Assembly: GCF_005930475.1 (NCBI RefSeq)
Contig: NZ_SJEW01000018.1
Coordinates: 1-64,000, forward strand
DNA length: 64,000 nt
Source: Modestobacter altitudinis
Lineage (GTDB): Bacteria > Actinomycetota > Actinomycetes > Mycobacteriales > Geodermatophilaceae
Reading direction: 5' to 3'
The notes beneath the pieces were generated by a model. The model saw only the letters and a list, made by a program, of their open reading frames with translations. It was not told the origin of the DNA and made no database searches. Of this stretch, positions 1 through 64,000 are shown in pieces (position 1 is the stretch's first letter; every line of letters starts with the position of its first letter). The position numbers were made by a program, and so were the translations under genes.

Positions 1-64
1 CCCCCGCCCCACCGCGGTGACGCCGCGCGACCCCCGCCGTCCGCTCAGCCGGCCCGGCGTGGCG

Positions 65-550
65 ATGAGCCGCACCCGCCGCGGCCTGCTCACCGGAGCC
101 CGCAGCGCGTTCGCCGAGCGCGGGCTGAAGAAGACGACGATGCAGCACGTCGCCGCCGCGGCCGGGGTCGCCAAGGCCACCCTGTACAACCACTTCCGCA
201 CCAAGGACGACGTCGCGCAGGCGCTGGTCGCCTTCGAGCTCGACCGGCTGGCCGCACTGGCCGCCGAGCTCCCGCTGACCGTCGCGGTGCCCGCGCTGGC
301 CGAGGAGGTCGGCGCCCACCCGGTGCTGCGCCGGCTGGCCGAGACCGAGCCGGAGACGCTGGTGCAGATGATGGGGCTGGACGCCGAGCGGTGGGGCGAC
401 GTCGTCCTCACCCTCGCCTCCGCGCTGCGGATCAGCCGCCCCGAGGCCGAGCTGGTCTGCCGGTGGCTGCTGGGCCTGGTGCTGCAGCCGGGCACGGCGC
501 CGGAGCGGGCCGCGCAGGCCGCCGTCGTCACCGGGCAGCTCATCGGCTGA
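65..550 (+). CDS. TetR/AcrR family transcriptional regulator
   Basis: The N-terminal 50 residues form a typical TetR helix-turn-helix (GVAKATLYNHF is the recognition helix), followed by an all-helical ligand/dimer domain of about 110 residues that I cannot assign to a ligand class. The ATG at 65 gives 161 aa. The frame stays open to the window edge, with a GTG at 17, so a longer N-terminus or a start outside the window is possible. The protein is short for the family (usually 180-220 aa). It reads in the same direction as the DUF4032 gene, 160 bp away. No target can be inferred. Confidence 0.8.
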   Translation: MSRTRRGLLTGARSAFAERGLKKTTMQHVAAAAGVAKATLYNHFRTKDDVAQALVAFELDRLAALAAELPLTVAVPALAEEVGAHPVLRRLAETEPETLVQMMGLDAERWGDVVLTLASALRISRPEAELVCRWLLGLVLQPGTAPERAAQAAVVTGQLIG

Positions 551-709
551 GGCGAGCAGCTGCGACGGCCGTCCGGCCCGCGCGTGGGTCGGCCGGGCGG
601 CCGCGCCGTGTCCGGGCCACACCGAGCGGCCGGACATGGCATCGTGGCGCCACGCCGCGAGCAGCGCCGGCGCCGAGGGGCCCCGGCCGAGCGACTCCCG
701 GAGGGCGTG

Positions 710-1963
710 ATGCGGTACCTGTTCCGGCCCCCGGCCGCCGAGGCCGCCGGGCTGCTGGCCCTCCCGTGGCACCAGCCGCTGGAGGACTGGGACCCCGACC
801 TGCTGCTCGAGGTCCCACAGCGCGGCATCTCCCGGCACGTCGTGCGCTTCACCGTCTCCGAGGGCCGGGTCTACGCCCTCAAGGAGATCAGCGAGTCGCT
901 CGCCCGGCACGAGTACGCGCTGCTCGCGGAGTTCGAGGAAGAGGGGCTGCCCTCGGTCTCGGTGCTGGGCATCTGCGTCGACCGGCCGGGCGAGCAGGAC
1001 GCCATCCTGGTGACCCGGTACCTCGAGTACTCGATGTCCTACCGGTACGTCTTCAGCGGACCGCGGGCGGCCCACTCACCCGACCGGCTGCTGGACACCC
1101 TCGCGCAGCTGCTCGTGCGGCTGCACCTGGCCGGCGTGTACTGGGGTGACTGCTCGCTGTCCAACACCCTGTTCCGCCTCGACGCCGGTGCGTTCACCGC
1201 CTACCTGGTCGACGCCGAGACCGCCGAGCGTCATCCGACCCTGTCCGCCAGGATGCGCGCCTACGACGTCGACCTGGCCCGCGAACGGGTCGGGGCCGAG
1301 TTGATGGACCTGCAGGCCGGCGAACTGCTGCCGCCGGACATCGACCCGATCGAGGTCGCCGACGGCCTGGCCGGCCGCTACGCAGCGCTGTGGGAGGAGG
1401 TGACCCGCGAGGAGGTCTTCCGGCTCGACGAGCAGGCCTACCGGGTGGCCGAACGCCTGCAGCGGATCAACGACCTCGGTTTCGACGTCGGCGAGGTGGA
1501 GCTGGTGACCTCGCCGGAGGGCGCCCGGCTCCGGGTGGAGACCCGGGTGTCCGAGCCGGGGCAGCAGCGCCACGAGCTGTTCCGGCTCACCGGCCTGGAG
1601 GTGCAGGAGAACCAGGCCCGGCGGCTGCTCAACGACCTGTGGTCCTACCGTGCCTACCTCGAGCAGCGGACCGGCAAGCCGGTGCCCGAGGCGGTGGCCG
1701 GACGACGCTGGCTCGCCGAGGTCTACCACCCCGTGGTCGGCATCATCCCGGACGAGCTCGTCGGCCGGCTGGAGCCCGCGGAGGTCTTCCACGAGGTGCT
1801 CGAGCACCGGTGGTTCCTGTCCGAACGGGCGGGCTTCGACGTCGGCACCTGGGCGGCCGCGCGCTCCTACGTCCAGCACGAACTGCCGCGCACACCAGCG
1901 GTGATGACCACGCCGTCGGTCATCGCAGATCGCGGGACGGTCACAGCCCTGGCCTCCGATTGA
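710..1963 (+). CDS. DUF4032 protein with kinase-like N-terminal half
   Basis: Protein of 417 aa. The ATG at 710 is chosen because the frame upstream of it is arginine-rich and unlike protein. The N-terminal half looks like an aminoglycoside/lipopolysaccharide-kinase fold: a YALKEIS strand with the ATP-binding lysine, then GVYWGDCSLSNTLF, which resembles the catalytic HGDLxxxN loop (WGDCSLSN here), followed by a YLVDAETAE stretch like the metal-binding D. The C-terminal half matches the actinobacterial DUF4032 region. The substrate is unknown. The gene lies upstream of the sugar importer but ends 73 bp before it, so co-transcription is possible but unproven. Confidence 0.8.
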   Translation: MRYLFRPPAAEAAGLLALPWHQPLEDWDPDLLLEVPQRGISRHVVRFTVSEGRVYALKEISESLARHEYALLAEFEEEGLPSVSVLGICVDRPGEQDAILVTRYLEYSMSYRYVFSGPRAAHSPDRLLDTLAQLLVRLHLAGVYWGDCSLSNTLFRLDAGAFTAYLVDAETAERHPTLSARMRAYDVDLARERVGAELMDLQAGELLPPDIDPIEVADGLAGRYAALWEEVTREEVFRLDEQAYRVAERLQRINDLGFDVGEVELVTSPEGARLRVETRVSEPGQQRHELFRLTGLEVQENQARRLLNDLWSYRAYLEQRTGKPVPEAVAGRRWLAEVYHPVVGIIPDELVGRLEPAEVFHEVLEHRWFLSERAGFDVGTWAAARSYVQHELPRTPAVMTTPSVIADRGTVTALASD

Positions 1964-2035
1964 CACAGCCTGTGAGCCGGGCCACGCTCCATGATCCGAG
2001 GCGACGACGGAGTCGCTGTTCGCCAACGGAGGCTG

Positions 2036-3376
2036 ATGACGGTGCCCAGCGCTCGCCTTGTCCGAGGGACCAGCCGAGGGGCGGGACGACGCCGACGCGC
2101 GCTGGCGGGCGCAGCTGCGGCGGCCGTCCTGTCGTCCGTGCTGGCCGCTTGCGGGAGTGACGGCGGCGGCGTCCCGACGCTCACCTGGTACACCAACCCG
2201 GACTCCGGTGGGCAGGCCGAGATCGCCGCGCGGTGCACCGAGGCCGCAGGGGGCAGGTACCGGATCACCACCTCGGTGCTGCCCCGGCAGGCCGGCGAGC
2301 AGCGCGAGCAGCTGATCCGCCGGCTGGCGGCCAACGACGACTCGATCGACATCATGAGCCTGGACCCGCCGTTCATCCCCGAGTTCGCCCAGGCCGGCTT
2401 CCTGGCCCCCGTGCCCGAGGACGTCGCGCAGCGGGTCACCGAGGACGTGGTGGAGAGCGCCATCGAGGGCTCGACCTGGGACGACGAGCTCGTCGCCGTC
2501 CCGTGGTGGGCCAACACCCAGCTGCTCTGGTACCGCAAGTCCGTCGCCGAGGCCGCCGGGCTGGACATGACCCAGCCGGTCACCTGGGACCAGCTGATCA
2601 CCGCCGCCCAGGACCAGGGCAAGCTGCTCGGCGTGCAGGGGGCGCGAGCCGAGTCCCTCACCGTGTGGTTCAACGCGCTCATCGAGTCCGCCGGCGGGTC
2701 GATCATCGCCGAGAACTCCACCGACCCGGACGGGATCGTGCTGGGCCTGACCTCCGACGCCGGCATCCGCGCCACCGAGGTCATGCGGGACGTCTCCCGC
2801 AGCGGCCAGGCGGGGGCCGCGCTGTCCACCGCGACGGAGGACACCACGGCAACCGGCTTCGAGGGTCCCGACGCCGGCTTCCAGGTCAACTACCCGTTCG
2901 TCTGGGGACGGGCGCTGGCCGCCGTCGAAGCCGGGACGATGGAGCAGTCCGTCCCCGACGACTTCGGCTGGGCGCTGTACCCGCAGGTCGACGAGGGCAC
3001 CGAGAGCGCGCCGCCGTACGGCGGGATCAACCTCGGCATCGGCGCCTTCAGCCAGCACGTCGACCTCGCCTATGAGGCGACCGAGTGCATCACCACGACC
3101 GAGAACCAGGCGTACTACATGACGACCAACGGCAACCCGGCCTCGGACGTCGCGGTGTACGACGACCCCGAGGTGCAGAAGGTCTTCCCGATGGCGGACA
3201 CGATCCTGCAGTCGCTCGACCAGGCGGCCCCTCGACCGCAGACGCCGTACTACAGCGAGGTCTCCGGCGGGCTCCAGCGCGAGTACCACCCGACCAGCTC
3301 GGTCGACCCGGACTCCACCCCGCAGCGGGCGACCGACTTCATCACCGCCGTCCTCAAGAAGGAGCAGCTGCTGTGA
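2036..3376 (+). CDS. lpqY: Extracellular sugar-binding lipoprotein, LpqY-like
   Basis: Substrate-binding lipoprotein of a carbohydrate ABC importer, 446 aa. The start is the ATG at 2036, preceded by GGAGG at about 7 bp; an upstream ATG at 1991 lacks such a site. A twin-arginine-rich n-region, hydrophobic core and lipobox LAAC (Cys39) mark lipid attachment. The mature protein follows the family 1 solute-binding pattern, including TLTWYTNPDSGGQAE and RRLAANDDSIDIMSLD, which resembles mycobacterial LpqY, the trehalose-recycling receptor. It is the first gene of a four-gene set with two permeases and an ATPase. Trehalose specificity is inferred from resemblance and gene order; maltose or other disaccharides remain possible. 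Confidence 0.82.
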   Translation: MTVPSARLVRGTSRGAGRRRRALAGAAAAAVLSSVLAACGSDGGGVPTLTWYTNPDSGGQAEIAARCTEAAGGRYRITTSVLPRQAGEQREQLIRRLAANDDSIDIMSLDPPFIPEFAQAGFLAPVPEDVAQRVTEDVVESAIEGSTWDDELVAVPWWANTQLLWYRKSVAEAAGLDMTQPVTWDQLITAAQDQGKLLGVQGARAESLTVWFNALIESAGGSIIAENSTDPDGIVLGLTSDAGIRATEVMRDVSRSGQAGAALSTATEDTTATGFEGPDAGFQVNYPFVWGRALAAVEAGTMEQSVPDDFGWALYPQVDEGTESAPPYGGINLGIGAFSQHVDLAYEATECITTTENQAYYMTTNGNPASDVAVYDDPEVQKVFPMADTILQSLDQAAPRPQTPYYSEVSGGLQREYHPTSSVDPDSTPQRATDFITAVLKKEQLL

Positions 3377-3449
3377 GCGAGCTCGCCAGCGATCCCAGGG
3401 GCACAGCAGCACCGCGAACGCGGACGACGAGCGCCAGCGAGGAGTCGCA

Positions 3450-4412
3450 GTGAGCACCACGACGCTCCCACCGACGGAGAAGTCGGCGCCGGTCTCCGCG
3501 CCCAAGGGCACCACCAGCGACCGGGCGCGCAGCGAGCGCAAGCTCGGCTGGCTGCTGGCCGGCCCGGCGCTGCTGGTGATGCTGCTGGTCACCGCCTACC
3601 CGATCCTGCAGGCGGTGTACGACTCGCTGTTCGACTACCGGCTCACCGACCCGGAGAACCGGGCGTTCAACGGCTTGTCGAACTACCTCGTGATCCTCAC
3701 CGACAGCACCTGGTGGATCTCGATCGGCGTCACCGTGTTCATCACCGTGGTCACCGTCGCGGTCGAGCTCGTGCTGGGCTTCGCCCTGGCCTTCGTGATG
3801 GCCAAGGCGCTGAGCTCCATCCGGCCGGTGCTGCGCGCGGCGATCCTCATCCCGTACGCGGTGATCACCGTGGTGTCGGCGTTCGCCTGGAAGTTCGCCT
3901 TCGCCATCGACACCGGCTTCGTCAACAAGTGGTTCGGCTGGTTGCCGGGGATCAGCGGGGACACCGACTGGTTCGGTGGCCAGTGGTCGGCGCTCTTCGT
4001 CGTCTGCGTCGCCGAGATCTGGAAGACGACGCCGTTCATCTCGCTGCTCCTGCTGGCCGGGCTGGCCCAGGTCCCCGAGGTCCTGCAGGAGGCGGCCAAG
4101 GTCGACGGCGCCACCTGGTGGCAGCGGCTGCGCAAGGTGACGCTGCCGAACATGAAGGCCGCGATCATGGTCGCGGTGCTCTTCCGCACCCTCGACGCCT
4201 TCCGCGTCTTCGACAGCATCTTCGTGATGACGGCGGGGGCCAACCGGACCGAGTCGGTGTCGTTCCTCGCCTACCGGCAGACCATCAGCCGGCTGGAGAT
4301 CGGCCTGGGGTCGGCGGTCTCGGTGCTGCTCTTCCTCGTCGTGGTGGGGATAGCCGCGTTGTTCATCAAGGGCTTCAAGGTCGACCTGGCCCAGGCGAGG
4401 GGTGAGGGCTGA
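3450..4412 (+). CDS. sugA: Sugar ABC transporter permease, SugA-like
   Basis: Inner-membrane permease of 320 aa (MalF/SugA type). After a charged cytoplasmic N-terminus of about 30 residues the first membrane span is GWLLAGPALLVMLLVTAYP, with five further spans. The EAA loop that contacts the ATPase is present (EAAKVDGA, followed by RKVTLP). It starts with GTG at 3450, 73 bp after lpqY, with a GAGGAG ribosome-binding site. Its stop overlaps the start of the next gene (TGATG), so translation is probably coupled. Confidence 0.86.
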   Translation: MSTTTLPPTEKSAPVSAPKGTTSDRARSERKLGWLLAGPALLVMLLVTAYPILQAVYDSLFDYRLTDPENRAFNGLSNYLVILTDSTWWISIGVTVFITVVTVAVELVLGFALAFVMAKALSSIRPVLRAAILIPYAVITVVSAFAWKFAFAIDTGFVNKWFGWLPGISGDTDWFGGQWSALFVVCVAEIWKTTPFISLLLLAGLAQVPEVLQEAAKVDGATWWQRLRKVTLPNMKAAIMVAVLFRTLDAFRVFDSIFVMTAGANRTESVSFLAYRQTISRLEIGLGSAVSVLLFLVVVGIAALFIKGFKVDLAQARGEG

Positions 4413-5245
4413 TGTCCCGCAAGGAGAAGAACTGGTGGATCGTCGCCGGCGTCCTGATCGTCATCTACGCGCTGTTCCCGGTCGCCTGGATCGTGTCGCT
4501 GTCGTTCAAGGCGCCCAGTGACCTGACCAACGGACAGTTCCTGCCCACCGACGCGACGTCGGAGAACTACAAGGGGATCTTCACCGGCGCCGGCGGCGAC
4601 CTGTTCCTGCCTGCCCTGCGCAACTCCTTCGGCATCTGCCTCATCGCGACGCTGATCTCCTGCATCCTCGCGATGTTCGCCGCCTACGCGATCGCCCGGC
4701 TGGACTTCCCGGGCAAGAAGTTCATCCTCGGCACGGCGCTCGCGGTGGCGATCTTCCCGGTCATCTCGATCGTGACGCCGCTGTTCAACCTGTGGCGCAA
4801 CATCGGCCTCTACGACACCTGGCCGGGTCTGATCATCCCGTACCTGTCACTGACCCTGCCGATCTCCATCTGGACGATGTCGGCGTTCTTCCGGGAGATC
4901 CCCTGGGAGATGGAGCAGGCCGCTCAGGTCGACGGGGCGACGACGTGGCAGGCGTTCCGCAAGGTGATCGTGCCGCTGGCCGCACCGGGCGTCTTCACCA
5001 CGGCGATCATCGCGTTCTTCATCGCCTGGAACGACTTCATCTACGGCATCTCGCTGACCTCGACCAGCGCGTCCCGGCCGGTGCCGGCGGCGCTCGGACT
5101 GTTCTCCGGCGCCTCCCAGTTCGAGGACCCCACCGGGGTGATCGCGGCGGCCGCGGTCATCGTGACCATCCCGGTCGTCGTCCTGGTCCTGCTGTTCCAG
5201 CGGCGCATCGTCGCCGGTCTCACCAACGGCGCTGTGAAGGGCTGA
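4412..5245 (+). CDS. sugB: Sugar ABC transporter permease, SugB-like
   Basis: Second permease of the importer, 277 aa (MalG/SugB type), with six predicted membrane spans; the first is WWIVAGVLIVIYALFPVAWI. The cytoplasmic EAA motif is EQAAQVDGA with RKVIVPLAAPG. MalG-type permeases end with a short cytoplasmic tail, as here (FQRRIVAGLTNGAVKG). The start overlaps the sugA stop by 1 bp, and the ATPase gene follows after 43 bp. The length agrees with mycobacterial SugB. Confidence 0.86.
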   Translation: MSRKEKNWWIVAGVLIVIYALFPVAWIVSLSFKAPSDLTNGQFLPTDATSENYKGIFTGAGGDLFLPALRNSFGICLIATLISCILAMFAAYAIARLDFPGKKFILGTALAVAIFPVISIVTPLFNLWRNIGLYDTWPGLIIPYLSLTLPISIWTMSAFFREIPWEMEQAAQVDGATTWQAFRKVIVPLAAPGVFTTAIIAFFIAWNDFIYGISLTSTSASRPVPAALGLFSGASQFEDPTGVIAAAAVIVTIPVVVLVLLFQRRIVAGLTNGAVKG

Positions 5246-5288
5246 CCCTGATGCGCACCCGAACCGACCTCCCGGAGGGGAAGAACTG

Positions 5289-6605
5289 ATGGCCGAGATC
5301 CAGATGGACCACATCGTCAAGCAGTACGGCGACGGCTTCCCGGCGGTGAACGACGTCAGCCTCGACATCGCCGACGGGGAGTTCATGATCCTGGTCGGAC
5401 CGTCCGGCTGCGGGAAGTCCACGCTGCTGCGGATGATCGTCGGGCTGGAGGACATCACCAGCGGCGACATGGTCATCGGCGGCAAGCGGGTCAACGACAA
5501 GGCCCCGCGGGAGCGCAACCTGTCGATGGTCTTCCAGAACTACGCGCTCTACCCGCACCTCACCGTCTTCGAGAACATCGCCTTCCCGCTCCGGCTGGCG
5601 AAGATGGACGACGGCGAGGTGCGTCGCCGGGTCAACGAGGCGGCCGACGTCCTGGAGCTGCACGAGCACCTGGAGCGCAAGCCGGCCAACCTCTCCGGTG
5701 GCCAGCGCCAGCGGGTCGCCATGGGCCGGGCCATCGTCCGGCAGGCGGAGGCGTTCCTCTTCGACGAGCCGTTGTCCAACCTCGACGCCAAGCTGCGCGG
5801 CCAGATGCGCACGGAGATCTCCCGGTTGCAGCGCCGGCTGGGCATCACCACCGTCTACGTCACCCACGACCAGACCGAGGCGATGACCCTCGGCGACCGG
5901 GTCTGCGTGCTGCGCAAGGGGAAGATCCAGCAGGTCGCCTCACCGCGTGAGCTCTACGACCAGCCGGTCAACCTGTTCGTCGCCGGGTTCATCGGCTCGC
6001 CGCCGATGAACTTCCTGCCCGCCCGGCTGGAGGGTCGCTCGCTGTCGACGCCGTTCGGTCCGGTCGAGCTCGATGACAAGCGGGCTGCCGCGGTGGCCGG
6101 CCGGGAGCTGCTGCTGGTCGGGATCCGGCCGGAGTACTTCGAGGACGCCTCGCTGGTCGATGACGCGAAGCGGCCGCTGGGCTCGGTGTTCCGGGCCCGG
6201 GTCGACGTCACCGAGTGGCTCGGTGACCAGCAGTACGCCTACATCCCCTACGAGGCGCCGGAGGAGATCACCAACCAGCTGCGGGCACTGTCCCGCGAGC
6301 TGGACGCCGAGGAGCTGCGCACCCAGGCGATCGTGTCGATCGACTCGACCAGCCGGATCCGGGAGGGCCGGGAGGCCGAGTTCTGGCTGGACAGCCGGAA
6401 GGTGCACGTCTTCGACCCGAGCACCGGGGAGAACCTCACCCGCGACGCCGAGGCCGGTGCCGCACTGACCCGGATGGCGGCGGAGGACCGCGAGGAGCAG
6501 ATCGCCGGGTCCGCCGGCGGCCGCAGCTCCGGTGGCATGGGCACCTCCTCCTCCGGCGGTGCGGGGACGAGCTCGGGTGGCGCCCGCGCGGCGGGCGCCG
6601 CCTGA
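5289..6605 (+). CDS. sugC: Sugar ABC transporter ATP-binding protein, SugC/MsmK-like
   Basis: ATPase subunit, 438 aa. Walker A is GPSGCGKST (residues 37-45), the signature is LSGGQRQRV, Walker B is FLFDEP with SNLDAK, and the H-loop is THDQTEAM. A C-terminal regulatory TOBE/MalK-type region follows (about 240-390). The last 35 or so residues are a Gly/Ser/Ala-rich tail absent from ordinary SugC proteins of about 390 aa, which explains the extra length. It is the last gene of the importer operon; a strong hairpin lies just downstream. MsmK/SugC ATPases can serve several sugar importers, so it may not be dedicated to this one. Confidence 0.87.
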   Translation: MAEIQMDHIVKQYGDGFPAVNDVSLDIADGEFMILVGPSGCGKSTLLRMIVGLEDITSGDMVIGGKRVNDKAPRERNLSMVFQNYALYPHLTVFENIAFPLRLAKMDDGEVRRRVNEAADVLELHEHLERKPANLSGGQRQRVAMGRAIVRQAEAFLFDEPLSNLDAKLRGQMRTEISRLQRRLGITTVYVTHDQTEAMTLGDRVCVLRKGKIQQVASPRELYDQPVNLFVAGFIGSPPMNFLPARLEGRSLSTPFGPVELDDKRAAAVAGRELLLVGIRPEYFEDASLVDDAKRPLGSVFRARVDVTEWLGDQQYAYIPYEAPEEITNQLRALSRELDAEELRTQAIVSIDSTSRIREGREAEFWLDSRKVHVFDPSTGENLTRDAEAGAALTRMAAEDREEQIAGSAGGRSSGGMGTSSSGGAGTSSGGARAAGAA

Positions 6606-6618
6606 GCTGCCTGCCGGA

Positions 6619-6653
6619 CCCCCGGGCGCGACCGGCATGATCACGCCCGGGGG
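6619..6653 (+). terminator. Terminator after the sugar importer operon
   Basis: Perfect 10-bp inverted repeat CCCCCGGGCG / CGCCCGGGGG with a 15-nt loop, followed directly by TTT. It begins 14 bp after the sugC stop and separates the importer from pgi. Confidence 0.75.
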
Positions 6654-6729
6654 TTTGTGCTGCGGTCGAGCTGCGCACCTGTCCCCGTAGAGCCACCCGT
6701 GGACAGCGGAGCCCGACCCTGGAGGCAGC

Positions 6730-8358
6730 ATGGACATCACCGCGACCGACGAGTGGGCCGCACTGGTCGACCACCACCGCGAGATCAGCGCCCGGACCCT
6801 GCGCGAGCTGTTCGCCGAGGACCCGGGGCGCGCGCAGCGGCTGACCGGCACCGCCGGTGACCTCTACCTGGACTGGTCCAAGCACCGGGTCACCGACGAG
6901 ACGGTGCAGCTGCTGCTGGCGCTGGCGGAGAAGGCCGGCGTGCCCGGGCGGATCGAGGCGATGTTCCGCGGCGAGCACATCAACGTCACCGAGGACCGGG
7001 CCGTGCTGCACGTCGCGCTGCGGGCACCGGAGTCGGCGCCGCTGATCGTCGACGGCCAGGACGTCACCGCCGACGTGCACGCGGTGCTGGCCAAGATGCG
7101 GAGCTTCGCCGACCGGGTGCGGTCGGGGGAGTGGAAGGGGCACACCGGCGAGCGCATCACCGCCGTGGTCAACATCGGCATCGGTGGCTCCGACCTCGGT
7201 CCGGCGATGGCGTACACGGCACTGGCCGACTACAGCGACCGCGGGATCACCGCCCGCTTCGTCTCCAACATCGACCCGACCGACTTCTTCGAGAAGACCC
7301 GGGACCTCGACCCGGCGACGACGATGTTCGTCGTCTGCTCCAAGACCTTCACCACCCTGGAGACGCTGACCAACGCCACCGTCGCCCGCGACTGGCTGCT
7401 CGCGGCACTGGGCGACGACTCGGCGGTGGCCAAGCACTTCGTGGCCGTCTCCACCAACACCGACGCGGTCGCCGAGTTCGGCATCGACCCCGAGAACATG
7501 TTCGAGTTCTGGGACTGGGTGGGTGGCCGGTACTCCTTCACCTCGGCGGTCGGCCTGTCGCTGATGGTGGCGATCGGACCCGACGGCTACGACGAGATGC
7601 TCGCCGGCTTCCACACCGTCGACGAGCACTTCCGGACCGCGCCGCCGACGGAGAACCTGCCGTTGCTGCAGGGTCTGCTCAACGTCTGGTACACGAACTT
7701 CTTCGGCTCGCAGACCCACGCCGTGCTGCCCTACAGCCAGTACCTGTCCCGGCTGCCGGCCTATCTGCAGCAGCTGACCATGGAGAGCAACGGCAAGTCC
7801 GTCCGCTGGGACGGGGAACCGGTGACGACGTCGACCGGCGAGGTCTACTGGGGCGAGCCGGGCACCAACGGCCAGCACGCCTTCCACCAGCTGCTGCACC
7901 AGGGGACGTCGCTGATCCCGGCGGACTTCATCGGGTTCGGCGAGCCCAACCACGACATCGGCGAGATGCACGACCTGCTGATGGCCAACCTGTTCGCGCA
8001 GAGCGCCGTGCTGGCGTTCGGCCGGACCGCGGAGGAGGTGGCCGCCGAGGGGACCGCCGCCGACGTCGTCCCGCACAAGGTGATGCCGGGCAACCGGCCC
8101 TCGACGACGGTGCTGGCGCCCAAGCTCACCCCCGGCACGCTGGGCCAGCTGATCGCCTTCTACGAGCACACGGTCTTCACCGAGGGGGCGATCTGGCAGA
8201 TCGACTCCTTCGACCAGTGGGGTGTCGAGCTGGGCAAGGTGATGGCCCGCCAGCTCGGTCCCGCGCTGACCAGTGACGAGGCGCCGGAGATGGACCAGGA
8301 CGCCTCCACGGTGGCGCTGGTCCGGCACTACCGGCAGCTGCGCGGCCGCAAGGTCTAG
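6730..8358 (+). CDS. pgi: Glucose-6-phosphate isomerase
   Basis: Interconverts glucose 6-phosphate and fructose 6-phosphate in the cytoplasm. The 542 aa length is normal. Family signatures are clear: [13 protein letters not shown] (substrate phosphate loop), [13 protein letters not shown] (the P-G-I signature, with GGRYS conserved), and [14 protein letters not shown] carrying the catalytic histidine. The start is ATG at 6730 with GGAGG 5 bp upstream. It follows the trehalose-type importer but is separated by a terminator, so it has its own transcription start. Glucose released from trehalose would enter glycolysis at this step; that link is inferred from proximity only. Confidence 0.97.
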
Positions 8359-8399
8359 CCGCGCCGGGCCGTCCCCCGGGATCAGCTGAGCTGATCGTC

Positions 8400-8439
8400 C
8401 GTGCTCCTGGCTCACCGTGTGCGCCGAGCCAGGAGCACG
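8400..8439. terminator. Strong hairpin downstream of pgi
   Basis: Perfect 14-bp stem (arms 8400-8413 and 8426-8439, core GTGCTCCTGGCTC) with a 12-nt loop, 42 bp after the pgi stop. There is no T-run, which is common for high-GC actinobacterial terminators. A shorter hairpin (GATCAGCT / AGCTGATC) lies just before it at 8380-8396, and the right-arm motif GAGCCAGGA recurs at 8446-8454. Confidence 0.6.
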
Positions 8440-8576
8440 TCGGGTGAGCCAGGACGGGCCAGGGACGGTCCGCTGTGGCTGGCCGGGTGCGCGGCCTGGG
8501 ACGATGATCGAGACAGCGTCGCCCGCGTTGCCCGACCCGCCGCCCGGTGGGTGAGGGCGCCGGACCAGGAGGAGCC

Positions 8577-9419
8577 ATGCCGAACCCGTTCGTGAAGCTG
8601 TGGAAGTACCTGACGGCCTCGGCCAACCAGCAGATCGACCAGCGGGCCGACCCGAAGATCCAGATCGCCCAGGCGATCGAGGCGGAGCAGAACCGGCACC
8701 AGTCGCTGGCCAACCAGGCCGCGGCCGTGCTGGGCAACCAGCGGCAGCTGGAGATGCGGCTCAACCGCCAGCTCGGCGAGGTGGAGAAGCTGCAGTCCTC
8801 CGCCCGCCAGGCGCTCGCGCTCGCCGACCAGACGCGGGCCAAGGGCGATGCGGCGAAGGCCTCGGAGTACGAGCAGGCCGCGCAGGCCTTCGCCACCCAG
8901 CTGGTCAGCGCCGAGCAGGCGATGGAGGACCTCAAGCGCAGCCACGACGAGGCGCTGCAGGCCGCCGAGCAGGCCAAGGGCGCGGTCGAGACCAGCCGGA
9001 TGCGGCTGCAGTCGACGCTGGCCGAGCGGACCAAGCTGATGTCCCAGCTGGAGCAGGCGAAGATGCAGGAGCAGGTCTCCGCCTCGCTCCGCCAGGTCAA
9101 CGAGCTCTCCGCGCCGGGCAACACGCCCAACCTCGGGGAGGTCCGCGACAAGATCGAGGCCCGCTACGCCAACGCCCTGGGCCAGGCCGAGCTCGCGCAG
9201 AACTCGGTGGAAGGCCGGATGCTCGAGGTGCAGAAGGCGACCATCGACGTCGCCGGCGCCTCCCGGCTGGCCGAGATCCGCGCGGCCATGAGCGGCGGCA
9301 CCCCGGCGATCAGCGGTAACCAGGCGGCCGGCGCGATCGAGCAGGGCACCCCGCCGGTGACCGGCCTCGGCGCCGAGACCCCGGCCGCCCAGCCGGCGGA
9401 GCGGCCCGACCCGGCATAG
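8577..9419 (+). CDS. PspA/IM30 family protein
   Basis: Protein of 280 aa, almost entirely predicted coiled coil from about residue 25 to 215, in the PspA/IM30/Vipp1 pattern: an amphipathic N-terminal segment ([19 protein letters not shown]), then long heptad-rich helices ending near a conserved [21 protein letters not shown] stretch. The last 50 residues are a Pro/Ala-rich tail. PspA proteins form membrane-binding oligomers that respond to envelope stress. The start is ATG at 8577 with AGGAGG 5 bp upstream. No PspB/PspC or regulator gene is adjacent, so the stress input is not visible here. Confidence 0.82.
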
Positions 9420-9478
9420 ACGAAGGACCCCGGTGCCCCCACCGCTCGCGGCGGGACCCTGCACCAGGGCCTGGACCC

Positions 9479-9514
9479 GACGGCCGTCCCGCGCACCTGC
9501 GCGGGACGGCCGTC
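9479..9514. terminator. Bidirectional terminator between the pspA-like and nei2 genes
   Basis: Perfect 17-bp inverted repeat (GACGGCCGTCCCGCGCA and its complement) with a 2-nt centre, lying between two convergent genes that end at 9419 and 9524. It is symmetric and could serve both. Confidence 0.72.
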
Positions 9515-9523
9515 TGTCCTTCG

Positions 9524-10375
9524 TCAGGTGGCGGCGATCGACGCCGGGCGGCCGGGCTCCCCGGTGCGGGCCAGCGGGTCGATCGGGCTCCGCGCGGCCT
9601 GGCAGCTCGGGCACCAGTAGGTCACCCGTTCCTGGGTGTCCGGGCCCTGGTCGCCCAGCAGGATCGTGGTGCGGCAGCGGCGGCACGGCCGGCCCTTCCG
9701 GCCGAACACCCAGTGGTCCTCCCCGCGCTGGGTGGAGCCGGTGGTGCTCTGCTCGGGGTGGTCGCGGTTGGCCTGCATCAGGGTGCGGGCGCGGGTGACC
9801 AGGCCGGCCAGGTCGGGGACGTCGGCCACCCGGGTCCACGGGTGGGTGCGGGTCATGAACAGCGTCTCGACCTTGTAGAGGTTGCCGATGCCGGCCAGGT
9901 TGCGCTGGTCGAGGATGGCGACGCCGATCTGCTCGTCGGGGTGCGCGCGGAGCCGGCGCAGCGCCTCGTCCAGGTCCCAGTCCGGGCCCAGCACGTCGGG
10001 TCCGAGGTGGCCGACCAGCTCACCCTCGGCGCTGGTCGGGACGATCCGCATGTCGTGCAGCCGGTACCCGACGCAGTCCCACTCGTCGGTGCCCAGGACG
10101 GCCCGGATGCTGTGCGCGGGGCCGCCCCTCCAGGGTCTGCCCTTCCGGTAGATGTGCCAGCTGCCGTCCATCCGGTAGTGCGTGCGCAGGGTGCGGCCGT
10201 CGGCGAAGCGGGTGAGCATGTGCTTCCCGCGCGGCACGACCTCGGTGACGGTGACACCGGCGAGGTCGACGGTGGCCAGCTGCGGCACGCGCAGCTCGCC
10301 CTTGGTGAGCGTGGCGCCGGCCAGCGCGGTGTTCATCCGGTTGGCGGCCAACCAGACGGTGTCTCCCTCGGGCAT
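9524..10375 (-). CDS. nei2: Nei2-type DNA glycosylase, copy A
   Basis: Formamidopyrimidine-DNA glycosylase/endonuclease VIII family, 283 aa; removes oxidised bases and nicks the strand. It starts MPEGDTVW, the form typical of actinobacterial Nei2, with Pro2/Glu3 as the catalytic residues after Met removal. A helix-two-turns-helix (LDQRNLAGIGNLY) and a C-terminal zinc finger (CRRC ... CPSC) are intact. The start is the ATG at 10375; the frame stays open further upstream with no sensible protein. It is one of two tandem paralogues on the same strand: copy B lies 65 bp upstream. Part of the gene (9857-10249) is nearly identical in DNA to copy B, while both ends differ clearly. Transcription probably comes from copy B's promoter. 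Confidence 0.9.
   Translation of the reverse strand: MPEGDTVWLAANRMNTALAGATLTKGELRVPQLATVDLAGVTVTEVVPRGKHMLTRFADGRTLRTHYRMDGSWHIYRKGRPWRGGPAHSIRAVLGTDEWDCVGYRLHDMRIVPTSAEGELVGHLGPDVLGPDWDLDEALRRLRAHPDEQIGVAILDQRNLAGIGNLYKVETLFMTRTHPWTRVADVPDLAGLVTRARTLMQANRDHPEQSTTGSTQRGEDHWVFGRKGRPCRRCRTTILLGDQGPDTQERVTYWCPSCQAARSPIDPLARTGEPGRPASIAAT
9857..10249. repeat. Near-identical segment shared by the two nei2 copies (repeat unit 1)
   Basis: Compared base by base with 10776-11168 (offset 919), this 393-bp block shows three mismatches (at 9916, 9917 and 10092). The surrounding parts of the two genes are visibly more diverged, with many changes including amino-acid changes. The pattern suggests gene conversion after an older duplication. 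Confidence 0.9.
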
Positions 10376-10439
10376 CCCGCCATGATCCCTGCCTGCGCGC
10401 GCTCGTGCCGACCTGGTGCCGTCGGTGCCGGCCCGGTCG

Positions 10440-11303
10440 TCACTCGTAGCGGGCGCGGCGCGCCTCGGTGCCGGGCTCGCCGGTGCGGGCCCGGGGGTCG
10501 ACCGGCGTGGGCGTTGCCTGGCACGTGGGGCACCACCAGGTGATCCGCTCCTGCAGGTCGGGTCCCTGGTCGCCGAGCAGGATCGGCGTCCGGCAGCGGC
10601 GGCAGGGCCGGCCCTTGCGGCCGGCGACCCAGTGGTCCTGCCCGCGGCGGGTCTCACCGGTGGTGCTCTGCGCAGGACGGCCGCGGTTGGCCAGCATCAG
10701 GGTGCGGGCGCGGGTGACCAGGCCGGCCAGGTCGGGGACGTCGGCCACCCGGGCCCACGGGTTCACACCGCTCAGGAACAGCGTCTCGACCTTGTAGAGG
10801 TTGCCGATGCCGGCCAGGTTGCGCTGGTCGAGGACAGCGACGCCGATCTGCTCGTCGGGGTGCGCGCGGAGCCGGCGCAGCGCCTCGTCCAGGTCCCAGT
10901 CCGGGCCCAGCACGTCGGGTCCGAGGTGGCCGACCAGCTCACCCTCGGCGCTGGTCGGGACGATCCGCATGTCGTGCAGCCGGTACCCGACGCAGTCCCA
11001 CTCGTCGGTGGCCAGGACGGCCCGGATGCTGTGCGCGGGGCCGCCCCTCCAGGGTCTGCCCTTCCGGTAGATGTGCCAGCTGCCGTCCATCCGGTAGTGC
11101 GTGCGCAGGGTGCGGCCGTCGGCGAAGCGGGTGAGCATGTGCTTCCCGCGCGGCACGACCTCGGTGACCGTCGCCCCGGCGAGGTCGACGGCGGCCAGCT
11201 GCGGCACGCGCAGCTCACCCCGGCGCAACGTGGCACCGGCCAGCGCCGTGTTCATCCGCTGGGCGGCCAGCCAGACGGTGTCTCCCTCGGGCACGACGAC
11301 CAT
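10440..11303 (-). CDS. nei2: Nei2-type DNA glycosylase, copy B
   Basis: Second Nei2-type glycosylase, 287 aa from the ATG at 11303, or 284 aa if the GTG at 11294 (VPEGDTVW) is the start. The catalytic step requires Pro then Glu directly after the initiator, so the GTG at 11294 is more plausible biochemically. The LDQRNLAGIGNLY loop and zinc finger CRRC ... CPTC are intact. It differs from copy A mainly in the first 45 residues and in the C-terminal third (ETLFLSGVNPWA against ETLFMTRTHPWT). In Mycobacterium a nei2 gene neighbours lhr; here lhr lies about 0.8 kb upstream on the same strand with one opposing gene between. Confidence 0.9.
   Translation of the reverse strand: MVVVPEGDTVWLAAQRMNTALAGATLRRGELRVPQLAAVDLAGATVTEVVPRGKHMLTRFADGRTLRTHYRMDGSWHIYRKGRPWRGGPAHSIRAVLATDEWDCVGYRLHDMRIVPTSAEGELVGHLGPDVLGPDWDLDEALRRLRAHPDEQIGVAVLDQRNLAGIGNLYKVETLFLSGVNPWARVADVPDLAGLVTRARTLMLANRGRPAQSTTGETRRGQDHWVAGRKGRPCRRCRTPILLGDQGPDLQERITWWCPTCQATPTPVDPRARTGEPGTEARRARYE
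10776..11168. repeat. Near-identical segment shared by the two nei2 copies (repeat unit 2)
   Basis: Partner of 9857-10249, in direct orientation, 919 bp apart. Recombination between the two units would delete one gene and leave a single hybrid nei2. Confidence 0.9.
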
Positions 11304-11476
11304 GGTCCCCGGCGCAGTCGTTCCGTGCCCGGACCTCCGCGGTCCGGGGGTGGCCGGAAGCGGGCACCGGACCCTGGTGACGACCGTCCGGTCCCCCCGG
11401 AAGGGTGTGGCCAGCTGTGAGCGGGGTGACAGCCGGGAACAGCCCGCGCTCCGCCGGTGCTCGAGTGCCCGTGACC

Positions 11477-12055
11477 ATGTCGACGCGACTGCGCAGCCTC
11501 ACCAGCGCCCCGGCTCCGCAGCCGGTCACGGAGCCCGTCACGGTGACCGTGGCCCGGGTCGTGCGCCCGGAGCAGCAGGATGCGTTCGAGCGCTGGGCGG
11601 CCGAGATCCAGGAGCTGCTCGCCGGGTTCCCGGGCAACCTCGGTTCCTCGCTGCTCCGCCCTGGTCGGGGCAGCGACGAGTTCCACCTGGTCTTCCGGTT
11701 CACCGACGACGAGGCGCTGAGCGCCTGGGAGCGGTCGCCCGAGCGGGCCGAGGCCCTGGCGCGGGTGCACCAGCTGGTCGAGGACTCACGCACCGCCCGC
11801 GCGGTCGGCCTGGAGACCTTCTTCGCGGTGCCGGCCAAGCCCGGTCCGGCCTGGCGCAGCTGGCTGCTCACCGTCGCTGTCGTCCTGGCGATGACCACGA
11901 CGTTCCAGCTGGTCGCCGTGCCGTTCGTCGGCGGCTGGCCGTGGGGCCTCCGACTGGTGGTGTCGGCGGTCTTCGTCGTGTCGGCGCTGCGGGTGCTGAT
12001 GCCGCGGCTCAGCCGCTGGCTGGGTCCCTGGTTGCAGGGCTCGCGCCGCCGCTGA
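11477..12055 (+). CDS. Membrane-anchored antibiotic-biosynthesis-monooxygenase (ABM) domain protein
   Basis: Protein of 192 aa from ATG 11477; a longer start at 11405 is possible but its extra residues are low-complexity. Residues about 20-105 have the ABM/dimeric alpha-beta-barrel pattern (TVTVARVVRPEQQDAFERW, and FHLVFRFTDDEALSAWERS), a fold found in small monooxygenases and haem-degrading proteins. Two membrane spans follow (WLLTVAVVLAMTTTFQLVAV and LRLVVSAVFVVSALRVLM), so the domain probably sits at the cytoplasmic face. It runs opposite to nei2 and lhr. Function is unknown. Confidence 0.75.
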   Translation: MSTRLRSLTSAPAPQPVTEPVTVTVARVVRPEQQDAFERWAAEIQELLAGFPGNLGSSLLRPGRGSDEFHLVFRFTDDEALSAWERSPERAEALARVHQLVEDSRTARAVGLETFFAVPAKPGPAWRSWLLTVAVVLAMTTTFQLVAVPFVGGWPWGLRLVVSAVFVVSALRVLMPRLSRWLGPWLQGSRRR

Positions 12056-12091
12056 CCTCAGCGCCGCGGGTCCAGCCGCCCGAGCGGGCGG

Positions 12092-15000
12092 TCAGCTGCG
12101 CAACCGCAGGCCCCGCGGGGTGGCCGCGAACCCGGCGGCCTGCAGCGCGGCGCTGAGCGGGCCGGACTCGTGCACCGAGGCGCCGTCGGCCTTCTGCACC
12201 GTCATCCGCCCGAGCGCCCCGGAGGCCACCGCGGACGACAGCGCCGTCGCGGCCTCCTTGAGCACCGTCTCGTCCTCGGTCCAGGACAGCAGCGTCTTGC
12301 CGCCCCGCTCCACGTACAGCACGAGCTCGCCGTCGACGAGCACCACCAGCGCGCCGGCCTTGCGCCCGGCCCGGTGCCCGGTCCTGCGGCTGCCGGTGCC
12401 CTCGCCGACGTCGATGCCCGCGACGGAGCCCTCCACGGACCCGTCGGCGGAGCCCACCGCCCGCTCGGGCCAGGGCAGGGCGGCGCCGTAGACGTTGGCC
12501 GGGTCGGTCGCGGCCAGGACGACCGGCCCGGCGGGCACCCGGTCGGGGCTGGCGAAGCTGCGCAGCCGGTCGATGGAGCCCGGCGTGCCGAACTGGGCCG
12601 CACCGAGGGTCTCCACGAAGTACCCGCGGCGGGCCCGGCCGTTCTCCTCGAACGCCCGCAGCACCGGGTACACCGCGGAGAACCCGCCGACCACCTGCTC
12701 GGCCTGCACCGCCCCGCGGGTCAGGACGCCGTGCCGCTCCAGCAGCGCCTCGCTCCGGGCGGTGGTCCGCTTGGTCGTGTTGCCCTCCAGGTCCGGCAGC
12801 CGCGACCAGCGGCCGGCCATCGCCGGCGGGCCGGTGCGGGTGGGCATCGCCGGCCGCCCGAGCCGGGTGCGGCCGTACCGGGTCCGGTCCAGCCGGGCGC
12901 GCGGAGCGGCGGGTTGCCGCTTGTGGGTGCCGCCGCCGGCCAGCCGCACCCGCAGCGGCGCCAGCGTGTCGTTGGTCAGCGCGCCGGCCCAGACGAGGTC
13001 CCAGATCTCCTCGGACAGGGCGGTGTCGTCGGTCGCGCCGACCCGGTCGGACAGCGACCGGAAGAACATCGCCTGACCGCCGGCGAGCTCTTCGAGCAGT
13101 GCCGCGCCGTACCCGCCCTCCACCGAGGCGGCCCCGGGGGGCTCGGGCAGCAGCAGCGGCGCCAGGTCGGCCGGCACGAGGGTCACCCAGCCGTCGCCGC
13201 CGGACAGCCCCCCGGCACCGGCCCACAGCACCTCGCCGGCGCTGGTCAGCTCGTCCAGCAGCGCGGGGGAGTAGTTCTGCACCCGCGACGGCAGCACCAG
13301 CGACTCCAGCGCCGACGCGGGCACCAGCGCGCCCGCCAGCTGCTCGACGACGGCGAGGACGCCGTCCACCCCGCGCATCCGGCCGCCCACCGACTGCCAG
13401 GACGGGGTGAAGCGGGCCAACGTCTCGATCGGGACCGGCTCGACCTCCTGGCGCAGCTTGGCCAGCGACCGCCGCCGGACCGACCGCAGCACCTCGGCGT
13501 CGCACCACTCCTGGCCGATACCGCCGGGCCGGAACTCGCCGGTGACCAGCCGACCGGTGCCGACCAGCCGCTGCACGGTGGCGGTGACGACGGCTACCCC
13601 CAGCCCCAGCCGGGCCGCGGCCTCGGGCGGCGCGAACGGGCCGTGGGTGCGGGCGAACCGGCCGATCAGGTCACCCAGCGGATCCGCGACCGGCTCGGTG
13701 AACGCCTCCGGGACCCCGACCGGCAGGGCCGTGCCCAGCGCGTCGCGGAGCCGGCCGGCGTCCTCGATGGCGACGTACCGCTGCTCCCCGGCGATCCGGA
13801 CCACCAGGGCCCGCCGGGAGACGACCAGCTCCTCGAGCCACTCCGCCGGCACGCCCCGGGCCGCCGCCTCGGCCACGGTGAGGTCGCCCACCCCGCGCAG
13901 CAGGTCGCTGGCACCGTCGACGTCGCGAGGGTGCCGTTGCTCCGGGAGTCGCTGCAGCTCCGCCTCGACCTCGGCCATCGCGTCGGCGTCGAGCAGCTCG
14001 CGCAGCTCGGAGCGGCCCAGCAGCTCGGCCAGCAGCCCGGTGTCCAGGGCGAGTGCCTGGGCGCGGCGTTCGGCGAGCGGGGCGTCGCCCTCGTAGATGA
14101 ACTGGCCGACGTAGCCGAACAGCAGGGACTGGGCGAACGGGGAGGCGGACTGGGTCTGCACGTCGACCACCCGCACCCGCCGGGCGCGCACGTCGCTCAT
14201 CAGCTCGACCAGGCCCGGCACGTCGTAGACGTCCTGCAGCACCTCCCGGACCGCCTCCAGGGTGATCGGGAAGCCGGAGAACTCGCTGGCCACCGACAGC
14301 AGCTGGGCGGCCCGCTGCCGCTGCTGCCACAGCGGCGTCCGGCGCCGCGGGTCGCGCCGGGGGAGCAGCAGGGCCCGGGCGGCGCACTCGCGGAAGCGGC
14401 TGGCGAACAACGCCGAGTTGCCGACCTCGGCGGTCACCTCCCGCTCGACGTCGTCGGGGTCGAGGATCGCCAGGTCGGCCTCGGGGGCCTCACCGGTGGT
14501 GTCCGGGAGCCGGAGCACGATGCCGTCGTCGGAGTGCATGGAGGCGACGTCGACGCCGTAGCGCTCGCGCAGCCGGGAGGCCAGCACCAGCGCCCACGGG
14601 GCGTTGACCTGCGCGCCGAAGGGGGAGTGCACGACCAGCCGCCAGTCGCCCAGCTCGTCGCGGAACCGCTCGACCAGCAGCGTGCGGTCGTCGGGCAGGT
14701 GGCCGGTGGCCTGCTTCTGCTCGGCGAGGTAGGCGAACAGGTTGGCCGCGCCCCACTCGTCGAGACCGGCGGCGCGGGCCCGGTCGGTGCCGGCCTCTGG
14801 GGTGGCCGAGCCGACCTCGCGGAGGAACGCGCCGAGCGCGCGGCCGAGCTCCAGCGGCCGGCCGAGGGTGTCGCCGTGCCAGAACGGCATCTTCCCCGGC
14901 AGCCCGGGCGCGGGGGAGACCAGCACCCGGTCGTGGGTGATCTCCTCGATCCGCCAGGACGACGAGCCGAGCAGGAAGACGTCGCCGACCCGCGACTCGT

Positions 15001-16714
15001 AGACCATCTCCTCGTCGAGCTCGCCGACCCGCTTGCCGCCCTCACCCTTGCCGGAGACGAGGAAGACACCGAACAGGCCGCGGTCGGGGATGGTGCCGCC
15101 ACTGGTGACCGCCAGCCGCTGGGCGCCGGCGCGCGCGGTGAGGGTGTCGGTGACCCGGTCCCAGGTCAGCCGCGGCCGCAGCTCGGCGAACGCGTCGGAG
15201 GGGTAGCGGCCGGCCAGCATGTCGAGCACCGCGTCCAGGGCGGAGTCCGGCAGCGCGGCGAACGCGGCGGACCGGCGCAGCACCCCGGCGACGTCGTCGA
15301 CGGTGCGTGGCCGCTCGGACACCATGGCCACGATCTGCTGGGCCAGCACGTCCAGTGGGTTGCGCAGGTAGCGGGTGGACTCGATGGCGCCGGCCCGCAT
15401 CCGCTCGGCGACGACGGCGCTCTGCACCAGGTCGCCGCGGAACTTCGGGAAGATGACCCCCTCGCTGACCGCGCCCACCTGGTGCCCGGCCCGGCCCACC
15501 CGCTGCAGGCCGGCGGCGACGTTGGGCGGGGACTCGACCTGGACGACGAGGTCGACCGCGCCCATGTCGATGCCGAGCTCGAGGGAGGACGTGGCCACGA
15601 CGGCGGGCAGCTGGCCGGACTTCAGCGCCTCCTCGACGACGGCGCGCTGCTCGCGGGAGACCGAGCCGTGGTGCGCCGAGGCGACCGGCTTGACGTCGGC
15701 CGGCAGCCCGCCACCGGCGCCGGCCTGCGCCATCACGTCGGCGGGGTTCGCACCGTGCGGCAGCGGCTCCCCGGTGGCCCGTTCGTAGGCCAGCTCGTTG
15801 AGCCGGCTGGTGAGCCGTTCGGCCAGCCGGCGGGAGTTGGCGAACACGATGGTGCTGCGGTGGGACTGGATGAGGTCGAGCACCCGCTCCTCGACCGCCG
15901 GCCAGATCGACGTCCGCGGCTGGTTGCCGGCCGCGGACCCCTCCAGCTCACCGGTCGGCTGGCCGAGCTGGCTCATGTCCTCGACCGGGACGACGACCGA
16001 CAGGTCCCACTGCTTGACCGACGGCGGAGCGACCACCTGCACCGGGCGGCCGCCGGCCAGGAAGGTGGACACCTCCTCGATGGGCCGCACGGTGGCCGAC
16101 AGGCCGACCCGCTGGGCCGGCCGCTCCAGCAGCTCGTCGAGCCGGTCGAGGGAGACGGCCAGGTGGGCGCCGCGCTTGGTGCCGCAGACCGCGTGCACCT
16201 CGTCGAGGATCACCGTCTCCACCCCGCGCAGCGCCTCCCGCGCCTGGCTGGTGAGCAGCAGGAACAGCGACTCCGGGGTGGTGATCAGGATGTCCGGCGG
16301 GCGGCGGGCGAAGGTGCGGCGCTCGTCGGCCGGGGTGTCGCCGGAGCGGACGCCCACGGTGATCTCCGGCCGCGGCAGCCCGAGCCGGGCGGCGGCCTGG
16401 CCGATGCCGGTCAGCGGCGCCCGCAGGTTCCGCTCGACGTCGACCGCCAGTGCCTTGAGCGGGGAGACGTAGAGGACGCGGCAGCGGGCGAGCGGGTCCT
16501 CCGGGGGCGGGGTGGCGGCCAGCCGGTCCAGCGACGAGAGGAACGCCGCCAGTGTCTTGCCCGAACCGGTCGGTGCCACGACGAGGGCGTGCTCACCGCT
16601 GCTGATCGCCGCCCAGGCGCCCTCCTGGGCCGCCGTCGGCTGCTCGAAGGCACCGGTGAACCACGCCTGGGTCGGCGCGGAGAACCGGGTCAGAGCCGAG
16701 TCGGTGACGGACAC
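12092..16714 (-). CDS. lhr: ATP-dependent helicase Lhr
   Basis: Superfamily 2 DNA/RNA-translocating helicase, 1540 aa, the usual size of full-length Lhr. Q-motif-like PTAAQEGAW is followed by Walker A APTGSGKT (47-54), Walker B ILDEVHAV (near 170), motif IV-VI region SLELGIDMGAVDLVV and QRVGRAGHQ. The C-terminal half is the long Lhr extension with winged-helix and DEAD/H-associated regions. A GTG start at 16714 (VSVTDSALTRF) is preferred because known Lhr proteins begin just before the RFSxxTxAWF stretch; the frame remains open to 16885. Mycobacterial Lhr is a damage-inducible 3'-5' translocase; no SOS box was seen here. It points away from the KTSC gene. Confidence 0.95.
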   Translation of the reverse strand: MSVTDSALTRFSAPTQAWFTGAFEQPTAAQEGAWAAISSGEHALVVAPTGSGKTLAAFLSSLDRLAATPPPEDPLARCRVLYVSPLKALAVDVERNLRAPLTGIGQAAARLGLPRPEITVGVRSGDTPADERRTFARRPPDILITTPESLFLLLTSQAREALRGVETVILDEVHAVCGTKRGAHLAVSLDRLDELLERPAQRVGLSATVRPIEEVSTFLAGGRPVQVVAPPSVKQWDLSVVVPVEDMSQLGQPTGELEGSAAGNQPRTSIWPAVEERVLDLIQSHRSTIVFANSRRLAERLTSRLNELAYERATGEPLPHGANPADVMAQAGAGGGLPADVKPVASAHHGSVSREQRAVVEEALKSGQLPAVVATSSLELGIDMGAVDLVVQVESPPNVAAGLQRVGRAGHQVGAVSEGVIFPKFRGDLVQSAVVAERMRAGAIESTRYLRNPLDVLAQQIVAMVSERPRTVDDVAGVLRRSAAFAALPDSALDAVLDMLAGRYPSDAFAELRPRLTWDRVTDTLTARAGAQRLAVTSGGTIPDRGLFGVFLVSGKGEGGKRVGELDEEMVYESRVGDVFLLGSSSWRIEEITHDRVLVSPAPGLPGKMPFWHGDTLGRPLELGRALGAFLREVGSATPEAGTDRARAAGLDEWGAANLFAYLAEQKQATGHLPDDRTLLVERFRDELGDWRLVVHSPFGAQVNAPWALVLASRLRERYGVDVASMHSDDGIVLRLPDTTGEAPEADLAILDPDDVEREVTAEVGNSALFASRFRECAARALLLPRRDPRRRTPLWQQRQRAAQLLSVASEFSGFPITLEAVREVLQDVYDVPGLVELMSDVRARRVRVVDVQTQSASPFAQSLLFGYVGQFIYEGDAPLAERRAQALALDTGLLAELLGRSELRELLDADAMAEVEAELQRLPEQRHPRDVDGASDLLRGVGDLTVAEAAARGVPAEWLEELVVSRRALVVRIAGEQRYVAIEDAGRLRDALGTALPVGVPEAFTEPVADPLGDLIGRFARTHGPFAPPEAAARLGLGVAVVTATVQRLVGTGRLVTGEFRPGGIGQEWCDAEVLRSVRRRSLAKLRQEVEPVPIETLARFTPSWQSVGGRMRGVDGVLAVVEQLAGALVPASALESLVLPSRVQNYSPALLDELTSAGEVLWAGAGGLSGGDGWVTLVPADLAPLLLPEPPGAASVEGGYGAALLEELAGGQAMFFRSLSDRVGATDDTALSEEIWDLVWAGALTNDTLAPLRVRLAGGGTHKRQPAAPRARLDRTRYGRTRLGRPAMPTRTGPPAMAGRWSRLPDLEGNTTKRTTARSEALLERHGVLTRGAVQAEQVVGGFSAVYPVLRAFEENGRARRGYFVETLGAAQFGTPGSIDRLRSFASPDRVPAGPVVLAATDPANVYGAALPWPERAVGSADGSVEGSVAGIDVGEGTGSRRTGHRAGRKAGALVVLVDGELVLYVERGGKTLLSWTEDETVLKEAATALSSAVASGALGRMTVQKADGASVHESGPLSAALQAAGFAATPRGLRLRS

Positions 16715-16847
16715 GCCGTCCAGTGTCCACGCAGGTACGACAGTCCGCCCTGGGCCGAGCGGCGCTGGTCCTGGCATCGACATGTCGCCATCCGGGTCCG
16801 CGGGAATGACAATGGTGTGGTTCATCGTCGTCCCGGAGGAGGGAGCG

Positions 16848-17072
16848 ATGCTGCGGCAGAGGGTCGAGTCGTCGAACATCGCCATGGTCGGTTACGACGA
16901 GGAGGAACAGGTCCTCGAGATCACCTTCCGGGACGGTCGCGTCTACCACTTCCTCGAGGTGCCGCCCGAGCGGGTGCTCTCGCTGCTGCGGGCCGAGAGC
17001 AAGGGCGGGTTCTTCAACCGCGAGATCAAGCCGGAGTTCGAGTACCGGGCTGTCGGTCGCCGCTGGGGTTGA
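16848..17072 (+). CDS. KTSC domain-containing small protein
   Basis: Protein of 74 aa that is essentially one KTSC domain: VESSNIAMVGYDEEEQVLEI, then FRDGRVYHFLEVPPE and the terminal SKGGFFNREIKPEFEYR. The name-giving KTSC segment is SKGGFFNR here. ATG 16848 has GGAGGAGGGA just upstream. Divergent from lhr, 133 bp apart. KTSC domains occur alone or fused to nucleic-acid enzymes; the function is not established. Confidence 0.85.
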   Translation: MLRQRVESSNIAMVGYDEEEQVLEITFRDGRVYHFLEVPPERVLSLLRAESKGGFFNREIKPEFEYRAVGRRWG

Positions 17073-17121
17073 GGCAGGGCACACGGCAGGATGACGCCCG
17101 TGACGCTGACCCGGCCGTCGG

Positions 17122-18765
17122 ATGACTGACCTCGAGACCCTTGCCGAGCAGTTCTGGGAGTGGCGGTCCGCCCAGCAGCCGCGCTCCCGCGACGACATCC
17201 CGCGGATCGGCCGGCCGGCCGGCTGGCTGCCGGACTTCTCGGCCGGCGCCGTCGCCCGGTACCGCCGGGAGCTCGACGGGTTCGCCGACCGGCTGGCCCG
17301 GATCGACGTCGGTGCGGACCGGGCGTCCGCGGTCGACGCCCGGTTGCTGCGCTCGGCGCTGGCGCGGGTGCGGTGGGAGCTGGACGTGCTCCGCAGCTGG
17401 CAGCGTGACCCGGGGTTCTACGTCGACCAGACCCTCGGCTGCGTGTTCGACCTGCTGACGCCGCTGGGGGTCGACGCGGCGCGGCTGGCCGACGTCCGCC
17501 GGGTGCTGGCGGCCATCCCGGCGCTGCTCGACGTCGGCAGGGAGAACCTCGCCGGCGAGGCGGTGCGGGAGTTCGCCGGCCTGGCGGTCACCGCCCTGAC
17601 CTCGGTGGCGGACGACGTCGCGGCGACCGTCGAGGCGCTGGGCGCCCTGCACCCGGCCGGCTGGAGCCCCGACGACGACCGCGCGCTGGCCGTCGCGGGC
17701 GCCGACGCCGCGCAGGCGCTGGCCGCCTTCCGCGACCACCTGGCCGAACAGCTGCCGGGGATGGCGGGCGCGGAGCCGGTGGGGCCGCACGCCTTCGGCT
17801 GGTTCCTCCGCGAGGTCGCCGTCCTGCCCCACACGCCGGCAGAGCTGCTCGAGATCGGTCGCCGGGAGGCCGAGCGGGCCGCGGTCCTCGAGCTGCTGGA
17901 GCGCAACCGCAACGGCAGCGCCCCGGGCGGCCGGCCGGTGCCGCGGTTCACCACCGGTGCCGAGCAGGCCGATGCCCAGGCCGCCGCCGAGCTCGCCGTC
18001 CGCAGGTTCCACGAGGACCGCGGGCTGCTCACCCAGCCGGACACCCTGCGGCACTACCGCACCCACCCGATGCCCGCGTACCTGGCCCCGATCGCCTGGT
18101 GCGGCGTGGCCGACGACCTCACCGGGCCCGACCGGCTGGAGGAGGACGGGTCGGCGTTCTTCCCGCCGCCCGGGCCCGACCTGCCCTACTTCTACGCCGC
18201 CAACGCGCACGACCCGCGGGCCGGGATCATCCACGAGGGCGCCCACCACCAGCAGCTGGCGCTGTCCTGGCGGCACCCGCGCGCGGTCCGCCGGCACTAC
18301 TACGACTCGTGCGCCAACGAGGGCATCGCCTTCTACAACGAGGAGATGGTGCTCGCCTCGGGGCTGTTCGACGACGCGCCCGCCACCCGCGAGATCGTCT
18401 GCAACTTCATGCGGCTGCGGGCGCTGCGCGTGGTGGTCGACGTGCAGCTGGCGCTCGGTGGGCTCGACATCCCCGCGGCGGCCGCCCTGCTCGAGGATGA
18501 GGTGCCGATGGACCGCGAGACGGCGCTGGAGGAGGCCGCCTTCTTCGCCGCCACGCCTGGGCAGGCGATGACCTACCAGGTCGGCAAGACCCAGGTCCTC
18601 GGTCTGCTCGCCGACGCCTCCCGGCAGCCGGGCTTCTCGCTGCGCGCCTTCCACGACCGGCTGTGGCGCGAGGGCAACGTGCCGTTCGCGCTGCAGCGCT
18701 GGGAGCTCCTCGACGACCGCCGCGACCTCGACCGGATCGAGGAGCTCGCGCGCCTCACGGCGTGA
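17122..18765 (+). CDS. DUF885 family protein (putative zinc peptidase)
   Basis: Cytoplasmic protein of 547 aa with no signal peptide. The DUF885 pattern includes a long helical N-terminal half and a C-terminal metal-site region with IIHEGAHHQQLALSW (H-E-x-x-H like) and, some 30 residues later, SCANEGIAFYNEEM, whose glutamate could be the third ligand. This layout is like M32/M3-type carboxypeptidases and supports a metallopeptidase role, but no substrate is known. ATG 17122 lies 50 bp after the KTSC gene. The 3' end overlaps the convergent S9 peptidase gene by 11 bp. Confidence 0.8.
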   Translation: MTDLETLAEQFWEWRSAQQPRSRDDIPRIGRPAGWLPDFSAGAVARYRRELDGFADRLARIDVGADRASAVDARLLRSALARVRWELDVLRSWQRDPGFYVDQTLGCVFDLLTPLGVDAARLADVRRVLAAIPALLDVGRENLAGEAVREFAGLAVTALTSVADDVAATVEALGALHPAGWSPDDDRALAVAGADAAQALAAFRDHLAEQLPGMAGAEPVGPHAFGWFLREVAVLPHTPAELLEIGRREAERAAVLELLERNRNGSAPGGRPVPRFTTGAEQADAQAAAELAVRRFHEDRGLLTQPDTLRHYRTHPMPAYLAPIAWCGVADDLTGPDRLEEDGSAFFPPPGPDLPYFYAANAHDPRAGIIHEGAHHQQLALSWRHPRAVRRHYYDSCANEGIAFYNEEMVLASGLFDDAPATREIVCNFMRLRALRVVVDVQLALGGLDIPAAAALLEDEVPMDRETALEEAAFFAATPGQAMTYQVGKTQVLGLLADASRQPGFSLRAFHDRLWREGNVPFALQRWELLDDRRDLDRIEELARLTA

Positions 18766-20689
18766 GCCAGCGGCCGAACCACTCGAGCAGGATCTCCAGC
18801 CGCTGCAGGCGGTGCACCGGGCTGCCACTGCGGGTGAGCTCGTGGCCCTCGCCCGGGAACCGGATCAACTCGACCTCGCGGTCGAGCAGTGTCAGCGCCA
18901 TGAACAGCTCCTCGGCCTGCCCGATCGAGCAGCGCCGGTCCTCCTCGGAGTGCACGATCGCCAGCGGCGCGGTGATCTGCCGCACCAGCCGCAGCGGCGA
19001 GGCCTGCCAGTAGGAGGCGGCGTCGTCCAGGTGCGAGGCGCCCAGGTAGGCCTGGAAGAACCACGGCGCCTCGTCCTTGGTGCCGGCGTCGCTGTAGAGG
19101 TCGTACGGGCCGCGCTCGGCCCAGCCGGCCCGGAACAGGTCGGTCTGCGCGAGCAGGGAGGCGGTCAGCAGCCCGCCGTAGGAGCCGCCCATGACGCCGA
19201 CCCGGGCCGGGTCGAGGTCGGGGGAGGAGTCCAGCGTGGCGCGGAGCACGGCCACGACGTCGGCCACGTCGGTGACGCCCCACCCGCTGCCGGGCACCGC
19301 CGCGTGCGGGCCGGCCACCGTGCGCATCCACGCCGTGCCGTAGCCCGCGGAGCCGCGCGGGTTCAGGTAGAGCACCGCGAACCCGGCGGCGACCAGCACC
19401 TGCAACTCGTGGGAGAACTGCCAGCCGTACTGGGTGCCGCCGCCCTGCAGCCACACCACCAGCGGGTGCGGTCCGGCGCCCTCGGGCCGCACGAGCCACG
19501 AGTCCACCGTGACGCCGGGGGCGACCGGCACGTCCGCGTGCCGGGGCGCGACCAGGTCTCGTCGGACCGCCGCGCTCGGAGCGTGCCGCACCTGCTCGGT
19601 GCCGTCCGCCGCGACCACCGCCAGCAGGGGCGGGTCCACCGGCCCGGAGGTGACGACGGCGGTCCGCCCGCCGCGGACGTCGAACGCGGTGACCCGCCGC
19701 TCCCCGCCGACCAGCACGCGGTGCGACCCGGGCTCGGTGGCGGAGAAGGCGCGGACCCCGATCGCGCCGGCGTCCTCGACCACGGCCGCGACGGTCGTCC
19801 CGTCGGTCCACGAGATCGAGGAGCAGTCGCGGTCCAGGTCGGCCGCGAGGTCGGTCAGCGCGCCGGTGGCCGGGTCGAGCACCGCCAGGTGCGCCGCCGC
19901 GGGGAAGCCGGCGATGTCGGTGACCGTCAGCGCGATCAGCGAGCCGTCCGGCGAGGGCACGGGGGAGGCGTGCAGGAGGTCGGTGCCGGTGAGCCGGCGC
20001 GGCTCCCCGTCCAGCGGCTGGACGAAGACGTCGTTGACGATGCTGCGGTCCGCGCCCGGGTGCCGCTTGCCGACGAAGTACACCGACCGCCCGTCGGGGT
20101 GCCAGGCGAACTCGGCGTCGTCGAAGCCGCCGGTGGACAGCCGCGTGGGTGCCGCGGTGCCTCCGGCGTCGACGAGGTACGCCTGCCGTGGCCGGTCCAC
20201 CGTCCAGCCGACGCCGTCCTCCCGGTAGCCCAGCGTGGTCAGCCGCCGCGGCGGGCGGCGGTCCGCGGGGAGGTCGTAGTACTCCCGGTCGACCGGCTCC
20301 CGGACGACGATGAGCAGGCGCCGTCCGTCGGGGGACCAGGCGAGCTCCTCGACCGGGTCCGGCCACCCGGCGACCGCGGTGCTGACCGCCCCGTCCGGCG
20401 CGAGGAGGCGCACCTCGCAGCCCTCCGGCCGGTCCACCACGACGGCCAGTCGGTCGTCGGCCGGTGACCACCGCGGCAGCCGCACCGGGCCGTCGGCGTC
20501 GACCGGGTCCAGCGGTGCGGTGCCGTCCACCGGGCCCGCGAGCACGTCGCGGCGGTACCGGTTCGCCGCGACGTCGGGCTGCGACACGGCCACGGCGACC
20601 CGCGCGCCGTCCCGCGACAGCACGACCTCCCCGATGTCGGCGAACCGGCCCAGGTCGTCGGGGAGCACGGGGTGGGGGTCCGTCGTCAC
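18755..20689 (-). CDS. S9 family peptidase (prolyl oligopeptidase/acylaminoacyl-peptidase type)
   Basis: Protein of 644 aa. An N-terminal seven-bladed-propeller region (repeats such as WSPADDRLAVVV, WSPDGRRLLIVV and WHPDGRSVYFVG) precedes an alpha/beta-hydrolase domain. The catalytic triad is visible: Ser503 in GGSYGG, Asp in HSEEDRRC, His in GEGHELTRSG. No signal peptide, so probably cytoplasmic. The GTG at 20689 is chosen because the family-like sequence begins there; the frame upstream is the shadow of the acyl-CoA dehydrogenase gene. Divergent from that gene, with 60 bp between. Confidence 0.92.
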   Translation of the reverse strand: MTTDPHPVLPDDLGRFADIGEVVLSRDGARVAVAVSQPDVAANRYRRDVLAGPVDGTAPLDPVDADGPVRLPRWSPADDRLAVVVDRPEGCEVRLLAPDGAVSTAVAGWPDPVEELAWSPDGRRLLIVVREPVDREYYDLPADRRPPRRLTTLGYREDGVGWTVDRPRQAYLVDAGGTAAPTRLSTGGFDDAEFAWHPDGRSVYFVGKRHPGADRSIVNDVFVQPLDGEPRRLTGTDLLHASPVPSPDGSLIALTVTDIAGFPAAAHLAVLDPATGALTDLAADLDRDCSSISWTDGTTVAAVVEDAGAIGVRAFSATEPGSHRVLVGGERRVTAFDVRGGRTAVVTSGPVDPPLLAVVAADGTEQVRHAPSAAVRRDLVAPRHADVPVAPGVTVDSWLVRPEGAGPHPLVVWLQGGGTQYGWQFSHELQVLVAAGFAVLYLNPRGSAGYGTAWMRTVAGPHAAVPGSGWGVTDVADVVAVLRATLDSSPDLDPARVGVMGGSYGGLLTASLLAQTDLFRAGWAERGPYDLYSDAGTKDEAPWFFQAYLGASHLDDAASYWQASPLRLVRQITAPLAIVHSEEDRRCSIGQAEELFMALTLLDREVELIRFPGEGHELTRSGSPVHRLQRLEILLEWFGRWLTP

Positions 20690-20749
20690 CGGGGGATCCT
20701 CGCAGCACGTGTCCCACGCCCGCGGGACGGCGTCGGCCACACTGGTGGC

Positions 20750-21895
20750 ATGCGTCACTCGCTCTACGAGACCGAGCACGAGGACTTCCGGAAGAGCGTG
20801 CGCGCGTTCCTGGAGGAGCACGTGGCACCGTTCCACGACGACTGGGAGCGGGCCGGGATCGTGCCCCGCGAGCTGTGGACGGCCGCCGGTGAGCAGGGCC
20901 TGCTCGGCATCGGCATGGAGGAGCGGTTCGGCGGCGGCGGGGTCCGCGACTTCCGCTGGTCCTGCGTGCTCAGCGAGGAGCTGACCCGGATCGGCGCCAG
21001 CGGGGTCGGCTTCGGGCTGCACGACGACGTCGTCGGCCCGTACCTGCGCGACCTGGCCACCGAGGAGCAGAAGGAGCGGTGGCTGCCCCGGTTCTGCTCG
21101 GGCGAGCTGATCACCGCGATCGCGATGACCGAGCCGGCGGCGGGCAGCGACCTGCAGGGCATCCAGACCACCGCCCGCCGGGACGGCGACGGCTGGGTGC
21201 TCAACGGCTCGAAGACCTTCATCACCAACGGCATCAACGCCGACCTGGTGATCGTGGTGGCCCGGACGGCGGCCGACGTCCCGGCGTCCCGCGGTCTGAG
21301 CCTGCTGGTGGTCGAGCGCGGCATGGCCGGCTTCAGCCGCGGTCGCAACCTGGACAAGGTCGGGCTCAAGGCGCAGGACACCGCCGAGCTGTTCTTCGAC
21401 GACGTCCGGGTGCCCGACGCCAACCTCCTCGGCGTCCAGGACCAGGGCTTCTCCCACCTGATGCAGAACCTGCCGCAGGAGCGGTTGCACATCGCCGTCT
21501 CCGCCGTCGCCTCCGCGGAGACCGTGCTGGCGCTCACCGTCGAGTACGTGACGACCCGGACGGCGTTCGGCCGCCCGGTCGGCTCCTTCCAGCACTCCCG
21601 CTTCGTGCTGGCCGAGCTGCAGACCGAGGTGACCATCGCCCGCACCTTCGTCGACGAGTGCGTCCGTCAGCTGGACTCCGGCGACCTGAGCGCCACCGAT
21701 GCCGCCATGGCCAAGTGGTGGACGACGGAGCTGCAGAACAAGGTCGCCGACCGGTGCCTGCAGCTGCACGGCGGCTACGGCTACATGAGCGAGTACCGGG
21801 TGTCCAAGGCCTGGCGGGACGCGCGGGTGCAGTCGATCTACGGCGGCACCAACGAGATCATGAAGGAGATCGTCGGCCGCTCGATGGGCCTCTGA
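20750..21895 (+). CDS. Acyl-CoA dehydrogenase
   Basis: FAD-dependent acyl-CoA dehydrogenase, 381 aa. The signatures are present: AMTEPAAGSDLQGIQT (FAD/substrate loop), LNGSKTFITNGINADLVIV, FGRPVGSFQHSRF, and the C-terminal QLHGGYGYMSEY followed by IYGGTNEIMKEIVGRSMGL, where the catalytic glutamate lies in GGTNEIM (long/medium-chain type). ATG 20750 gives the usual FADE N-terminus (LYETEHEDFRKSVRAFLEEH). A single gene with no partner beta-oxidation genes nearby; substrate chain length cannot be read from sequence. Confidence 0.94.
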   Translation: MRHSLYETEHEDFRKSVRAFLEEHVAPFHDDWERAGIVPRELWTAAGEQGLLGIGMEERFGGGGVRDFRWSCVLSEELTRIGASGVGFGLHDDVVGPYLRDLATEEQKERWLPRFCSGELITAIAMTEPAAGSDLQGIQTTARRDGDGWVLNGSKTFITNGINADLVIVVARTAADVPASRGLSLLVVERGMAGFSRGRNLDKVGLKAQDTAELFFDDVRVPDANLLGVQDQGFSHLMQNLPQERLHIAVSAVASAETVLALTVEYVTTRTAFGRPVGSFQHSRFVLAELQTEVTIARTFVDECVRQLDSGDLSATDAAMAKWWTTELQNKVADRCLQLHGGYGYMSEYRVSKAWRDARVQSIYGGTNEIMKEIVGRSMGL

Positions 21896-22010
21896 GGGCA
21901 GCGGTCCCGTCCAGTGGGAGCCGGTTGGTGGGTCGCTCAGCCGACTCTCAGGATGGACGGCGACCCGGGGGACACAGGAGTCCGTCCCGGCGCACCGAGG
22001 GGATCGCCCC

Positions 22011-24557
22011 ATGACACCGCACCGCACCCGACGACGCCTGCGCGCCGGCGTCGCCATCGCTGCCACGGCCGTGGTCGTCGCCGGCGGGGCCGCGCCCGCG
22101 CTGGCCGATCCCGCGCACGGCAGCCCTGGTCAGGGACCCGGACAGCACGGCGTGGACCGGCAGCGGATCGCCGGGCTGGTCGCCCGGATGACGGTGCCGG
22201 AGAAGTTCGGCATGCTCGGCGGCACCACGGGGGCCAACGGCGCGGCCGGTGCCCTCCCCGGTGTCCCCCGTCTCGGCGTGCCCGGCCTGGACATGGCCGA
22301 CGGGCCCTCCGGCGTCCGGGCCGCCGAGCCGGCCACCGCGCTCCCGGCGCCGATCGCGCTGGGCGCCACCTTCGACCCGGACGCGGCCGGTGCCTACGGC
22401 GGGGTGCTCGGGCAGGAGGCTGACGCGCTGGGCATGGAGGTGCTCCTCGGCCCGATGATGAACCTGGTCCGCACGCCCTACGCCGGGCGCAACTTCGAGA
22501 CCCTCAGCGAGGACCCGCTGGTGACCGCGGAGCTCGCCGCGCCGCAGGTGTCGGGGATCCAGGACCACGGCGTCATCGCCACCGCGAAGCACTTCGCGGC
22601 GAACAACCAGGAGCTCGGCCGGCAGGGCATCGACGTGCACGTCGACGACAAGACCCTGCACGAGACCGAGTTCGCCGGGTTCGAGGCGGTGGTGCAGGCC
22701 GGCATCGGTGCGGTGATGTGCTCCTACAACCAGGTCGACTCGGTGCAGGCGTGCGAGAACGCCGAGCTGCTGACCGAGGTGCTCCGCGAGGACTGGGGCT
22801 TCGACGGCTTCGTCATGACCGACTGGGGCGCCTTCCACGGCGCAGGCGCGTTGGAGGCCGGGCTCGACGTCGAGATGCCTCGCCCGACGGCGGCGTTCAC
22901 CGACCTGAACCGGGACGCCAACGGTGACGGCGTCGTCGACACCGCTGACCTGACCCCGTCGGTGGCCGCGGCGCTGGACCGCGCGGTGACCGGCGTGCTC
23001 ACCGCGATGGCGGAGGTCGGCCTGCTCGACGACAGCGGCGAGCAGCCGGCGCGGGCCACCGAGGCCAACGCGGCGGTCGCCCGGCAGGTGGCCACCGACG
23101 GAGCGGTCCTGCTGCAGAACGACGGGACACTGCCGCTCGGCGAGGACGACCTCGAAGGCGTCGCCCTGGTCGGCCCGACGGCGCAGACCCCGCTCATCGG
23201 TGGCGGCGGTAGTGCCCGGGTCACCCCCGACACCGGTGCGGTCGACAGCACCGTGGAGGTGCTGCGGGCCCGGGGCGCCGACGTCCGCTGGGCCACCGGT
23301 GAGGACCTGGAGGGCGTGCTCGTCCCGGGCTCGGCGCTGAGCACCGGTGCTCCGGTCGACGCCACCTACACCGCGCCGGTCACCCAGACCGTCACGGTCA
23401 CCGCGCCCACCGCGGGTGCGTACTCCTTCCACGTCCAGACCACCGGGCCCGGCGTCCGGATGGACGTCGAGGGCGTGCCCGGCACCGACGGCGAGGCGTC
23501 CACCCAGCGCCGGTTCGGTGCCGCCGGCGGCAGCCTGATCCCCACCGCCGACGGCCGGACCAACGACACGTACACCGTCGACCTGGCCGCGGGCCAGCAG
23601 GTGACGCTGACGCTCAGCTGCGACAGCGCCCAGGCCGGGCCGGTGGCCGCCTGCCAGCCCACGGTGGAGCAGCCGCTCGCCCTGCGGCTGGCCTGGACCA
23701 CGCCCGAGCTGCGGGCCCAGCGCATCGCGGAGGCCGCCGCGGCCGCCGCGGCCGCCCGCACGGCCGTCGTCTTCGCCTACAACGAGGGCACCGAGGGCGA
23801 GGACCGGCCCTCGCTGGGGCTGCCCGGCTTCCAGGACGAGGTCATCGCCGCGGTGGCCGCGGCGAACCCGCACACCGTGGTGGTGCTGAACACCGGGGAC
23901 CCGGTGCTGATGCCGTGGCTGGACGACGTCCGGGCCGTGCTGCAGATGTGGTACCCCGGCCAGGAGGGCGCCGAGGCCACCGTCGACCTGCTCACCGGGG
24001 TGGCCGACCCCGGCGGCAAGCTGCCGGAGACCTACCCGGCCGCCGAGGATGCGACGCCGGTGAGCGACCCGGCCAACTACCCGGGGCTGGACACCGACGC
24101 CGACCCGGTGCCGGACGTGCAGACCTACACCGAGGGCACCGACGTCGGCTACCGCTGGTACGCGGCCACCGGCACCGAGCCGCTGTTCGCCTTCGGGCAC
24201 GGGCTGTCGTACACGTCGTTCGACTACTCCGGCCTGGAGGTGCGGCGCAGGCACGACGGCCTGCGGGTGTCCTTCACCGTCCAGAACACGGGGGACGTCG
24301 CCGGCAGCGAGGTGCCGCAGGTCTACCTGGGCCGCGGCAGCGCGGTGGACACCCCCACAGTCCAGCTCGCCGGGTTCGACCGGGTGACGCTGGAGCCGGG
24401 GGAGGAGGCAAGGGTCACCGTGGAGGTCGACGAGCGCCTGCTCTCGGTCTGGGACGCCGCGACCGACCAGTGGGTGCGCGCGCCGGGCACCCGACCGCTG
24501 TCGGTCGGCGCCGCCTCGGACGACCTCCGGCTCACCGGCTCGATCACCGTCCGCTGA
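22011..24557 (+). CDS. Secreted glycoside hydrolase family 3 (beta-glucosidase type)
   Basis: Exported protein of 848 aa: a signal peptide with arginine-rich start (TPHRTRRRLRAG), hydrophobic core and AxA site (PALADP, near residue 32). The GH3 N-domain carries the nucleophile Asp271 in VMTDWGAFHG and substrate residues in GPMMNLVRTP and TAKHFAANNQE. A PA14-like insert (about 440-535) and a C-terminal fibronectin-III-like domain (SFTVQNTGDVAGSEVPQVYLG) follow, as in bacterial beta-glucosidases. Between the two GH3 domains is an EF-hand-type loop, DANGDGVVDTAD (302-313). It probably acts on plant or microbial beta-glucosides outside the cell. A terminator lies just downstream. Confidence 0.92.
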   Translation: MTPHRTRRRLRAGVAIAATAVVVAGGAAPALADPAHGSPGQGPGQHGVDRQRIAGLVARMTVPEKFGMLGGTTGANGAAGALPGVPRLGVPGLDMADGPSGVRAAEPATALPAPIALGATFDPDAAGAYGGVLGQEADALGMEVLLGPMMNLVRTPYAGRNFETLSEDPLVTAELAAPQVSGIQDHGVIATAKHFAANNQELGRQGIDVHVDDKTLHETEFAGFEAVVQAGIGAVMCSYNQVDSVQACENAELLTEVLREDWGFDGFVMTDWGAFHGAGALEAGLDVEMPRPTAAFTDLNRDANGDGVVDTADLTPSVAAALDRAVTGVLTAMAEVGLLDDSGEQPARATEANAAVARQVATDGAVLLQNDGTLPLGEDDLEGVALVGPTAQTPLIGGGGSARVTPDTGAVDSTVEVLRARGADVRWATGEDLEGVLVPGSALSTGAPVDATYTAPVTQTVTVTAPTAGAYSFHVQTTGPGVRMDVEGVPGTDGEASTQRRFGAAGGSLIPTADGRTNDTYTVDLAAGQQVTLTLSCDSAQAGPVAACQPTVEQPLALRLAWTTPELRAQRIAEAAAAAAAARTAVVFAYNEGTEGEDRPSLGLPGFQDEVIAAVAAANPHTVVVLNTGDPVLMPWLDDVRAVLQMWYPGQEGAEATVDLLTGVADPGGKLPETYPAAEDATPVSDPANYPGLDTDADPVPDVQTYTEGTDVGYRWYAATGTEPLFAFGHGLSYTSFDYSGLEVRRRHDGLRVSFTVQNTGDVAGSEVPQVYLGRGSAVDTPTVQLAGFDRVTLEPGEEARVTVEVDERLLSVWDAATDQWVRAPGTRPLSVGAASDDLRLTGSITVR

Positions 24558-24562
24558 GCCCT

Positions 24563-24592
24563 GCCGGGCCCCGCCGGTCAGCGGGGCCCGGC
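24563..24592. terminator. Terminator after the GH3 gene
   Basis: Perfect 12-bp stem (arms 24563-24574 and 24581-24592, core CGGGCCCCGC) with a 6-nt loop, 5 bp after the GH3 stop. The decayed gene on the other strand also ends here. Confidence 0.72.
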
Positions 24593-24594
24593 TG

Positions 24595-25440
24595 TCAGCA
24601 CGTCAGCTGGCCGAACCACTCCCCGAGGGCCAGCACCCGGCCGGCGGACTCGGTCACCCGGCGGGCGAACGCCTCGTCGCCGCCCGCCCGGTCGGCGAGG
24701 GCCGGCGAGATCGGGGCGGCGTCGGCAGGGCTGACGGTCAGGACGACGTCGACCCCGGCGGCCACCGACTCCACCGCCCGCTGGGCGACCGGGGTCTGGG
24801 ACACCGCCTCGGCGTCCCCGACGTCGTCGCTCATCACCACGCCCGAGAAGCCCAGCTGCCCGCGGAGCAGCTCAGGACGGCGGGGGAGAACGGCGCCGGG
24901 GAGTCGGGGTCCAGCCGGGGTAGTTGGCCGAGCTGACCATCACCGCGCCGACCCCGGCGTCCACGGCCGCGGCGAACGGCGCCAGGCACGGTCCTCGGGG
25001 CTGGTCTCGGGGTCGGGGGCCTCCAGGTCGGTGTCGGTGTTGACGCGCACCCGGCCCAGCCCGGGGAAGTGCTCGGCGGTGGCCACGACGCCGGCGTCCT
25101 GCAGCGCCTCCACCACCGTGGTCACCGACGCCGCGACCGCCTGCGGGTCGCTGCCGAGCTGGCGGTCGCACGCGCCGATCGGTGGGTTGTCGGCCTCGGT
25201 GCCGGCCGGCACGGTGTCGGCGACGGGCCCCAGGTCCATGGTGATCTCCGCATCGTGCAGCTGACCGGCCCAGCCGGCGGTCGCCGAGCGCAGCGCGGCC
25301 GGGTCCTGCCGGCCCCGCCCCAGGGCGGTCGGCACCCGGTCGAACCCCGCGCCCTTCAGCGTCTGGACCGGCCCGCCCTCCTGGTCGACGGCGATCGTCC
25401 CGTCCCCGTGCCTGCTCCTGTCGCTCGTACCGCTCTGCCC
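24595..25440 (-). pseudogene. Decayed GH3 (NagZ-like) hydrolase
   Basis: Three reading frames read in turn give one GH3 protein of NagZ type. Frame 1 has IAVDQEGGPVQTLKG, LGPVADT and VVATAEHFPGLGRV; frame 2 continues CLAPFAAAVDAGVGAVMVSSANYPG; a short piece then gives LDPDSPAPFSPAVL; frame 3 ends ELLRGQLGFSGVVMSDDVG to a normal stop at 24595. The breaks lie near 24991, 24915 and 24874; the first two each fit loss of one C. The usual 70-100 N-terminal residues and any start codon are missing; the divergent MFS gene begins at 25468. The intact protein would have been a peptidoglycan-recycling or lipoprotein beta-N-acetylglucosaminidase. Sequencing error could explain single shifts but not the missing N-terminus. 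Confidence 0.82.
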
Positions 25441-25467
25441 GGCGGTGCTGTCCGGCACACTGCCCGG

Positions 25468-26757
25468 GTGACCGGAGCGCTGCCGACGACGGCCGACCGT
25501 GCAGCCGTCCAGCGCCGCACCGTGGCGGTCCTCTCGGCCGGGGTGGCACTGGGCGGCCTCGGGGTGACCGTGGGGATCACCGTGGGCGGGCTGCTCGCGC
25601 GCGACGTCGCCGGCAGTGACGCGGCCGCGGGCCTGGGGCAGACCGCCAGCGTGCTCGGTGCCGCGCTGCTCGCCGTCCCGCTGGCCCGGATCAGCGACCG
25701 GCGGGGACGGCGGGTGGGCCTGGCCAGCGGCTACGGCGTCGCCGTCGTGGGCGCGGTCGTCGTCGTCGGCGCCGCCGCGCTGTCCTCGCTGCCGCTGCTG
25801 CTCGGCGGGCTGTTCCTGTTCGGGGCGTCCACCAGCAGCGGCCTGCAGGCCCGCTACGCCGCGGCGGACCTCGCCGAGCCCGAGCACCGCGGCCGGGCGC
25901 TGTCGCTGGTGGTCTGGGCGACGACGATCGGCTCGGTGCTCGGCCCGAACCTCGCCGAGCCGGGCAACGACCTCGGCGCGGCTCTCGGCCTGCCGGACCT
26001 CGGCGGGGCGTTCGTGCTGTCGATCGCGGCGTTCGCGTTCGTCGTCCTGGGCGTGCTGCTGCTGCTCCGCCCGGACCCCCTGCTGCTGGCCCGCCGGCTG
26101 GCCGTCGGCGCCGACCCGGCCGGGCCGCCGCCGCGCACCGGGGCCGCCGCGGCACTGCGTGCCGTCTGGGTCGTGCCCGGCGGCCGGCTCGGGCTCACCG
26201 CCGTCGTCGTCTCGCACGCGGTGATGATCGGGCTGATGGTCATGACACCGGTGCACATGGGCGCCGGGCACACGGGGGCCGAGGGGGCGACGCTCCGGGT
26301 CATCGGCCTGGTGATCAGCGTCCACGTGGCCGGGATGTACCTGTTCTCCCCGGTTGTCGGCTGGCTCGCCGACCGGGCCGGGCGCGCCGCGACGGTGGCG
26401 CTGGGCGGGGTGCTGCTCCTGCTCGCCGCCGTGGTCGCCGGCACCGCGCCACCCGGTGCGGCGGTCCAGCTGGGCGTCGGCCTGTTCCTGCTCGGGCTGG
26501 GCTGGTCCTGCGGGCTGGTCGCGGGCTCCACCATGGTGACCGAGTCGGTGTCCGCGGAGCTGCGGCCGACCGCCCAGGGCGCCACCGACCTGCTCATGGG
26601 GCTGGGCGCGGCGCTGGCCGGCGCCATCGGCGGACCGCTGCTGGCCGTGGGCGGCTTCGACCTGGTCGCCGTGGTCTCCGCGGTGCTGGTCGTCCCGCTG
26701 GCGGTGGTGTGGACCGTGGCGCGGCTCACGCCCGCGGGTCAGCGCCGGTTGCGGTAG
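25468..26757 (+). CDS. MFS transporter
   Basis: Membrane protein of 429 aa with about 12 spans in two halves. The loop between spans 2 and 3 has RISDRRGRR, the classic MFS motif A (G-x-x-x-D-R-x-G-R-R), and the second half has the equivalent LADRAGRAA. The GTG at 25468 is the first start before the predicted N-terminal span (AVLSAGVALGGLGVTVGITV). The substrate is unknown; drug or metabolite efflux is the usual role. It lies beside the decayed GH3 gene, in the opposite direction. The 3' end overlaps a small gene on the other strand by 19 bp. Confidence 0.85.
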   Translation: MTGALPTTADRAAVQRRTVAVLSAGVALGGLGVTVGITVGGLLARDVAGSDAAAGLGQTASVLGAALLAVPLARISDRRGRRVGLASGYGVAVVGAVVVVGAAALSSLPLLLGGLFLFGASTSSGLQARYAAADLAEPEHRGRALSLVVWATTIGSVLGPNLAEPGNDLGAALGLPDLGGAFVLSIAAFAFVVLGVLLLLRPDPLLLARRLAVGADPAGPPPRTGAAAALRAVWVVPGGRLGLTAVVVSHAVMIGLMVMTPVHMGAGHTGAEGATLRVIGLVISVHVAGMYLFSPVVGWLADRAGRAATVALGGVLLLLAAVVAGTAPPGAAVQLGVGLFLLGLGWSCGLVAGSTMVTESVSAELRPTAQGATDLLMGLGAALAGAIGGPLLAVGGFDLVAVVSAVLVVPLAVVWTVARLTPAGQRRLR

Positions 26758-26852
26758 TCGCGCACGAGCAGCACCAGGGTGACCAGCAGGACCCCGGCGA
26801 TCCCGATCTGCAGGACCGCGTCCCAGGTCGGCGATCCGGTGCTCAGGCCCAT
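26739..26852 (-). CDS. Small single-span membrane protein (putative)
   Basis: Open frame of 37 codons starting with ATG. The middle is one good membrane span (LQIGIAGVLLVTLVLLV) followed by the positive tail RDYRNRR, which fits an N-out/C-in small protein. Codon use is as GC-biased as in the neighbours. No strong ribosome-binding site is seen, and the gene overlaps the 3' end of the MFS gene by 19 bp, so expression is uncertain. Not recognised as a known family. Confidence 0.45.
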   Translation of the reverse strand: MGLSTGSPTWDAVLQIGIAGVLLVTLVLLVRDYRNRR

Positions 26853-26908
26853 GCTGGCAGCGTAGGACCGGACGGCCGCGGCGAGGCGGATGCGCACTCG
26901 GTACGGTC

Positions 26909-27109
26909 GTGGCCGTGCGCCTGCAGGAGTTCTGGTCCCGGATGGAGCAGCACTTCGGCTCGATGAGGGCGCGGACCGTGGCCGGTGACCACGTGTTCAG
27001 CACCCTCGACGGGCGGACGGCGGTGGAGGCGATCGACGCCGGCGTGCCGATCCGCACCGTGTGGCTGGAGATCTGCAAGGAGTACGACATCCCGCCGAAG
27101 GACCGCTGA
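26909..27109 (+). CDS. DUF3046 protein
   Basis: Protein of 66 aa that matches DUF3046 throughout: LQEFWSRMEQHFG, a DHVFSTLDGRTAVEAIDAG core, and a terminal VWLEICKEYDIPP. GTG at 26909, or two codons later at 26915. DUF3046 genes lie beside recA in many actinobacteria (for example near rv2737c), and here recA is 1.5 kb downstream with the qorB/HxlR pair in between. Function unknown. Confidence 0.88.
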   Translation: MAVRLQEFWSRMEQHFGSMRARTVAGDHVFSTLDGRTAVEAIDAGVPIRTVWLEICKEYDIPPKDR

Positions 27110-27131
27110 GGCACTCCGGCGGGACGACGCG

Positions 27132-27989
27132 TCAGCGGCCGAGGACGGTGTGCACGTACTCGGCGAGCGTCGTGGTCGGGCGGCCGGTCAGCTCCGACAG
27201 CGCCCGGCTGCCGGTGTCCAGCGCGCCCTGGGCGATCGCCTGGTCCAGCCCGACGACGAACTCCGCCGTCCCCTCGGGGAGACCGGCGCCGAGCAGGGCC
27301 TGGCGGTGCTCCGCGGCCGTGAGGTCGCGGTGGGTCACCGGGCGGCCGGTCTCGGCGGCGACCGTCTCGGCGAGCTCGGCGATCGTGAACGCCTGGTCGC
27401 CGCCGAGCTCGACCACGCCCGGGGTCGGCTGCTCGGCGGTGAGGACGGCGACGGCGGCTGCGGCGAGGTCGGCCCGGGTGGCGGCGGCGATCCGGCCGCC
27501 GCCCGAGCTGCTGGACAGCTCGCCGGTCCGGGCGGCCTGCTCGATCTGCGTGTCGTAGTTCTCCAGGTACCAGTTGTTGCGCAGGACCACGGCCGGGATG
27601 CCGAAGTCGGCGATCAGCCGCTCGGTGGCGATGTGCTCGGGGGCGAGCGGCAGCGGGGTGTCGTCGGCCTTGGGCGCGCTGGTGTAGACGACCAGCGAGA
27701 CGCCGTCGGCCTTCGCCGCCTGCAGCACGTTGGCGTGCTGGGGCACGCGCTGGCCGACCTCGCTGCCGGAGACCAGCAGCAGCCGGTCCACGCCGGTCAG
27801 CGCGGCCTCCAGGGCCGCCGCGTCGGCGTAGTCGGCCGGGCGGACCTGCACGCCGCGTCCGGCGAGGTCGGCGGCCTTGTCCGGCGTGCGGACGACGGCG
27901 ACGACGTCGGTGGCCGGGACACCGGCGTCCAGCAGGCCGGTGACGACGAGGCGGCCGAGGTGGCCGGTGGCTCCGGTGACGGCGATCAT
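27132..27989 (-). CDS. qorB: NAD(P)H:quinone oxidoreductase, QorB/YtfG-like
   Basis: Atypical short-chain dehydrogenase (NmrA-like), 285 aa. The Rossmann motif TGATGHLG starts at residue 5. Similarity to E. coli YtfG/QorB runs the full length: LLLVSGSEVGQRVPQHANVL, GKIA-like GRIAAATRADLAAAAVAVL and the end RPTTTLAEYV. QorB reduces quinones with NAD(P)H. The ATG at 27989 has GGAGGAG at about 6 bp. It is divergent from a HxlR regulator with a palindrome between, the same arrangement as ytfG/ytfH in E. coli. Confidence 0.9.
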   Translation of the reverse strand: MIAVTGATGHLGRLVVTGLLDAGVPATDVVAVVRTPDKAADLAGRGVQVRPADYADAAALEAALTGVDRLLLVSGSEVGQRVPQHANVLQAAKADGVSLVVYTSAPKADDTPLPLAPEHIATERLIADFGIPAVVLRNNWYLENYDTQIEQAARTGELSSSSGGGRIAAATRADLAAAAVAVLTAEQPTPGVVELGGDQAFTIAELAETVAAETGRPVTHRDLTAAEHRQALLGAGLPEGTAEFVVGLDQAIAQGALDTGSRALSELTGRPTTTLAEYVHTVLGR

Positions 27990-28023
27990 GGGGACTCCTC
28001 CGAGTGCTCTCTGTCCGTATGGC

Positions 28024-28040
28024 ACTAACCATTGGTTAGT
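28024..28040. promoter_or_regulatory. Putative HxlR operator between qorB and its regulator
   Basis: Perfect 8-bp inverted repeat ACTAACCA-T-TGGTTAGT in the 104-bp divergent region. Its AT content is far higher than the surroundings. It sits 34 bp upstream of qorB and about 53 bp upstream of the regulator's start, so a bound dimer could control both promoters. Confidence 0.7.
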
Positions 28041-28093
28041 ACGGCTGTCCTGGACGGTACACTCGGCCGGGACGACGGGAGGAGGCGGTGGGG

Positions 28094-28483
28094 ATGGCCG
28101 AGCAGACGGTCGAGGAGCTGGTGGCCGACGTGTTCAGCCGCGGCTGCACCTCCCGCGAGGCGCTGGAGCACGTGACCGGGAAGTGGTCGCTGCTCGCCCT
28201 CTCCGCCCTGGCCGAGAGCCCGCACCGGTTCGGTGAGCTGCGCCGGCGGATCGAGGGCGTCAGCGAGAAGATGCTGGCGCAGGGCCTGCAGACCCTCGAA
28301 CGAGACGGCTGGGTGCACCGCGAGGTCCACTCGACCATCCCGCCGCACGTGGAGTACCGGCTCACCGGGGCCGGCGCCGAGCTGGTGCCCCACCTGCTCG
28401 GTCTCATCGACTTCGTCGAGGGGCGGATGCCCGCCGTGCGCGCGGCGCAGGCCGCTGCGGACCAGGTGCGCCCACCCCGCTGA
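28094..28483 (+). CDS. HxlR family redox-type transcriptional regulator (QorR/YtfH-like)
   Basis: Winged-helix regulator of 129 aa. HxlR features: Cys in FSRGCTSREALEHVTGKWSLL near the N-terminus (the redox-sensing position in YodB/QorR relatives), then FGELRRRIEGVSEKMLAQGLQTLERDGWVHR as recognition helix and wing. The ATG at 28094 has GGAGG 8 bp upstream; a GTG at 28088 is an alternative. Divergent from qorB with an AT-rich palindrome between. It most likely represses qorB until electrophiles or quinones modify the cysteine; this is inferred from the family. Confidence 0.87.
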   Translation: MAEQTVEELVADVFSRGCTSREALEHVTGKWSLLALSALAESPHRFGELRRRIEGVSEKMLAQGLQTLERDGWVHREVHSTIPPHVEYRLTGAGAELVPHLLGLIDFVEGRMPAVRAAQAAADQVRPPR

Positions 28484-28517
28484 GGCGCCGCGCGGCCGCC
28501 CCGGCGTGTCGCTGGAG

Positions 28518-28533
28518 TCGAACAGGTGTTCGG
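28518..28533. promoter_or_regulatory. SOS (LexA) box upstream of recA
   Basis: TCGAACAGGTGTTCGG, one mismatch from TCGAAC-N4-GTTCGA, about 120 bp upstream of the recA ATG. The same centre AGGT occurs in the lexA box of this window. Confidence 0.85.
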
Positions 28534-28651
28534 CCTACGGTGTCCACAGGTCCGGTCCGCGTCCACAGATGTGCCCGGTCCGCCGAAACTGTCAGACCCC
28601 CGTCCTAGCGTCGTCGACGACCCGCTACAGCGACATCCGAAGGTGGCCATC

Positions 28652-29692
28652 ATGGCAACGCTCGACCGCGACAAGGCCCTCGACATGGCCCTCGCCCAGA
28701 TCGACAAGCAGTTCGGCAAGGGCTCCGTCATGCGCCTGGGCGACTCGCCCGAGGTCGCGATGAAGGTGATCCCGACGGGCTCGATCGCCCTCGACATCGC
28801 TCTCGGCGTCGGCGGCCTGCCGCGTGGCCGGGTGGTCGAGGTGTACGGCCCCGAGGCATCCGGCAAGACGACGGTCGCCCTGCACGCGGTGGCCAACGCC
28901 CAGGCCGCCGGCGGCATCGTCGCCTTCATCGACGCCGAGCACGCACTCGACCCCGACTACGCCCGGGCGATCGGCGTCGACACCGACGCGCTGCTGATCA
29001 GCCAGCCCGACACCGGTGAGCAGGCGCTGGAGATCGCGGACATGCTGATCCGCTCCGGCGCCCTCGACCTGATCGTCATCGACTCGGTGGCTGCACTGGT
29101 GCCCCGCGCCGAGATCGAGGGCGAGATGGGTGACAGCCACGTCGGTCTGCAGGCCCGGCTGATGAGCCAGGCGCTGCGCAAGATCACCGGTGCGCTGAGC
29201 AACTCCGGTACGACCTGCATCTTCATCAACCAGCTGCGCGAGAAGGTCGGCGTCGTCTACGGCTCCCCGGAGGTCACCACCGGTGGCCGGGCGCTGAAGT
29301 TCTACTCCTCCGTCCGGCTCGACGTGCGACGCATCGAGACCCTCAAGCAGGGCACCGACGCGGTCGGCAGCCGGGTGCGGATCAAGGTCGTCAAGAACAA
29401 GGTCGCCGCCCCCTTCAAGCAGGCCGAGCTCGACCTCATCTGGGGTACCGGCTTCAGCCGTGAGGGTGGTCTCATCGACATCGGGGTGGAGCAGGGCTTC
29501 GTCCGCAAGTCCGGTGCCTGGTACACCTACGACGGCGACCAGCTCGGCCAGGGCAAGGAGAACGCCCGCACCTTCCTGCGGGACAACCCCGACCTCGCCG
29601 ACGAGATCGAGAAGAAGATCAAGGAGAAGCTGGGCATCGGCGTCGCCAAGGTCGACGCGGCCGACGTGGCTGCCGAGCCGGCCGACTTCTGA
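28652..29692 (+). CDS. recA: Recombinase RecA
   Basis: DNA strand-exchange protein and LexA co-protease, 346 aa, no intein. Walker [10 protein letters not shown] is at 66-74; Walker B is [10 protein letters not shown]; the L2/DNA-binding segment has [15 protein letters not shown] and the signature [16 protein letters not shown] 28652 follows AGGTGGCC and gives the standard start [18 protein letters not shown] box lies about 120 bp upstream. recX starts 8 bp after the stop, so the two genes are probably co-transcribed. Confidence 0.98.
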
Positions 29693-29700
29693 TCTCGCCG

Positions 29701-30693
29701 ATGTCCGACACGCTGTTCAACGGCGGCTCGGGCGGAAGCTCCGACGAGGGAGCGGCGCCGGCCGACGACGAAGGTCGTCGGTCCGGCAGCCGCGGACGCC
29801 GGGGCGGTGCCCGTGGCGGCTCACGTGGCGGCGCAGGGGACGTCGGCGACGGCGCGGGGCGTCGCCGCGGCGGCCGGTCCAGCAGCCCCCAGTGGAGTTC
29901 GCGGTCCGCCGACCCCGAGGCGGCGCCGGCGGAGATGGAGGACCCGGAGACCGTCGCCAAGGGCATCTGCCTGCGTGCGCTCACCGGCACGGCCAAGACC
30001 CGCAAGCAGCTGGCCGAGCTGCTGGCCAAGAAGGACGTCCCGGTCGAGGCGGCCAACGCCGTGCTCGACCGGTTCACCGAGGTCGGGCTGATCGACGACG
30101 CCGCGTTCGCCGCCGCCTGGGTCACCTCCCGGCAGTCCGGCCGCGGCCTGGCCAGGCGGGCCCTGGCCTCCGAGCTCCGTGCCAAGGGCGTCGACGGTGA
30201 GGTGGCCGCGGCCGCCGTCGCCGAGGTCGACCCGCAGGACGAGTGGGACTCCGCGCGCCGGCTGGTGGAGCGGAAGGTCCCGTCCATGCGCCGGCTGGAC
30301 CGGGTCACCGCCGAGCGCCGACTGATGGGCATGCTGGCCCGCAAGGGCTACGGCGGCGGGCTGGCCGGCTACGTGGTCCGTGAGGCGCTCGACGCCGACG
30401 GCGCCGCCGAGGACGCCGCCGCCGAGGCCGAGTCCGTCGAGACCGAGCCCGTCGAGACAGAGCCCGAACGGGCCGGCTCGCTGGGCGCGGGGTCGCGGGA
30501 CGGTGCCCCGGACGGGTCCGGCGTCGAGCCACCGGTCTGGACCGCTGCCCGCTCGGCCGCGCGCAAGGCCAGGGCGGCCGAGGTGCCCGACGACGTCGCG
30601 GCGAGCCCGGAGGTGGGGGAGGGCTGGGCGCGGCCGATCAGCCGTGGCCGACTGCTCCCGGAGCACCTGCACCACGGCGAGGACCTGCCCTGA
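29701..30693 (+). CDS. recX: Regulatory protein RecX with long disordered ends
   Basis: RecA-modulating protein, 330 aa; ordinary RecX is 150-200 aa. The RecX core is at about 80-220 (ICLRALTGTAKTRKQLAELL, then FTEVGLIDDAAFAAAWV and RRLDRVTAERRLMGMLARKGY). The first 75 residues are Gly/Ser/Arg-rich and the last 100 are acidic, Glu/Ala/Pro-rich, both probably disordered. RecX caps and shortens RecA filaments. ATG 29701, 8 bp after recA, so co-regulated by the SOS box. Confidence 0.93.
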   Translation: MSDTLFNGGSGGSSDEGAAPADDEGRRSGSRGRRGGARGGSRGGAGDVGDGAGRRRGGRSSSPQWSSRSADPEAAPAEMEDPETVAKGICLRALTGTAKTRKQLAELLAKKDVPVEAANAVLDRFTEVGLIDDAAFAAAWVTSRQSGRGLARRALASELRAKGVDGEVAAAAVAEVDPQDEWDSARRLVERKVPSMRRLDRVTAERRLMGMLARKGYGGGLAGYVVREALDADGAAEDAAAEAESVETEPVETEPERAGSLGAGSRDGAPDGSGVEPPVWTAARSAARKARAAEVPDDVAASPEVGEGWARPISRGRLLPEHLHHGEDLP

Positions 30694-30730
30694 CGTCGGC
30701 CGGACGCCTCCGGCCAGACCCCCGGCAACA

Positions 30731-30766
30731 GATCAGCCGATGCGACAGCTGTCGCATCGGCTGATC
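30731..30766. repeat. 36-bp perfect palindrome downstream of recX
   Basis: Arms GATCAGCCGATGCGACAG and its exact complement with no spacer, 37 bp after the recX stop. It could end recA-recX transcription as an 18-bp hairpin, but lacks a T-run. A shorter relative (GATCAGCT / AGCTGATC) follows pgi at 8380. The next gene is on the other strand, so a protein-binding role cannot be excluded. Confidence 0.85.
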
Positions 30767-30845
30767 CGCTGGTGCTGCGTGGTCTCCGTCCTCACCCCGG
30801 TGGGGTGACTGGTGCCAGGCCGCCCGACCGCGGTCGGTCACAGCG

Positions 30846-30888
30846 CCCGCCGCTCACCGGTCCTCTCGGAACGCCGGTGAGCGGCGGG
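30846..30888. terminator. Terminator downstream of the orphan gene at 30908
   Basis: Perfect 15-bp inverted repeat (CCCGCCGCTCACCGG and complement) with a 13-nt loop, 19 bp beyond the stop of the minus-strand gene at 30908. Confidence 0.68.
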
Positions 30889-30907
30889 TGGTCTGCAGCG
30901 GGGGTGG

Positions 30908-31369
30908 TCAGGCGCCCAGCTGGGCGAGCCAGGCGGTGACGTCGACGGCCACGCCACCGGCGGATTCCTCGTCCGGCACGAGCCACCGGCGGCTGCGCTC
31001 CTGGCCGGCGGTCAGCCACTGTTCGATGGCGGTGTCGAACTGCGACATGGTGATCTCCTTGCCGGCGGTGGTGCTGGCCGGGCCCAGGAAGGTCACGTCG
31101 GACTCCTGACCGGCGGGGTAGAGCAGCACGACGCGGCAGCGGGCGCGCCGGTGCCGGGCCGGCGGGACCGCCTCCCGCACGATCGCCGAGTCGGCACCGG
31201 CGGCGGCGGCGAAGCGGCGGGCGCTGGCGCGCAGCTTGCCGACGAAGATCTGGGTCGTGGTCTCCAGGTCGTCGTCGTCGAGGTCCCGGTGCGTGTGGCG
31301 TGATGCGGTGGCGGTGGAGGTCACGCTCTCCATCTCGGCAGACAGCCCCGCAGAGGTCACCGGCGACAT
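30908..31369 (-). CDS. Hypothetical protein
   Basis: Open frame of 153 codons from ATG 31369 (an inner ATG at 31333 gives 141). GC-rich third positions all through support coding. No domain is recognised. The first 40 residues are Ser/Thr/Asp-rich (RDLDDDDLETTTQ), followed by a mixed alpha/beta stretch with RCRVVLLYPAGQESDVTFLG. An internal ATG at 31048 has an excellent AAGGAG site 6 bp before it and would give a 46-aa acidic protein (MSQFDTAIEQWL ... AWLAQLGA), which may be the true gene or a second product. Lies between recX and the aldolase cluster. Confidence 0.55.
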   Translation of the reverse strand: MSPVTSAGLSAEMESVTSTATASRHTHRDLDDDDLETTTQIFVGKLRASARRFAAAAGADSAIVREAVPPARHRRARCRVVLLYPAGQESDVTFLGPASTTAGKEITMSQFDTAIEQWLTAGQERSRRWLVPDEESAGGVAVDVTAWLAQLGA

Positions 31370-31475
31370 GTGCCAAGCCGGGCGACCAACTCCGGCACAA
31401 CGCCGACCGGGCGGGAGTGCTGCGCGGTCCCGGAACTGGCGGGGGTGCTGAGTTCCCACCGGTCACGCGCGGTCC

Positions 31476-31500
31476 CGGGTCCGGGCACTGCCCGGACCCG
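31476..31500. terminator. Terminator of the aldolase/DHA-kinase operon
   Basis: Perfect 12-bp inverted repeat (CGGGTCCGGGCA / TGCCCGGACCCG) with a 1-nt centre, 17 bp beyond the stop of the DUF336 gene. Confidence 0.65.
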
Positions 31501-31517
31501 GTACCCCCGTCGGCGGT

Positions 31518-31931
31518 TCAGGGGGCGTAGGCCCGGCGTCCGGCGTCGGCGACCTGGTGGTCCTCCTCGACCGTGCCCGCGCTGACCCCGACCCCGCCGA
31601 CGATCGTGCCGTCGGCGCCGGTCAGCAGGACCCCGCCGCCGAAGACGACCAGCCGTCCGCCGGTGGTGGACTCGATGCCGAACAGGGGCTGCCCCGGTTG
31701 GACGAGTGCAGCGAGGTCCTTGGTGTCGGTCTGGAAGTAGACGGCGGTCAGCGCCTTCTTCTGCGAGATGTCGACGCCGATGAGCTTGGTGCCGTCCATC
31801 GACGCGAACGCGACCAGGTTCCCGCCGTCGTCCACCACGGCGATGTTCATCGGCTGCCCGACTGTCGCCGCCTCCGTCTTGCACGCGCCGATGATCGCCT
31901 CGGCCTGCTCCAGGGTGATCTGCCTGCTCAT
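31518..31931 (-). CDS. DUF336/GlcG (HbpS-like) family protein
   Basis: Protein of 137 aa, one GlcG/HbpS/PduO-C type domain (DUF336): MNIAVVDDGGNLVAFASMDG, VDISQKKALTAVYF and the glycine-rich GGGVLLTGADGTIVGGVGVSAGT. No signal peptide, unlike exported HbpS. Relatives bind haem or corrinoid or sit in glycerol, diol and glycolate gene clusters. It is the last gene of the cluster, 63 bp after dhaK, which fits an accessory role in DHA or related metabolism. Confidence 0.82.
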   Translation of the reverse strand: MSRQITLEQAEAIIGACKTEAATVGQPMNIAVVDDGGNLVAFASMDGTKLIGVDISQKKALTAVYFQTDTKDLAALVQPGQPLFGIESTTGGRLVVFGGGVLLTGADGTIVGGVGVSAGTVEEDHQVADAGRRAYAP

Positions 31932-31994
31932 GGTGCTCTCCTCAACATCAGGTGGGGGTCGGGCGGCAGCCGGTGCCGCGGCTTTGCCGGGCGG

Positions 31995-32990
31995 TCAGAA
32001 CACCCGGACCGGGACCTCCGCCGGGGCATCGAGCAGGGCGTCGATCTCGTCGTCCAGCTTCACCAGGGTCAGGGATGCGCCGGCCATGTCCAGGGAGGTG
32101 CAGTACTCGTTGACGTAGCTGCGGGTCACCGTGATGCCGCGGTCGGCGAGCTGCTGGTGGGCGCGGCGGTAGAGGATGTACAGCTCACTGATGGGAGTGC
32201 CACCGAGTCCGTTGATCATCAAGGCCACGTTGTCGCCGGAGCTGTACGGCAGGTCGGTGACGACCGCCTCGAGCAGTTCGTCGACGATGACGTCCGCAGT
32301 CGCCATCTTCTTCCGCTCGCGGCCGGGCTCGCCGTGGATGCCCACACCCATCTCGATCTCGTCCTCGCCGAGTTCGAAGAGCGGCGAGCCCTTGGCGGGC
32401 GGGGTGCAGGCGGTGAGCGCCACACCCATCGTCCGGGTGACGTCGTTGACCTTCTTGCCCACCCGGATCACCTCGTCGAGGTCGTCGCCGCGGGCGGCGG
32501 CCGCGCCCACCGCCTTGATCACGAAGAAGTTGCCGGCAACGCCACGTCGGCCGACGGTGTACGTCGAGTCCTTGACCGCCACGTCGTCGTTGATCGTCAG
32601 GATCTCGACCTTGAGACCTTCGGACTCGGCCATCTCCTTGCCCATGTCGAAGGCCATCCGGTCGCCGGTGTAGTTGTTCACCAGCAGCAGCACGCCCTTC
32701 GGCGAGGCCAGCAGCTTCGCCGTCTCGTAGACGTAGTTCATCGGTGGGGCGGCGAAGACGTCACCGGGGCAGGCGGCGTCCAGCATCCCCTTGCCGACGA
32801 TCATGACGTGGGCGGGCTCGTGCCCGGACCCGGAGCCCTGCACGATGGAGACCCGGTCCTCGCTGGGGGCGTCGGACCGCATGATCAGGTTGTGCTCGGG
32901 CACGTACCTGAGGCGGTGCGGGTTGGCCAACGCCAGGCCCTCGAGCATCTCCGGGACGAACTGCTTGGGGTCGTTGACGAACTTCTTCAT
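31995..32990 (-). CDS. dhaK: Dihydroxyacetone kinase subunit DhaK
   Basis: Substrate-binding subunit of 331 aa. It starts MKKFVNDPKQFVPEMLEGL and contains QGSGSGHEPAHVMIVGKGMLDAA, VLLLVNNYTGDRMAFDMG and GIHGEPGRER, where His219 corresponds to the histidine that forms the hemiaminal bond with dihydroxyacetone in E. coli DhaK (His218). The start overlaps the dhaL stop by 4 bp (ATGA). Related DhaK-like kinases act on tetruloses, so the ketose is not certain. Confidence 0.93.
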   Translation of the reverse strand: MKKFVNDPKQFVPEMLEGLALANPHRLRYVPEHNLIMRSDAPSEDRVSIVQGSGSGHEPAHVMIVGKGMLDAACPGDVFAAPPMNYVYETAKLLASPKGVLLLVNNYTGDRMAFDMGKEMAESEGLKVEILTINDDVAVKDSTYTVGRRGVAGNFFVIKAVGAAAARGDDLDEVIRVGKKVNDVTRTMGVALTACTPPAKGSPLFELGEDEIEMGVGIHGEPGRERKKMATADVIVDELLEAVVTDLPYSSGDNVALMINGLGGTPISELYILYRRAHQQLADRGITVTRSYVNEYCTSLDMAGASLTLVKLDDEIDALLDAPAEVPVRVF

Positions 32991-33634
32991 GACGCTCCCT
33001 CTGTCTGCCAGGCCTCGTTGATCCGTCCGATGATCACGGCCACGCCCATCGCGCCGGCGTCGACCGAACCCCTGCTGCGCTCTCCGGTGTAGGACGCGCG
33101 ACCACGCTTGGCGACCATGTCCGCGGTGGCGTCCGCGGCCTCCCTGGCGGTCTCGGCCAGGGCGGCGAGCACGTGCGTCGCGTCCGTGCCCGCGGTCAGC
33201 TCCGCCTCCAGCCGATCGGTGACCGGCACCAGGACGTCGAGCAGGGTCTTGTCGCCGACGTCGGACTGGCCGCGCGCCTTGATCCCCTCGACGGCGGCAC
33301 GGAGCATGGCCACGACCTGGTCGCCGGTCAGGCTGTCCGTCGCCCCGGCGGTCATCCCGGCCCGCATGAACGCGGTTCCCCAGATCGGCCCCGAGGTGCC
33401 CCCGATCCGGGCGGTGATCACCATGCCGATCTTCTTCAGGAAGGTGCCGATGTCGGTGCGGTCGACGTCGTCCCAGCCGTCGAGGACGTTCTCGAAGCCG
33501 CGCGCGAGGGAGTAGCCGAAGTCGCCGTCGCCGACGACCGCGTCGAGATCGCCGAAGTACTTCTCGTTGTCCACGGCCGCCTGGGCGATCGTGCGGACGA
33601 CCAGGTCGACCTGCTGCTGCGCCGTGCTGCTCAC
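32987..33634 (-). CDS. dhaL: Dihydroxyacetone kinase subunit DhaL
   Basis: Nucleotide-binding subunit of 215 aa: DAVVGDGDFGYSLARGF carries the Asp residues that hold Mg-ADP, followed by the GGTSGPIWGTAFMRAG loop and the terminal SRGSVDAGAMGVAVII. GTG at 33634 overlaps the upstream HAD stop by 4 bp. In PTS-type kinases DhaL is rephosphorylated by DhaM; no dhaM is present in the window, so phosphate may come from a distant DhaM or from ATP. Confidence 0.93.
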   Translation of the reverse strand: MSSTAQQQVDLVVRTIAQAAVDNEKYFGDLDAVVGDGDFGYSLARGFENVLDGWDDVDRTDIGTFLKKIGMVITARIGGTSGPIWGTAFMRAGMTAGATDSLTGDQVVAMLRAAVEGIKARGQSDVGDKTLLDVLVPVTDRLEAELTAGTDATHVLAALAETAREAADATADMVAKRGRASYTGERSRGSVDAGAMGVAVIIGRINEAWQTEGAS

Positions 33635-34449
33635 GCCGTTCCTCTCTCGGGCCGGTCGGTGGAGGGAGTGCGGTCCGGCCGGCCCAGGCACGCCCGGGCG
33701 TCGCCCAGCACGACGTGGTGACCGGGCTGCGCCCCGCCCCGGTTGGCCAGGACCTCGATCGGCGGGCGGTCGGGGTCGCCGAGCTCGGACACCACGAGCA
33801 CCGCCTCGTCGAAGGGCTCGTGCCGGGTGTAGCCGTTGACGGTGACCAGGCACGGCAGCCCGGCGCCGGTCGCGGCCAGCAGGCCGTTGCGGGAGTCCTC
33901 GACCACGAGCGTGTCGCCGTGGTCCAGGTCGAGGGTCTGCAGGACGAGGTCGTAGATCGCCGGGTCCGGTTTCTTGGCCGGGACGACGTCCCCGGCGAAG
34001 ACCGGGATGCGCGCGGCGGTGCCGGCTCCGACGGCGTGCTCCAGCACGGCGCGGACGGACTCCTCGGCCGACGTGGAGGCGACCGCGACCGTCCACCCGT
34101 CGTCGAGCGCCTCGGCGACGAGCCGCGCGACACCGGGCCGCGCCGGGATCTCCCCAGCGGCGACCAGCGCGCGGAACCGCGCCGTCTTCGTGCGGTGCCA
34201 TTCGGCGAGCAGCTGGGCGCGGGCGGCGTCGTCGTCCGGAATGCCGGCGGAGCGCACGAACTCCGGGTCCTGGAACAGGCTGGCCATCCGCTCCTTGCCG
34301 CCGCCGATGGCCAGCTTCTCGCCGTAGTCGTCCTCGCTCCACCGCACGGGCAGCCCGTGCTCGGCGAAGGTCGCGTTGAAGGCGGGGAGGTGGCCGAACC
34401 GCTCGGTGTCGGCGAGCACCCCGTCGCAGTCGAAGACCAGGGCGCTCAC
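33631..34449 (-). CDS. HAD-superfamily phosphatase, CbbY-like
   Basis: Protein of 272 aa. HAD motif I is VFDCDGVLADTE (nucleophile and acid/base Asp), motif II VASTS, motif III KKPDP and motif IV VVEDSRNG. The cap region GKERMASLF resembles CbbY, which dephosphorylates xylulose 1,5-bisphosphate, and the beta-phosphoglucomutase branch. GTG 34449 is 4-bp overlapped with the aldolase stop. A phosphatase between an aldolase and a kinase suggests removal of a phosphorylated by-product or a step that makes the free ketose. Confidence 0.85.
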   Translation of the reverse strand: MSALVFDCDGVLADTERFGHLPAFNATFAEHGLPVRWSEDDYGEKLAIGGGKERMASLFQDPEFVRSAGIPDDDAARAQLLAEWHRTKTARFRALVAAGEIPARPGVARLVAEALDDGWTVAVASTSAEESVRAVLEHAVGAGTAARIPVFAGDVVPAKKPDPAIYDLVLQTLDLDHGDTLVVEDSRNGLLAATGAGLPCLVTVNGYTRHEPFDEAVLVVSELGDPDRPPIEVLANRGGAQPGHHVVLGDARACLGRPDRTPSTDRPERGTA

Positions 34450-35306
34450 CAGGCGCGTCCGGAACTGCCGAAGGTGCGCATGTGCTCGACGGCCATGCCC
34501 ATCACGGCGGACCGCTGGTGGGTGAAGAAGGACGGCGGGTCCCACTTCCCCCTCGCCTCGGCGTCGCGCAGGAACTCCAGGCTGGACTGCAGGAACACCT
34601 GCTTGAGCGCCGTGGAGATGTTGACCTTGGCGCACCCCCGCGCGATGAGGTCCTGGAACTGCTCGGCGGACAGCCCGGTGCCGCCGTGCAGGGCCATCGG
34701 CACGCCGGTCGCCTCCACCAGGTCGCTGACCCGCTGGTGGTCGAGGACGGGGGCGGAGGTGTACTGACCGTGGGCGTTGCCGATCGCAGGGGCGAAGCAG
34801 TCGACACCCGTGCGCCGGATGAAGTCGACGGCCACCTCCAGGGTCTGGACCACCGAGGCCGCGTCCGAGCCGATGCCGTCCTCGACCCCTTGGATGCCCT
34901 CGATCTCACCCTCGACGTGCGCGCCGCGTGCCCGGGCCTCGGCGACCACCTCGGTGGTCTGCCGCAGGTTCTCCGCCACGTCGAGCTCGTGGGCGTCGAA
35001 GAGGACCGAGTTCCAGCCGCCCGCGAGGCAGTCGCTGATGACCGAGCGGTCCGGGCAGTGGTCCAGGTGCAGCGTCACCGGCACCGCGACGTCGCGGACC
35101 AGGGTGCCGACGATGTCGAACAACTGCGCGCGGCCGTACATCCGCACCGTCTTGACCGAGGTCTGCAGGATGACCGGGGAGTGCTCCTCGACGGCGGCCG
35201 CGAGCACCGCCTCGATGCTCAGGTCGTTGACGATGTTGAACGCCGGCACGCCGTACCGGTCGGCCAGCGCTCGGTCGAGGAGCTCCTTCATGGGGACGAC
35301 GGGCAC
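34446..35306 (-). CDS. Class II aldolase (fructose/tagatose-bisphosphate aldolase family)
   Basis: Zinc-dependent aldolase, 286 aa. It starts VPVVPMKELLDRALADRYGVPAFN; the GTG at 35306 has AGGAG 5 bp upstream. Metal ligands and active-site residues: HLDHCPD (catalytic Asp, zinc His), EGEIEGIQGVEDG, GNAHGQYTSAP and LHGGTGLS, with KVNISTALK binding the phosphate of DHAP. The family splits DHAP-type ketose phosphates; the exact sugar is not readable. First gene of an operon of four overlapping genes with a DUF336 gene after it. Confidence 0.88.
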   Translation of the reverse strand: MPVVPMKELLDRALADRYGVPAFNIVNDLSIEAVLAAAVEEHSPVILQTSVKTVRMYGRAQLFDIVGTLVRDVAVPVTLHLDHCPDRSVISDCLAGGWNSVLFDAHELDVAENLRQTTEVVAEARARGAHVEGEIEGIQGVEDGIGSDAASVVQTLEVAVDFIRRTGVDCFAPAIGNAHGQYTSAPVLDHQRVSDLVEATGVPMALHGGTGLSAEQFQDLIARGCAKVNISTALKQVFLQSSLEFLRDAEARGKWDPPSFFTHQRSAVMGMAVEHMRTFGSSGRAW

Positions 35307-35403
35307 CGACGCTCCTGTGCTCTCGGTCGGATGGGCTCTCCGAGTTGTCCCAGGAGTCAAGCGTGGTGCGCATCACAGGTGTATGGGGTGAATCACCCAG
35401 TTC

Positions 35404-36198
35404 TCACTCGGCGGTCGGTCGACCACCGGGCCGCGGCAGCCACCCCCGGTCCAGCGCGATCATCACCGCTGCGGTGCGGCTGCCGGTCCCGGTCTTGTGC
35501 AGCAGCGCTGCCACGTGCTTCTCCACGGTCTTCGGCGACAGCACCAGCGTGGCGGCCATCTGCCGGTTGCTCATCCCACGGGCGAGCAGGGTGAGGGTCT
35601 CCTGTTCCCGCCGGGTGAGTGGTGAGTGCCGACCAGGGCCGACCGACCCGGCCGGTGCCGCAGGGCTGAGGCGGGACCCGAGCACCCCGCCGTCCTCACC
35701 CCGGCGGCGGAGGAGGTGGGTGAGCGAAGGGTCGTCGACCCCGGCGCGGACGATGTCGGGGACCGCGGCCTGGGTGAGCAGTTCGAGCTCGTCGACCTCC
35801 GCCACGGTGAACCGGCGGGGGCGGCAGGCGAAGACCACGTTGGCGCCCACCACGTCACCGCGCCACCAGATGGGCACGGCCACGACGGCGCCGGAGTGCG
35901 CTGCCTCGCCGGCTGCCAGGTGACCGGTACGGACCTCGCCGTAGGTCGCCAGGACCACCGGCCGTCGTCGGGCCACCACCTGGCCGGTGACGCCCTCGTC
36001 GAGGGGGAAGCTGCCGCCGAGCTGGCAGGACGTCCCGCGCTCGGCCAGCTTGGCGTACTGGTCCCGCGAGTCGTCGACCAGGGAGACGCTGCCCGCCGCC
36101 GCCTCCACCAGGCTGCCGCTGGTCGCGATCAGCCGGTGCAGCAGGCCCGCGACCGTGTCCTCTGCTGGCGGAGCCACCGCCCACGCGCCCTCTGCCAT
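35404..36198 (-). CDS. GAF-LuxR transcriptional regulator
   Basis: Protein of 264 aa: a GAF-like sensor domain (about 20-165, with GVTGQVVARRRPVVLATYGEVR and VVAVPIWWRGDVVGANVVF) followed by a LuxR-type helix-turn-helix at the C-terminus (LTRREQETLTLLARGMSNRQ, then LSPKTVEKHVAALLHK). The ATG at 36198 has GAGGAG 6 bp upstream. It lies directly upstream of the aldolase operon on the same strand, 97 bp away, so it is the likely activator of that operon or co-transcribed with it. The ligand is unknown. Confidence 0.87.
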   Translation of the reverse strand: MAEGAWAVAPPAEDTVAGLLHRLIATSGSLVEAAAGSVSLVDDSRDQYAKLAERGTSCQLGGSFPLDEGVTGQVVARRRPVVLATYGEVRTGHLAAGEAAHSGAVVAVPIWWRGDVVGANVVFACRPRRFTVAEVDELELLTQAAVPDIVRAGVDDPSLTHLLRRRGEDGGVLGSRLSPAAPAGSVGPGRHSPLTRREQETLTLLARGMSNRQMAATLVLSPKTVEKHVAALLHKTGTGSRTAAVMIALDRGWLPRPGGRPTAE

Positions 36199-36298
36199 GC
36201 GACTCCTCGTCGAGCCGGCGGGAACAGCCTGGCGCCACACCGTACGGGGGTCGAGGGCGCCGCGCAGCGCAGGGCTGCACGTCCTCGGGCAGCACAGC

Positions 36299-36333
36299 GG
36301 TCCCCGGTGTCCAGGTGCAGGACGCCGGGGACC
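36299..36333. terminator. Terminator downstream of gluD
   Basis: Perfect 9-bp stem (GGTCCCCGG / CCGGGGACC) with a 17-nt loop, 13 bp beyond the gluD stop on the minus strand. Confidence 0.5.
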
Positions 36334-36346
36334 CGGGGGAGTGCGC

Positions 36347-37237
36347 TCAGATCGAGGTCTGCCCGGTGACCGAGGGTGCGTCGGGCAGGTCGACGGCCTG
36401 CGTCGCGGCCGTCTTGGGGCTGCGGCGCGACCGGCGCTCGATGTACTTGGCCAGCTGGGACAGCAGCACGTTGACGATGATGTAGATCAGACCGGCCGCC
36501 ACGTACAGCTGGAACGTGTACTCGTTGCCGAACCGCGGGGTGAAGAACTCCACCAGGCTGCGCGCCTGCCGGAGCAGCTCGAAGTACCCGATGATGAAGC
36601 CCAGCGAGCTGTCCTTGAGCAGCACCACCAGCTGGGCCACCAGGACCGGCAGCATCCGGCGGACCGCCTGGGGCAGCAGGACCAGCCGCATGACCTGCGA
36701 CTTGCGCAGGCCGATGCCGTAGGCCGCCTCGGACTGGCCACGGTCGACCGACAGGATGCCGGCCCGGAAGATCTCCGCCAGCACGGCCATGTTGTAGAGG
36801 ACCAGGCCGATGGTCAGCGCCGCATAGGTGCTCAGCCGGATGCCGAAGCTCGGCAGCACGAAGTACAGCGCGAAGATCACCACCAGCAGCGGGATCGCCC
36901 GGAAGAACTCGATGACCGTGGTGACCACGATCCGCACCGCACGGTGGTCGGAGAGCCGGCCCACGGCCAGCAGCAGCCCGAGCACCGTCGCGACGACCAT
37001 GCCGACGGCGGCGACCCGCAGCGTGCGCAGCAGCGCCTGGCCCAGCGCCTGCGGCACACCGCTGTTCGGGTCGAACAGCACCGACCAGCGCTGCGGGTCC
37101 AGCTGGTCGTTGCCGTTCAGCCGCACCAGCACGAAGGCGATGACCGCCAGCACCAGCAGCGAGCCGATGACCGTGCCGATCCGGATCCGGGCACGCGCCT
37201 TCGGGCCGGGGAGGTCGAAGAGGACCGGGGCGCTCAT
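36347..37237 (-). CDS. gluD: Glutamate-type ABC transporter permease, GluD-like
   Basis: Inner-membrane permease of 296 aa (HisM/GluD type). A first span (IGTVIGSLLVLAVIAFVLV) is followed by a periplasmic stretch and four further spans; the EAA loop is EAAYGIGLRKSQVMRLVLLP. A cytoplasmic tail of about 30 residues ends the protein. The start overlaps the gluC stop by 4 bp. It is the last gene of the set gluA-gluB-gluC-gluD, whose position next to miaB agrees with other actinobacteria. Confidence 0.87.
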   Translation of the reverse strand: MSAPVLFDLPGPKARARIRIGTVIGSLLVLAVIAFVLVRLNGNDQLDPQRWSVLFDPNSGVPQALGQALLRTLRVAAVGMVVATVLGLLLAVGRLSDHRAVRIVVTTVIEFFRAIPLLVVIFALYFVLPSFGIRLSTYAALTIGLVLYNMAVLAEIFRAGILSVDRGQSEAAYGIGLRKSQVMRLVLLPQAVRRMLPVLVAQLVVLLKDSSLGFIIGYFELLRQARSLVEFFTPRFGNEYTFQLYVAAGLIYIIVNVLLSQLAKYIERRSRRSPKTAATQAVDLPDAPSVTGQTSI

Positions 37238-37884
37238 CGGAGGATCGCCACCCGTCGCTCCACCCGGCTGACCACGTAGGCCGACGGGACGGTGATGAGC
37301 ATGTAGCCGGCCACCACGGCCGCCAGCACCAGCAGGATCTCCCCGCCGTTGGCGTTGGAGAGCCGCTGCAGCGAGGCGGTGAGCTCGGTGACCGCGAAAC
37401 CTGCGGCGATCGAGGTGTTCTTGACCATGGCGATCCAGACGTTGCCCAGCGGGGGGACCACGGTGCGGAAGGCCTGCGGGAGCACGACCTCGCGCAGCGA
37501 CTGGCCGAACGTCAGGCCCAGGGCCCGGGCGGCCTCCGCCTGCCCGGGGGAGACGGCGTTGATGCCCGAGCGCACCGCCTCACAGACGAACGCGGCCGTG
37601 TACAGGCCCACCGCGAGGACCGAGCCGGTGAAGAAGCCCACCGCGAAGTCGATCTGCGGCAGGCCGAAGATGATGAAGAAGAAGACCACCGTCAGCGGGG
37701 TGTTCCGGAACGTCTCCACGTAGAACGTGGCCAGACCCCGCAGCGGCGTGATCGGGCTGACCCGGAACGCCGCCAGCAGGGTCCCCAGGACCAGGGCCAG
37801 CAGACCCGCCAGCACGGACAGCTGGAGGGTCTTCAGGAAGGCGTCCCGCAGCAGCGGGAAGTTGTCGATGAAGAACTGCACCAC
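37234..37884 (-). CDS. gluC: Glutamate-type ABC transporter permease, GluC-like
   Basis: Inner-membrane permease of 216 aa (HisQ/GluC type) with five predicted spans, EAA loop EAARALGLTFGQSLREVVLP and the conserved FVETFRNTP-like YVETFRNTPLTVVFFF. ATG 37884 follows the gluB-gluC hairpin by 26 bp. GluC and GluD should form the heterodimeric channel. Confidence 0.88.
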   Translation of the reverse strand: MVQFFIDNFPLLRDAFLKTLQLSVLAGLLALVLGTLLAAFRVSPITPLRGLATFYVETFRNTPLTVVFFFIIFGLPQIDFAVGFFTGSVLAVGLYTAAFVCEAVRSGINAVSPGQAEAARALGLTFGQSLREVVLPQAFRTVVPPLGNVWIAMVKNTSIAAGFAVTELTASLQRLSNANGGEILLVLAAVVAGYMLITVPSAYVVSRVERRVAILR

Positions 37885-37910
37885 GCCTCCCTCCGAGGCT
37901 CGGACAGCGC

Positions 37911-37941
37911 GCTGCCGGGCGGGAGGACCCCGCCCGGCAGC
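37911..37941 (-). promoter_or_regulatory. Intercistronic hairpin between gluB and gluC
   Basis: Perfect 13-bp stem (GCTGCCGGGCGGG and complement) with a 5-nt loop in the 69-bp gap after gluB and before gluC. It may partly stop transcription or protect the 3' end of gluB mRNA, so that the binding protein is made in excess over the permeases, a known arrangement in binding-protein operons. Confidence 0.62.
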
Positions 37942-37953
37942 AGCACGGGTCGG

Positions 37954-38853
37954 TCAGTAGCGGTCGACGGCCGGCGGCTCAGGGGCCTCCTGGCCGCTGA
38001 TGGCGCCGGCGGTGGCGTCCCAGGCGTCGGCCCACGAGCCGTCCTCGAAGGACTCCTCGAGCGTGTCGTTGATGAAGTCGCGGAAGGCCTGGTCGCCCTT
38101 GGCCAGTCCGATGCCGTAGGGCTCCTCGGTGAACGGGTTGCCCACCAGCTCGAAGCCCTCGGGGTTGCCGGCCACCAGGCCGGTCAGGATGACGTTGTCG
38201 GTGGTGACCGCGTCGACCTGGCCGTTGGTGAGCGCGTCGGCGCACTTGGAGTAGACGTCGAACAGCGTGAGCGTCGCCTCGGGGTAGTTGGTGCGGATGT
38301 TCTCCGCCGGGGTCGAGCCCTCGACCGAGCAGACGTTCTTGCCGGCCAGGTCGTCGGGGCCTCCGATGCCCTCCGGGTTGCCCGCGGCGACCATGATGTC
38401 CTGGCCCGCCTCGTAGTACGGCCCGGCGAAGTCCACGACCTCCTTGCGCTTGTCGTTGATCGTGTACGTGGCGACCACGATGTCGGCCTGCCCGTTCTGG
38501 ATGAACGGCTCGCGGTTGGCCGAGACGGTCTCGACGAAGGTGATGCCGTCCTCGGGGATGCCCAGCTTCGCGGCGATGATCTTGCCGATCTCGACGTCGA
38601 AGCCCTCCGGGGTGCCCGAGGGGTCCAACAGGCCGAAGCCGGGCTGGTCGTACTTGGTGCCGATGGTGATCGCGCCGGCCTCGTTGAGCTCGGCCATCGT
38701 CGTCCCGGCCTCGAACTCGACGTCGGTCTCGACGGCGGCGCTGTTGTCGGCGGTGTCCTCGGCCTGGTTCCCGGCGTCGCTGGAGCAGCCGGCCAGCACG
38801 ACGCCGGCCGTGGCCATCGCGGCGAGGGCCGCGAAGGGGCGGGTGATGCGCAT
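37954..38853 (-). CDS. gluB: Glutamate-binding lipoprotein, GluB-like
   Basis: Family 3 solute-binding protein, 299 aa. Signal peptide with lipobox LAGC (Cys23), then an Asp/Glu/Ala-rich linker of about 30 residues. The binding core has GTKYDQPGFGLLDP, GFDVEIGKIIAAKLGI, ADIVVATYTINDKRKEVVDF and GPYYEAGQD, typical of glutamate/aspartate receptors (GluB, GlnH). ATG 38853 with AGGACC upstream. Encoded between the ATPase and permease genes. Acidic amino-acid specificity is inferred from the family. Confidence 0.88.
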   Translation of the reverse strand: MRITRPFAALAAMATAGVVLAGCSSDAGNQAEDTADNSAAVETDVEFEAGTTMAELNEAGAITIGTKYDQPGFGLLDPSGTPEGFDVEIGKIIAAKLGIPEDGITFVETVSANREPFIQNGQADIVVATYTINDKRKEVVDFAGPYYEAGQDIMVAAGNPEGIGGPDDLAGKNVCSVEGSTPAENIRTNYPEATLTLFDVYSKCADALTNGQVDAVTTDNVILTGLVAGNPEGFELVGNPFTEEPYGIGLAKGDQAFRDFINDTLEESFEDGSWADAWDATAGAISGQEAPEPPAVDRY

Positions 38854-38882
38854 GAGGGGTCCTCTCGTGGGGGTGCGGGCGG

Positions 38883-39638
38883 TCAGTGGTTCAAGATCTT
38901 GGAGAGGAAGTCCTTCGCCCGGTCCGAGGTCGGGTTGGTGAAGAAGGTCTCCGGCGTCGCGGACTCGACGATGCGGCCGGCGTCCATGAAGACGACCCGG
39001 TTGGCGGCGCGGCGGGCGAAGCCCATCTCGTGGGTCACCACGACCATCGTCATGCCGTCCCGGGCGAGGGAGGTCATGACGTCCAGGACCTCGTTGATCA
39101 TCTCCGGGTCCAGCGCCGAGGTGGGCTCGTCGAAGAGCATCACCTTGGGGTCCATCGCCAGTGCCCGGGCGATCGCCACCCGCTGCTGCTGGCCACCGGA
39201 CAGCTGGGCGGGCACCTTGTCGGCCTGGTGACCCACGCCGACCCGGTCCAGCAGCTCCCGGGCGCGCTTCTCCGCCTCGCCCTTGGACTGCTTGCGCACC
39301 GTGGTCGGACCCAGCATCACGTTCTGCAGCACGGTCTTGTGCGCGAAGAGGTTGAAGCTCTGGAACACCATGCCCACGTCGCTGCGCAGCCGGGCCAGCT
39401 CCTTGCCCTCGTCGGGCAGCCGCTGGCCGTCGATGGTGATCTCGCCGTCCTGGATCGCCTCCAGGCGGTTGATCGCGCGGCACAGCGTCGACTTGCCCGA
39501 GCCCGACGGCCCGATGACGACGACGACCTCGCCGCGGTCGATCGTCAGGTCGATGTCCTGCAGCACGTGGAGGTCACCGAACCACTTGTTGACGCCGGTC
39601 AGGCGGACGAGAGGTTCTCCGGTCGGACGATCAGTCAC
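38883..39638 (-). CDS. gluA: Glutamate-type ABC transporter ATP-binding protein, GluA-like
   Basis: ATPase of 251 aa. Walker [11 protein letters not shown]-loop [15 protein letters not shown], signature [15 protein letters not shown], Walker [16 protein letters not shown] and H-loop [14 protein letters not shown] 39638 ([13 protein letters not shown]) is the first start in front of the conserved N-terminus; the frame is open further upstream without similarity. First gene of the gluABCD set and divergent from miaB, with 160 bp between. Confidence 0.92.
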
Positions 39639-39798
39639 GACGGGTGACCCTAAGGCGGTCCGGGCACTGCGACGTCGCTGCGCGATCACGAAGCTGTAAC
39701 GACGCTGTGAGTTCCCCGTGCCGGTGTCGGATCGGTCACGAAGCGCTGCGACCAGCCGTCCGCACGGGGCGGTGTCCACGGGTCTCTACGATGCGGTG

Positions 39799-41262
39799 GT
39801 GAACGGCAAGACCTACCTCGTGCGCACGTACGGCTGTCAGATGAACGTCCACGACTCCGAGCGGCTGTCCGGGCTCCTGGAGCAGGCCGGCTACACCGCC
39901 GCCGCCGAGGGGGTCGAGGCCGACGTCGTCGTGCTGAACACCTGCGCGGTCCGCGAGAACGCCGACAACCGGCTCTACGGCAACCTCGGCCACCTGCGCC
40001 CGGTGAAGGACGCCCACCCCGGCATGCAGATCGCCGTCGGCGGCTGCCTGGCGCAGAAGGACCGCGGCGAGATCGTCCGGCGCGCTCCGTGGGTGGACGT
40101 CGTCTTCGGCACCCACAACGTGGGCTCGCTGCCGGTGCTGCTCGAGCGCGCCCGGCACAACGCCGAGGCGCAGGTGGAGATCGTCGAGTCCCTCGAGGTG
40201 TTCCCCTCCACGCTGCCGGCCAAGCGGGACTCCGCGCACTCCGGCTGGGTGTCGATCAGCGTCGGCTGCAACAACACCTGCACGTTCTGCATCGTCCCCG
40301 CGCTGCGCGGCAAGGAGAAGGACCGCCGTCCCGGCGAGGTCCTGGCTGAGGTGCAGGCGCTGGTCGACCAGGGAGTCCTCGAGGTGACCCTGCTCGGGCA
40401 GAACGTGAACGCCTACGGCGTCGAGTTCCGCGAGCGCGGCGCCTTCGCCGACCTGCTGCGCTCGGCCGGCCGGATCGAGGGCCTGGAGCGGATCCGGTTC
40501 ACCAGCCCGCACCCGCGCGAGTTCACCGACGACGTCATCGAGGCGATGGCCGGGACGCCGGCGGTCTGCCACCAGCTGCACATGCCGCTGCAGTCCGGCT
40601 CGGACGACGTGCTGCGCCGGATGCGCCGCGGCTACCGGCGGGACCGCTACCTGGGGATCATCGACCGGGTGCGGGCCGCGATGCCCGACGCCGCGATCAC
40701 CACCGACATCATCGTGGGCTTCCCCGGCGAGACCGAGCAGGACTTCGAAGGCACCCTGGACGTCGTCCGGCAGGCCCGCTTCGCCAGCGCCTTCACGTTC
40801 CAGTACTCCAAGCGCCCGGGCACACCGGCGGCGGAGATGGCCGACCAGCTGCCCAAGGAGGTCGTGCAGGAGCGCTACCTCCGGCTGACGGCCCTGCAGG
40901 ACGAGATCAGCTGGGCGGAGAACACCGCCCTGATCGGTCGGCGGGTCGAGCTGCTCGTCGCGTCGGGGGAGGGCAGCAAGGACGCCGCCCGCGGCCGGCT
41001 GTCCGGCCGGGCGCGCGACGGCCGGCTGGTGCACTTCACCGCGACCGACGGCGTCCGCGCCGGGGACGTGGTGGAGACGATCGTGACCGCCGCGAAGCCG
41101 CACTTCCTGGTCGCCGACGGCGAGCTGGTCTCCCACCGCCGTACCCGGGCCGGCGACGCCGGCGAGGCCGGCACCCGCCCGACCACGCCCGGCGTCCTGC
41201 TCGGCATGCCCCAGATCGGCGCTCCCGCCCCGGTCGCTGCCCCGGTGCCCGCCTGCAGCTGA
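39799..41262 (+). CDS. miaB: tRNA-2-methylthio-N6-dimethylallyladenosine synthase MiaB
   Basis: Radical-SAM methylthiotransferase, 487 aa, that modifies A37 of tRNAs reading U-starting codons. The N-terminal cluster cysteines lie in [17 protein letters not shown] and GGCLAQ; the radical-SAM cluster is CNNTCTFC; a TRAM domain ends the protein, followed by an Ala/Pro tail. Adjacent GTG codons at 39796 and 39799 are both possible starts. miaA, which makes the substrate i6A, is 2.7 kb downstream. Confidence 0.95.
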
Positions 41263-41301
41263 GAGACCGCGCACGACGGCGGCGTCCGAACTGCCGCCGG
41301 A

Positions 41302-41346
41302 CGGAACAGGGCCCCGTCCGGTCGAACCGGACGGGGCCCTGTTCCG
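41302..41346. terminator. Strong bidirectional terminator between miaB and the DUF349 gene
   Basis: Perfect 21-bp inverted repeat (arms 41302-41322 and 41326-41346) with a 3-nt centre, between convergent genes ending at 41262 and 41354. The longest terminator stem in the window. Confidence 0.85.
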
Positions 41347-41353
41347 CGATCTC

Positions 41354-43210
41354 TCAGCGGCGGGAGGAGGACCTCTCCGCCTCGGCCAGCCACTCGCGGC
41401 GGGTGGCCAGGTTGGCCTCGGCCTCGCTGATCCGCTTCGCGTTGCCGGCCGCCTGCGCCTTCGCCAGCTGGTCCTCGGCCTTGGTGACGGCCGCCCGCAT
41501 CGAGGTGAGCAGCGGGTTCTCCGGCTGGACCCGCGGCCGGGCCGAGTCGGCGACGCCGCGGAACTTCTCCTCGACGGCGCGCATCCGGTCCTCCAGGGGC
41601 CGCATGGCGTTGCGCGGCACGTGCCCGATGGCGTCGTAGCGCTCCTGGATCTTGCGCAGCGTGTTCTGCGCCGCCCGGTTGCCCGGGTCCAGTGCCTCGG
41701 CCTCGGCCAGCAGCTCCTCCTTCTGCTTCTGGTTGGCCAGCTCGTCGGAGCTGCGGGCCTGGTCGGAGGCGGTGCGGGCGGCGAAGAAGACGTCCTGCGC
41801 GGCGCGGAACTTCTTCCACAGGTCGTCGTCGGTGTCCCGGCCGACCCGCGGCACGGCCTTCCAGCGGTCCATCAGCGAGCGCATCGCGGCGCTGGTCGGG
41901 CCCCACTCGGTGGAGGTCGACAGCCGCTCGGCCTCGGCGATGAGCTCGCTCTTGGCGGCGCGGGCCTCGGCCCGCTGGGTGTCCAGCTGGGCGAAGTGGG
42001 CACCCCGGCGGCGACCGAAGGCGTCTCGGGCAGCGGCGAAGCGGTGCCACAGCGCCTCGTCGGTCTTCCGGTCGATGCCCTTGATCGTCTTCCACTCCTC
42101 GACGATCGCCTTGAGCCGGTCGCCGGCGGACTTCCACTGCGTGGAGTCGGCGGCGATCTGCTCGGCCTCGGCGGCGAGCGCCTCCTTGCGGGCGATCTGC
42201 CCGGCCCGCGCCTTGGCCTTCTCCGCCCGGTTCGCCGCGACGGCCGTCTCGGCCATGCTCGAGATGGCCCGCGCCCGCAGCGCCAGGTGGTCGAGGTCGC
42301 CGACCGCCGCGGAGGTCAGGATCTGGTCGGCGAGCTCCTCGGCCTTGGCCTTGATCTCACCGGGGTTGCCGGTGTGCGCGGCCAGCCGCGCCTCCAGCAG
42401 GGACACCTCGGTGGCGAGGTCGTCGAACCGGCGGCCGTAGTGCGCCAGCCCCGCGGCCGGGTCACCGGCCTGCCAGGAACCGACGGCACGCTCCCCGGCC
42501 GCGGTGGTCACGAACACGGTGCCCTCGTCGTCGACCCGGCCCCACGCGGTGGGGTCCGACGCCGGGACGGCCGGGACGATCGTCGGCGTCTCCGCCGGGG
42601 CCGGGTGGCCGGCAGCATGCCGGCCACCCGGCGACGGCACCGGCGCGGCCGCCGGGGCCTCGGCGCTGGGCGCCGGGACGGGGGCCTCGGTGGCAGGCGT
42701 GTCGGTGAGGGCGTCGGTGAGGGCGTCGGTGGTGGGCGCGTCGGTGGTGGGCGCGTCGGTGGTGGGCGCGTCGGTGGTGGGCGCGTCGGTGGTCGCGTCT
42801 GCGAGCGCGGCGTCGGACGGCGACCCGGCCGCGGGGGTGCCCGCCTCCGGGGTGACCGCCTGCGACGCCGGGACCTCGGCACCGGTGCCGACCTCCGCGG
42901 GCTCGGGGACGGCGGCGTCCGGCGTCGCGGCCAGCGGGCCCTCGTCGACCGGCGCGGTCTCGGTCACCGACGGGACGTCGACCGTCGGCTCGGCGGGCGC
43001 CGCCCCGGCGGCGGTCGACCCGGCAGCGGTCGCGCCGCCGGCGGGTTCGTCGACGCCTCGTTCCACCACCTCCGGGACGACCGCGTCGGGGGTCGCCGCC
43101 AGGGGCGTGGGATCGACCGGGGCGACCTCGGCGAGCGCCGCCTCGGGGCGCTCGTCGGGGGCGGGGGCGGCCTGCTGCGTCCGGTCTCCGGTGTTCTCCG
43201 TGCTCGACAC
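41354..43210 (-). CDS. DUF349 protein with Ala/Pro/Thr-rich N-terminal half
   Basis: Protein of 618 aa. From about residue 260 there are several consecutive DUF349 helical repeats, recognisable by W-K-x-I/V spacing (STQWKSAGDRLKAIVEEWKT, EALWHRFAAARDAFGRRR, TEWGPTSAAMRSLMDRWK). The first 240 residues are low complexity, rich in Ala, Pro, Thr and Val, with exact APTTD repeats. The GTG at 43210 (VSSTENTGDRTQ) is preferred. DUF349 genes sit between miaB and miaA in actinobacteria (near rv2731). Function unknown. It is divergent from the LigB-like gene, 40 bp away. Confidence 0.88.
   Translation of the reverse strand: MSSTENTGDRTQQAAPAPDERPEAALAEVAPVDPTPLAATPDAVVPEVVERGVDEPAGGATAAGSTAAGAAPAEPTVDVPSVTETAPVDEGPLAATPDAAVPEPAEVGTGAEVPASQAVTPEAGTPAAGSPSDAALADATTDAPTTDAPTTDAPTTDAPTTDALTDALTDTPATEAPVPAPSAEAPAAAPVPSPGGRHAAGHPAPAETPTIVPAVPASDPTAWGRVDDEGTVFVTTAAGERAVGSWQAGDPAAGLAHYGRRFDDLATEVSLLEARLAAHTGNPGEIKAKAEELADQILTSAAVGDLDHLALRARAISSMAETAVAANRAEKAKARAGQIARKEALAAEAEQIAADSTQWKSAGDRLKAIVEEWKTIKGIDRKTDEALWHRFAAARDAFGRRRGAHFAQLDTQRAEARAAKSELIAEAERLSTSTEWGPTSAAMRSLMDRWKAVPRVGRDTDDDLWKKFRAAQDVFFAARTASDQARSSDELANQKQKEELLAEAEALDPGNRAAQNTLRKIQERYDAIGHVPRNAMRPLEDRMRAVEEKFRGVADSARPRVQPENPLLTSMRAAVTKAEDQLAKAQAAGNAKRISEAEANLATRREWLAEAERSSSRR
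42701..42793. repeat. Minisatellite inside the DUF349 gene
   Basis: Two exact 12-bp units (GTCGGTGAGGGC, 42701-42724), then four exact 15-bp units (GTCGGTGGTGGGCGC, 42725-42784) and a 9-bp remainder. On the coding strand the units give ALTD and APTTD. All units are multiples of three, so copy changes keep the frame. Confidence 0.95.
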
Positions 43211-43250
43211 GCCAGCAGTCTCCCACGCCCCATCGGCAAGACTGCCCCGC

Positions 43251-43943
43251 GTGAGACCTCGCTGTCCGGTCACGGTCGCCTTCTGCCCGCAGCCGCCGCT
43301 GCTGGTGCCCGCGGTCGCCGGCGTGCACAGCGCCGACCTGGGCGTGCTGCGGGCCGCGGTGTCGGCCGCCGTGCAGGTGGTCCTGCAGGGCACCCCCGAC
43401 GTCGTCGTCGTGCTCGGCACGGGCGCGGACGGCGTGCGGTTCGGCCCCGGCGACGTCGGTGACCTGCGCGGATTCGGGGTCGACCTCGAGCTGCCCTTTT
43501 CCGGGTGGGCGCGGCCGGGTGGTCGGCGCCTGCCGCTGCCGCACCTGCTGGGAGCGTGGCTGCTCGACCAGGCCGGTCACATCGGTGTGCGGCTGGGTGT
43601 CGGCCCCGACGACCTCGAGACGGCGCTGTCGGACCTGCCGGGTCCGGTCGGCGTCCTCGCGATGGGCGACGGCTCGGCCCGGCGCTCCGAGAAGGCCCCC
43701 GGTCACCTCGACCCCGCTGCGGCCCCCTTCGACGCCGCCGTCGCCCGGGCGCTGGCCACCGGGGACGCCGGCGCGCTGGCCACCCTGGACCCGGAGGAGG
43801 GGGCGCGGCTGCTCGCCGCCGGGGTGCCGGTGTGGCGGGCGGTCGGTGCCGCCCTCGACGGGCTGGAGATCGACGCGCAGCTGCTCACCGACGAGGCGCC
43901 GTTCGGGGTCGGCTACCCGGTCGCGACCTGGCGGACCCGGTGA
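43251..43943 (+). CDS. LigB-like (class III extradiol dioxygenase-fold) protein
   Basis: Protein of 230 aa that looks like the conserved actinobacterial protein between DUF349 and miaA (Rv2728c type). The start VAFCPQPPLLVPAVAG resembles the N-terminal metal-ligand region of LigB dioxygenases (AxxxxHPP), but the histidine is replaced by Gln here, so dioxygenase activity is doubtful. Later segments: DVVVVLGTG, LPLPHLLGAWLLDQAG, VLAMGDGSARRSEKAPGHLD. GTG 43251. The stop overlaps the first possible miaA start (GTGA). Confidence 0.72.
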   Translation: MRPRCPVTVAFCPQPPLLVPAVAGVHSADLGVLRAAVSAAVQVVLQGTPDVVVVLGTGADGVRFGPGDVGDLRGFGVDLELPFSGWARPGGRRLPLPHLLGAWLLDQAGHIGVRLGVGPDDLETALSDLPGPVGVLAMGDGSARRSEKAPGHLDPAAAPFDAAVARALATGDAGALATLDPEEGARLLAAGVPVWRAVGAALDGLEIDAQLLTDEAPFGVGYPVATWRTR

Positions 43944-43975
43944 CCGCGGACCCGGTGACCGCGGACCCGGTGACG
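43931..43975. repeat. 15-bp tandem repeat across the LigB-like stop and miaA start
   Basis: Three copies of GCGGACCCGGTGACC, the last with one change at the final base. Each contains GTG in the miaA frame (43940, 43955, 43970), so three equivalent starts stand in a row. The first also provides the stop codon of the upstream gene. Confidence 0.92.
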
Positions 43976-44893
43976 GCGGGGCCGCCGGTGGTCGCCGTGG
44001 TCGGGCCGACCGCCACCGGGAAGACCGCGCTCGCGGTCGCCCTCGCCCACCGCCTCGGGGGAGAGGTGGTGAACGCCGACTCGATGCAGCTCTACCGCGG
44101 CATGGACATCGGCACCGCCAAGGCCACGCCGGCCGAGCAGGACGGCGTGCCGCACCACCTGCTGGACCTGTGGCACGTCCGGGAGCCCGCCTCGGTCGCC
44201 GAGTACCGCAGGCAGGCTCGTGCGGAGGTGGACCGGCTGCGTGCCGCGGGCGTCGTCCCGCTGCTGGTCGGCGGCTCCGGGCTGTACGTCCGGGCCGTCC
44301 TCGACGAGCTGGACTTCCCCGGCACCGACCCCGCGGTGCGCGCCCGGCTGACCGAGGAGCTCACCGCCGCCGGGGCCGCGGCGCTGCACGCCCGACTGGC
44401 CGCCCTCGACCCGGCGGCCGCCGCGGCGATCCTGCCCAGCAACGGGCGGCGGGTGGTGCGCGCGCTGGAGGTGATCGAGCTGACCAGGCAGCCGTTCACC
44501 GCCCGGCTGCCCGAGCCGGCGGCGCACTACCCGGCGGTGACCGTCGGGCTGGACCGGGCCGCCGACGAGCTCGACGAGCGGGTCGCCCGGCGGGTGGACC
44601 TGATGTGGGCGGCCGGCTTCGTCGACGAGGTGGCGGCCCTCGCCGCCGACGGGCTGCGCGACGGGCCGACCGCCTCCCGGGCGCTCGGCTACGCCCAGGT
44701 CCTCCAGCAGTTCGACGGCGTGCTCACCGCCGACGAGGCCAAGGCGCGCACGGTCAGCACGACCCGCCGGTTCGTCCGCCGGCAGCGCTCCTGGTTCCGC
44801 CGGGACGCCGCCACCACCTGGTTCGACGCCGGCCGGGCCGACCTGGCCGACGCCGTGGTGGACCTGATCGGCGACCGTACGATCGGGCGGTGA
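43940..44893 (+). CDS. miaA: tRNA dimethylallyltransferase MiaA
   Basis: Transfers a dimethylallyl group to A37 of tRNA, 317 aa from GTG 43940; the in-frame GTGs at 43955 and 43970 would give 312 and 307 aa. P-loop GPTATGKTALAVALA, then VVNADSMQLYRGMDIGTAK and VGGSGLYVRAVLDEL, IxxNGRRVVRALEVI and SRALGYAQ are all family hallmarks. Starts inside a tandem repeat that overlaps the upstream stop. dapF follows with a 4-bp overlap (GTGA), so the three genes form one operon. Confidence 0.95.
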   Translation: MTADPVTADPVTAGPPVVAVVGPTATGKTALAVALAHRLGGEVVNADSMQLYRGMDIGTAKATPAEQDGVPHHLLDLWHVREPASVAEYRRQARAEVDRLRAAGVVPLLVGGSGLYVRAVLDELDFPGTDPAVRARLTEELTAAGAAALHARLAALDPAAAAAILPSNGRRVVRALEVIELTRQPFTARLPEPAAHYPAVTVGLDRAADELDERVARRVDLMWAAGFVDEVAALAADGLRDGPTASRALGYAQVLQQFDGVLTADEAKARTVSTTRRFVRRQRSWFRRDAATTWFDAGRADLADAVVDLIGDRTIGR

Positions 44894-45789
44894 TCGACAG
44901 CGCGAGCCCGCGGGTGCTCCTGGGCCACGGCACGGAGAACGACTTCGTCGTCCTGCCCGACCCCGACGGCGACGTCTGGCCGGAGACCCGGCTGGACGCC
45001 GACCTGGTCCGCCGGCTCTGCGACCGGCGGGCCGGACCGGGCGGCGACGGTGTGCTGCGCGTCGTCCGCAGCCGGCACGTGCCCGACGCCCCCGCCGTCC
45101 TCGGCGACGCCCTCGCCGACTGCGAGTGGTTCATGGACCACCGCAACGCCGACGGCTCGCACGCGGAGATGTGCGGCAACGGCATCCGGCTGTACCTGCA
45201 CGTGCTGCTCGCCGAGGGCCTGCTGGACCGGGCGACCGCCGAGGCCGGGGTGCTGGTCGGCACCCGCGGCGGCCCCCGTCGGGTGGGTGCGCGCCCGGAC
45301 GGCGGCTACTGGGTGGACATGGGCCCGGCGGTGCCGCTCGGGCGGGGGGAGGCCCGGATCGCCGGCGTCGTGTTCCCGGGGCTCGGGGTGTCGATGGGCA
45401 ACCCGCACCTGGTCAGCCTGACCGACGTCGACGTCGACACCCTGGACCTGTCGGCGCTGCCGGGCGTCGACCCGGTGATGTTCCCCGAGGGCGTCAACGT
45501 CGAGGTCGTCAACGTGCTGGCCGCAGAGGACGCCCCCGCCGGTGCGTGCGCGCACGTCCGGCTGCGGGTCTACGAGCGCGGCGTGGGGGAGACCCGCTCG
45601 TGCGGCACCGGCGCCTGCGCCGCGGCCTACGCGGCGTTGCAGGCCGGCGGCCGGACCGCCGGGACGGTCGCGGTGGACGTCCCGGGCGGCCGGCTGTCGG
45701 TGGAGTTCGACGGGACGACGACAGTGCTGTCGGGTCCCGCCGTCGTCGTGAGCGCCGGCGCGCTCACCGCGGAGTGGCTGGCCGGCTGA
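44890..45789 (+). CDS. dapF: Diaminopimelate epimerase
   Basis: Converts LL- to meso-diaminopimelate for lysine and peptidoglycan, 299 aa. Both catalytic cysteines are present: MCGNGIR in the first half and SCGTGACAAAYAA in the second, with the start GHGTENDFVVLPDPDGD giving the substrate-binding N. GTG 44890 overlaps the miaA stop. The miaA-dapF-hflX order is conserved in actinobacteria, though here an MFS/ArsR pair separates dapF from hflX. Confidence 0.95.
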   Translation: MIDSASPRVLLGHGTENDFVVLPDPDGDVWPETRLDADLVRRLCDRRAGPGGDGVLRVVRSRHVPDAPAVLGDALADCEWFMDHRNADGSHAEMCGNGIRLYLHVLLAEGLLDRATAEAGVLVGTRGGPRRVGARPDGGYWVDMGPAVPLGRGEARIAGVVFPGLGVSMGNPHLVSLTDVDVDTLDLSALPGVDPVMFPEGVNVEVVNVLAAEDAPAGACAHVRLRVYERGVGETRSCGTGACAAAYAALQAGGRTAGTVAVDVPGGRLSVEFDGTTTVLSGPAVVVSAGALTAEWLAG

Positions 45790-45795
45790 GCCGGC

Positions 45796-45990
45796 TCACG
45801 CGTGCCGGTCGTCCTCCCCGGGGGACTCCGGCATCATCGACTGGCCCTCGAGGCCAGGCGTCCCCTCGGGTGTGCCGCGGCCGCTGTCCTGGTCCGCCCC
45901 GCCGAGCGGGTTGCGCGGCACCGCCAGACCGACCGGGTCACGGCCCGGGTCGTCCAGTTCGCCGTCGGAGTTCGTGGTCGGCTGGGTCAT
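45796..45990 (-). CDS. Small hydrophilic hypothetical protein
   Basis: Protein of 64 aa, rich in Gly, Pro, Asp and Glu, with no hydrophobic segment and probably disordered. ATG 45990 has GGGAGG 6 bp upstream, a better site than most genes here, which supports expression. It ends 6 bp from the convergent dapF stop and lies 39 bp downstream of the MFS gene on the same strand, so it is probably the second gene of that operon. No family recognised. Confidence 0.65.
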   Translation of the reverse strand: MTQPTTNSDGELDDPGRDPVGLAVPRNPLGGADQDSGRGTPEGTPGLEGQSMMPESPGEDDRHA

Positions 45991-46028
45991 CGTCGTCCTC
46001 CCTGGCAGGGCATCCGGTCGGGACCGCC

Positions 46029-47315
46029 CTACCCGCTGGCCCCGGGCGCAACCGGCTCCGCGTCGGGCACCCGGCCGCCGTCCTCCTCGTCGGGGAGGTC
46101 GCCCATGGTCAGCAGCGGGCTGAGGACGACGGGCAGGCAGGCCAGCGCCGAGCCGGCCACGCCGACCCACAGCGCCGGGACGACGCCGAGCCAGGTGCCC
46201 AGCACGCCGCCGAGGAGCCCACCCAGCGGCATGGTGCCGAAGACGATGAACCGGACCGAGGCGTTCATCCGGCCGAGCAGCCCCGGCGGGCACAGCCGCT
46301 GCCGGAAGCTGACCTGGGTGATGTTGTAGACCACGACCGACCAGCTGAACCCGAACATGCTCACCACCAGCAGCACCACCGGGGCGCCGAGGTCGGCCAA
46401 CGGCGTGAGCGCGGCGAACGGCACCAGGACCGCCGCGGACAGCGGGATGGCCCGCCCCTCGCCCACGCGCCGGGCGAACCGTGCGGCGGTCGCCGCGCCC
46501 AGCAGCCCGCCGAGGGCCCCGGCCGACAGCGCCAGCCCCAGGGTGGCCTCGGACAGGCCGAGCTCCCGGATCGCGAACAGCACCAGCAGGGTGCTGGTGA
46601 TGCTGCCGAAGAGGTTCCCGGTGCCGGTGCAGGCCACGATCCGGCGCAGCAGCGGGTGCCGGACGACGAAGCCGAGCCCTTCGGCGATCTCCGCGCGCAG
46701 CGGCCGCCGGGACGCGCGGTCCGGGACGACGTCCGGTGTGCCGATCCGCGCGATGAACAGCGCGGACAGCAGGAACGACACCGCGTCCACGGCGATCAGC
46801 AACGGCGCGCCGAGCACCCGCAGCAGCACCCCGGTGGCGCCCGGGCCGGCGACCTGGGCGACCGCGCGGCTGGCCTCGAGCTTGCCGTTGCCGTCCACCA
46901 GCTGGTCGCGGTCGACCAGCGCGGGCAGGTAGCTCTGGTAGGCGACGTCGAAGAACACCGTGGCCGTGCCGGTGACCGCAGCGACGGCGAACAGCTGGCC
47001 CAGGCTCAGCACGTCGAGCAGGTAGGCGACCGGCAGGGTGGCCAGCACGACGGCACGGACCAGGTCGGCGGTGACCAGCACCCGCTTGCGGCGCCAGCGG
47101 TCCACCCATGCGCCGGCGGGCAGGCCGATGAGCAGGAAGGCGGCGGTCTCCAGCGCGGTGAGGACGCCCATCTGCAGCGGCGTCGCATCCAGCACGGTCA
47201 CCGCGACGACCGGCAGCGCCAGCAGCGTCACCTGGGTGCCGACCTGGCTGACCGTCTCGGCCGCCCACAGGTGCCGGAAGTCGCGGTGCCGGAGCAGGCT
47301 CCGATCAGAGGTCAC
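46029..47315 (-). CDS. MFS transporter (drug-efflux type)
   Basis: Membrane protein of 428 aa from GTG 47315, about 12 spans. The loop after span 2 is WVDRWRRKRVL, and the arrangement with LVDRDQLVDGNGKLEASRAVAQ between halves is typical of MFS_3-type multidrug exporters. The frame reaches a TTG at 47351, but that overlaps the putative operator and a TTGACA -35-like hexamer, so GTG 47315 is preferred; transcription may begin very close to it. Divergent from an ArsR-type regulator. Inserted between dapF and hflX, which are neighbours in mycobacteria. Confidence 0.86.
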   Translation of the reverse strand: MTSDRSLLRHRDFRHLWAAETVSQVGTQVTLLALPVVAVTVLDATPLQMGVLTALETAAFLLIGLPAGAWVDRWRRKRVLVTADLVRAVVLATLPVAYLLDVLSLGQLFAVAAVTGTATVFFDVAYQSYLPALVDRDQLVDGNGKLEASRAVAQVAGPGATGVLLRVLGAPLLIAVDAVSFLLSALFIARIGTPDVVPDRASRRPLRAEIAEGLGFVVRHPLLRRIVACTGTGNLFGSITSTLLVLFAIRELGLSEATLGLALSAGALGGLLGAATAARFARRVGEGRAIPLSAAVLVPFAALTPLADLGAPVVLLVVSMFGFSWSVVVYNITQVSFRQRLCPPGLLGRMNASVRFIVFGTMPLGGLLGGVLGTWLGVVPALWVGVAGSALACLPVVLSPLLTMGDLPDEEDGGRVPDAEPVAPGASG

Positions 47316-47332
47316 CCGAGCAGCCTGAGCCG

Positions 47333-47356
47333 AGTGATCGGGGAGTGTCAATCACT
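47333..47356. promoter_or_regulatory. Putative operator between MFS and ArsR-type genes
   Basis: Inverted repeat AGTGAT-N12-ATCACT, with an inner AGTG-tcaat-CACT, in the 69-bp divergent region. On the minus strand it overlaps a TTGACA hexamer, so binding would block MFS transcription. Confidence 0.5.
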
Positions 47357-47384
47357 GTGCCGCGTGTCGGCCTAGGCTGCTGCC

Positions 47385-47915
47385 GTGACCGACCCGGAGG
47401 GTCCCCCGCGCGTCGCCGGTGAGCGCCGTCCGGCGACCGACGCCGAGGCCCGGGCGCTGGCCTCAGCCGTCCGGCTGCGGATCCTGCGGCTGTGCCTGGA
47501 CTCCCCGCTCACCAACAAGGAGATCGCCGCCCGGCTGGACCGCAACCCGGCGACGGTGCTGCACCACGTGCGCACGCTCGTGGACACCGGCTTCCTGGCC
47601 GCCGGACCGGTGCGGCGCGGGACGCGCGGCGCCCGGGAGGTGCCCTACCGGGCGACCGGCAAGAGCTGGCTGATGGACGGCGCCGGCGGCCCGGCCGCGG
47701 GGCGGGACCCGGCGCTGAGCGCCTTCCTGGAGGAGGTGGCAGCAGTGGGGGAGGAGCACCTCGAGAGCACCCGGCTGGGGCTGCGGCTCTCGGCCGCCGA
47801 CCGCGAGGACCTGGCCCGGCGGCTGCACGACCTGCTGGACTCCTACGCCCGCCGCCCCCCCGACCCGGACGGCGAGAAGTGGTCCCTGTACATCGGGATG
47901 CACCCGGAGCCCTGA
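47385..47915 (+). CDS. ArsR-type winged-helix transcriptional regulator
   Basis: Protein of 176 aa. The helix-turn-helix is LTNKEIAARLDRNPATVLHH followed by VRTLVDTGFLAAG. The C-terminal half (LEEVAAVGEEHLESTRLGLR) is helical and probably binds an effector or dimerises. No metal-binding Cys pair is seen, so it is not a classical metal sensor. GTG 47385. Divergent from the MFS exporter, its likely target. Confidence 0.82.
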   Translation: MTDPEGPPRVAGERRPATDAEARALASAVRLRILRLCLDSPLTNKEIAARLDRNPATVLHHVRTLVDTGFLAAGPVRRGTRGAREVPYRATGKSWLMDGAGGPAAGRDPALSAFLEEVAAVGEEHLESTRLGLRLSAADREDLARRLHDLLDSYARRPPDPDGEKWSLYIGMHPEP

Positions 47916-47994
47916 GGTGTTGTACCCGGCGATGACAACAGCTCGCACCACAAGTCAGTCGCCGTCCACGCAGGGGCATGCCACGCTGGACCCG

Positions 47995-49494
47995 ATGACG
48001 ACAGCCCAGAACCGCGCGGTCCTCGACGAGGCCGAGGCCCGGGTCGACAAGGCCGCGCGTGCCCGCGCCAAGGACTCCACCCCGGCGCCCACCACCCCGT
48101 GGGACGCCCCTGACGACACCACCGGCTCCTACGTCAAGGAGGAGCGCGGTGCCCTCCGCCGGGTCGCCGGTCTCTCCACCGAGCTCACCGACGTCACCGA
48201 GGTCGAGTACCGGCAGCTCCGCCTGGAGCGGGTCGTCCTGGTCGGCGTCTGGACCGAGGGGACGGCGGTCGACGCCCAGCGCTCGCTGGCGGAGCTCGCC
48301 GCGCTCGCCGAGACCGCCGGCTCCCAGGTGCTCGATGCGCTCATGCAGCGTCGGGACAAGCCCGACCCGGCCACCTACGTGGGCTCGGGCAAGGCCGCCG
48401 AGCTCCGCGACGTGGTCGCCGCCACCGGCGCCGACACCGTGATCTGCGACGGGGAGCTGGCCCCCGGTCAGCTCAACCAGCTGGAGAAGATCCTCAAGGT
48501 CAAGGTGGTCGACCGGACCGCGCTGATCCTGGACATCTTCGCCCAGCACGCCACCAGCCGGGAGGGCAAGGCACAGGTCGAGCTCGCCCAGATGCAGTAC
48601 ATGCTGCCGCGACTGCGCGGCTGGGGTGAGTCGCTGAGCCGGCAGGCCGGTGGCCGCGTCGCCGGCGGTGGCGGCATCGGTACCCGTGGTCCCGGTGAGA
48701 CGAAGATCGAGACCGACCGACGCCGGATCCGGTCCCGGGTGAGCAAGCTGCGCAAGGAGATCGCCGGCATGGCGACCGCCCGCACCACGCAGCGCAACTC
48801 CCGGGACCGCAACGCGATCCCCAGCGTGGCGATCGCCGGCTACACCAACGCGGGCAAGTCCAGCCTGCTCAACCAGCTCACCGACGCCGGGGTGCTGGTG
48901 CAGGACGCGCTGTTCGCCACCCTGGACCCGACGGTCCGCCGGGCGCAGACGCCGGACGGCCGGGAGTTCACGATGACCGACACCGTCGGCTTCGTGCGCC
49001 ACCTGCCGCACCAGCTGGTCGACGCCTTCCGGTCCACGCTGGAGGAGGTCGCGGCCGCCGACCTGCTCGTGCACGTGGTCGACGGGTCGGACGCCGACCC
49101 GCTGGGCCAGATCGACGCGGTGCGGATCGTGCTCAACGAGATCGACGCCGCCGCGGTCCCCGAGCTCATCGTGGTCAACAAGGTCGACGCGATGAGCTCC
49201 GACGACGTGCTCGCCCTGCGGCAGGCGCTCCCGGGCGCTGCCTGGGTCTCGGCCCGGACCGGTGCGGGCATCGAGGCGCTGCGGGACGTGATCGCCGCCC
49301 GGCTGCCGCACCCGGACGTCGACGTCGAGGTCCTGGTGCCCTACGACCGGGGCGACCTGGTCGCCCGGGTCCACCGGGACGGCGAGGTCATCGAGGAGCG
49401 GCACGAGGCCACCGGCACGGTCCTCACCGCCCGGGTCGCGCCGGCGCTGGCGGCGCTGCTCGAGGACTACGCCACTCCGGTCGCCGGGGTGTGA
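47995..49494 (+). CDS. hflX: GTPase HflX
   Basis: Ribosome-associated GTPase that splits stalled ribosomes, 499 aa from ATG 47995; earlier ATGs at 47917 and 47932 are possible. N-terminal HflX domain (YVGSGKAAELRDVV, LAPGQLNQLEKIL, DRTALILDIFAQHA), the glycine-rich linker GGRVAGGGGIGTRGPGETK, then the G domain: G1 GYTNAGKSS, G3 DTVGF, G4 NKVD. Upstream gene is the ArsR-type regulator. A hairpin follows the stop. Confidence 0.95.
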   Translation: MTTAQNRAVLDEAEARVDKAARARAKDSTPAPTTPWDAPDDTTGSYVKEERGALRRVAGLSTELTDVTEVEYRQLRLERVVLVGVWTEGTAVDAQRSLAELAALAETAGSQVLDALMQRRDKPDPATYVGSGKAAELRDVVAATGADTVICDGELAPGQLNQLEKILKVKVVDRTALILDIFAQHATSREGKAQVELAQMQYMLPRLRGWGESLSRQAGGRVAGGGGIGTRGPGETKIETDRRRIRSRVSKLRKEIAGMATARTTQRNSRDRNAIPSVAIAGYTNAGKSSLLNQLTDAGVLVQDALFATLDPTVRRAQTPDGREFTMTDTVGFVRHLPHQLVDAFRSTLEEVAAADLLVHVVDGSDADPLGQIDAVRIVLNEIDAAAVPELIVVNKVDAMSSDDVLALRQALPGAAWVSARTGAGIEALRDVIAARLPHPDVDVEVLVPYDRGDLVARVHRDGEVIEERHEATGTVLTARVAPALAALLEDYATPVAGV

Positions 49495-49498
49495 CGCC

Positions 49499-49532
49499 CG
49501 GCGGTGGTCCGCCTCCGGGCGGACCACCGCCG
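49499..49532. terminator. Terminator after hflX
   Basis: Perfect 15-bp stem (core GGCGGTGGTCCGCC) with a 4-nt loop, starting 4 bp after the hflX stop. It argues against the GTG at 49491 as start of the next gene. Confidence 0.72.
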
Positions 49533-49571
49533 ACGATCACGAACAGGTCACGCCCCCGGTACCGTGACCGG

Positions 49572-50312
49572 GTGGCCAGGAGCGCGGTGCAGCCGACGGC
49601 GGACGCCGCCGGTGGCGTGCCGCCCGGCCGGTCCGCCCCGGTCATCGGGGTCGGCAGGCCGCCGTGGTGGGTGCTGCTGCTCGCCGCGCTGGTCACCCTC
49701 GTGGTCACCGTCGACCTGCTCCACCGGGGCTGGCTGGAGCGGATGGACCTCCGGGTCTCCGAGGTGGTCAGCGTCTGGGACCTGCGGCACTCCGACGCCT
49801 ACTGGTTCGTCTGGGTCTTCACCCAGGCCGGTGGGCGGGGGTTCATCCTCATCGTGCTGGCCGCCCTCGTCGGCTGGCTGGCCGTACGCCGCCGCACCCT
49901 GGTCCCGCTGGTCCGCGTGCTGATGGCCCTGGCCCTGCTCACCGCCGTCGTCTACGCCTTCAAGTACGGCACCGGTCGCACCGCGCCGGCCTATCCAGGG
50001 TCGTTCTTCCACCGCGACGGGGCCAGTTACCCCTCCGGGCACGTGGCCAACGCCGTCCTGATGTGGGGCGTCGCCCGCTGGACCGCGGTGGAGTACGGGT
50101 TGCCCGCGTGGGTGCAGCGCTCGTTCTGGTGGCTCAGCATCCTGGGGCCGGTGTCCACCGGGGTGGCCATGGTGGCGCTGGACTTCCACTGGGTCACCGA
50201 CGCGGTGGTCGGGCTGGCCGTCGGGCTCCTGCTGTTGGGCGTGCTTCATGCACTCGACGCGGTCGTGGTGTCACGCTGGGTCCGTGCCAGAGCGGGCCGT
50301 ACGGAGCCCTGA
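49572..50312 (+). CDS. PAP2-family membrane phosphatase
   Basis: Integral membrane protein of 246 aa with about six spans. The three PAP2 phosphatase motifs are present: KYGTGRTAP (KxxxxxxRP-like, with the P displaced), SYPSGHVAN (PSGH) and the final DFHWVTDAVVG (SRxxxxxHxxxD-like, His and Asp present). Substrates are probably lipid or undecaprenyl phosphates. GTG 49572 is placed after the hflX terminator; the frame is open back to 49491. The next gene starts just downstream. Confidence 0.83.
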   Translation: MARSAVQPTADAAGGVPPGRSAPVIGVGRPPWWVLLLAALVTLVVTVDLLHRGWLERMDLRVSEVVSVWDLRHSDAYWFVWVFTQAGGRGFILIVLAALVGWLAVRRRTLVPLVRVLMALALLTAVVYAFKYGTGRTAPAYPGSFFHRDGASYPSGHVANAVLMWGVARWTAVEYGLPAWVQRSFWWLSILGPVSTGVAMVALDFHWVTDAVVGLAVGLLLLGVLHALDAVVVSRWVRARAGRTEP

Positions 50313-50316
50313 CCGC

Positions 50317-51354
50317 GTGGGCCGCCGGAAGGCGGGCCGCGCGGCCCTCGGTGCGCCCCTCGGTCTGGTGCTGGCCGTCCTGCCGGTCGCCCCGGCAGCG
50401 GCCGAGGCTGCGGACGCCGCGCCCTACGGCCAGCCGAGCACGCTCTGCGAGATCACCGACCCCCGGCTGCCCGAGCTCTCCGGCCTGGCCGGCGCCGGCG
50501 AGACCATGCTCGCCATGAACGACGGCGGCGACCGCGCCGAGGTGTACGTCCTCGACGGCAGTTGCGCGGTCGGCGACCTCCGCTCCGCCGACGTGGACCC
50601 CTACGACCCCGAGGACCTGGCGCTGGGCTCGGACGGGACGATCTGGCTGGCAGACACCGGTGACAACAACCAGACGCGCGACACTGTCGCGCTCATCGGC
50701 CTGCGCCCGGACGGCAGCAGCACGCTGACCCGGCTCACCTACCCGGACGGGCCGCACGACGCCGAGGCCCTCCTGCTGGCCCCGGACGGCACGCCGTACC
50801 TGGTCACCAAGGAGGTGCTGGGGGCCAGCACCGTCTACCGGCCCGATGCCCCGCTCGCCGACGGCGCCACCGTGCCGATGAGCGAGGTGCTCCGGCTGGG
50901 GTTCACGCTCACCGGGACGCCCGGCGGTCCGGTGGGGCGGGCCGGGCAGTTGCTCGTCACCGGTGGTGCCGTCTCGCCGGACGGTCAGCGCATCGCGCTG
51001 CGCACCTACACCGACGCCTACGTCTGGCCGCTCGCCGGGTCCGACGTCGCCGGCGCGCTCGGCGGTTCCCCGGCGCGGGTCGCGCTGCCGGAGTCACCCC
51101 AGGGCGAGGCGATCACCTTCGCCGCGAACAGCCGGGACCTGCTGGTGTCGGGGGAGGGGCTGCCGACCACGGTGACCCTGGTGCCCGCGTCCGGCGCGCT
51201 CGAGCCGGCCGCGTCCACCGCGGCGGCCGAGGACACCTCGTCGCAGGGTGCGTTGGCGGGCTCGGTGAGCCCGCTGACGGCTGGGCTGCTCGCCGCCGTC
51301 GCGGCCACCGCCCTGGTGTGGGTCGTCGGCCGGTTCCGGCGGCGCCAGGAGTAG
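50317..51354 (+). CDS. Exported beta-propeller-like membrane-anchored protein
   Basis: Protein of 345 aa with a signal peptide (GRRKAGRAALGAPLGLVLAVLPVAPAAAEA) and a C-terminal membrane anchor (LTAGLLAAVAATALVWVVG then RFRRRQE). The extracellular part has repeats like PEDLALGSDGTIWLADTGDN, PHDAEALLLAPDGTPYLVTK and VSPDGQRIALRTYTDAYVWPL, resembling NHL/SMP-type propeller blades. GTG 50317 is chosen; GTG 50284 inside the PAP2 gene is an alternative. Function unknown. The gene converges on lexA with 25 bp between. Confidence 0.68.
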   Translation: MGRRKAGRAALGAPLGLVLAVLPVAPAAAEAADAAPYGQPSTLCEITDPRLPELSGLAGAGETMLAMNDGGDRAEVYVLDGSCAVGDLRSADVDPYDPEDLALGSDGTIWLADTGDNNQTRDTVALIGLRPDGSSTLTRLTYPDGPHDAEALLLAPDGTPYLVTKEVLGASTVYRPDAPLADGATVPMSEVLRLGFTLTGTPGGPVGRAGQLLVTGGAVSPDGQRIALRTYTDAYVWPLAGSDVAGALGGSPARVALPESPQGEAITFAANSRDLLVSGEGLPTTVTLVPASGALEPAASTAAAEDTSSQGALAGSVSPLTAGLLAAVAATALVWVVGRFRRRQE

Positions 51355-51379
51355 CAGGGCCCCGCATGGGGACCGTGCC

Positions 51380-52189
51380 TCAGACGCGGCGCAGGACGGT
51401 GACGACCCGGCCCAGGACGGTCGCGTCGTCACCGGGGATCGGCTCGTACGCCTCGTTGTGGGGCATCAGCCAGACGTGCCCGTCGCGGAGCTTGTAGGTC
51501 TTCACCGTCGCCTCGCCGTCGATCATGGCGGCCACGATCTCGCCGTTCTCCGCGGTCGGCTGCTGGCGGACGACGACCCAGTCGCCGTCGCAGATGGCGG
51601 CGTCGACCATCGAGTCACCGGCGACCTTCAGCATGAACAGCGTGCCCTCGCCGACCAGCTCGCGGGGGAGCGGGAAGACCTCCTCCACCGCCTGCTCGGC
51701 CAGCACCGGGCCACCGGCGGCGATCCGGCCGACGAGCGGGACGTAGGTCGGGCGGGGGGCGGCGGCCTCGTCCACACCGCTCGCCGCGCCGGTCGCCGCC
51801 AGCGACCCGGAGGCGGCCTCGGCGGCCTCGGTCCGGACGGCGGTCTCGCCGGGGAGCCGGACGTCGAGCGCGCGCGGGCGGTTCGGGTCGCGCCGCAGCC
51901 AGCCCTTGCGCTGCAGCACCGACAGCTGGTGGGCCACCGAGGAGGCCGAGGACAGCCCCACCGCCTCACCGATCTCGCGGACCGAGGGCGGGTAGCCCCG
52001 GCGCTCGATCGAGTCGCGGATGACCTCGAGCACCCGGCGCTGGCGCTGGGTCAGCCCGTCGCCGGCCTCGCCGCGATCGGGGAACTCCCGGATCGCCGCG
52101 CCGGCGCCGGTCGCCCCGGTCTCCCCGGTGGCACGGCTGCGCCGCGCGGACCCCTTGCCCCTGCCTGCCGTCGGGCCGTCGACCGCCAT
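51380..52189 (-). CDS. lexA: SOS repressor LexA
   Basis: Protein of 269 aa. The DNA-binding N-domain is at about 45-110 ([40 protein letters not shown]); the self-cleavage site is Ala158-Gly159 in RIAAGGP; the catalytic dyad is Ser193 ([13 protein letters not shown]) and Lys230 (ATVKTYK). The N-terminal 40 residues are an extra Gly/Ala/Arg-rich tail, and the linker is long. ATG 52189 has AGGAGGA 4 bp upstream. A SOS box lies 123 bp upstream, so it represses itself. Confidence 0.97.
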
Positions 52190-52312
52190 GTGTCCTCCTC
52201 GTCCGGCTGCCGGGGCAGCGGTTCCCGGGTGCGTCGCCGCGCTCCGGGCGGGGCCGGTGCGGCGATCCCGATCTCGATCGCAGGTGAACGGTAGCGGGTC
52301 ACACCCGTGTAG

Positions 52313-52328
52313 TTCAAACACCTGTTCG
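52313..52328. promoter_or_regulatory. SOS (LexA) box of lexA
   Basis: Read on the minus strand, TCGAACAGGTGTTTGA, one mismatch from the consensus; extended symmetry at both ends (TTC ... GAA). It lies 123 bp before the lexA start. Confidence 0.85.
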
Positions 52329-52393
52329 AAGAAGTCGGCGTCCGGGGCTGGACTTGTCGGGGGGATGCGGTAGACATCGCACAGACGTTCGAC

Positions 52394-52409
52394 TCGAACA
52401 GGCGTTCGA
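52394..52409. promoter_or_regulatory. SOS (LexA) box of the LysM gene
   Basis: TCGAACAGGCGTTCGA, a perfect match to TCGAAC-N4-GTTCGA, 76 bp before the LysM gene and about 65 bp from the lexA box. It is the strongest of the three boxes. Confidence 0.88.
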
Positions 52410-52485
52410 GAACCGTGCTCCACGCCTGGTCGGTCGCGCGGTCTGCCCTCCCGCCCGGCACCGTCAGACCCCAGGAGCGCCTCCC

Positions 52486-53082
52486 GTGACCAGCCCCGAG
52501 CGCCGCGTCCCTTCCCCCGTCGCGCCGATCGCCGAGTTCCCCGCCGAGCGCGTCGCCGTCCGGCCGGTCGCCGTCCCGCCGGCATCCGCGCGCTGCCCGG
52601 GGCCGGTCGGGCGCGGCCCCCGGTCGGCCGCCCCCGCGACCTCCCGTCGAGACCCGGCCCGGCCCGGTGCCCGGCCGACCTGGACGGGCGGGCCGGCCGT
52701 CGGGCGTCCGGTCCGCGGCGGGTGCTCGGTCGAGGGCGGGCAGCGCCCGGTCGCCCGGGCGGCGGGGGTCGCCGGCCGCGACGAGTTCACGCCGATCCGG
52801 CTGACCGAGCGCGGTCGTCGGGTGGTCGCCGGGCTGTCGATCGCGGTCGGGCTGTCCATCGCCGCGGTCACCGTGGTCACCGTCCAGCTCACCGCCGACC
52901 GCGGTGGGCTGGAGCTGGCCGGCTCGTCGACCGTCGTGGTGCAGCAGGGCGACACGCTCTGGTCGCTCGCCCAGGAGCTGGCTCCCGAGGAGGACCCGCG
53001 GGCCGTGGTCGACGCGATCGTCGACCTCAACGGGCTCGAGGACGTCGACCTGCTGCCCGGTGCGGTGCTGCAGCTGCCCTGA
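52486..53082 (+). CDS. SOS-controlled LysM membrane protein (ChiZ/DivS/YneA-like division inhibitor)
   Basis: Protein of 198 aa: an Arg/Pro/Ala-rich N-terminal part of about 100 residues, one membrane span ([21 protein letters not shown]) and an extracytoplasmic LysM domain at the end ([18 protein letters not shown] ... [11 protein letters not shown]). GTG 52486 has AGGAG 8 bp upstream. Divergent from lexA with its own perfect SOS box. In Mycobacterium (Rv2719c, ChiZ), Corynebacterium (DivS) and Bacillus (YneA) the gene at this place is a damage-induced cell-division inhibitor; function here is inferred from place, box and topology. Confidence 0.85.
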
Positions 53083-53162
53083 CCGGCGCGGGGCCGGGCT
53101 GGTCAGGCGTGTGGGGCAGGCGGGGCGCACGTGACAGGGGAAGACGCGCCGGGGGCTGGAGG

Positions 53163-53221
53163 TTGTACCTGTAGTGGTGCAGGGTTAACCTCACCCCAAC
53201 ATCTTGTAGTGACAGAGATGT
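53163..53221. promoter_or_regulatory. Possible NrdR boxes upstream of nrdR-nrdJ
   Basis: Two related AT-rich sites share TGTAGTG: TTGTACCTGTAGTGG (53163-53177) and AACATCTTGTAGTGA (53198-53212), 35 bp apart. The second is part of a wider inverted repeat ACATCT-N11-AGATGT (53199-53221). NrdR usually binds two tandem boxes a whole number of helical turns apart; 35 bp is not ideal. Confidence 0.4.
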
Positions 53222-53344
53222 AAGACAGTCCACAGGCGCTTCCCCAGGTCAGCCCCAGGACATCCACCGGATGTCCCCCGGTCGGTCCACAGGCAGCGCC
53301 GGGCGGTCGCCTTCCCGGGCCGCCGATCGACGAGGAGGTGCTCG

Positions 53345-53863
53345 GTGCGTTGTCCGTTCTGCCACAGTCCTGACAGCCGGGTCATCGACTCACGCGAGAC
53401 CGACGAGGGCGCGACGACACGCCGACGTCGGTCCTGCCCGATCTGCGGTCGGCGGTTCACGACCGTGGAGGAGCCCGTGCTGGCGGTCGTCAAGCGCAGC
53501 GGTGTCAGCGAGCCCTTCGACCGCAACAAGGTCATCGCGGGCGTCCGCCGGGCCTGCCAGGGGCGCCCGGTCGACGAGGCGCAGTTGGCCGTCCTCGCCG
53601 CGAAGGTCGAGGACGCCGTGCGCGCCACCGGGTCGGCCGAGGTGCCCAGCAACGAGGTGGGGCTCGCCATCCTCGGTCCGCTGCGCTACCTCGACGAGGT
53701 CGCCTACCTGCGCTTCGCCAGCGTCTACCGCTCCTTCAGCTCCGCGGCCGACTTCGAGAAGGAGATCGCCGAGCTCAAGCGGCTGCGTCCCGCGTCCGCC
53801 GCGGGGGGCCCGCCCGGCCAGGGCGCACCCGGCGACGACGCCGGGCCCGTTCCACCCAGCTAG
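53345..53863 (+). CDS. nrdR: Transcriptional repressor NrdR
   Basis: Represses ribonucleotide reductase genes, 172 aa. The N-terminal zinc ribbon has [17 protein letters not shown] and [12 protein letters not shown]; the ATP-cone domain follows ([20 protein letters not shown]) to about 140; the last 20 residues are a Gly/Pro-rich tail. GTG 53345 with GAGGAGG upstream. nrdJ starts 70 bp after the stop, so nrdR probably regulates its own operon, sensing dATP/ATP. Confidence 0.95.
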
Positions 53864-53933
53864 TCAGCACCCGCACCACCGGCTTCCGTCAGCCACCACC
53901 TGTACGCCCGAACGCCACACCAGGGAGCACGCC

Positions 53934-56828
<2,895 letters not shown>

Positions 56829-56963
56829 TGACGAGGCTCGCCGAGATGTTCTGCGGTTCATCGCGGGACGTCCCGGCGGGCTCGCCGAGACGTCACAGCG
56901 ACGTGCGGTGACCTCGGGGATCACGCTCGCCTGACGGCGGAACCTCGGCGTACCGCTCTCCAG

Positions 56964-56994
56964 CCGCCCCGGCCGCCTCGTGCGGCCGGGGCGG
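56964..56994. terminator. Terminator downstream of nrdJ
   Basis: Perfect 13-bp stem (CCGCCCCGGCCGC and complement) with loop CTCGT. It lies between convergent nrdJ and the GYD gene. The 130 bp before it contain two near copies of GGCTCGCCGAGA. Confidence 0.72.
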
Positions 56995-57032
56995 TGTGCT
57001 CGTCCTGCCGAAGGGGAGGCGACCGACGGCGG

Positions 57033-57365
57033 TCAGGTGCCTGGAGCGCGGAAGACGGCGCGCCCGCTCCGCACCTTGCCCAGGACGGACTGCAGCTCGT
57101 CCTCGTCGAACAACTGGTGGGTGCCCAGGCTGCGGACCGTCCCGGTGCTGGCCGAGGTGAGCGTCACGGCGGCGGCGGTCTGGGCGTCCGGTGCCTCCAG
57201 GATGACCATGCCGTCCGCCTCGCCGAGCATCCAGTACAGTGCCTCCAGCCGGGCGCCGACCGCCTCCGCCGATGCCCGCACGGCGGCCGTGCGGTCACCC
57301 GGCTGATCGACCAGGCGGCCCCAGGTCTCAGGGCTGTAGGCGAAGAAGATGACGAACCTGGGCAT
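57033..57365 (-). CDS. GYD/DUF3303-like small protein
   Basis: Protein of 110 aa with a ferredoxin-like dimeric alpha/beta-barrel pattern: PRFVIFFAYSPETWGRLVDQ, then RLEALYWMLGEADGMVILEA and TAAAVTLTSASTGTVRS. GYD-domain proteins have this layout (the letters GYD correspond to GEADG here). ATG 57365. Function unknown. A single gene facing nrdJ. Confidence 0.78.
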   Translation of the reverse strand: MPRFVIFFAYSPETWGRLVDQPGDRTAAVRASAEAVGARLEALYWMLGEADGMVILEAPDAQTAAAVTLTSASTGTVRSLGTHQLFDEDELQSVLGKVRSGRAVFRAPGT

Positions 57366-57769
57366 CGGACCACCTCGTCGTGAGTCGTGGAGCCACCGAT
57401 TCCAACAGCGGGTGCGGCCGGGCGGCCGGTCCGCTCGCGTGGGATCCGTGGCACGCTGCCGCCCGGGACGCGGTGCGACCCCCTCAGCGCTGTCCGCAGT
57501 CGCACGCGGGCTGCGAGGTGGCGCCGCCGGCCGGCCGGGCGGGCGGCCCGCCAGCAGGGGTCACCGACCGAACCGGAGGTGGCTCATGTCGGCGTGAATC
57601 CGCGACCGCCAGCGGTCGCCGGCAGCCGCGCCGTCCGCCAGGAGTCCGCGCAGGCCGGTGTAGCTGTCCCGGCTCGTGGTTCCCGCGGACGCCGCCCGCC
57701 AGCCGCGTCTCCACCCGCCTGCCCGATTCGCCCCCACCGAGTTCCAGCCCCAGATCAGCGAGGCCGCAG
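57366..57769. other. 404-bp gap without a convincing gene
   Basis: Open frames exist on both strands, but their translations are Arg/Pro/Gly-rich and look like the antisense of nothing known. No terminator-like stem above 8 bp or clear promoter was seen. It must hold the promoters of the GYD gene (minus) and the B3/4 gene (plus). Confidence 0.5.
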
Positions 57770-58528
57770 ATGACCAGCTCCCAGAACTCCGTCACCCGCT
57801 CCGAGGCGGAGGAGTGGCTGGCCGGCGCCTCGGTCGACGCTGCGGTGTCAGCCCTGCGGCCGGACTACCGGGCGCTGCTGCTGACCGCCGACGGCCTCCG
57901 CGGCGGGCCGAGTGACGAGACGAGCGAGCGCTTCCTTGCCGCCGCAGAGGACACCGCTCGCCGTGTGCTCGCCGGGCAGCCGCCGGAGCAGCTGCCGCAC
58001 CCGGCCGCCTGGCGGGAGGCCTACCGGGCCTTCGGCGCCAAGCCGCAGCGGACGCGCCCGAGCGTGGAGGCGCTGCTGCGCCGCGTCGAGCCGGACGGGC
58101 TGCCGCGCATCGACCGGATCACCGACGTCTACAACGCCGTCTCGATCGGCCACCTGCTGCCGATCGGCGGTGAGGACCGCGCCGCCTACGCCGGACCGCC
58201 ACGGCTGGTCCGCGCCGAGGGCAGCGAGCCCTTCGACACCACCGCCGGCGGCGAGCCCGTCGTCGAGCCCCCCGAACCGGGCGAGGTCGTCTGGTGCGAC
58301 CAGATCGGCGTCACCTGCCGCCGCTGGAACTGGCGGCAGGGGACGCGCACCCGCATCACCACCGACACCAGCAGTGCCGTCTTCATCCTCGACGCCCTGG
58401 ATCCGCTCACCGACGACGAGCTGCACGCTGCGGCCGACGCCCTCACCGACGGTCTGCTCGGGCTCAGCCCGGACGCCGTCGTCCACCGGCGGCTGATCGG
58501 CGCCGCCGACCGTACGACGGGGAGCTGA
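57770..58528 (+). CDS. B3/B4 tRNA-binding domain protein (stand-alone PheRS-like editing domain)
   Basis: Protein of 252 aa. The B3/B4 pattern of phenylalanyl-tRNA synthetase beta is clear: AAWREAYRAFGAKPQRTRPSVEALLRR, LPRIDRITDVYNAVSIGHLLPIGGED, then VVEPPEPGEVVWCDQIGVTCRRWNW. ATG 57770. Stand-alone forms are thought to edit misacylated tRNAs or D-amino-acid adducts, but no activity has been shown for this group as far as I know. Confidence 0.87.
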   Translation: MTSSQNSVTRSEAEEWLAGASVDAAVSALRPDYRALLLTADGLRGGPSDETSERFLAAAEDTARRVLAGQPPEQLPHPAAWREAYRAFGAKPQRTRPSVEALLRRVEPDGLPRIDRITDVYNAVSIGHLLPIGGEDRAAYAGPPRLVRAEGSEPFDTTAGGEPVVEPPEPGEVVWCDQIGVTCRRWNWRQGTRTRITTDTSSAVFILDALDPLTDDELHAAADALTDGLLGLSPDAVVHRRLIGAADRTTGS

Positions 58529-58575
58529 CCGTCGTCACCACGTACCCGGGGACCGGGCCTCTGGCCTGACGGCCC

Positions 58576-58605
58576 TCAGGGCCATGGTGGCCAACATGGC
58601 CCTGA
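58576..58605. terminator. Terminator between B3/4 and HxlR genes
   Basis: Perfect 11-bp stem (TCAGGGCCATG / CATGGCCCTGA) with an 8-nt loop, between two convergent genes. Confidence 0.65.
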
Positions 58606-58610
58606 AGGGG

Positions 58611-59099
58611 TCAGGCGCTGCGGCCGCGGCGCCGGGCCTCGACGTACCCGTCGGGCATGCCCGGGCCCGGCAGGGCCTGCACGTCGTCCGGGTCGTGCGC
58701 TCCGCACCGCGTGCAGACGCTGTGCGACTCGACGGCGCCGCCGCACTCGGCGTGCGTGTAGAGGATGGGCGGCTCGCCCGCGCCGGCCCACCGGTCACCC
58801 CACTGCGTGAGCGCGACGATCGACGCGGACAGGTCGCGGCCCATCGGGGTCAGCACGTAGTCGAACTGCTCGGGCTGGTCGGCGTACCGCCGCCGCTCCA
58901 TCAGCCCTGCGCCGACGAAGGCGTCGAGCCGCGCCGCCAGCACGTTGGGTGCGATGCCCAGCCCCCGCTGGAAGTCGCTGAACCGGGTCACGCCGGCGAA
59001 CAGCGCGTCCCGGACGATCAGCAGGCTCCAGCGTTCGCCCACCACCTCCAGGGCGCGGGCCATCGAGCACACCTCACGGTCGTACGTCTTCCCGAGCAT
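58611..59099 (-). CDS. HxlR family transcriptional regulator
   Basis: Protein of 162 aa: winged helix with an N-terminal Cys (DREVCSMARALEVVGERWSLL), FSDFQRGLGIAPNVLAARLD and a wing, and a C-terminal extension with four cysteines (AECGGAV, CTRCG) that look like a zinc-binding knuckle, common in one HxlR subgroup. ATG 59099 with AAGGAG-like upstream on the minus strand absent; CTCTCC suggests a weak site. Divergent from the SRPBCC gene with a long palindrome in between. Confidence 0.87.
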   Translation of the reverse strand: MLGKTYDREVCSMARALEVVGERWSLLIVRDALFAGVTRFSDFQRGLGIAPNVLAARLDAFVGAGLMERRRYADQPEQFDYVLTPMGRDLSASIVALTQWGDRWAGAGEPPILYTHAECGGAVESHSVCTRCGAHDPDDVQALPGPGMPDGYVEARRRGRSA

Positions 59100-59117
59100 G
59101 CAAGGAGAGTACTTGCT

Positions 59118-59143
59118 TCACGCTAGCGCGAGCGCTAGCGTGA
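59118..59143. promoter_or_regulatory. 26-bp palindromic operator between HxlR and SRPBCC genes
   Basis: Perfect 12-bp inverted repeat TCACGCTAGCGC-GA-GCGCTAGCGTGA in the 113-bp divergent region, 18 bp before the HxlR start. An outer pair GTACTT (59109-59114) / AAGTAC (59156-59161) surrounds it. Probably bound by the HxlR protein. Confidence 0.75.
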
Positions 59144-59212
59144 CTTGCGTCATGAAAGTACGGACGTCGATCCGGTGATGGCCGGACGGCGCGGCCGAGA
59201 GGTGCACCCAGC

Positions 59213-59701
59213 ATGGACACGAGCCTCAGCTATACCTTCACCGTCGAGCAGACCCCGGAGCAGGCCTTCGCCGCGATCACCGACGTCCGCGCCTGGTGGT
59301 CCGGGACGATCACCGGCCCGACCGACGTGCTCGGCGCGACGTTCAGCTACACCGTCCCGGACATCCACTGGTCGGAGTTCCGGATCACCGAGCTGGTGCC
59401 GGGCCGCCGGGTGGCCTGGCTGGTGACCGACAGCTTCCTGAGCTTCCCGGAGGACAAGGAGGAGTGGACGGGGACCACGGTCGTCTTCGACATCACCGAG
59501 CGCGACGGGCGGACCGAGGTGCGGTTCACCCACGAGGGGCTGCGCCCGCAGGACGAGTGCTACGACGTGTGCTCCCGCGCCTGGGGCGAGTACGTCACCG
59601 GCAGCCTCCGTGACCTCATCGTCGCCGGGACCGGCCGGCCCAACTCGTTCGAGGGGCCGGACGCACTGGCGGCGGCACAGACCGGCGCAGCCTTCGGCTG
59701 A
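59213..59701 (+). CDS. SRPBCC (START-like, AHSA1/ATPase-activator type) protein
   Basis: Protein of 162 aa. START-like fold: YTFTVEQTPEQAFAAITDVRAWW, GATFSYTVPDIHWSEFRITE, VPGRRVAWLVTD, GTEVRFTHEGL-like TEVRFTHEGLRPQDECYD and a last amphipathic helix (SRAWGEYVTGSLRDLI). Binds hydrophobic ligands in related proteins; ligand unknown. ATG 59213. Divergent from an HxlR regulator, which fits a regulator-target pair. Confidence 0.85.
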   Translation: MDTSLSYTFTVEQTPEQAFAAITDVRAWWSGTITGPTDVLGATFSYTVPDIHWSEFRITELVPGRRVAWLVTDSFLSFPEDKEEWTGTTVVFDITERDGRTEVRFTHEGLRPQDECYDVCSRAWGEYVTGSLRDLIVAGTGRPNSFEGPDALAAAQTGAAFG

Positions 59702-59779
59702 CCCACCCTGCCGGGGAGTCGCCGCGACCGACCCGGACGGGCAGCCGGTGCTGCCCGGCTGGGTCGGTCCCGACAGGCC

Positions 59780-60535
59780 TCAGCTCGGGGTGTGGACCGG
59801 CGGCGGTGAGACGGGGGACCCGCTGGGAGCCGGCGGCACCGGGACGGCGGGTGTGCCACCCGGGTCGTCGCCACCCAGGTCGAGCCGGAACGGCGGGTAT
59901 CGGTCGGTCATCAGCCCCACGTAGGCGGCGACCCGGAGCGCCCACCGGTCCATGCCCATGACGAAGTCGTACAGCGGCCGCGGGTAGCGGCCGGTGAACA
60001 GCACCAGGATCGCGGCGATGAAGACGAGCAGCCCGACCAGGCCGGTACCAGCGCTCCAGCTGTCGTCCCAGCCGTCGTCCGATCCGCGGGTGCCCAGCCA
60101 CAGCCCGCCGCCGAGGAAGATCGCCAGCACGAGGTAGTGCGGGATGGCCAGGACCCACCACTTGACCAGGACCAGCCCCCGGGACAGCCGCTCCGGGTAG
60201 GGGACGGTCAGGTGGGCCGGGTAGTCGGGCACCTCGACGAGGGTGAAGGGCGGATAGCGGTCGGTGCCCAGTGCGCCGTAGCCGTAGTAGTGCACGCGCC
60301 AGCTCCACCGCAGCACACCGACGTTGAACTCGAACAGGTCCCGCGGGTAGCGGCCGGTCACCAGGATGGCGAAGAAGGCGACCACGCTGACCACCATGAA
60401 CCCGAGCCACAGGAAGAACAGCACGATGGCGTGCGGCAGGAGCAGCAGCCACTTGACCAGCCACAGCCACCGTGAGGGTGCTGGGTCCAAGGTCGCGTCC
60501 ACGCGGACGGGGTAGGGAGTGCGGTTCTCGGTCAC
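59780..60535 (-). CDS. DUF4389 membrane protein with internal duplication
   Basis: Protein of 251 aa with about four membrane spans arranged as two similar halves. Each half has KW-x5-PH entering a span, then TGRYPR, a W-R region and TDRYPPF (KWLLLLPHAIVL ... VTGRYPRDLFEF ... GTDRYPPF and KWWVLAIPHYLVL ... FTGRYPRPLYDF ... MTDRYPPF). A Pro/Ser-rich tail ends it. GTG 60535 has GAGGAGG close upstream. Function unknown. Confidence 0.85.
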   Translation of the reverse strand: MTENRTPYPVRVDATLDPAPSRWLWLVKWLLLLPHAIVLFFLWLGFMVVSVVAFFAILVTGRYPRDLFEFNVGVLRWSWRVHYYGYGALGTDRYPPFTLVEVPDYPAHLTVPYPERLSRGLVLVKWWVLAIPHYLVLAIFLGGGLWLGTRGSDDGWDDSWSAGTGLVGLLVFIAAILVLFTGRYPRPLYDFVMGMDRWALRVAAYVGLMTDRYPPFRLDLGGDDPGGTPAVPVPPAPSGSPVSPPPVHTPS

Positions 60536-60791
60536 TCCGGCCTCCTCGAGGCGGAGGTCCGCGCCAGGCGGACAGGAGGCGGAGGGCACCCGGCGCAGCT
60601 CCCCGTCCAGCGCGCCGGGGCCTCCGCACCAGGACGGACGTCCTCGGCGCTGGACGACGCTTCTCCCGCCGCCGGTGGTCGTCAAGGGGGCCGTGCGCCG
60701 CGTGACCTCGACGTCAGCGGGGGTGCACCGCCCGCACGACGTGCAGCTCGGCCTACCCGGTGCCGCGGTCGCCGTCACCTAGCCTCGTCGC

Positions 60792-61625
60792 GTGCGACAG
60801 CTGCTCCGGTTCGCCTGGCTCGAGGCGCAGTGCTGCCTGTTCGCCGTGCTGTTCTTCCTCGGCCTGGCACTCGTCCGGGTCCTGCCGCTCCCGGTCGACC
60901 CGGCGGACGCGCTGCTGGGCTGGTGCCTGGCCGTGACGCTGGTGCTGTGGCTGGTCGGCTGGGAGACCGGCCGCGAGGTCGCCGTGATCTTCGGCTTCCA
61001 CCTCATCGGCCTGGCGCTCGAGCTGTTCAAGGTGCGGCAGGGCTCGTGGTCCTATCCCGACACCGGACACGTGGCGATCGGCGGCGTCCCGCTCTACAGC
61101 GGGTTCATGTACGCCGCGGTCGGCAGCTACGTCTGCCAGGCCTGGCGCCGGTTCGACCTGCGGATCACCGGCTACCGGCCGCGCGCCACCGCCGGGGTGG
61201 CCGGCCTGGTCTACCTCAACTTCTTCACCTCGCACGTCACCTGGGACGTGCGGCTGCCGCTGGCCGTCGCCCTGCTGGTCGTCACCCGGCGCACCTGGGT
61301 GCACTTCACCGTCGGCCGACGTCGGTACGCGATGCCGCTCGCGCTGTCCTTCGGCCTGATCGGCTTCTTCCTCTGGGTCGCCGAGAACGCCGCCACCTGG
61401 CTGCGCGCCTGGCAGTACCCGTCCCAGGAGTCGGTGTGGACGCTGGTGCACGCGGCCAAGCTCGGCTCGTGGTCGCTGCTCGTCGTCGTCAGCATCGTGC
61501 TGGTCGCCGCGGTGAAGTCCCGCGAGGGCCGGCTCTACGGCGACGCCGGCGACCTCACGGTCCAGCGGGCGTACGACGCGCCACCGGAGCCGGTGGCACG
61601 GCGCGAGCGCACGCCGGTGCGCTGA
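60792..61625 (+). CDS. DUF817 membrane protein
   Basis: Integral membrane protein of 277 aa with about eight spans. Family marks: FAWLEAQCCLFAVLFFLGLAL at the start, HLIGLALELFKVRQGSWSYP, VGSYVCQAWRRFDLR, and FFLWVAENAATWLRAWQYP near the end. GTG 60792. The first predicted span begins at residue 8. No operon partner: the gene converges with the VOC gene, 4 bp apart. Function unknown. Confidence 0.87.
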   Translation: MRQLLRFAWLEAQCCLFAVLFFLGLALVRVLPLPVDPADALLGWCLAVTLVLWLVGWETGREVAVIFGFHLIGLALELFKVRQGSWSYPDTGHVAIGGVPLYSGFMYAAVGSYVCQAWRRFDLRITGYRPRATAGVAGLVYLNFFTSHVTWDVRLPLAVALLVVTRRTWVHFTVGRRRYAMPLALSFGLIGFFLWVAENAATWLRAWQYPSQESVWTLVHAAKLGSWSLLVVVSIVLVAAVKSREGRLYGDAGDLTVQRAYDAPPEPVARRERTPVR

Positions 61626-61629
61626 GCGG

Positions 61630-62019
61630 TCAGACCTGCGTGGCGCAGAACGGGTGGCCCACCGGGTCGGCGTAGACCCGGAACAGGTCCTCGGGGTGCC
61701 CCTCCTCCGCCGGGGACCCGGTCAGCGGCCGGGCGCCGCAGGCCAGCAGGTGCGCGTGCCCGGCTGCCAGGTCGGGCACGGCGACGTCCAGGTGCACCCG
61801 GGCGCCGGCCGGCCACGGCGGCACGGCCGCGGGGGAGCGCTGGAAGGCCAGCCGGGTGCCGCCGTCCGGTGGGAGGAGCACCAGCCACTCGTCGCCGTCC
61901 GGGTCGTCGAGCTCGTGACCTGGCGCGTACGCCCAGCCGAGGGCCTGGCGGTAGAACTCGGCCAGCGCGCGGGGCTCCGGGCAGTCCAGGGTGAGCTCGA
62001 GCAGCGCCAGGGGTCCCAT
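61630..62019 (-). CDS. VOC (glyoxalase-fold) family protein
   Basis: Protein of 129 aa: two beta-alpha-beta-beta-beta modules (LLELTLDCPEPRALAEFYRQ, then ARVHLDVAVPDLAAGHAHLL), ending with a YADPVGHPFC stretch. VOC proteins include glyoxalases, dioxygenases and resistance proteins; the metal-ligand pattern (His in ARVHLDV, no Glu clearly at the end) does not allow a call. ATG 62019. Convergent with DUF817. Confidence 0.83.
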   Translation of the reverse strand: MGPLALLELTLDCPEPRALAEFYRQALGWAYAPGHELDDPDGDEWLVLLPPDGGTRLAFQRSPAAVPPWPAGARVHLDVAVPDLAAGHAHLLACGARPLTGSPAEEGHPEDLFRVYADPVGHPFCATQV

Positions 62020-62094
62020 GGCCGGCGACCGTAACGCGGCCCACGGCCGCCGGGACCTCGACGGCAGGTGCCCGGTGGGTGTAGATCATCGTCG

Positions 62095-62685
62095 ATGACG
62101 ATCTCGCTGGCCGGTCTGGACATGCCGGTGCTGGTACCGGCGGGCGTGCCCACCCGGTCGCTGTGTCTGCTCGCCGCCGGCCGGGGCAGCGCCGCGCCCG
62201 GCGCGCCCTCCTGGTGGGAGGACGTCAGCGTCGGCCCGGTCCCGCCGCCGGCCACGCCGGCGGAGGCGCCACCGGCCTGGTCGGTGCGCACCATCGCCCG
62301 CCGCGGCTGCCGCCCCGACGCGGACGGCGGCTGGACCGTCGACGGCAGCCTGCGCGCCATCGCCGAGACGGCGGTGACGAGCATGCTGCTCAAGCTCATC
62401 CCGCACACCGCCTCGGCCGAGGACACCCTGCGGTGGACCCAGCAGGCCGGCGCGACCGGCCGGTCGGTCGCCGCCCGGCTGGACGACGTCCGGACCTGGC
62501 CGCGCACCACCATGGACGTCGACGGCCACCCGTTCGTGCTCTGGCTGCACCAGCGCGCCGAGGGGTTCGCCGGCGTCGCCGACCTCGGCGCCTGCCGGGT
62601 GGTGCTGCACGGCCGGCGACCGCCTCCGGCCTGGCGGTTCACCCTGCTGTCCGCCTCGACGGCGCGGACGGCGCTGACCGCCTGA
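62095..62685 (+). CDS. Hypothetical protein
   Basis: Protein of 196 aa from ATG 62095; a start at 62068 is possible. No recognised domain, signal peptide or membrane span. The middle has CRPDADGGWTVDGSLRAIAE and the C-terminal half reads like a compact alpha/beta domain (VDGHPFVLWLHQRAEGFAGV, ACRVVLHGR). GC-rich third positions support coding. Confidence 0.62.
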   Translation: MTISLAGLDMPVLVPAGVPTRSLCLLAAGRGSAAPGAPSWWEDVSVGPVPPPATPAEAPPAWSVRTIARRGCRPDADGGWTVDGSLRAIAETAVTSMLLKLIPHTASAEDTLRWTQQAGATGRSVAARLDDVRTWPRTTMDVDGHPFVLWLHQRAEGFAGVADLGACRVVLHGRRPPPAWRFTLLSASTARTALTA

Positions 62686-62748
62686 CCTCTTCCCCTCCCC
62701 GCCGGTGGATGGGACGCTCCCGGCCCACGACCCCGTCCGAGGAGCCCG

Positions 62749-63513
62749 GTGTCGTCTGCTCGCGAGCATCGTCGGAGGCGGCGCGTCACCGGTGTCCTGG
62801 TGGTCGCCGCCGTCCTGACCACCTCGGGGTGCGGCTTCCTCGACGCGGTGGCGCACCCCGCCGCGGCTCCGGTGTCCGCCAGGAGCAGCGCGGACAGCAG
62901 CGTCGCGTCGGCACCGCCACCGCCGCCCGTCCGGTACCCGGTCCCGCTGGTGGCGGCCACCCTCACCGGGGCCGGCTCCGGTGCTGCGTTGACCGTGTCC
63001 GCCGACCAGGTGCGGACCGGGATCGGGCCGTCGATCCCGCAGGTGGCCGACGACTGCGGCCTGGACCTCGCGTCGGTGCAGACCGTGCCGGTGGTCTTCG
63101 CCTCCACCACCTCGGCGCGGGTGACCGACGGCCTCGCCGCGCACCTCACCGTGACCCCGGGCCCGGCCACCCCGGCCGACATCGGTGCGGTCGGGGTCTT
63201 CTTCGAGCCGGTGACGGCGGACGAGGTCTACTGCCCCGACGCGCCGTCCCTGCCGGCGACCGGCTCCTTCCACGCGCGCGGCACGAACCGGGTCACCGGG
63301 TACGTCGTGCTCGACCACGCGGTCACCGCGGCCACCCCGCAGGGCCGGGACGACGTGCTCGCGACGCTGCAGCTGCGCATCTCCTCGCTGCGTCTGCGCT
63401 CGGACACCGGGGCCGAGCAGCCGCTGGCGGTGGGTGCGGTCACGACCGGCGCCGTGTGCGCCGACGACCCCGACGCGCTGTGCGTGCCGCTGGGCCGACC
63501 GGTCAGCCGGTGA
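62749..63513 (+). CDS. Hypothetical lipoprotein
   Basis: Protein of 254 aa. Signal peptide with an Arg-rich n-region and lipobox TSGC (Cys28), then a Ser/Ala/Pro linker of about 35 residues. The exported domain ([20 protein letters not shown] ... [18 protein letters not shown]) has four Cys in pairs and is unknown to me. GTG 62749. The 3' end overlaps the convergent protease gene by 11 bp. Confidence 0.66.
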
Positions 63514-64000
63514 GCTCGCTGGGGACGGTGATGACGTCCACCATCGCGCCCCGGCGGACGACGGTCACCGGCAGCGGCCGGCCGATCGCCTCGGCGAAGA
63601 GCAGCCGCTGCAGGCTCTGTGCGGAGGCCACCGGCGCCCGGCCGGCCTCCAGCACCAGGTCGCCGGCCATGAGCCCGGACCGGTCGGCCGGGGAGCCGGC
63701 GATGACGTCGAGCACCTGCAGCCCGCGCCGCTGGCCGGTCCGGGTGACGAGGTCGACCGGCAGCGGGACCGGGCTGCTGACCAGCCCCAGGTAGGCGCGG
63801 CGCACCCGCCCGTCGCGCAGCAGCGTCTCCACGATCCGCCGGCTGGTGTCGTTGATCGGCACGGCCAGCCCGAGGCCCCAGCCGGCCACCGCGGTGTTGA
63901 TCCCGACCACCCGGCCGCGGGCGTCGGCCAGTGCGCCGCCGGAGTTGCCCGGGTTCAGCGCTGCGTCGGTCTGGATCACGTCCTCGACCACCCGCGCGGT
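63503..64000 (-). CDS. HtrA/DegP-type serine protease, C-terminal part (runs off the window)
   Basis: The last 165 or so residues of a trypsin-like protease with one PDZ domain. The serine motif is [20 protein letters not shown], followed by [10 protein letters not shown], and the PDZ starts with RRAYLGLV and has [23 protein letters not shown]. The N-terminal half, with His and Asp of the triad, lies beyond 64000. Such proteases act on misfolded proteins in the envelope or cytoplasm. Confidence in the family is high; the full length is unknown. Confidence 0.9.

Follow-up and report, generated by a model that had tools for sequence, protein, structure and literature searches.

Mycobacterial Nei2 is the closest described counterpart of the genes analysed here. 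The M. smegmatis enzyme is an AP lyase and a 5-hydroxyuracil glycosylase acting on single strands, with catalytic roles assigned to P2 and E3, and mycobacterial Nei2 acts alongside Lhr in psoralen crosslink repair; it is needed against such crosslinks, and the discussion of that study leaves open which feature it recognizes within them (PMC11323726). The Modestobacter genes share with M. smegmatis Nei2 and its lhr-nei2 operon the Fpg/Nei fold, Pro2, Glu3, Lys51, the tetracysteine zinc site and an adjacent lhr; they differ in that there are two copies, one of which (A) is altered in the loop that follows the H2TH motif, and in that an opposite-strand ABM gene separates lhr from nei2 (PMC11323726). 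Escherichia coli endonuclease VIII (Nei) has the same fold (1k3w, TM 0.77/0.85, 28% identity) and the same catalytic Pro and Glu. E. coli carries Nei as a single copy, which is not known to be linked to lhr in this way.

Tandem paralogues are known to undergo gene conversion. In prokaryotic concerted evolution, recurrent conversion leaves same-genome paralogues closer to each other than to their orthologues, a likeness to our pair; unlike the cases in the main text of that article, only part of the gene is homogenized here, diverged stretches are kept and the effect is clear in two to three of 15 genomes (PMC6053082). The word 'glycosylase' is absent from that main text. Under the bolder reading discussed below, the ruminant CEA family is also comparable, with conversion homogenizing the genes and selection for difference opposing it, although these are animal immune genes (PMC7042247). 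A search of the literature on Modestobacter endonuclease VIII, Geodermatophilaceae gene conversion, Nei2-Lhr and paralogue conversion, judged partly by titles, turned up neither this pair nor its derived Nei2 form.

Two Nei2-like genes beside lhr

The window (the whole 64,000-nucleotide stretch analysed) comes from a 5.18-Mb draft genome of 161 contigs, G000 in our survey. It contains nei2B followed by nei2A, in tandem on the same strand and separated by 64 nt (Table 1). We take GTG 11294, rather than ATG 11303, as the most likely start of nei2B because it gives the required N-terminal Met-Pro-Glu. Upstream of the start in most A and B copies of the 15 genomes with a pair lies a conserved stretch resembling GGGGAYCATGG, which may combine a ribosome-binding site and an ATG ahead of the start.

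Table 1. Features of the nei2 locus and its surroundings in the window
Feature	Position	Strand	Details
nei2A, downstream copy	9524..10375	-	283 aa; ATG start at 10375 (Met-Pro-Glu-Gly)
nei2B, upstream copy	10440..11294	-	284 aa; probable start GTG 11294; alternative in-frame ATG 11303
Zinc-finger region, nei2A	9602..9685	-	Cys231, Cys234, Cys255, Cys258; within diverged 3' segment
Zinc-finger region, nei2B	10521..10604	-	Cys231, Cys234, Cys255, Cys258; within diverged 3' segment
Conversion block, nei2A (inferred donor)	9857..10249	-	codons 43-173
Conversion block, nei2B (inferred recipient)	10776..11168	-	codons 43-173
Second identical stretch, nei2A	9776..9832	-	codons 182-200; 0/57 mismatches
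Counterpart of second identical stretch, nei2B	10695..10751	-	codons 182-200
Loop after second H2TH helix, nei2A	9833..9856	-	codons 174-181; MTRTHPWT
Ordinary loop, nei2B	10752..10775	-	codons 174-181; LSGVNPWA
ABM-domain ORF, between lhr and nei2B	11405..12055	+	Pfam ABM
lhr, large helicase-related protein	12092..16885	-	NF007284, 1607.9 bits (cut-off 1496); Lhr winged-helix Pfam domains

Both reading frames are open and both products show the marks of the Fpg/Nei superfamily: a Met-Pro-Glu N terminus, the two Pfam domains Fapy_DNA_glyco and H2TH above their gathering scores, and a tetracysteine zinc finger together with Lys51. Pro2, Glu3, Lys51 and the four cysteines (231, 234, 255 and 258) are invariant in both copies across a 32-row alignment. 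The best NCBIfam family is NF040775 (Nei2), at 269.6 bits for nei2A and 266.2 for nei2B; as these scores lie under its equivalog cut-off of 400 bits, we call both copies Nei2-like. Among solved structures, M. smegmatis Nei2 (8tjg) is closest to both by sequence (E 1.8e-58) and is also the best fold match of the nei2A model (pLDDT 92; TM 0.81/0.91) in a fold search that covered copy A; locus L110 was left out of the structure alignments. By analogy with the mycobacterial enzyme, A and B would both be active DNA glycosylase/AP lyases on oxidized pyrimidines and AP sites, and both would probably serve in Lhr-linked crosslink repair.

As in mycobacteria, lhr adjoins the nei2 genes on their upstream side. 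Because the ABM-domain gene lies between them on the opposite strand, lhr and nei2 do not form one simple operon here. An abm match occurs in 84 of 112 locus rows, which overlap in that several genomes are counted twice and include some incomplete loci. M. lapidis (L117) and G019 (L131) are without an abm match, and the gap from lhr to nei2 there is about 80 and 170 nt, respectively. A consensus for PafBC-type promoters had one match in the window, at 52354 with two mismatches, which is no more than chance expectation, and none near the nei2 genes.

Among 23 genomes of the genus (G000-G022), 15 carry an intact B-A pair, six carry one gene and G016 has A with a partial B; G015, which is 72% complete, gave no nei2 match. 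The intact pair is also present in the one- and two-contig assemblies G007, G020, G014 and G017. Of 80 named loci, ten hold two adjacent copies (one being the truncated case); nine are titled Modestobacter and the tenth is Geodermatophilaceae bacterium URHA0031 (G006). Loci of Klenkia, Blastococcus and Geodermatophilus, some of them incomplete, have one nei2 copy at the same place.

Tandem Nei2-like genes also occur in another family of the order (L147-L152; G174, G103, G123, G110, G117 and G067), with a pspA and/or lhr match nearby in five of the six loci, as a likeness to the Modestobacter pair. Unlike that pair, these proteins are 50-58% identical in their first part and 42-50% in the rest, with no highly similar part in this two-part comparison. 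The extra copy there begins MPEGDS and is of a different kind.

The near-identical block and how it arose

From the sequence of this locus alone, the initial annotation had described a 393-bp block shared with three mismatches between flanks, coding sequence included, that differ at about one base in five to seven. An ungapped comparison at an offset of 919 bears this out: the block differs at 3 of 393 positions (9916, 9917 and 10092), with a longest exact run of 174 bp (9918-10091), and the coding flanks differ at 18 of 126 positions on the 5' side (codons 1-42, 14%) and 67 of 330 on the 3' side (codons 174 to the end, 20%). None of 10,000 permutations reached the longest concordant run. In a segment scan the best low-divergence segment was codons 43-172, with a log-likelihood gain of 42.3 against a maximum of 10.5 among 210 control comparisons of orthologues (105 A-A, 105 B-B); the gain was 33.8 in G010 and 5.9-13.4 in the 13 other pairs. 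A whole-genome search found no third copy of the block, the two further matches being only 43 and 32 bp long. The earlier description of a homogenized catalytic core holds for Lys51 and most of the H2TH domain, which lie inside the block, and fails for Pro2 and Glu3, which like the zinc finger lie outside it. The diverged C-terminal part does contain the zinc finger (Cys231-Cys258), as had been noted.

Two copies lying head to tail on one strand, 64 nt apart and with a near-identical middle, could be read as a simple recent tandem duplication whose flanks have changed faster. That reading is refuted by the related genomes, in which the intact pair occupies the same place (15 of 23 in the genus) and the core is 8-18% diverged in 13 pairs; an abrupt shift in dS between A and B along the gene, from 0.290 (codons 2-42) to 0.010 (block) and back to 0.333 (codons 174-280), also speaks against it, and we give it almost no credence. 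Nor do synonymous sites allow purifying selection alone to have kept the catalytic middle alike without conversion. The middle does hold Lys51 and the greater part of the H2TH domain, but constraint on the protein cannot erase synonymous differences in two genomes only, and the block dS of 0.010 here compares with a mean of 0.275 in the 13 other orthologous pairs; we consider this explanation refuted and hardly conceivable.

An assembly error, in which reads belonging to A ended up in B, deserves attention in a draft of 161 contigs, all the more as the genomes with similar tracts, G010 and G006, are also drafts (180 and 30 contigs). However, the block contains three differences, and none of its exact runs is longer than 174 bp, a length usually covered by paired reads; G010, with a tract of its own, and G006, with an eroded one, were assembled separately; and the pair itself is present in the one- and two-contig assemblies. 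We therefore regard such an error as very unlikely. Inter-strain recombination is generally common in bacteria, and the B block might have been imported from another Modestobacter strain instead of from the neighbouring A. The G000_B core, however, lies 0.008 from G000_A and at least 0.053 from the 52 other copies compared, making an import of this kind very improbable.

The comparison with orthologues of related genomes, which the initial annotation had proposed, showed that block divergence is not uniform across pairs. Over all 14 other Modestobacter pairs it ranges from 2.5 to 18%: G010 (M. excelsi) differs at 10 of 393 positions and the 13 other intact pairs at 30-72 of 393, such that the tract is absent from most orthologous pairs. 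Weaker or smaller low-divergence segments were found in eight of those 13 (permutation p<=0.05), and no segment stands out in G005, G009, G012, G018 and G020, five of the 14 other pairs (p>0.05). The 3' segment is 19-26% diverged in all 15 pairs, which does not fit long-lasting concerted evolution of the whole gene across the clade. Segment trees disagree with one another, the block grouping by genome and the flank by copy. Together with the dS values and the diagnostic sites described below, the related genomes and segment trees back the original suggestion of gene conversion instead of a simple recent duplication, and on these sequence comparisons conversion is the right reading of the block in this genome.

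Conversion ran from A as donor to B as recipient. We defined 45 diagnostic sites on 13 pairs, leaving out G000 and G010 and including G006 and G008. Across codons 57-171, G000_A is A-type at eight of nine sites, and G000_B likewise carries the A-type base at eight of nine, with B-type bases at the bordering codons 35 and 174. A-type runs also occur in other B copies: G006_B (8/8) and G010_B (5/8) over codons 57-113, and G008_B (4/9) over codons 57-171. No A copy has B-type bases at two neighbouring sites within codons 57-171. In the core tree, G000_B groups with G000_A (100/95) and G010_B with G010_A (99/96), and G006_B falls within the A clade (98/91). An A-only clade of 16 copies that excludes these B copies was rejected (p-AU 0.038), though AU tests leaving out one recipient each fell short of significance (p 0.25 and 0.345). 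Of at least 58 non-pair loci, 17 entered the nei2 trees. From the diagnostic-site runs and the core tree, A-to-B conversion was independent at least in G000 and G010. G010 carries a recent tract of its own and the tract of G006 is eroded, both in the same direction.

Beyond the block, divergence on the 3' side is uneven, with 9 of 24 mismatches in codons 174-181, none of 57 in codons 182-200 and 13 of 60 in codons 201-220. In this second, short stretch of 57 nt the 14 other pairs have 3-14 mismatches, three of them only 3-4. The conversion tract therefore probably extends to codon 200 and spares the eight-codon loop 174-181, which is flanked by stretches totalling 3 mismatches in 450 positions.

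Age and origin of the pair

The pair is old, marking one clade of Modestobacter, and does not stem from a recent duplication. In a species tree built from pieces of lhr and pspA by a quick method with SH-aLRT support only (39 genomes, G015 absent), the 15 pair genomes cluster with G016 and G002 in a single clade (99), five single-copy Modestobacter are set apart (95) and Klenkia joins 'Modestobacter sp. Leaf380' (100). Two members of this clade depart from the intact arrangement. In G016 (L128, about 5030-5410) nei2B is reduced to its C-terminal part beside an intact A, and this truncation means that B has been dispensable at least once. G002 (L135, 6213-7058), which is fragmentary and 80% complete, has a single nei2 of mixed type and an unrelated reading frame between nei2 and pspA; a search of that interval for traces of another copy returned only the gene's own end and weak matches (E>=0.69).

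The C-terminal parts of A and B have separate histories. In the C-terminal tree A is a clade (100/98) and joins single Modestobacter genes (98/95), and B forms a group only together with Klenkia (100/99). Topology tests on this part just rejected A and B as one clade (p-AU 0.046) and did not reject B alone as a clade (0.399). The third-position distance between B and Klenkia in the C-terminal part is 0.29-0.31, where partial saturation is possible, compared with 0.29 for lhr and 0.22 for pspA; as the distance is close to that of lhr, the separation of the C-terminal parts roughly coincides with the genus split. The direction of conversion, the age of the pair and these separate histories all go beyond the initial annotation.

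Instead of an old duplication followed by losses, B may have been gained by transfer from a Klenkia-like donor and placed beside a resident A. The grouping of B's C-terminal part with Klenkia favours such a transfer, for which a single event suffices. Yet a B-Klenkia distance equal to that of lhr and greater than that of pspA would put the transfer at roughly the age of the genus split, and codons 43-173 of B have no clear affinity to Klenkia. We hold this origin to be a genuine possibility, while leaning against it. The notion that the pair replaced another, lost Nei-like gene found no support in a check made with the extra copy of family f10; beyond the nei2 locus, Modestobacter with and without the pair gave only weak extra matches (31-35% identity).

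We thus consider it likely that a long-standing tandem pair of Nei2-like genes beside lhr, belonging to one Modestobacter clade, has undergone recent, non-reciprocal copying from A to B, with the loop, finger and tail still distinguishing the copies. Homologous recombination within the pair copied codons 43-173 of nei2A, and probably codons 182-200 too, onto nei2B, where loop 174-181 kept its B sequence. The shared middle would be exchanged now and then, and the loop, zinc finger and tail would hold the copies apart.

The spared loop, the zinc finger and the tail

In the models the loop follows a helix (165-174) that we take to be the second H2TH helix. A and B differ there at 7-10 of 24 positions in all 15 pairs. 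The initial annotation had pointed to the segment ETLFMTRTHPWT / ETLFLSGVNPWA, and residue counts across A, B and single copies identify it as a paralogue-specific feature. Arg176-Thr177 is present in 16 of 16 A copies, none of 15 B copies and none of 23 single copies; Gly176 is present in all 15 B and all 23 single copies. Seven residues are fixed in the 16 A copies and rare elsewhere (Thr24, Thr35, Thr171, Arg176, Thr177, Phe224 and Thr247, protein numbering), of which only Arg176 and Thr177 are missing from every B and single copy. None of the single copies examined has Met174, Arg176 or Thr177, and some of them share Phe224, Thr247 and Tyr253 with A. Among the 80 named loci the Arg-Thr pair is confined to those with an A copy, and Arg alone occurs in two other motifs. 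These patterns suggest that B is the ordinary Nei2 form and A a derived one.

A and B are most strongly differentiated at codons 1-8 (which include the start codon), 21-28, 170-181, 209-228 and 241-256, and in the tail. As a control we used Klenkia, four of the six single-copy Modestobacter genes (without G002 and G003) and six of the ten Blastococcus/Geodermatophilus genes. At codons 169-181 and 241-256 A was equally distinct from Klenkia and the basal single copies, which marks these two islands as changes special to A, not as proof of selection against conversion. Over codons 29-168, differentiation was 0.15 for A-B, 0.28 for A-Klenkia and 0.27 for A-basal singles, and among group pairs unable to convert it was 0.16 (Klenkia-basal), 0.12 (B-Klenkia) and 0.10 (B-basal). 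A genus-wide homogenized core is suggested by a distance ratio of 0.79 versus 1.12, which relies on Klenkia, itself near B in the C-terminal part; the suggestion is weakened in that A-B differentiation is no lower than in the groups unable to convert.

How the loop escaped, and whether the copies differ in function, can be read in more than one way. Conversions that erase the loop, finger or tail may be selected against, or may be rejected through excess sequence difference; two separate tracts or patchy mismatch repair could also have spared the loop without any selection. As enzymes, A and B would owe their differences to the loop and to the zinc-finger and tail segments, and the earlier proposal that the two differ in lesion choice is plausible. 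Its bolder form, which we put forward tentatively and think may well be wrong, is that A and B are two Nei2s specialized by lesion or DNA structure, their core kept alike by repeated A-to-B conversion and selection guarding the islands (loop, zinc-finger hairpin and tail). For the C-terminal part, dN/dS amounts to 0.13 within A, 0.20 within B and 0.47 between the A and B of one genome. The copies may instead be functionally redundant, with loop and tail differences that have drifted and conversion that is neutral. The loss of the N-terminal part of B in G016 fits redundancy, as does the greater variability of B (core dN/dS 0.26, against 0.15 in A), but some loop differences are fixed within class over 15-16 genomes and purifying selection persists on both classes; we find redundancy doubtful too.

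The locus provides a clear example from bacteria of a partial conversion in which one stretch was spared, and it carries a caution, as trees of such genes mislead unless they are cut into segments. Two Nei2 forms maintained in one clade, whose fixed differences lie beside the H2TH motif and within the C-terminal part, point to residues to test. If A and B are indeed specialized, these genomes would provide a natural series of core-swapped chimaeras with which to map the residues that set Nei2 specificity.
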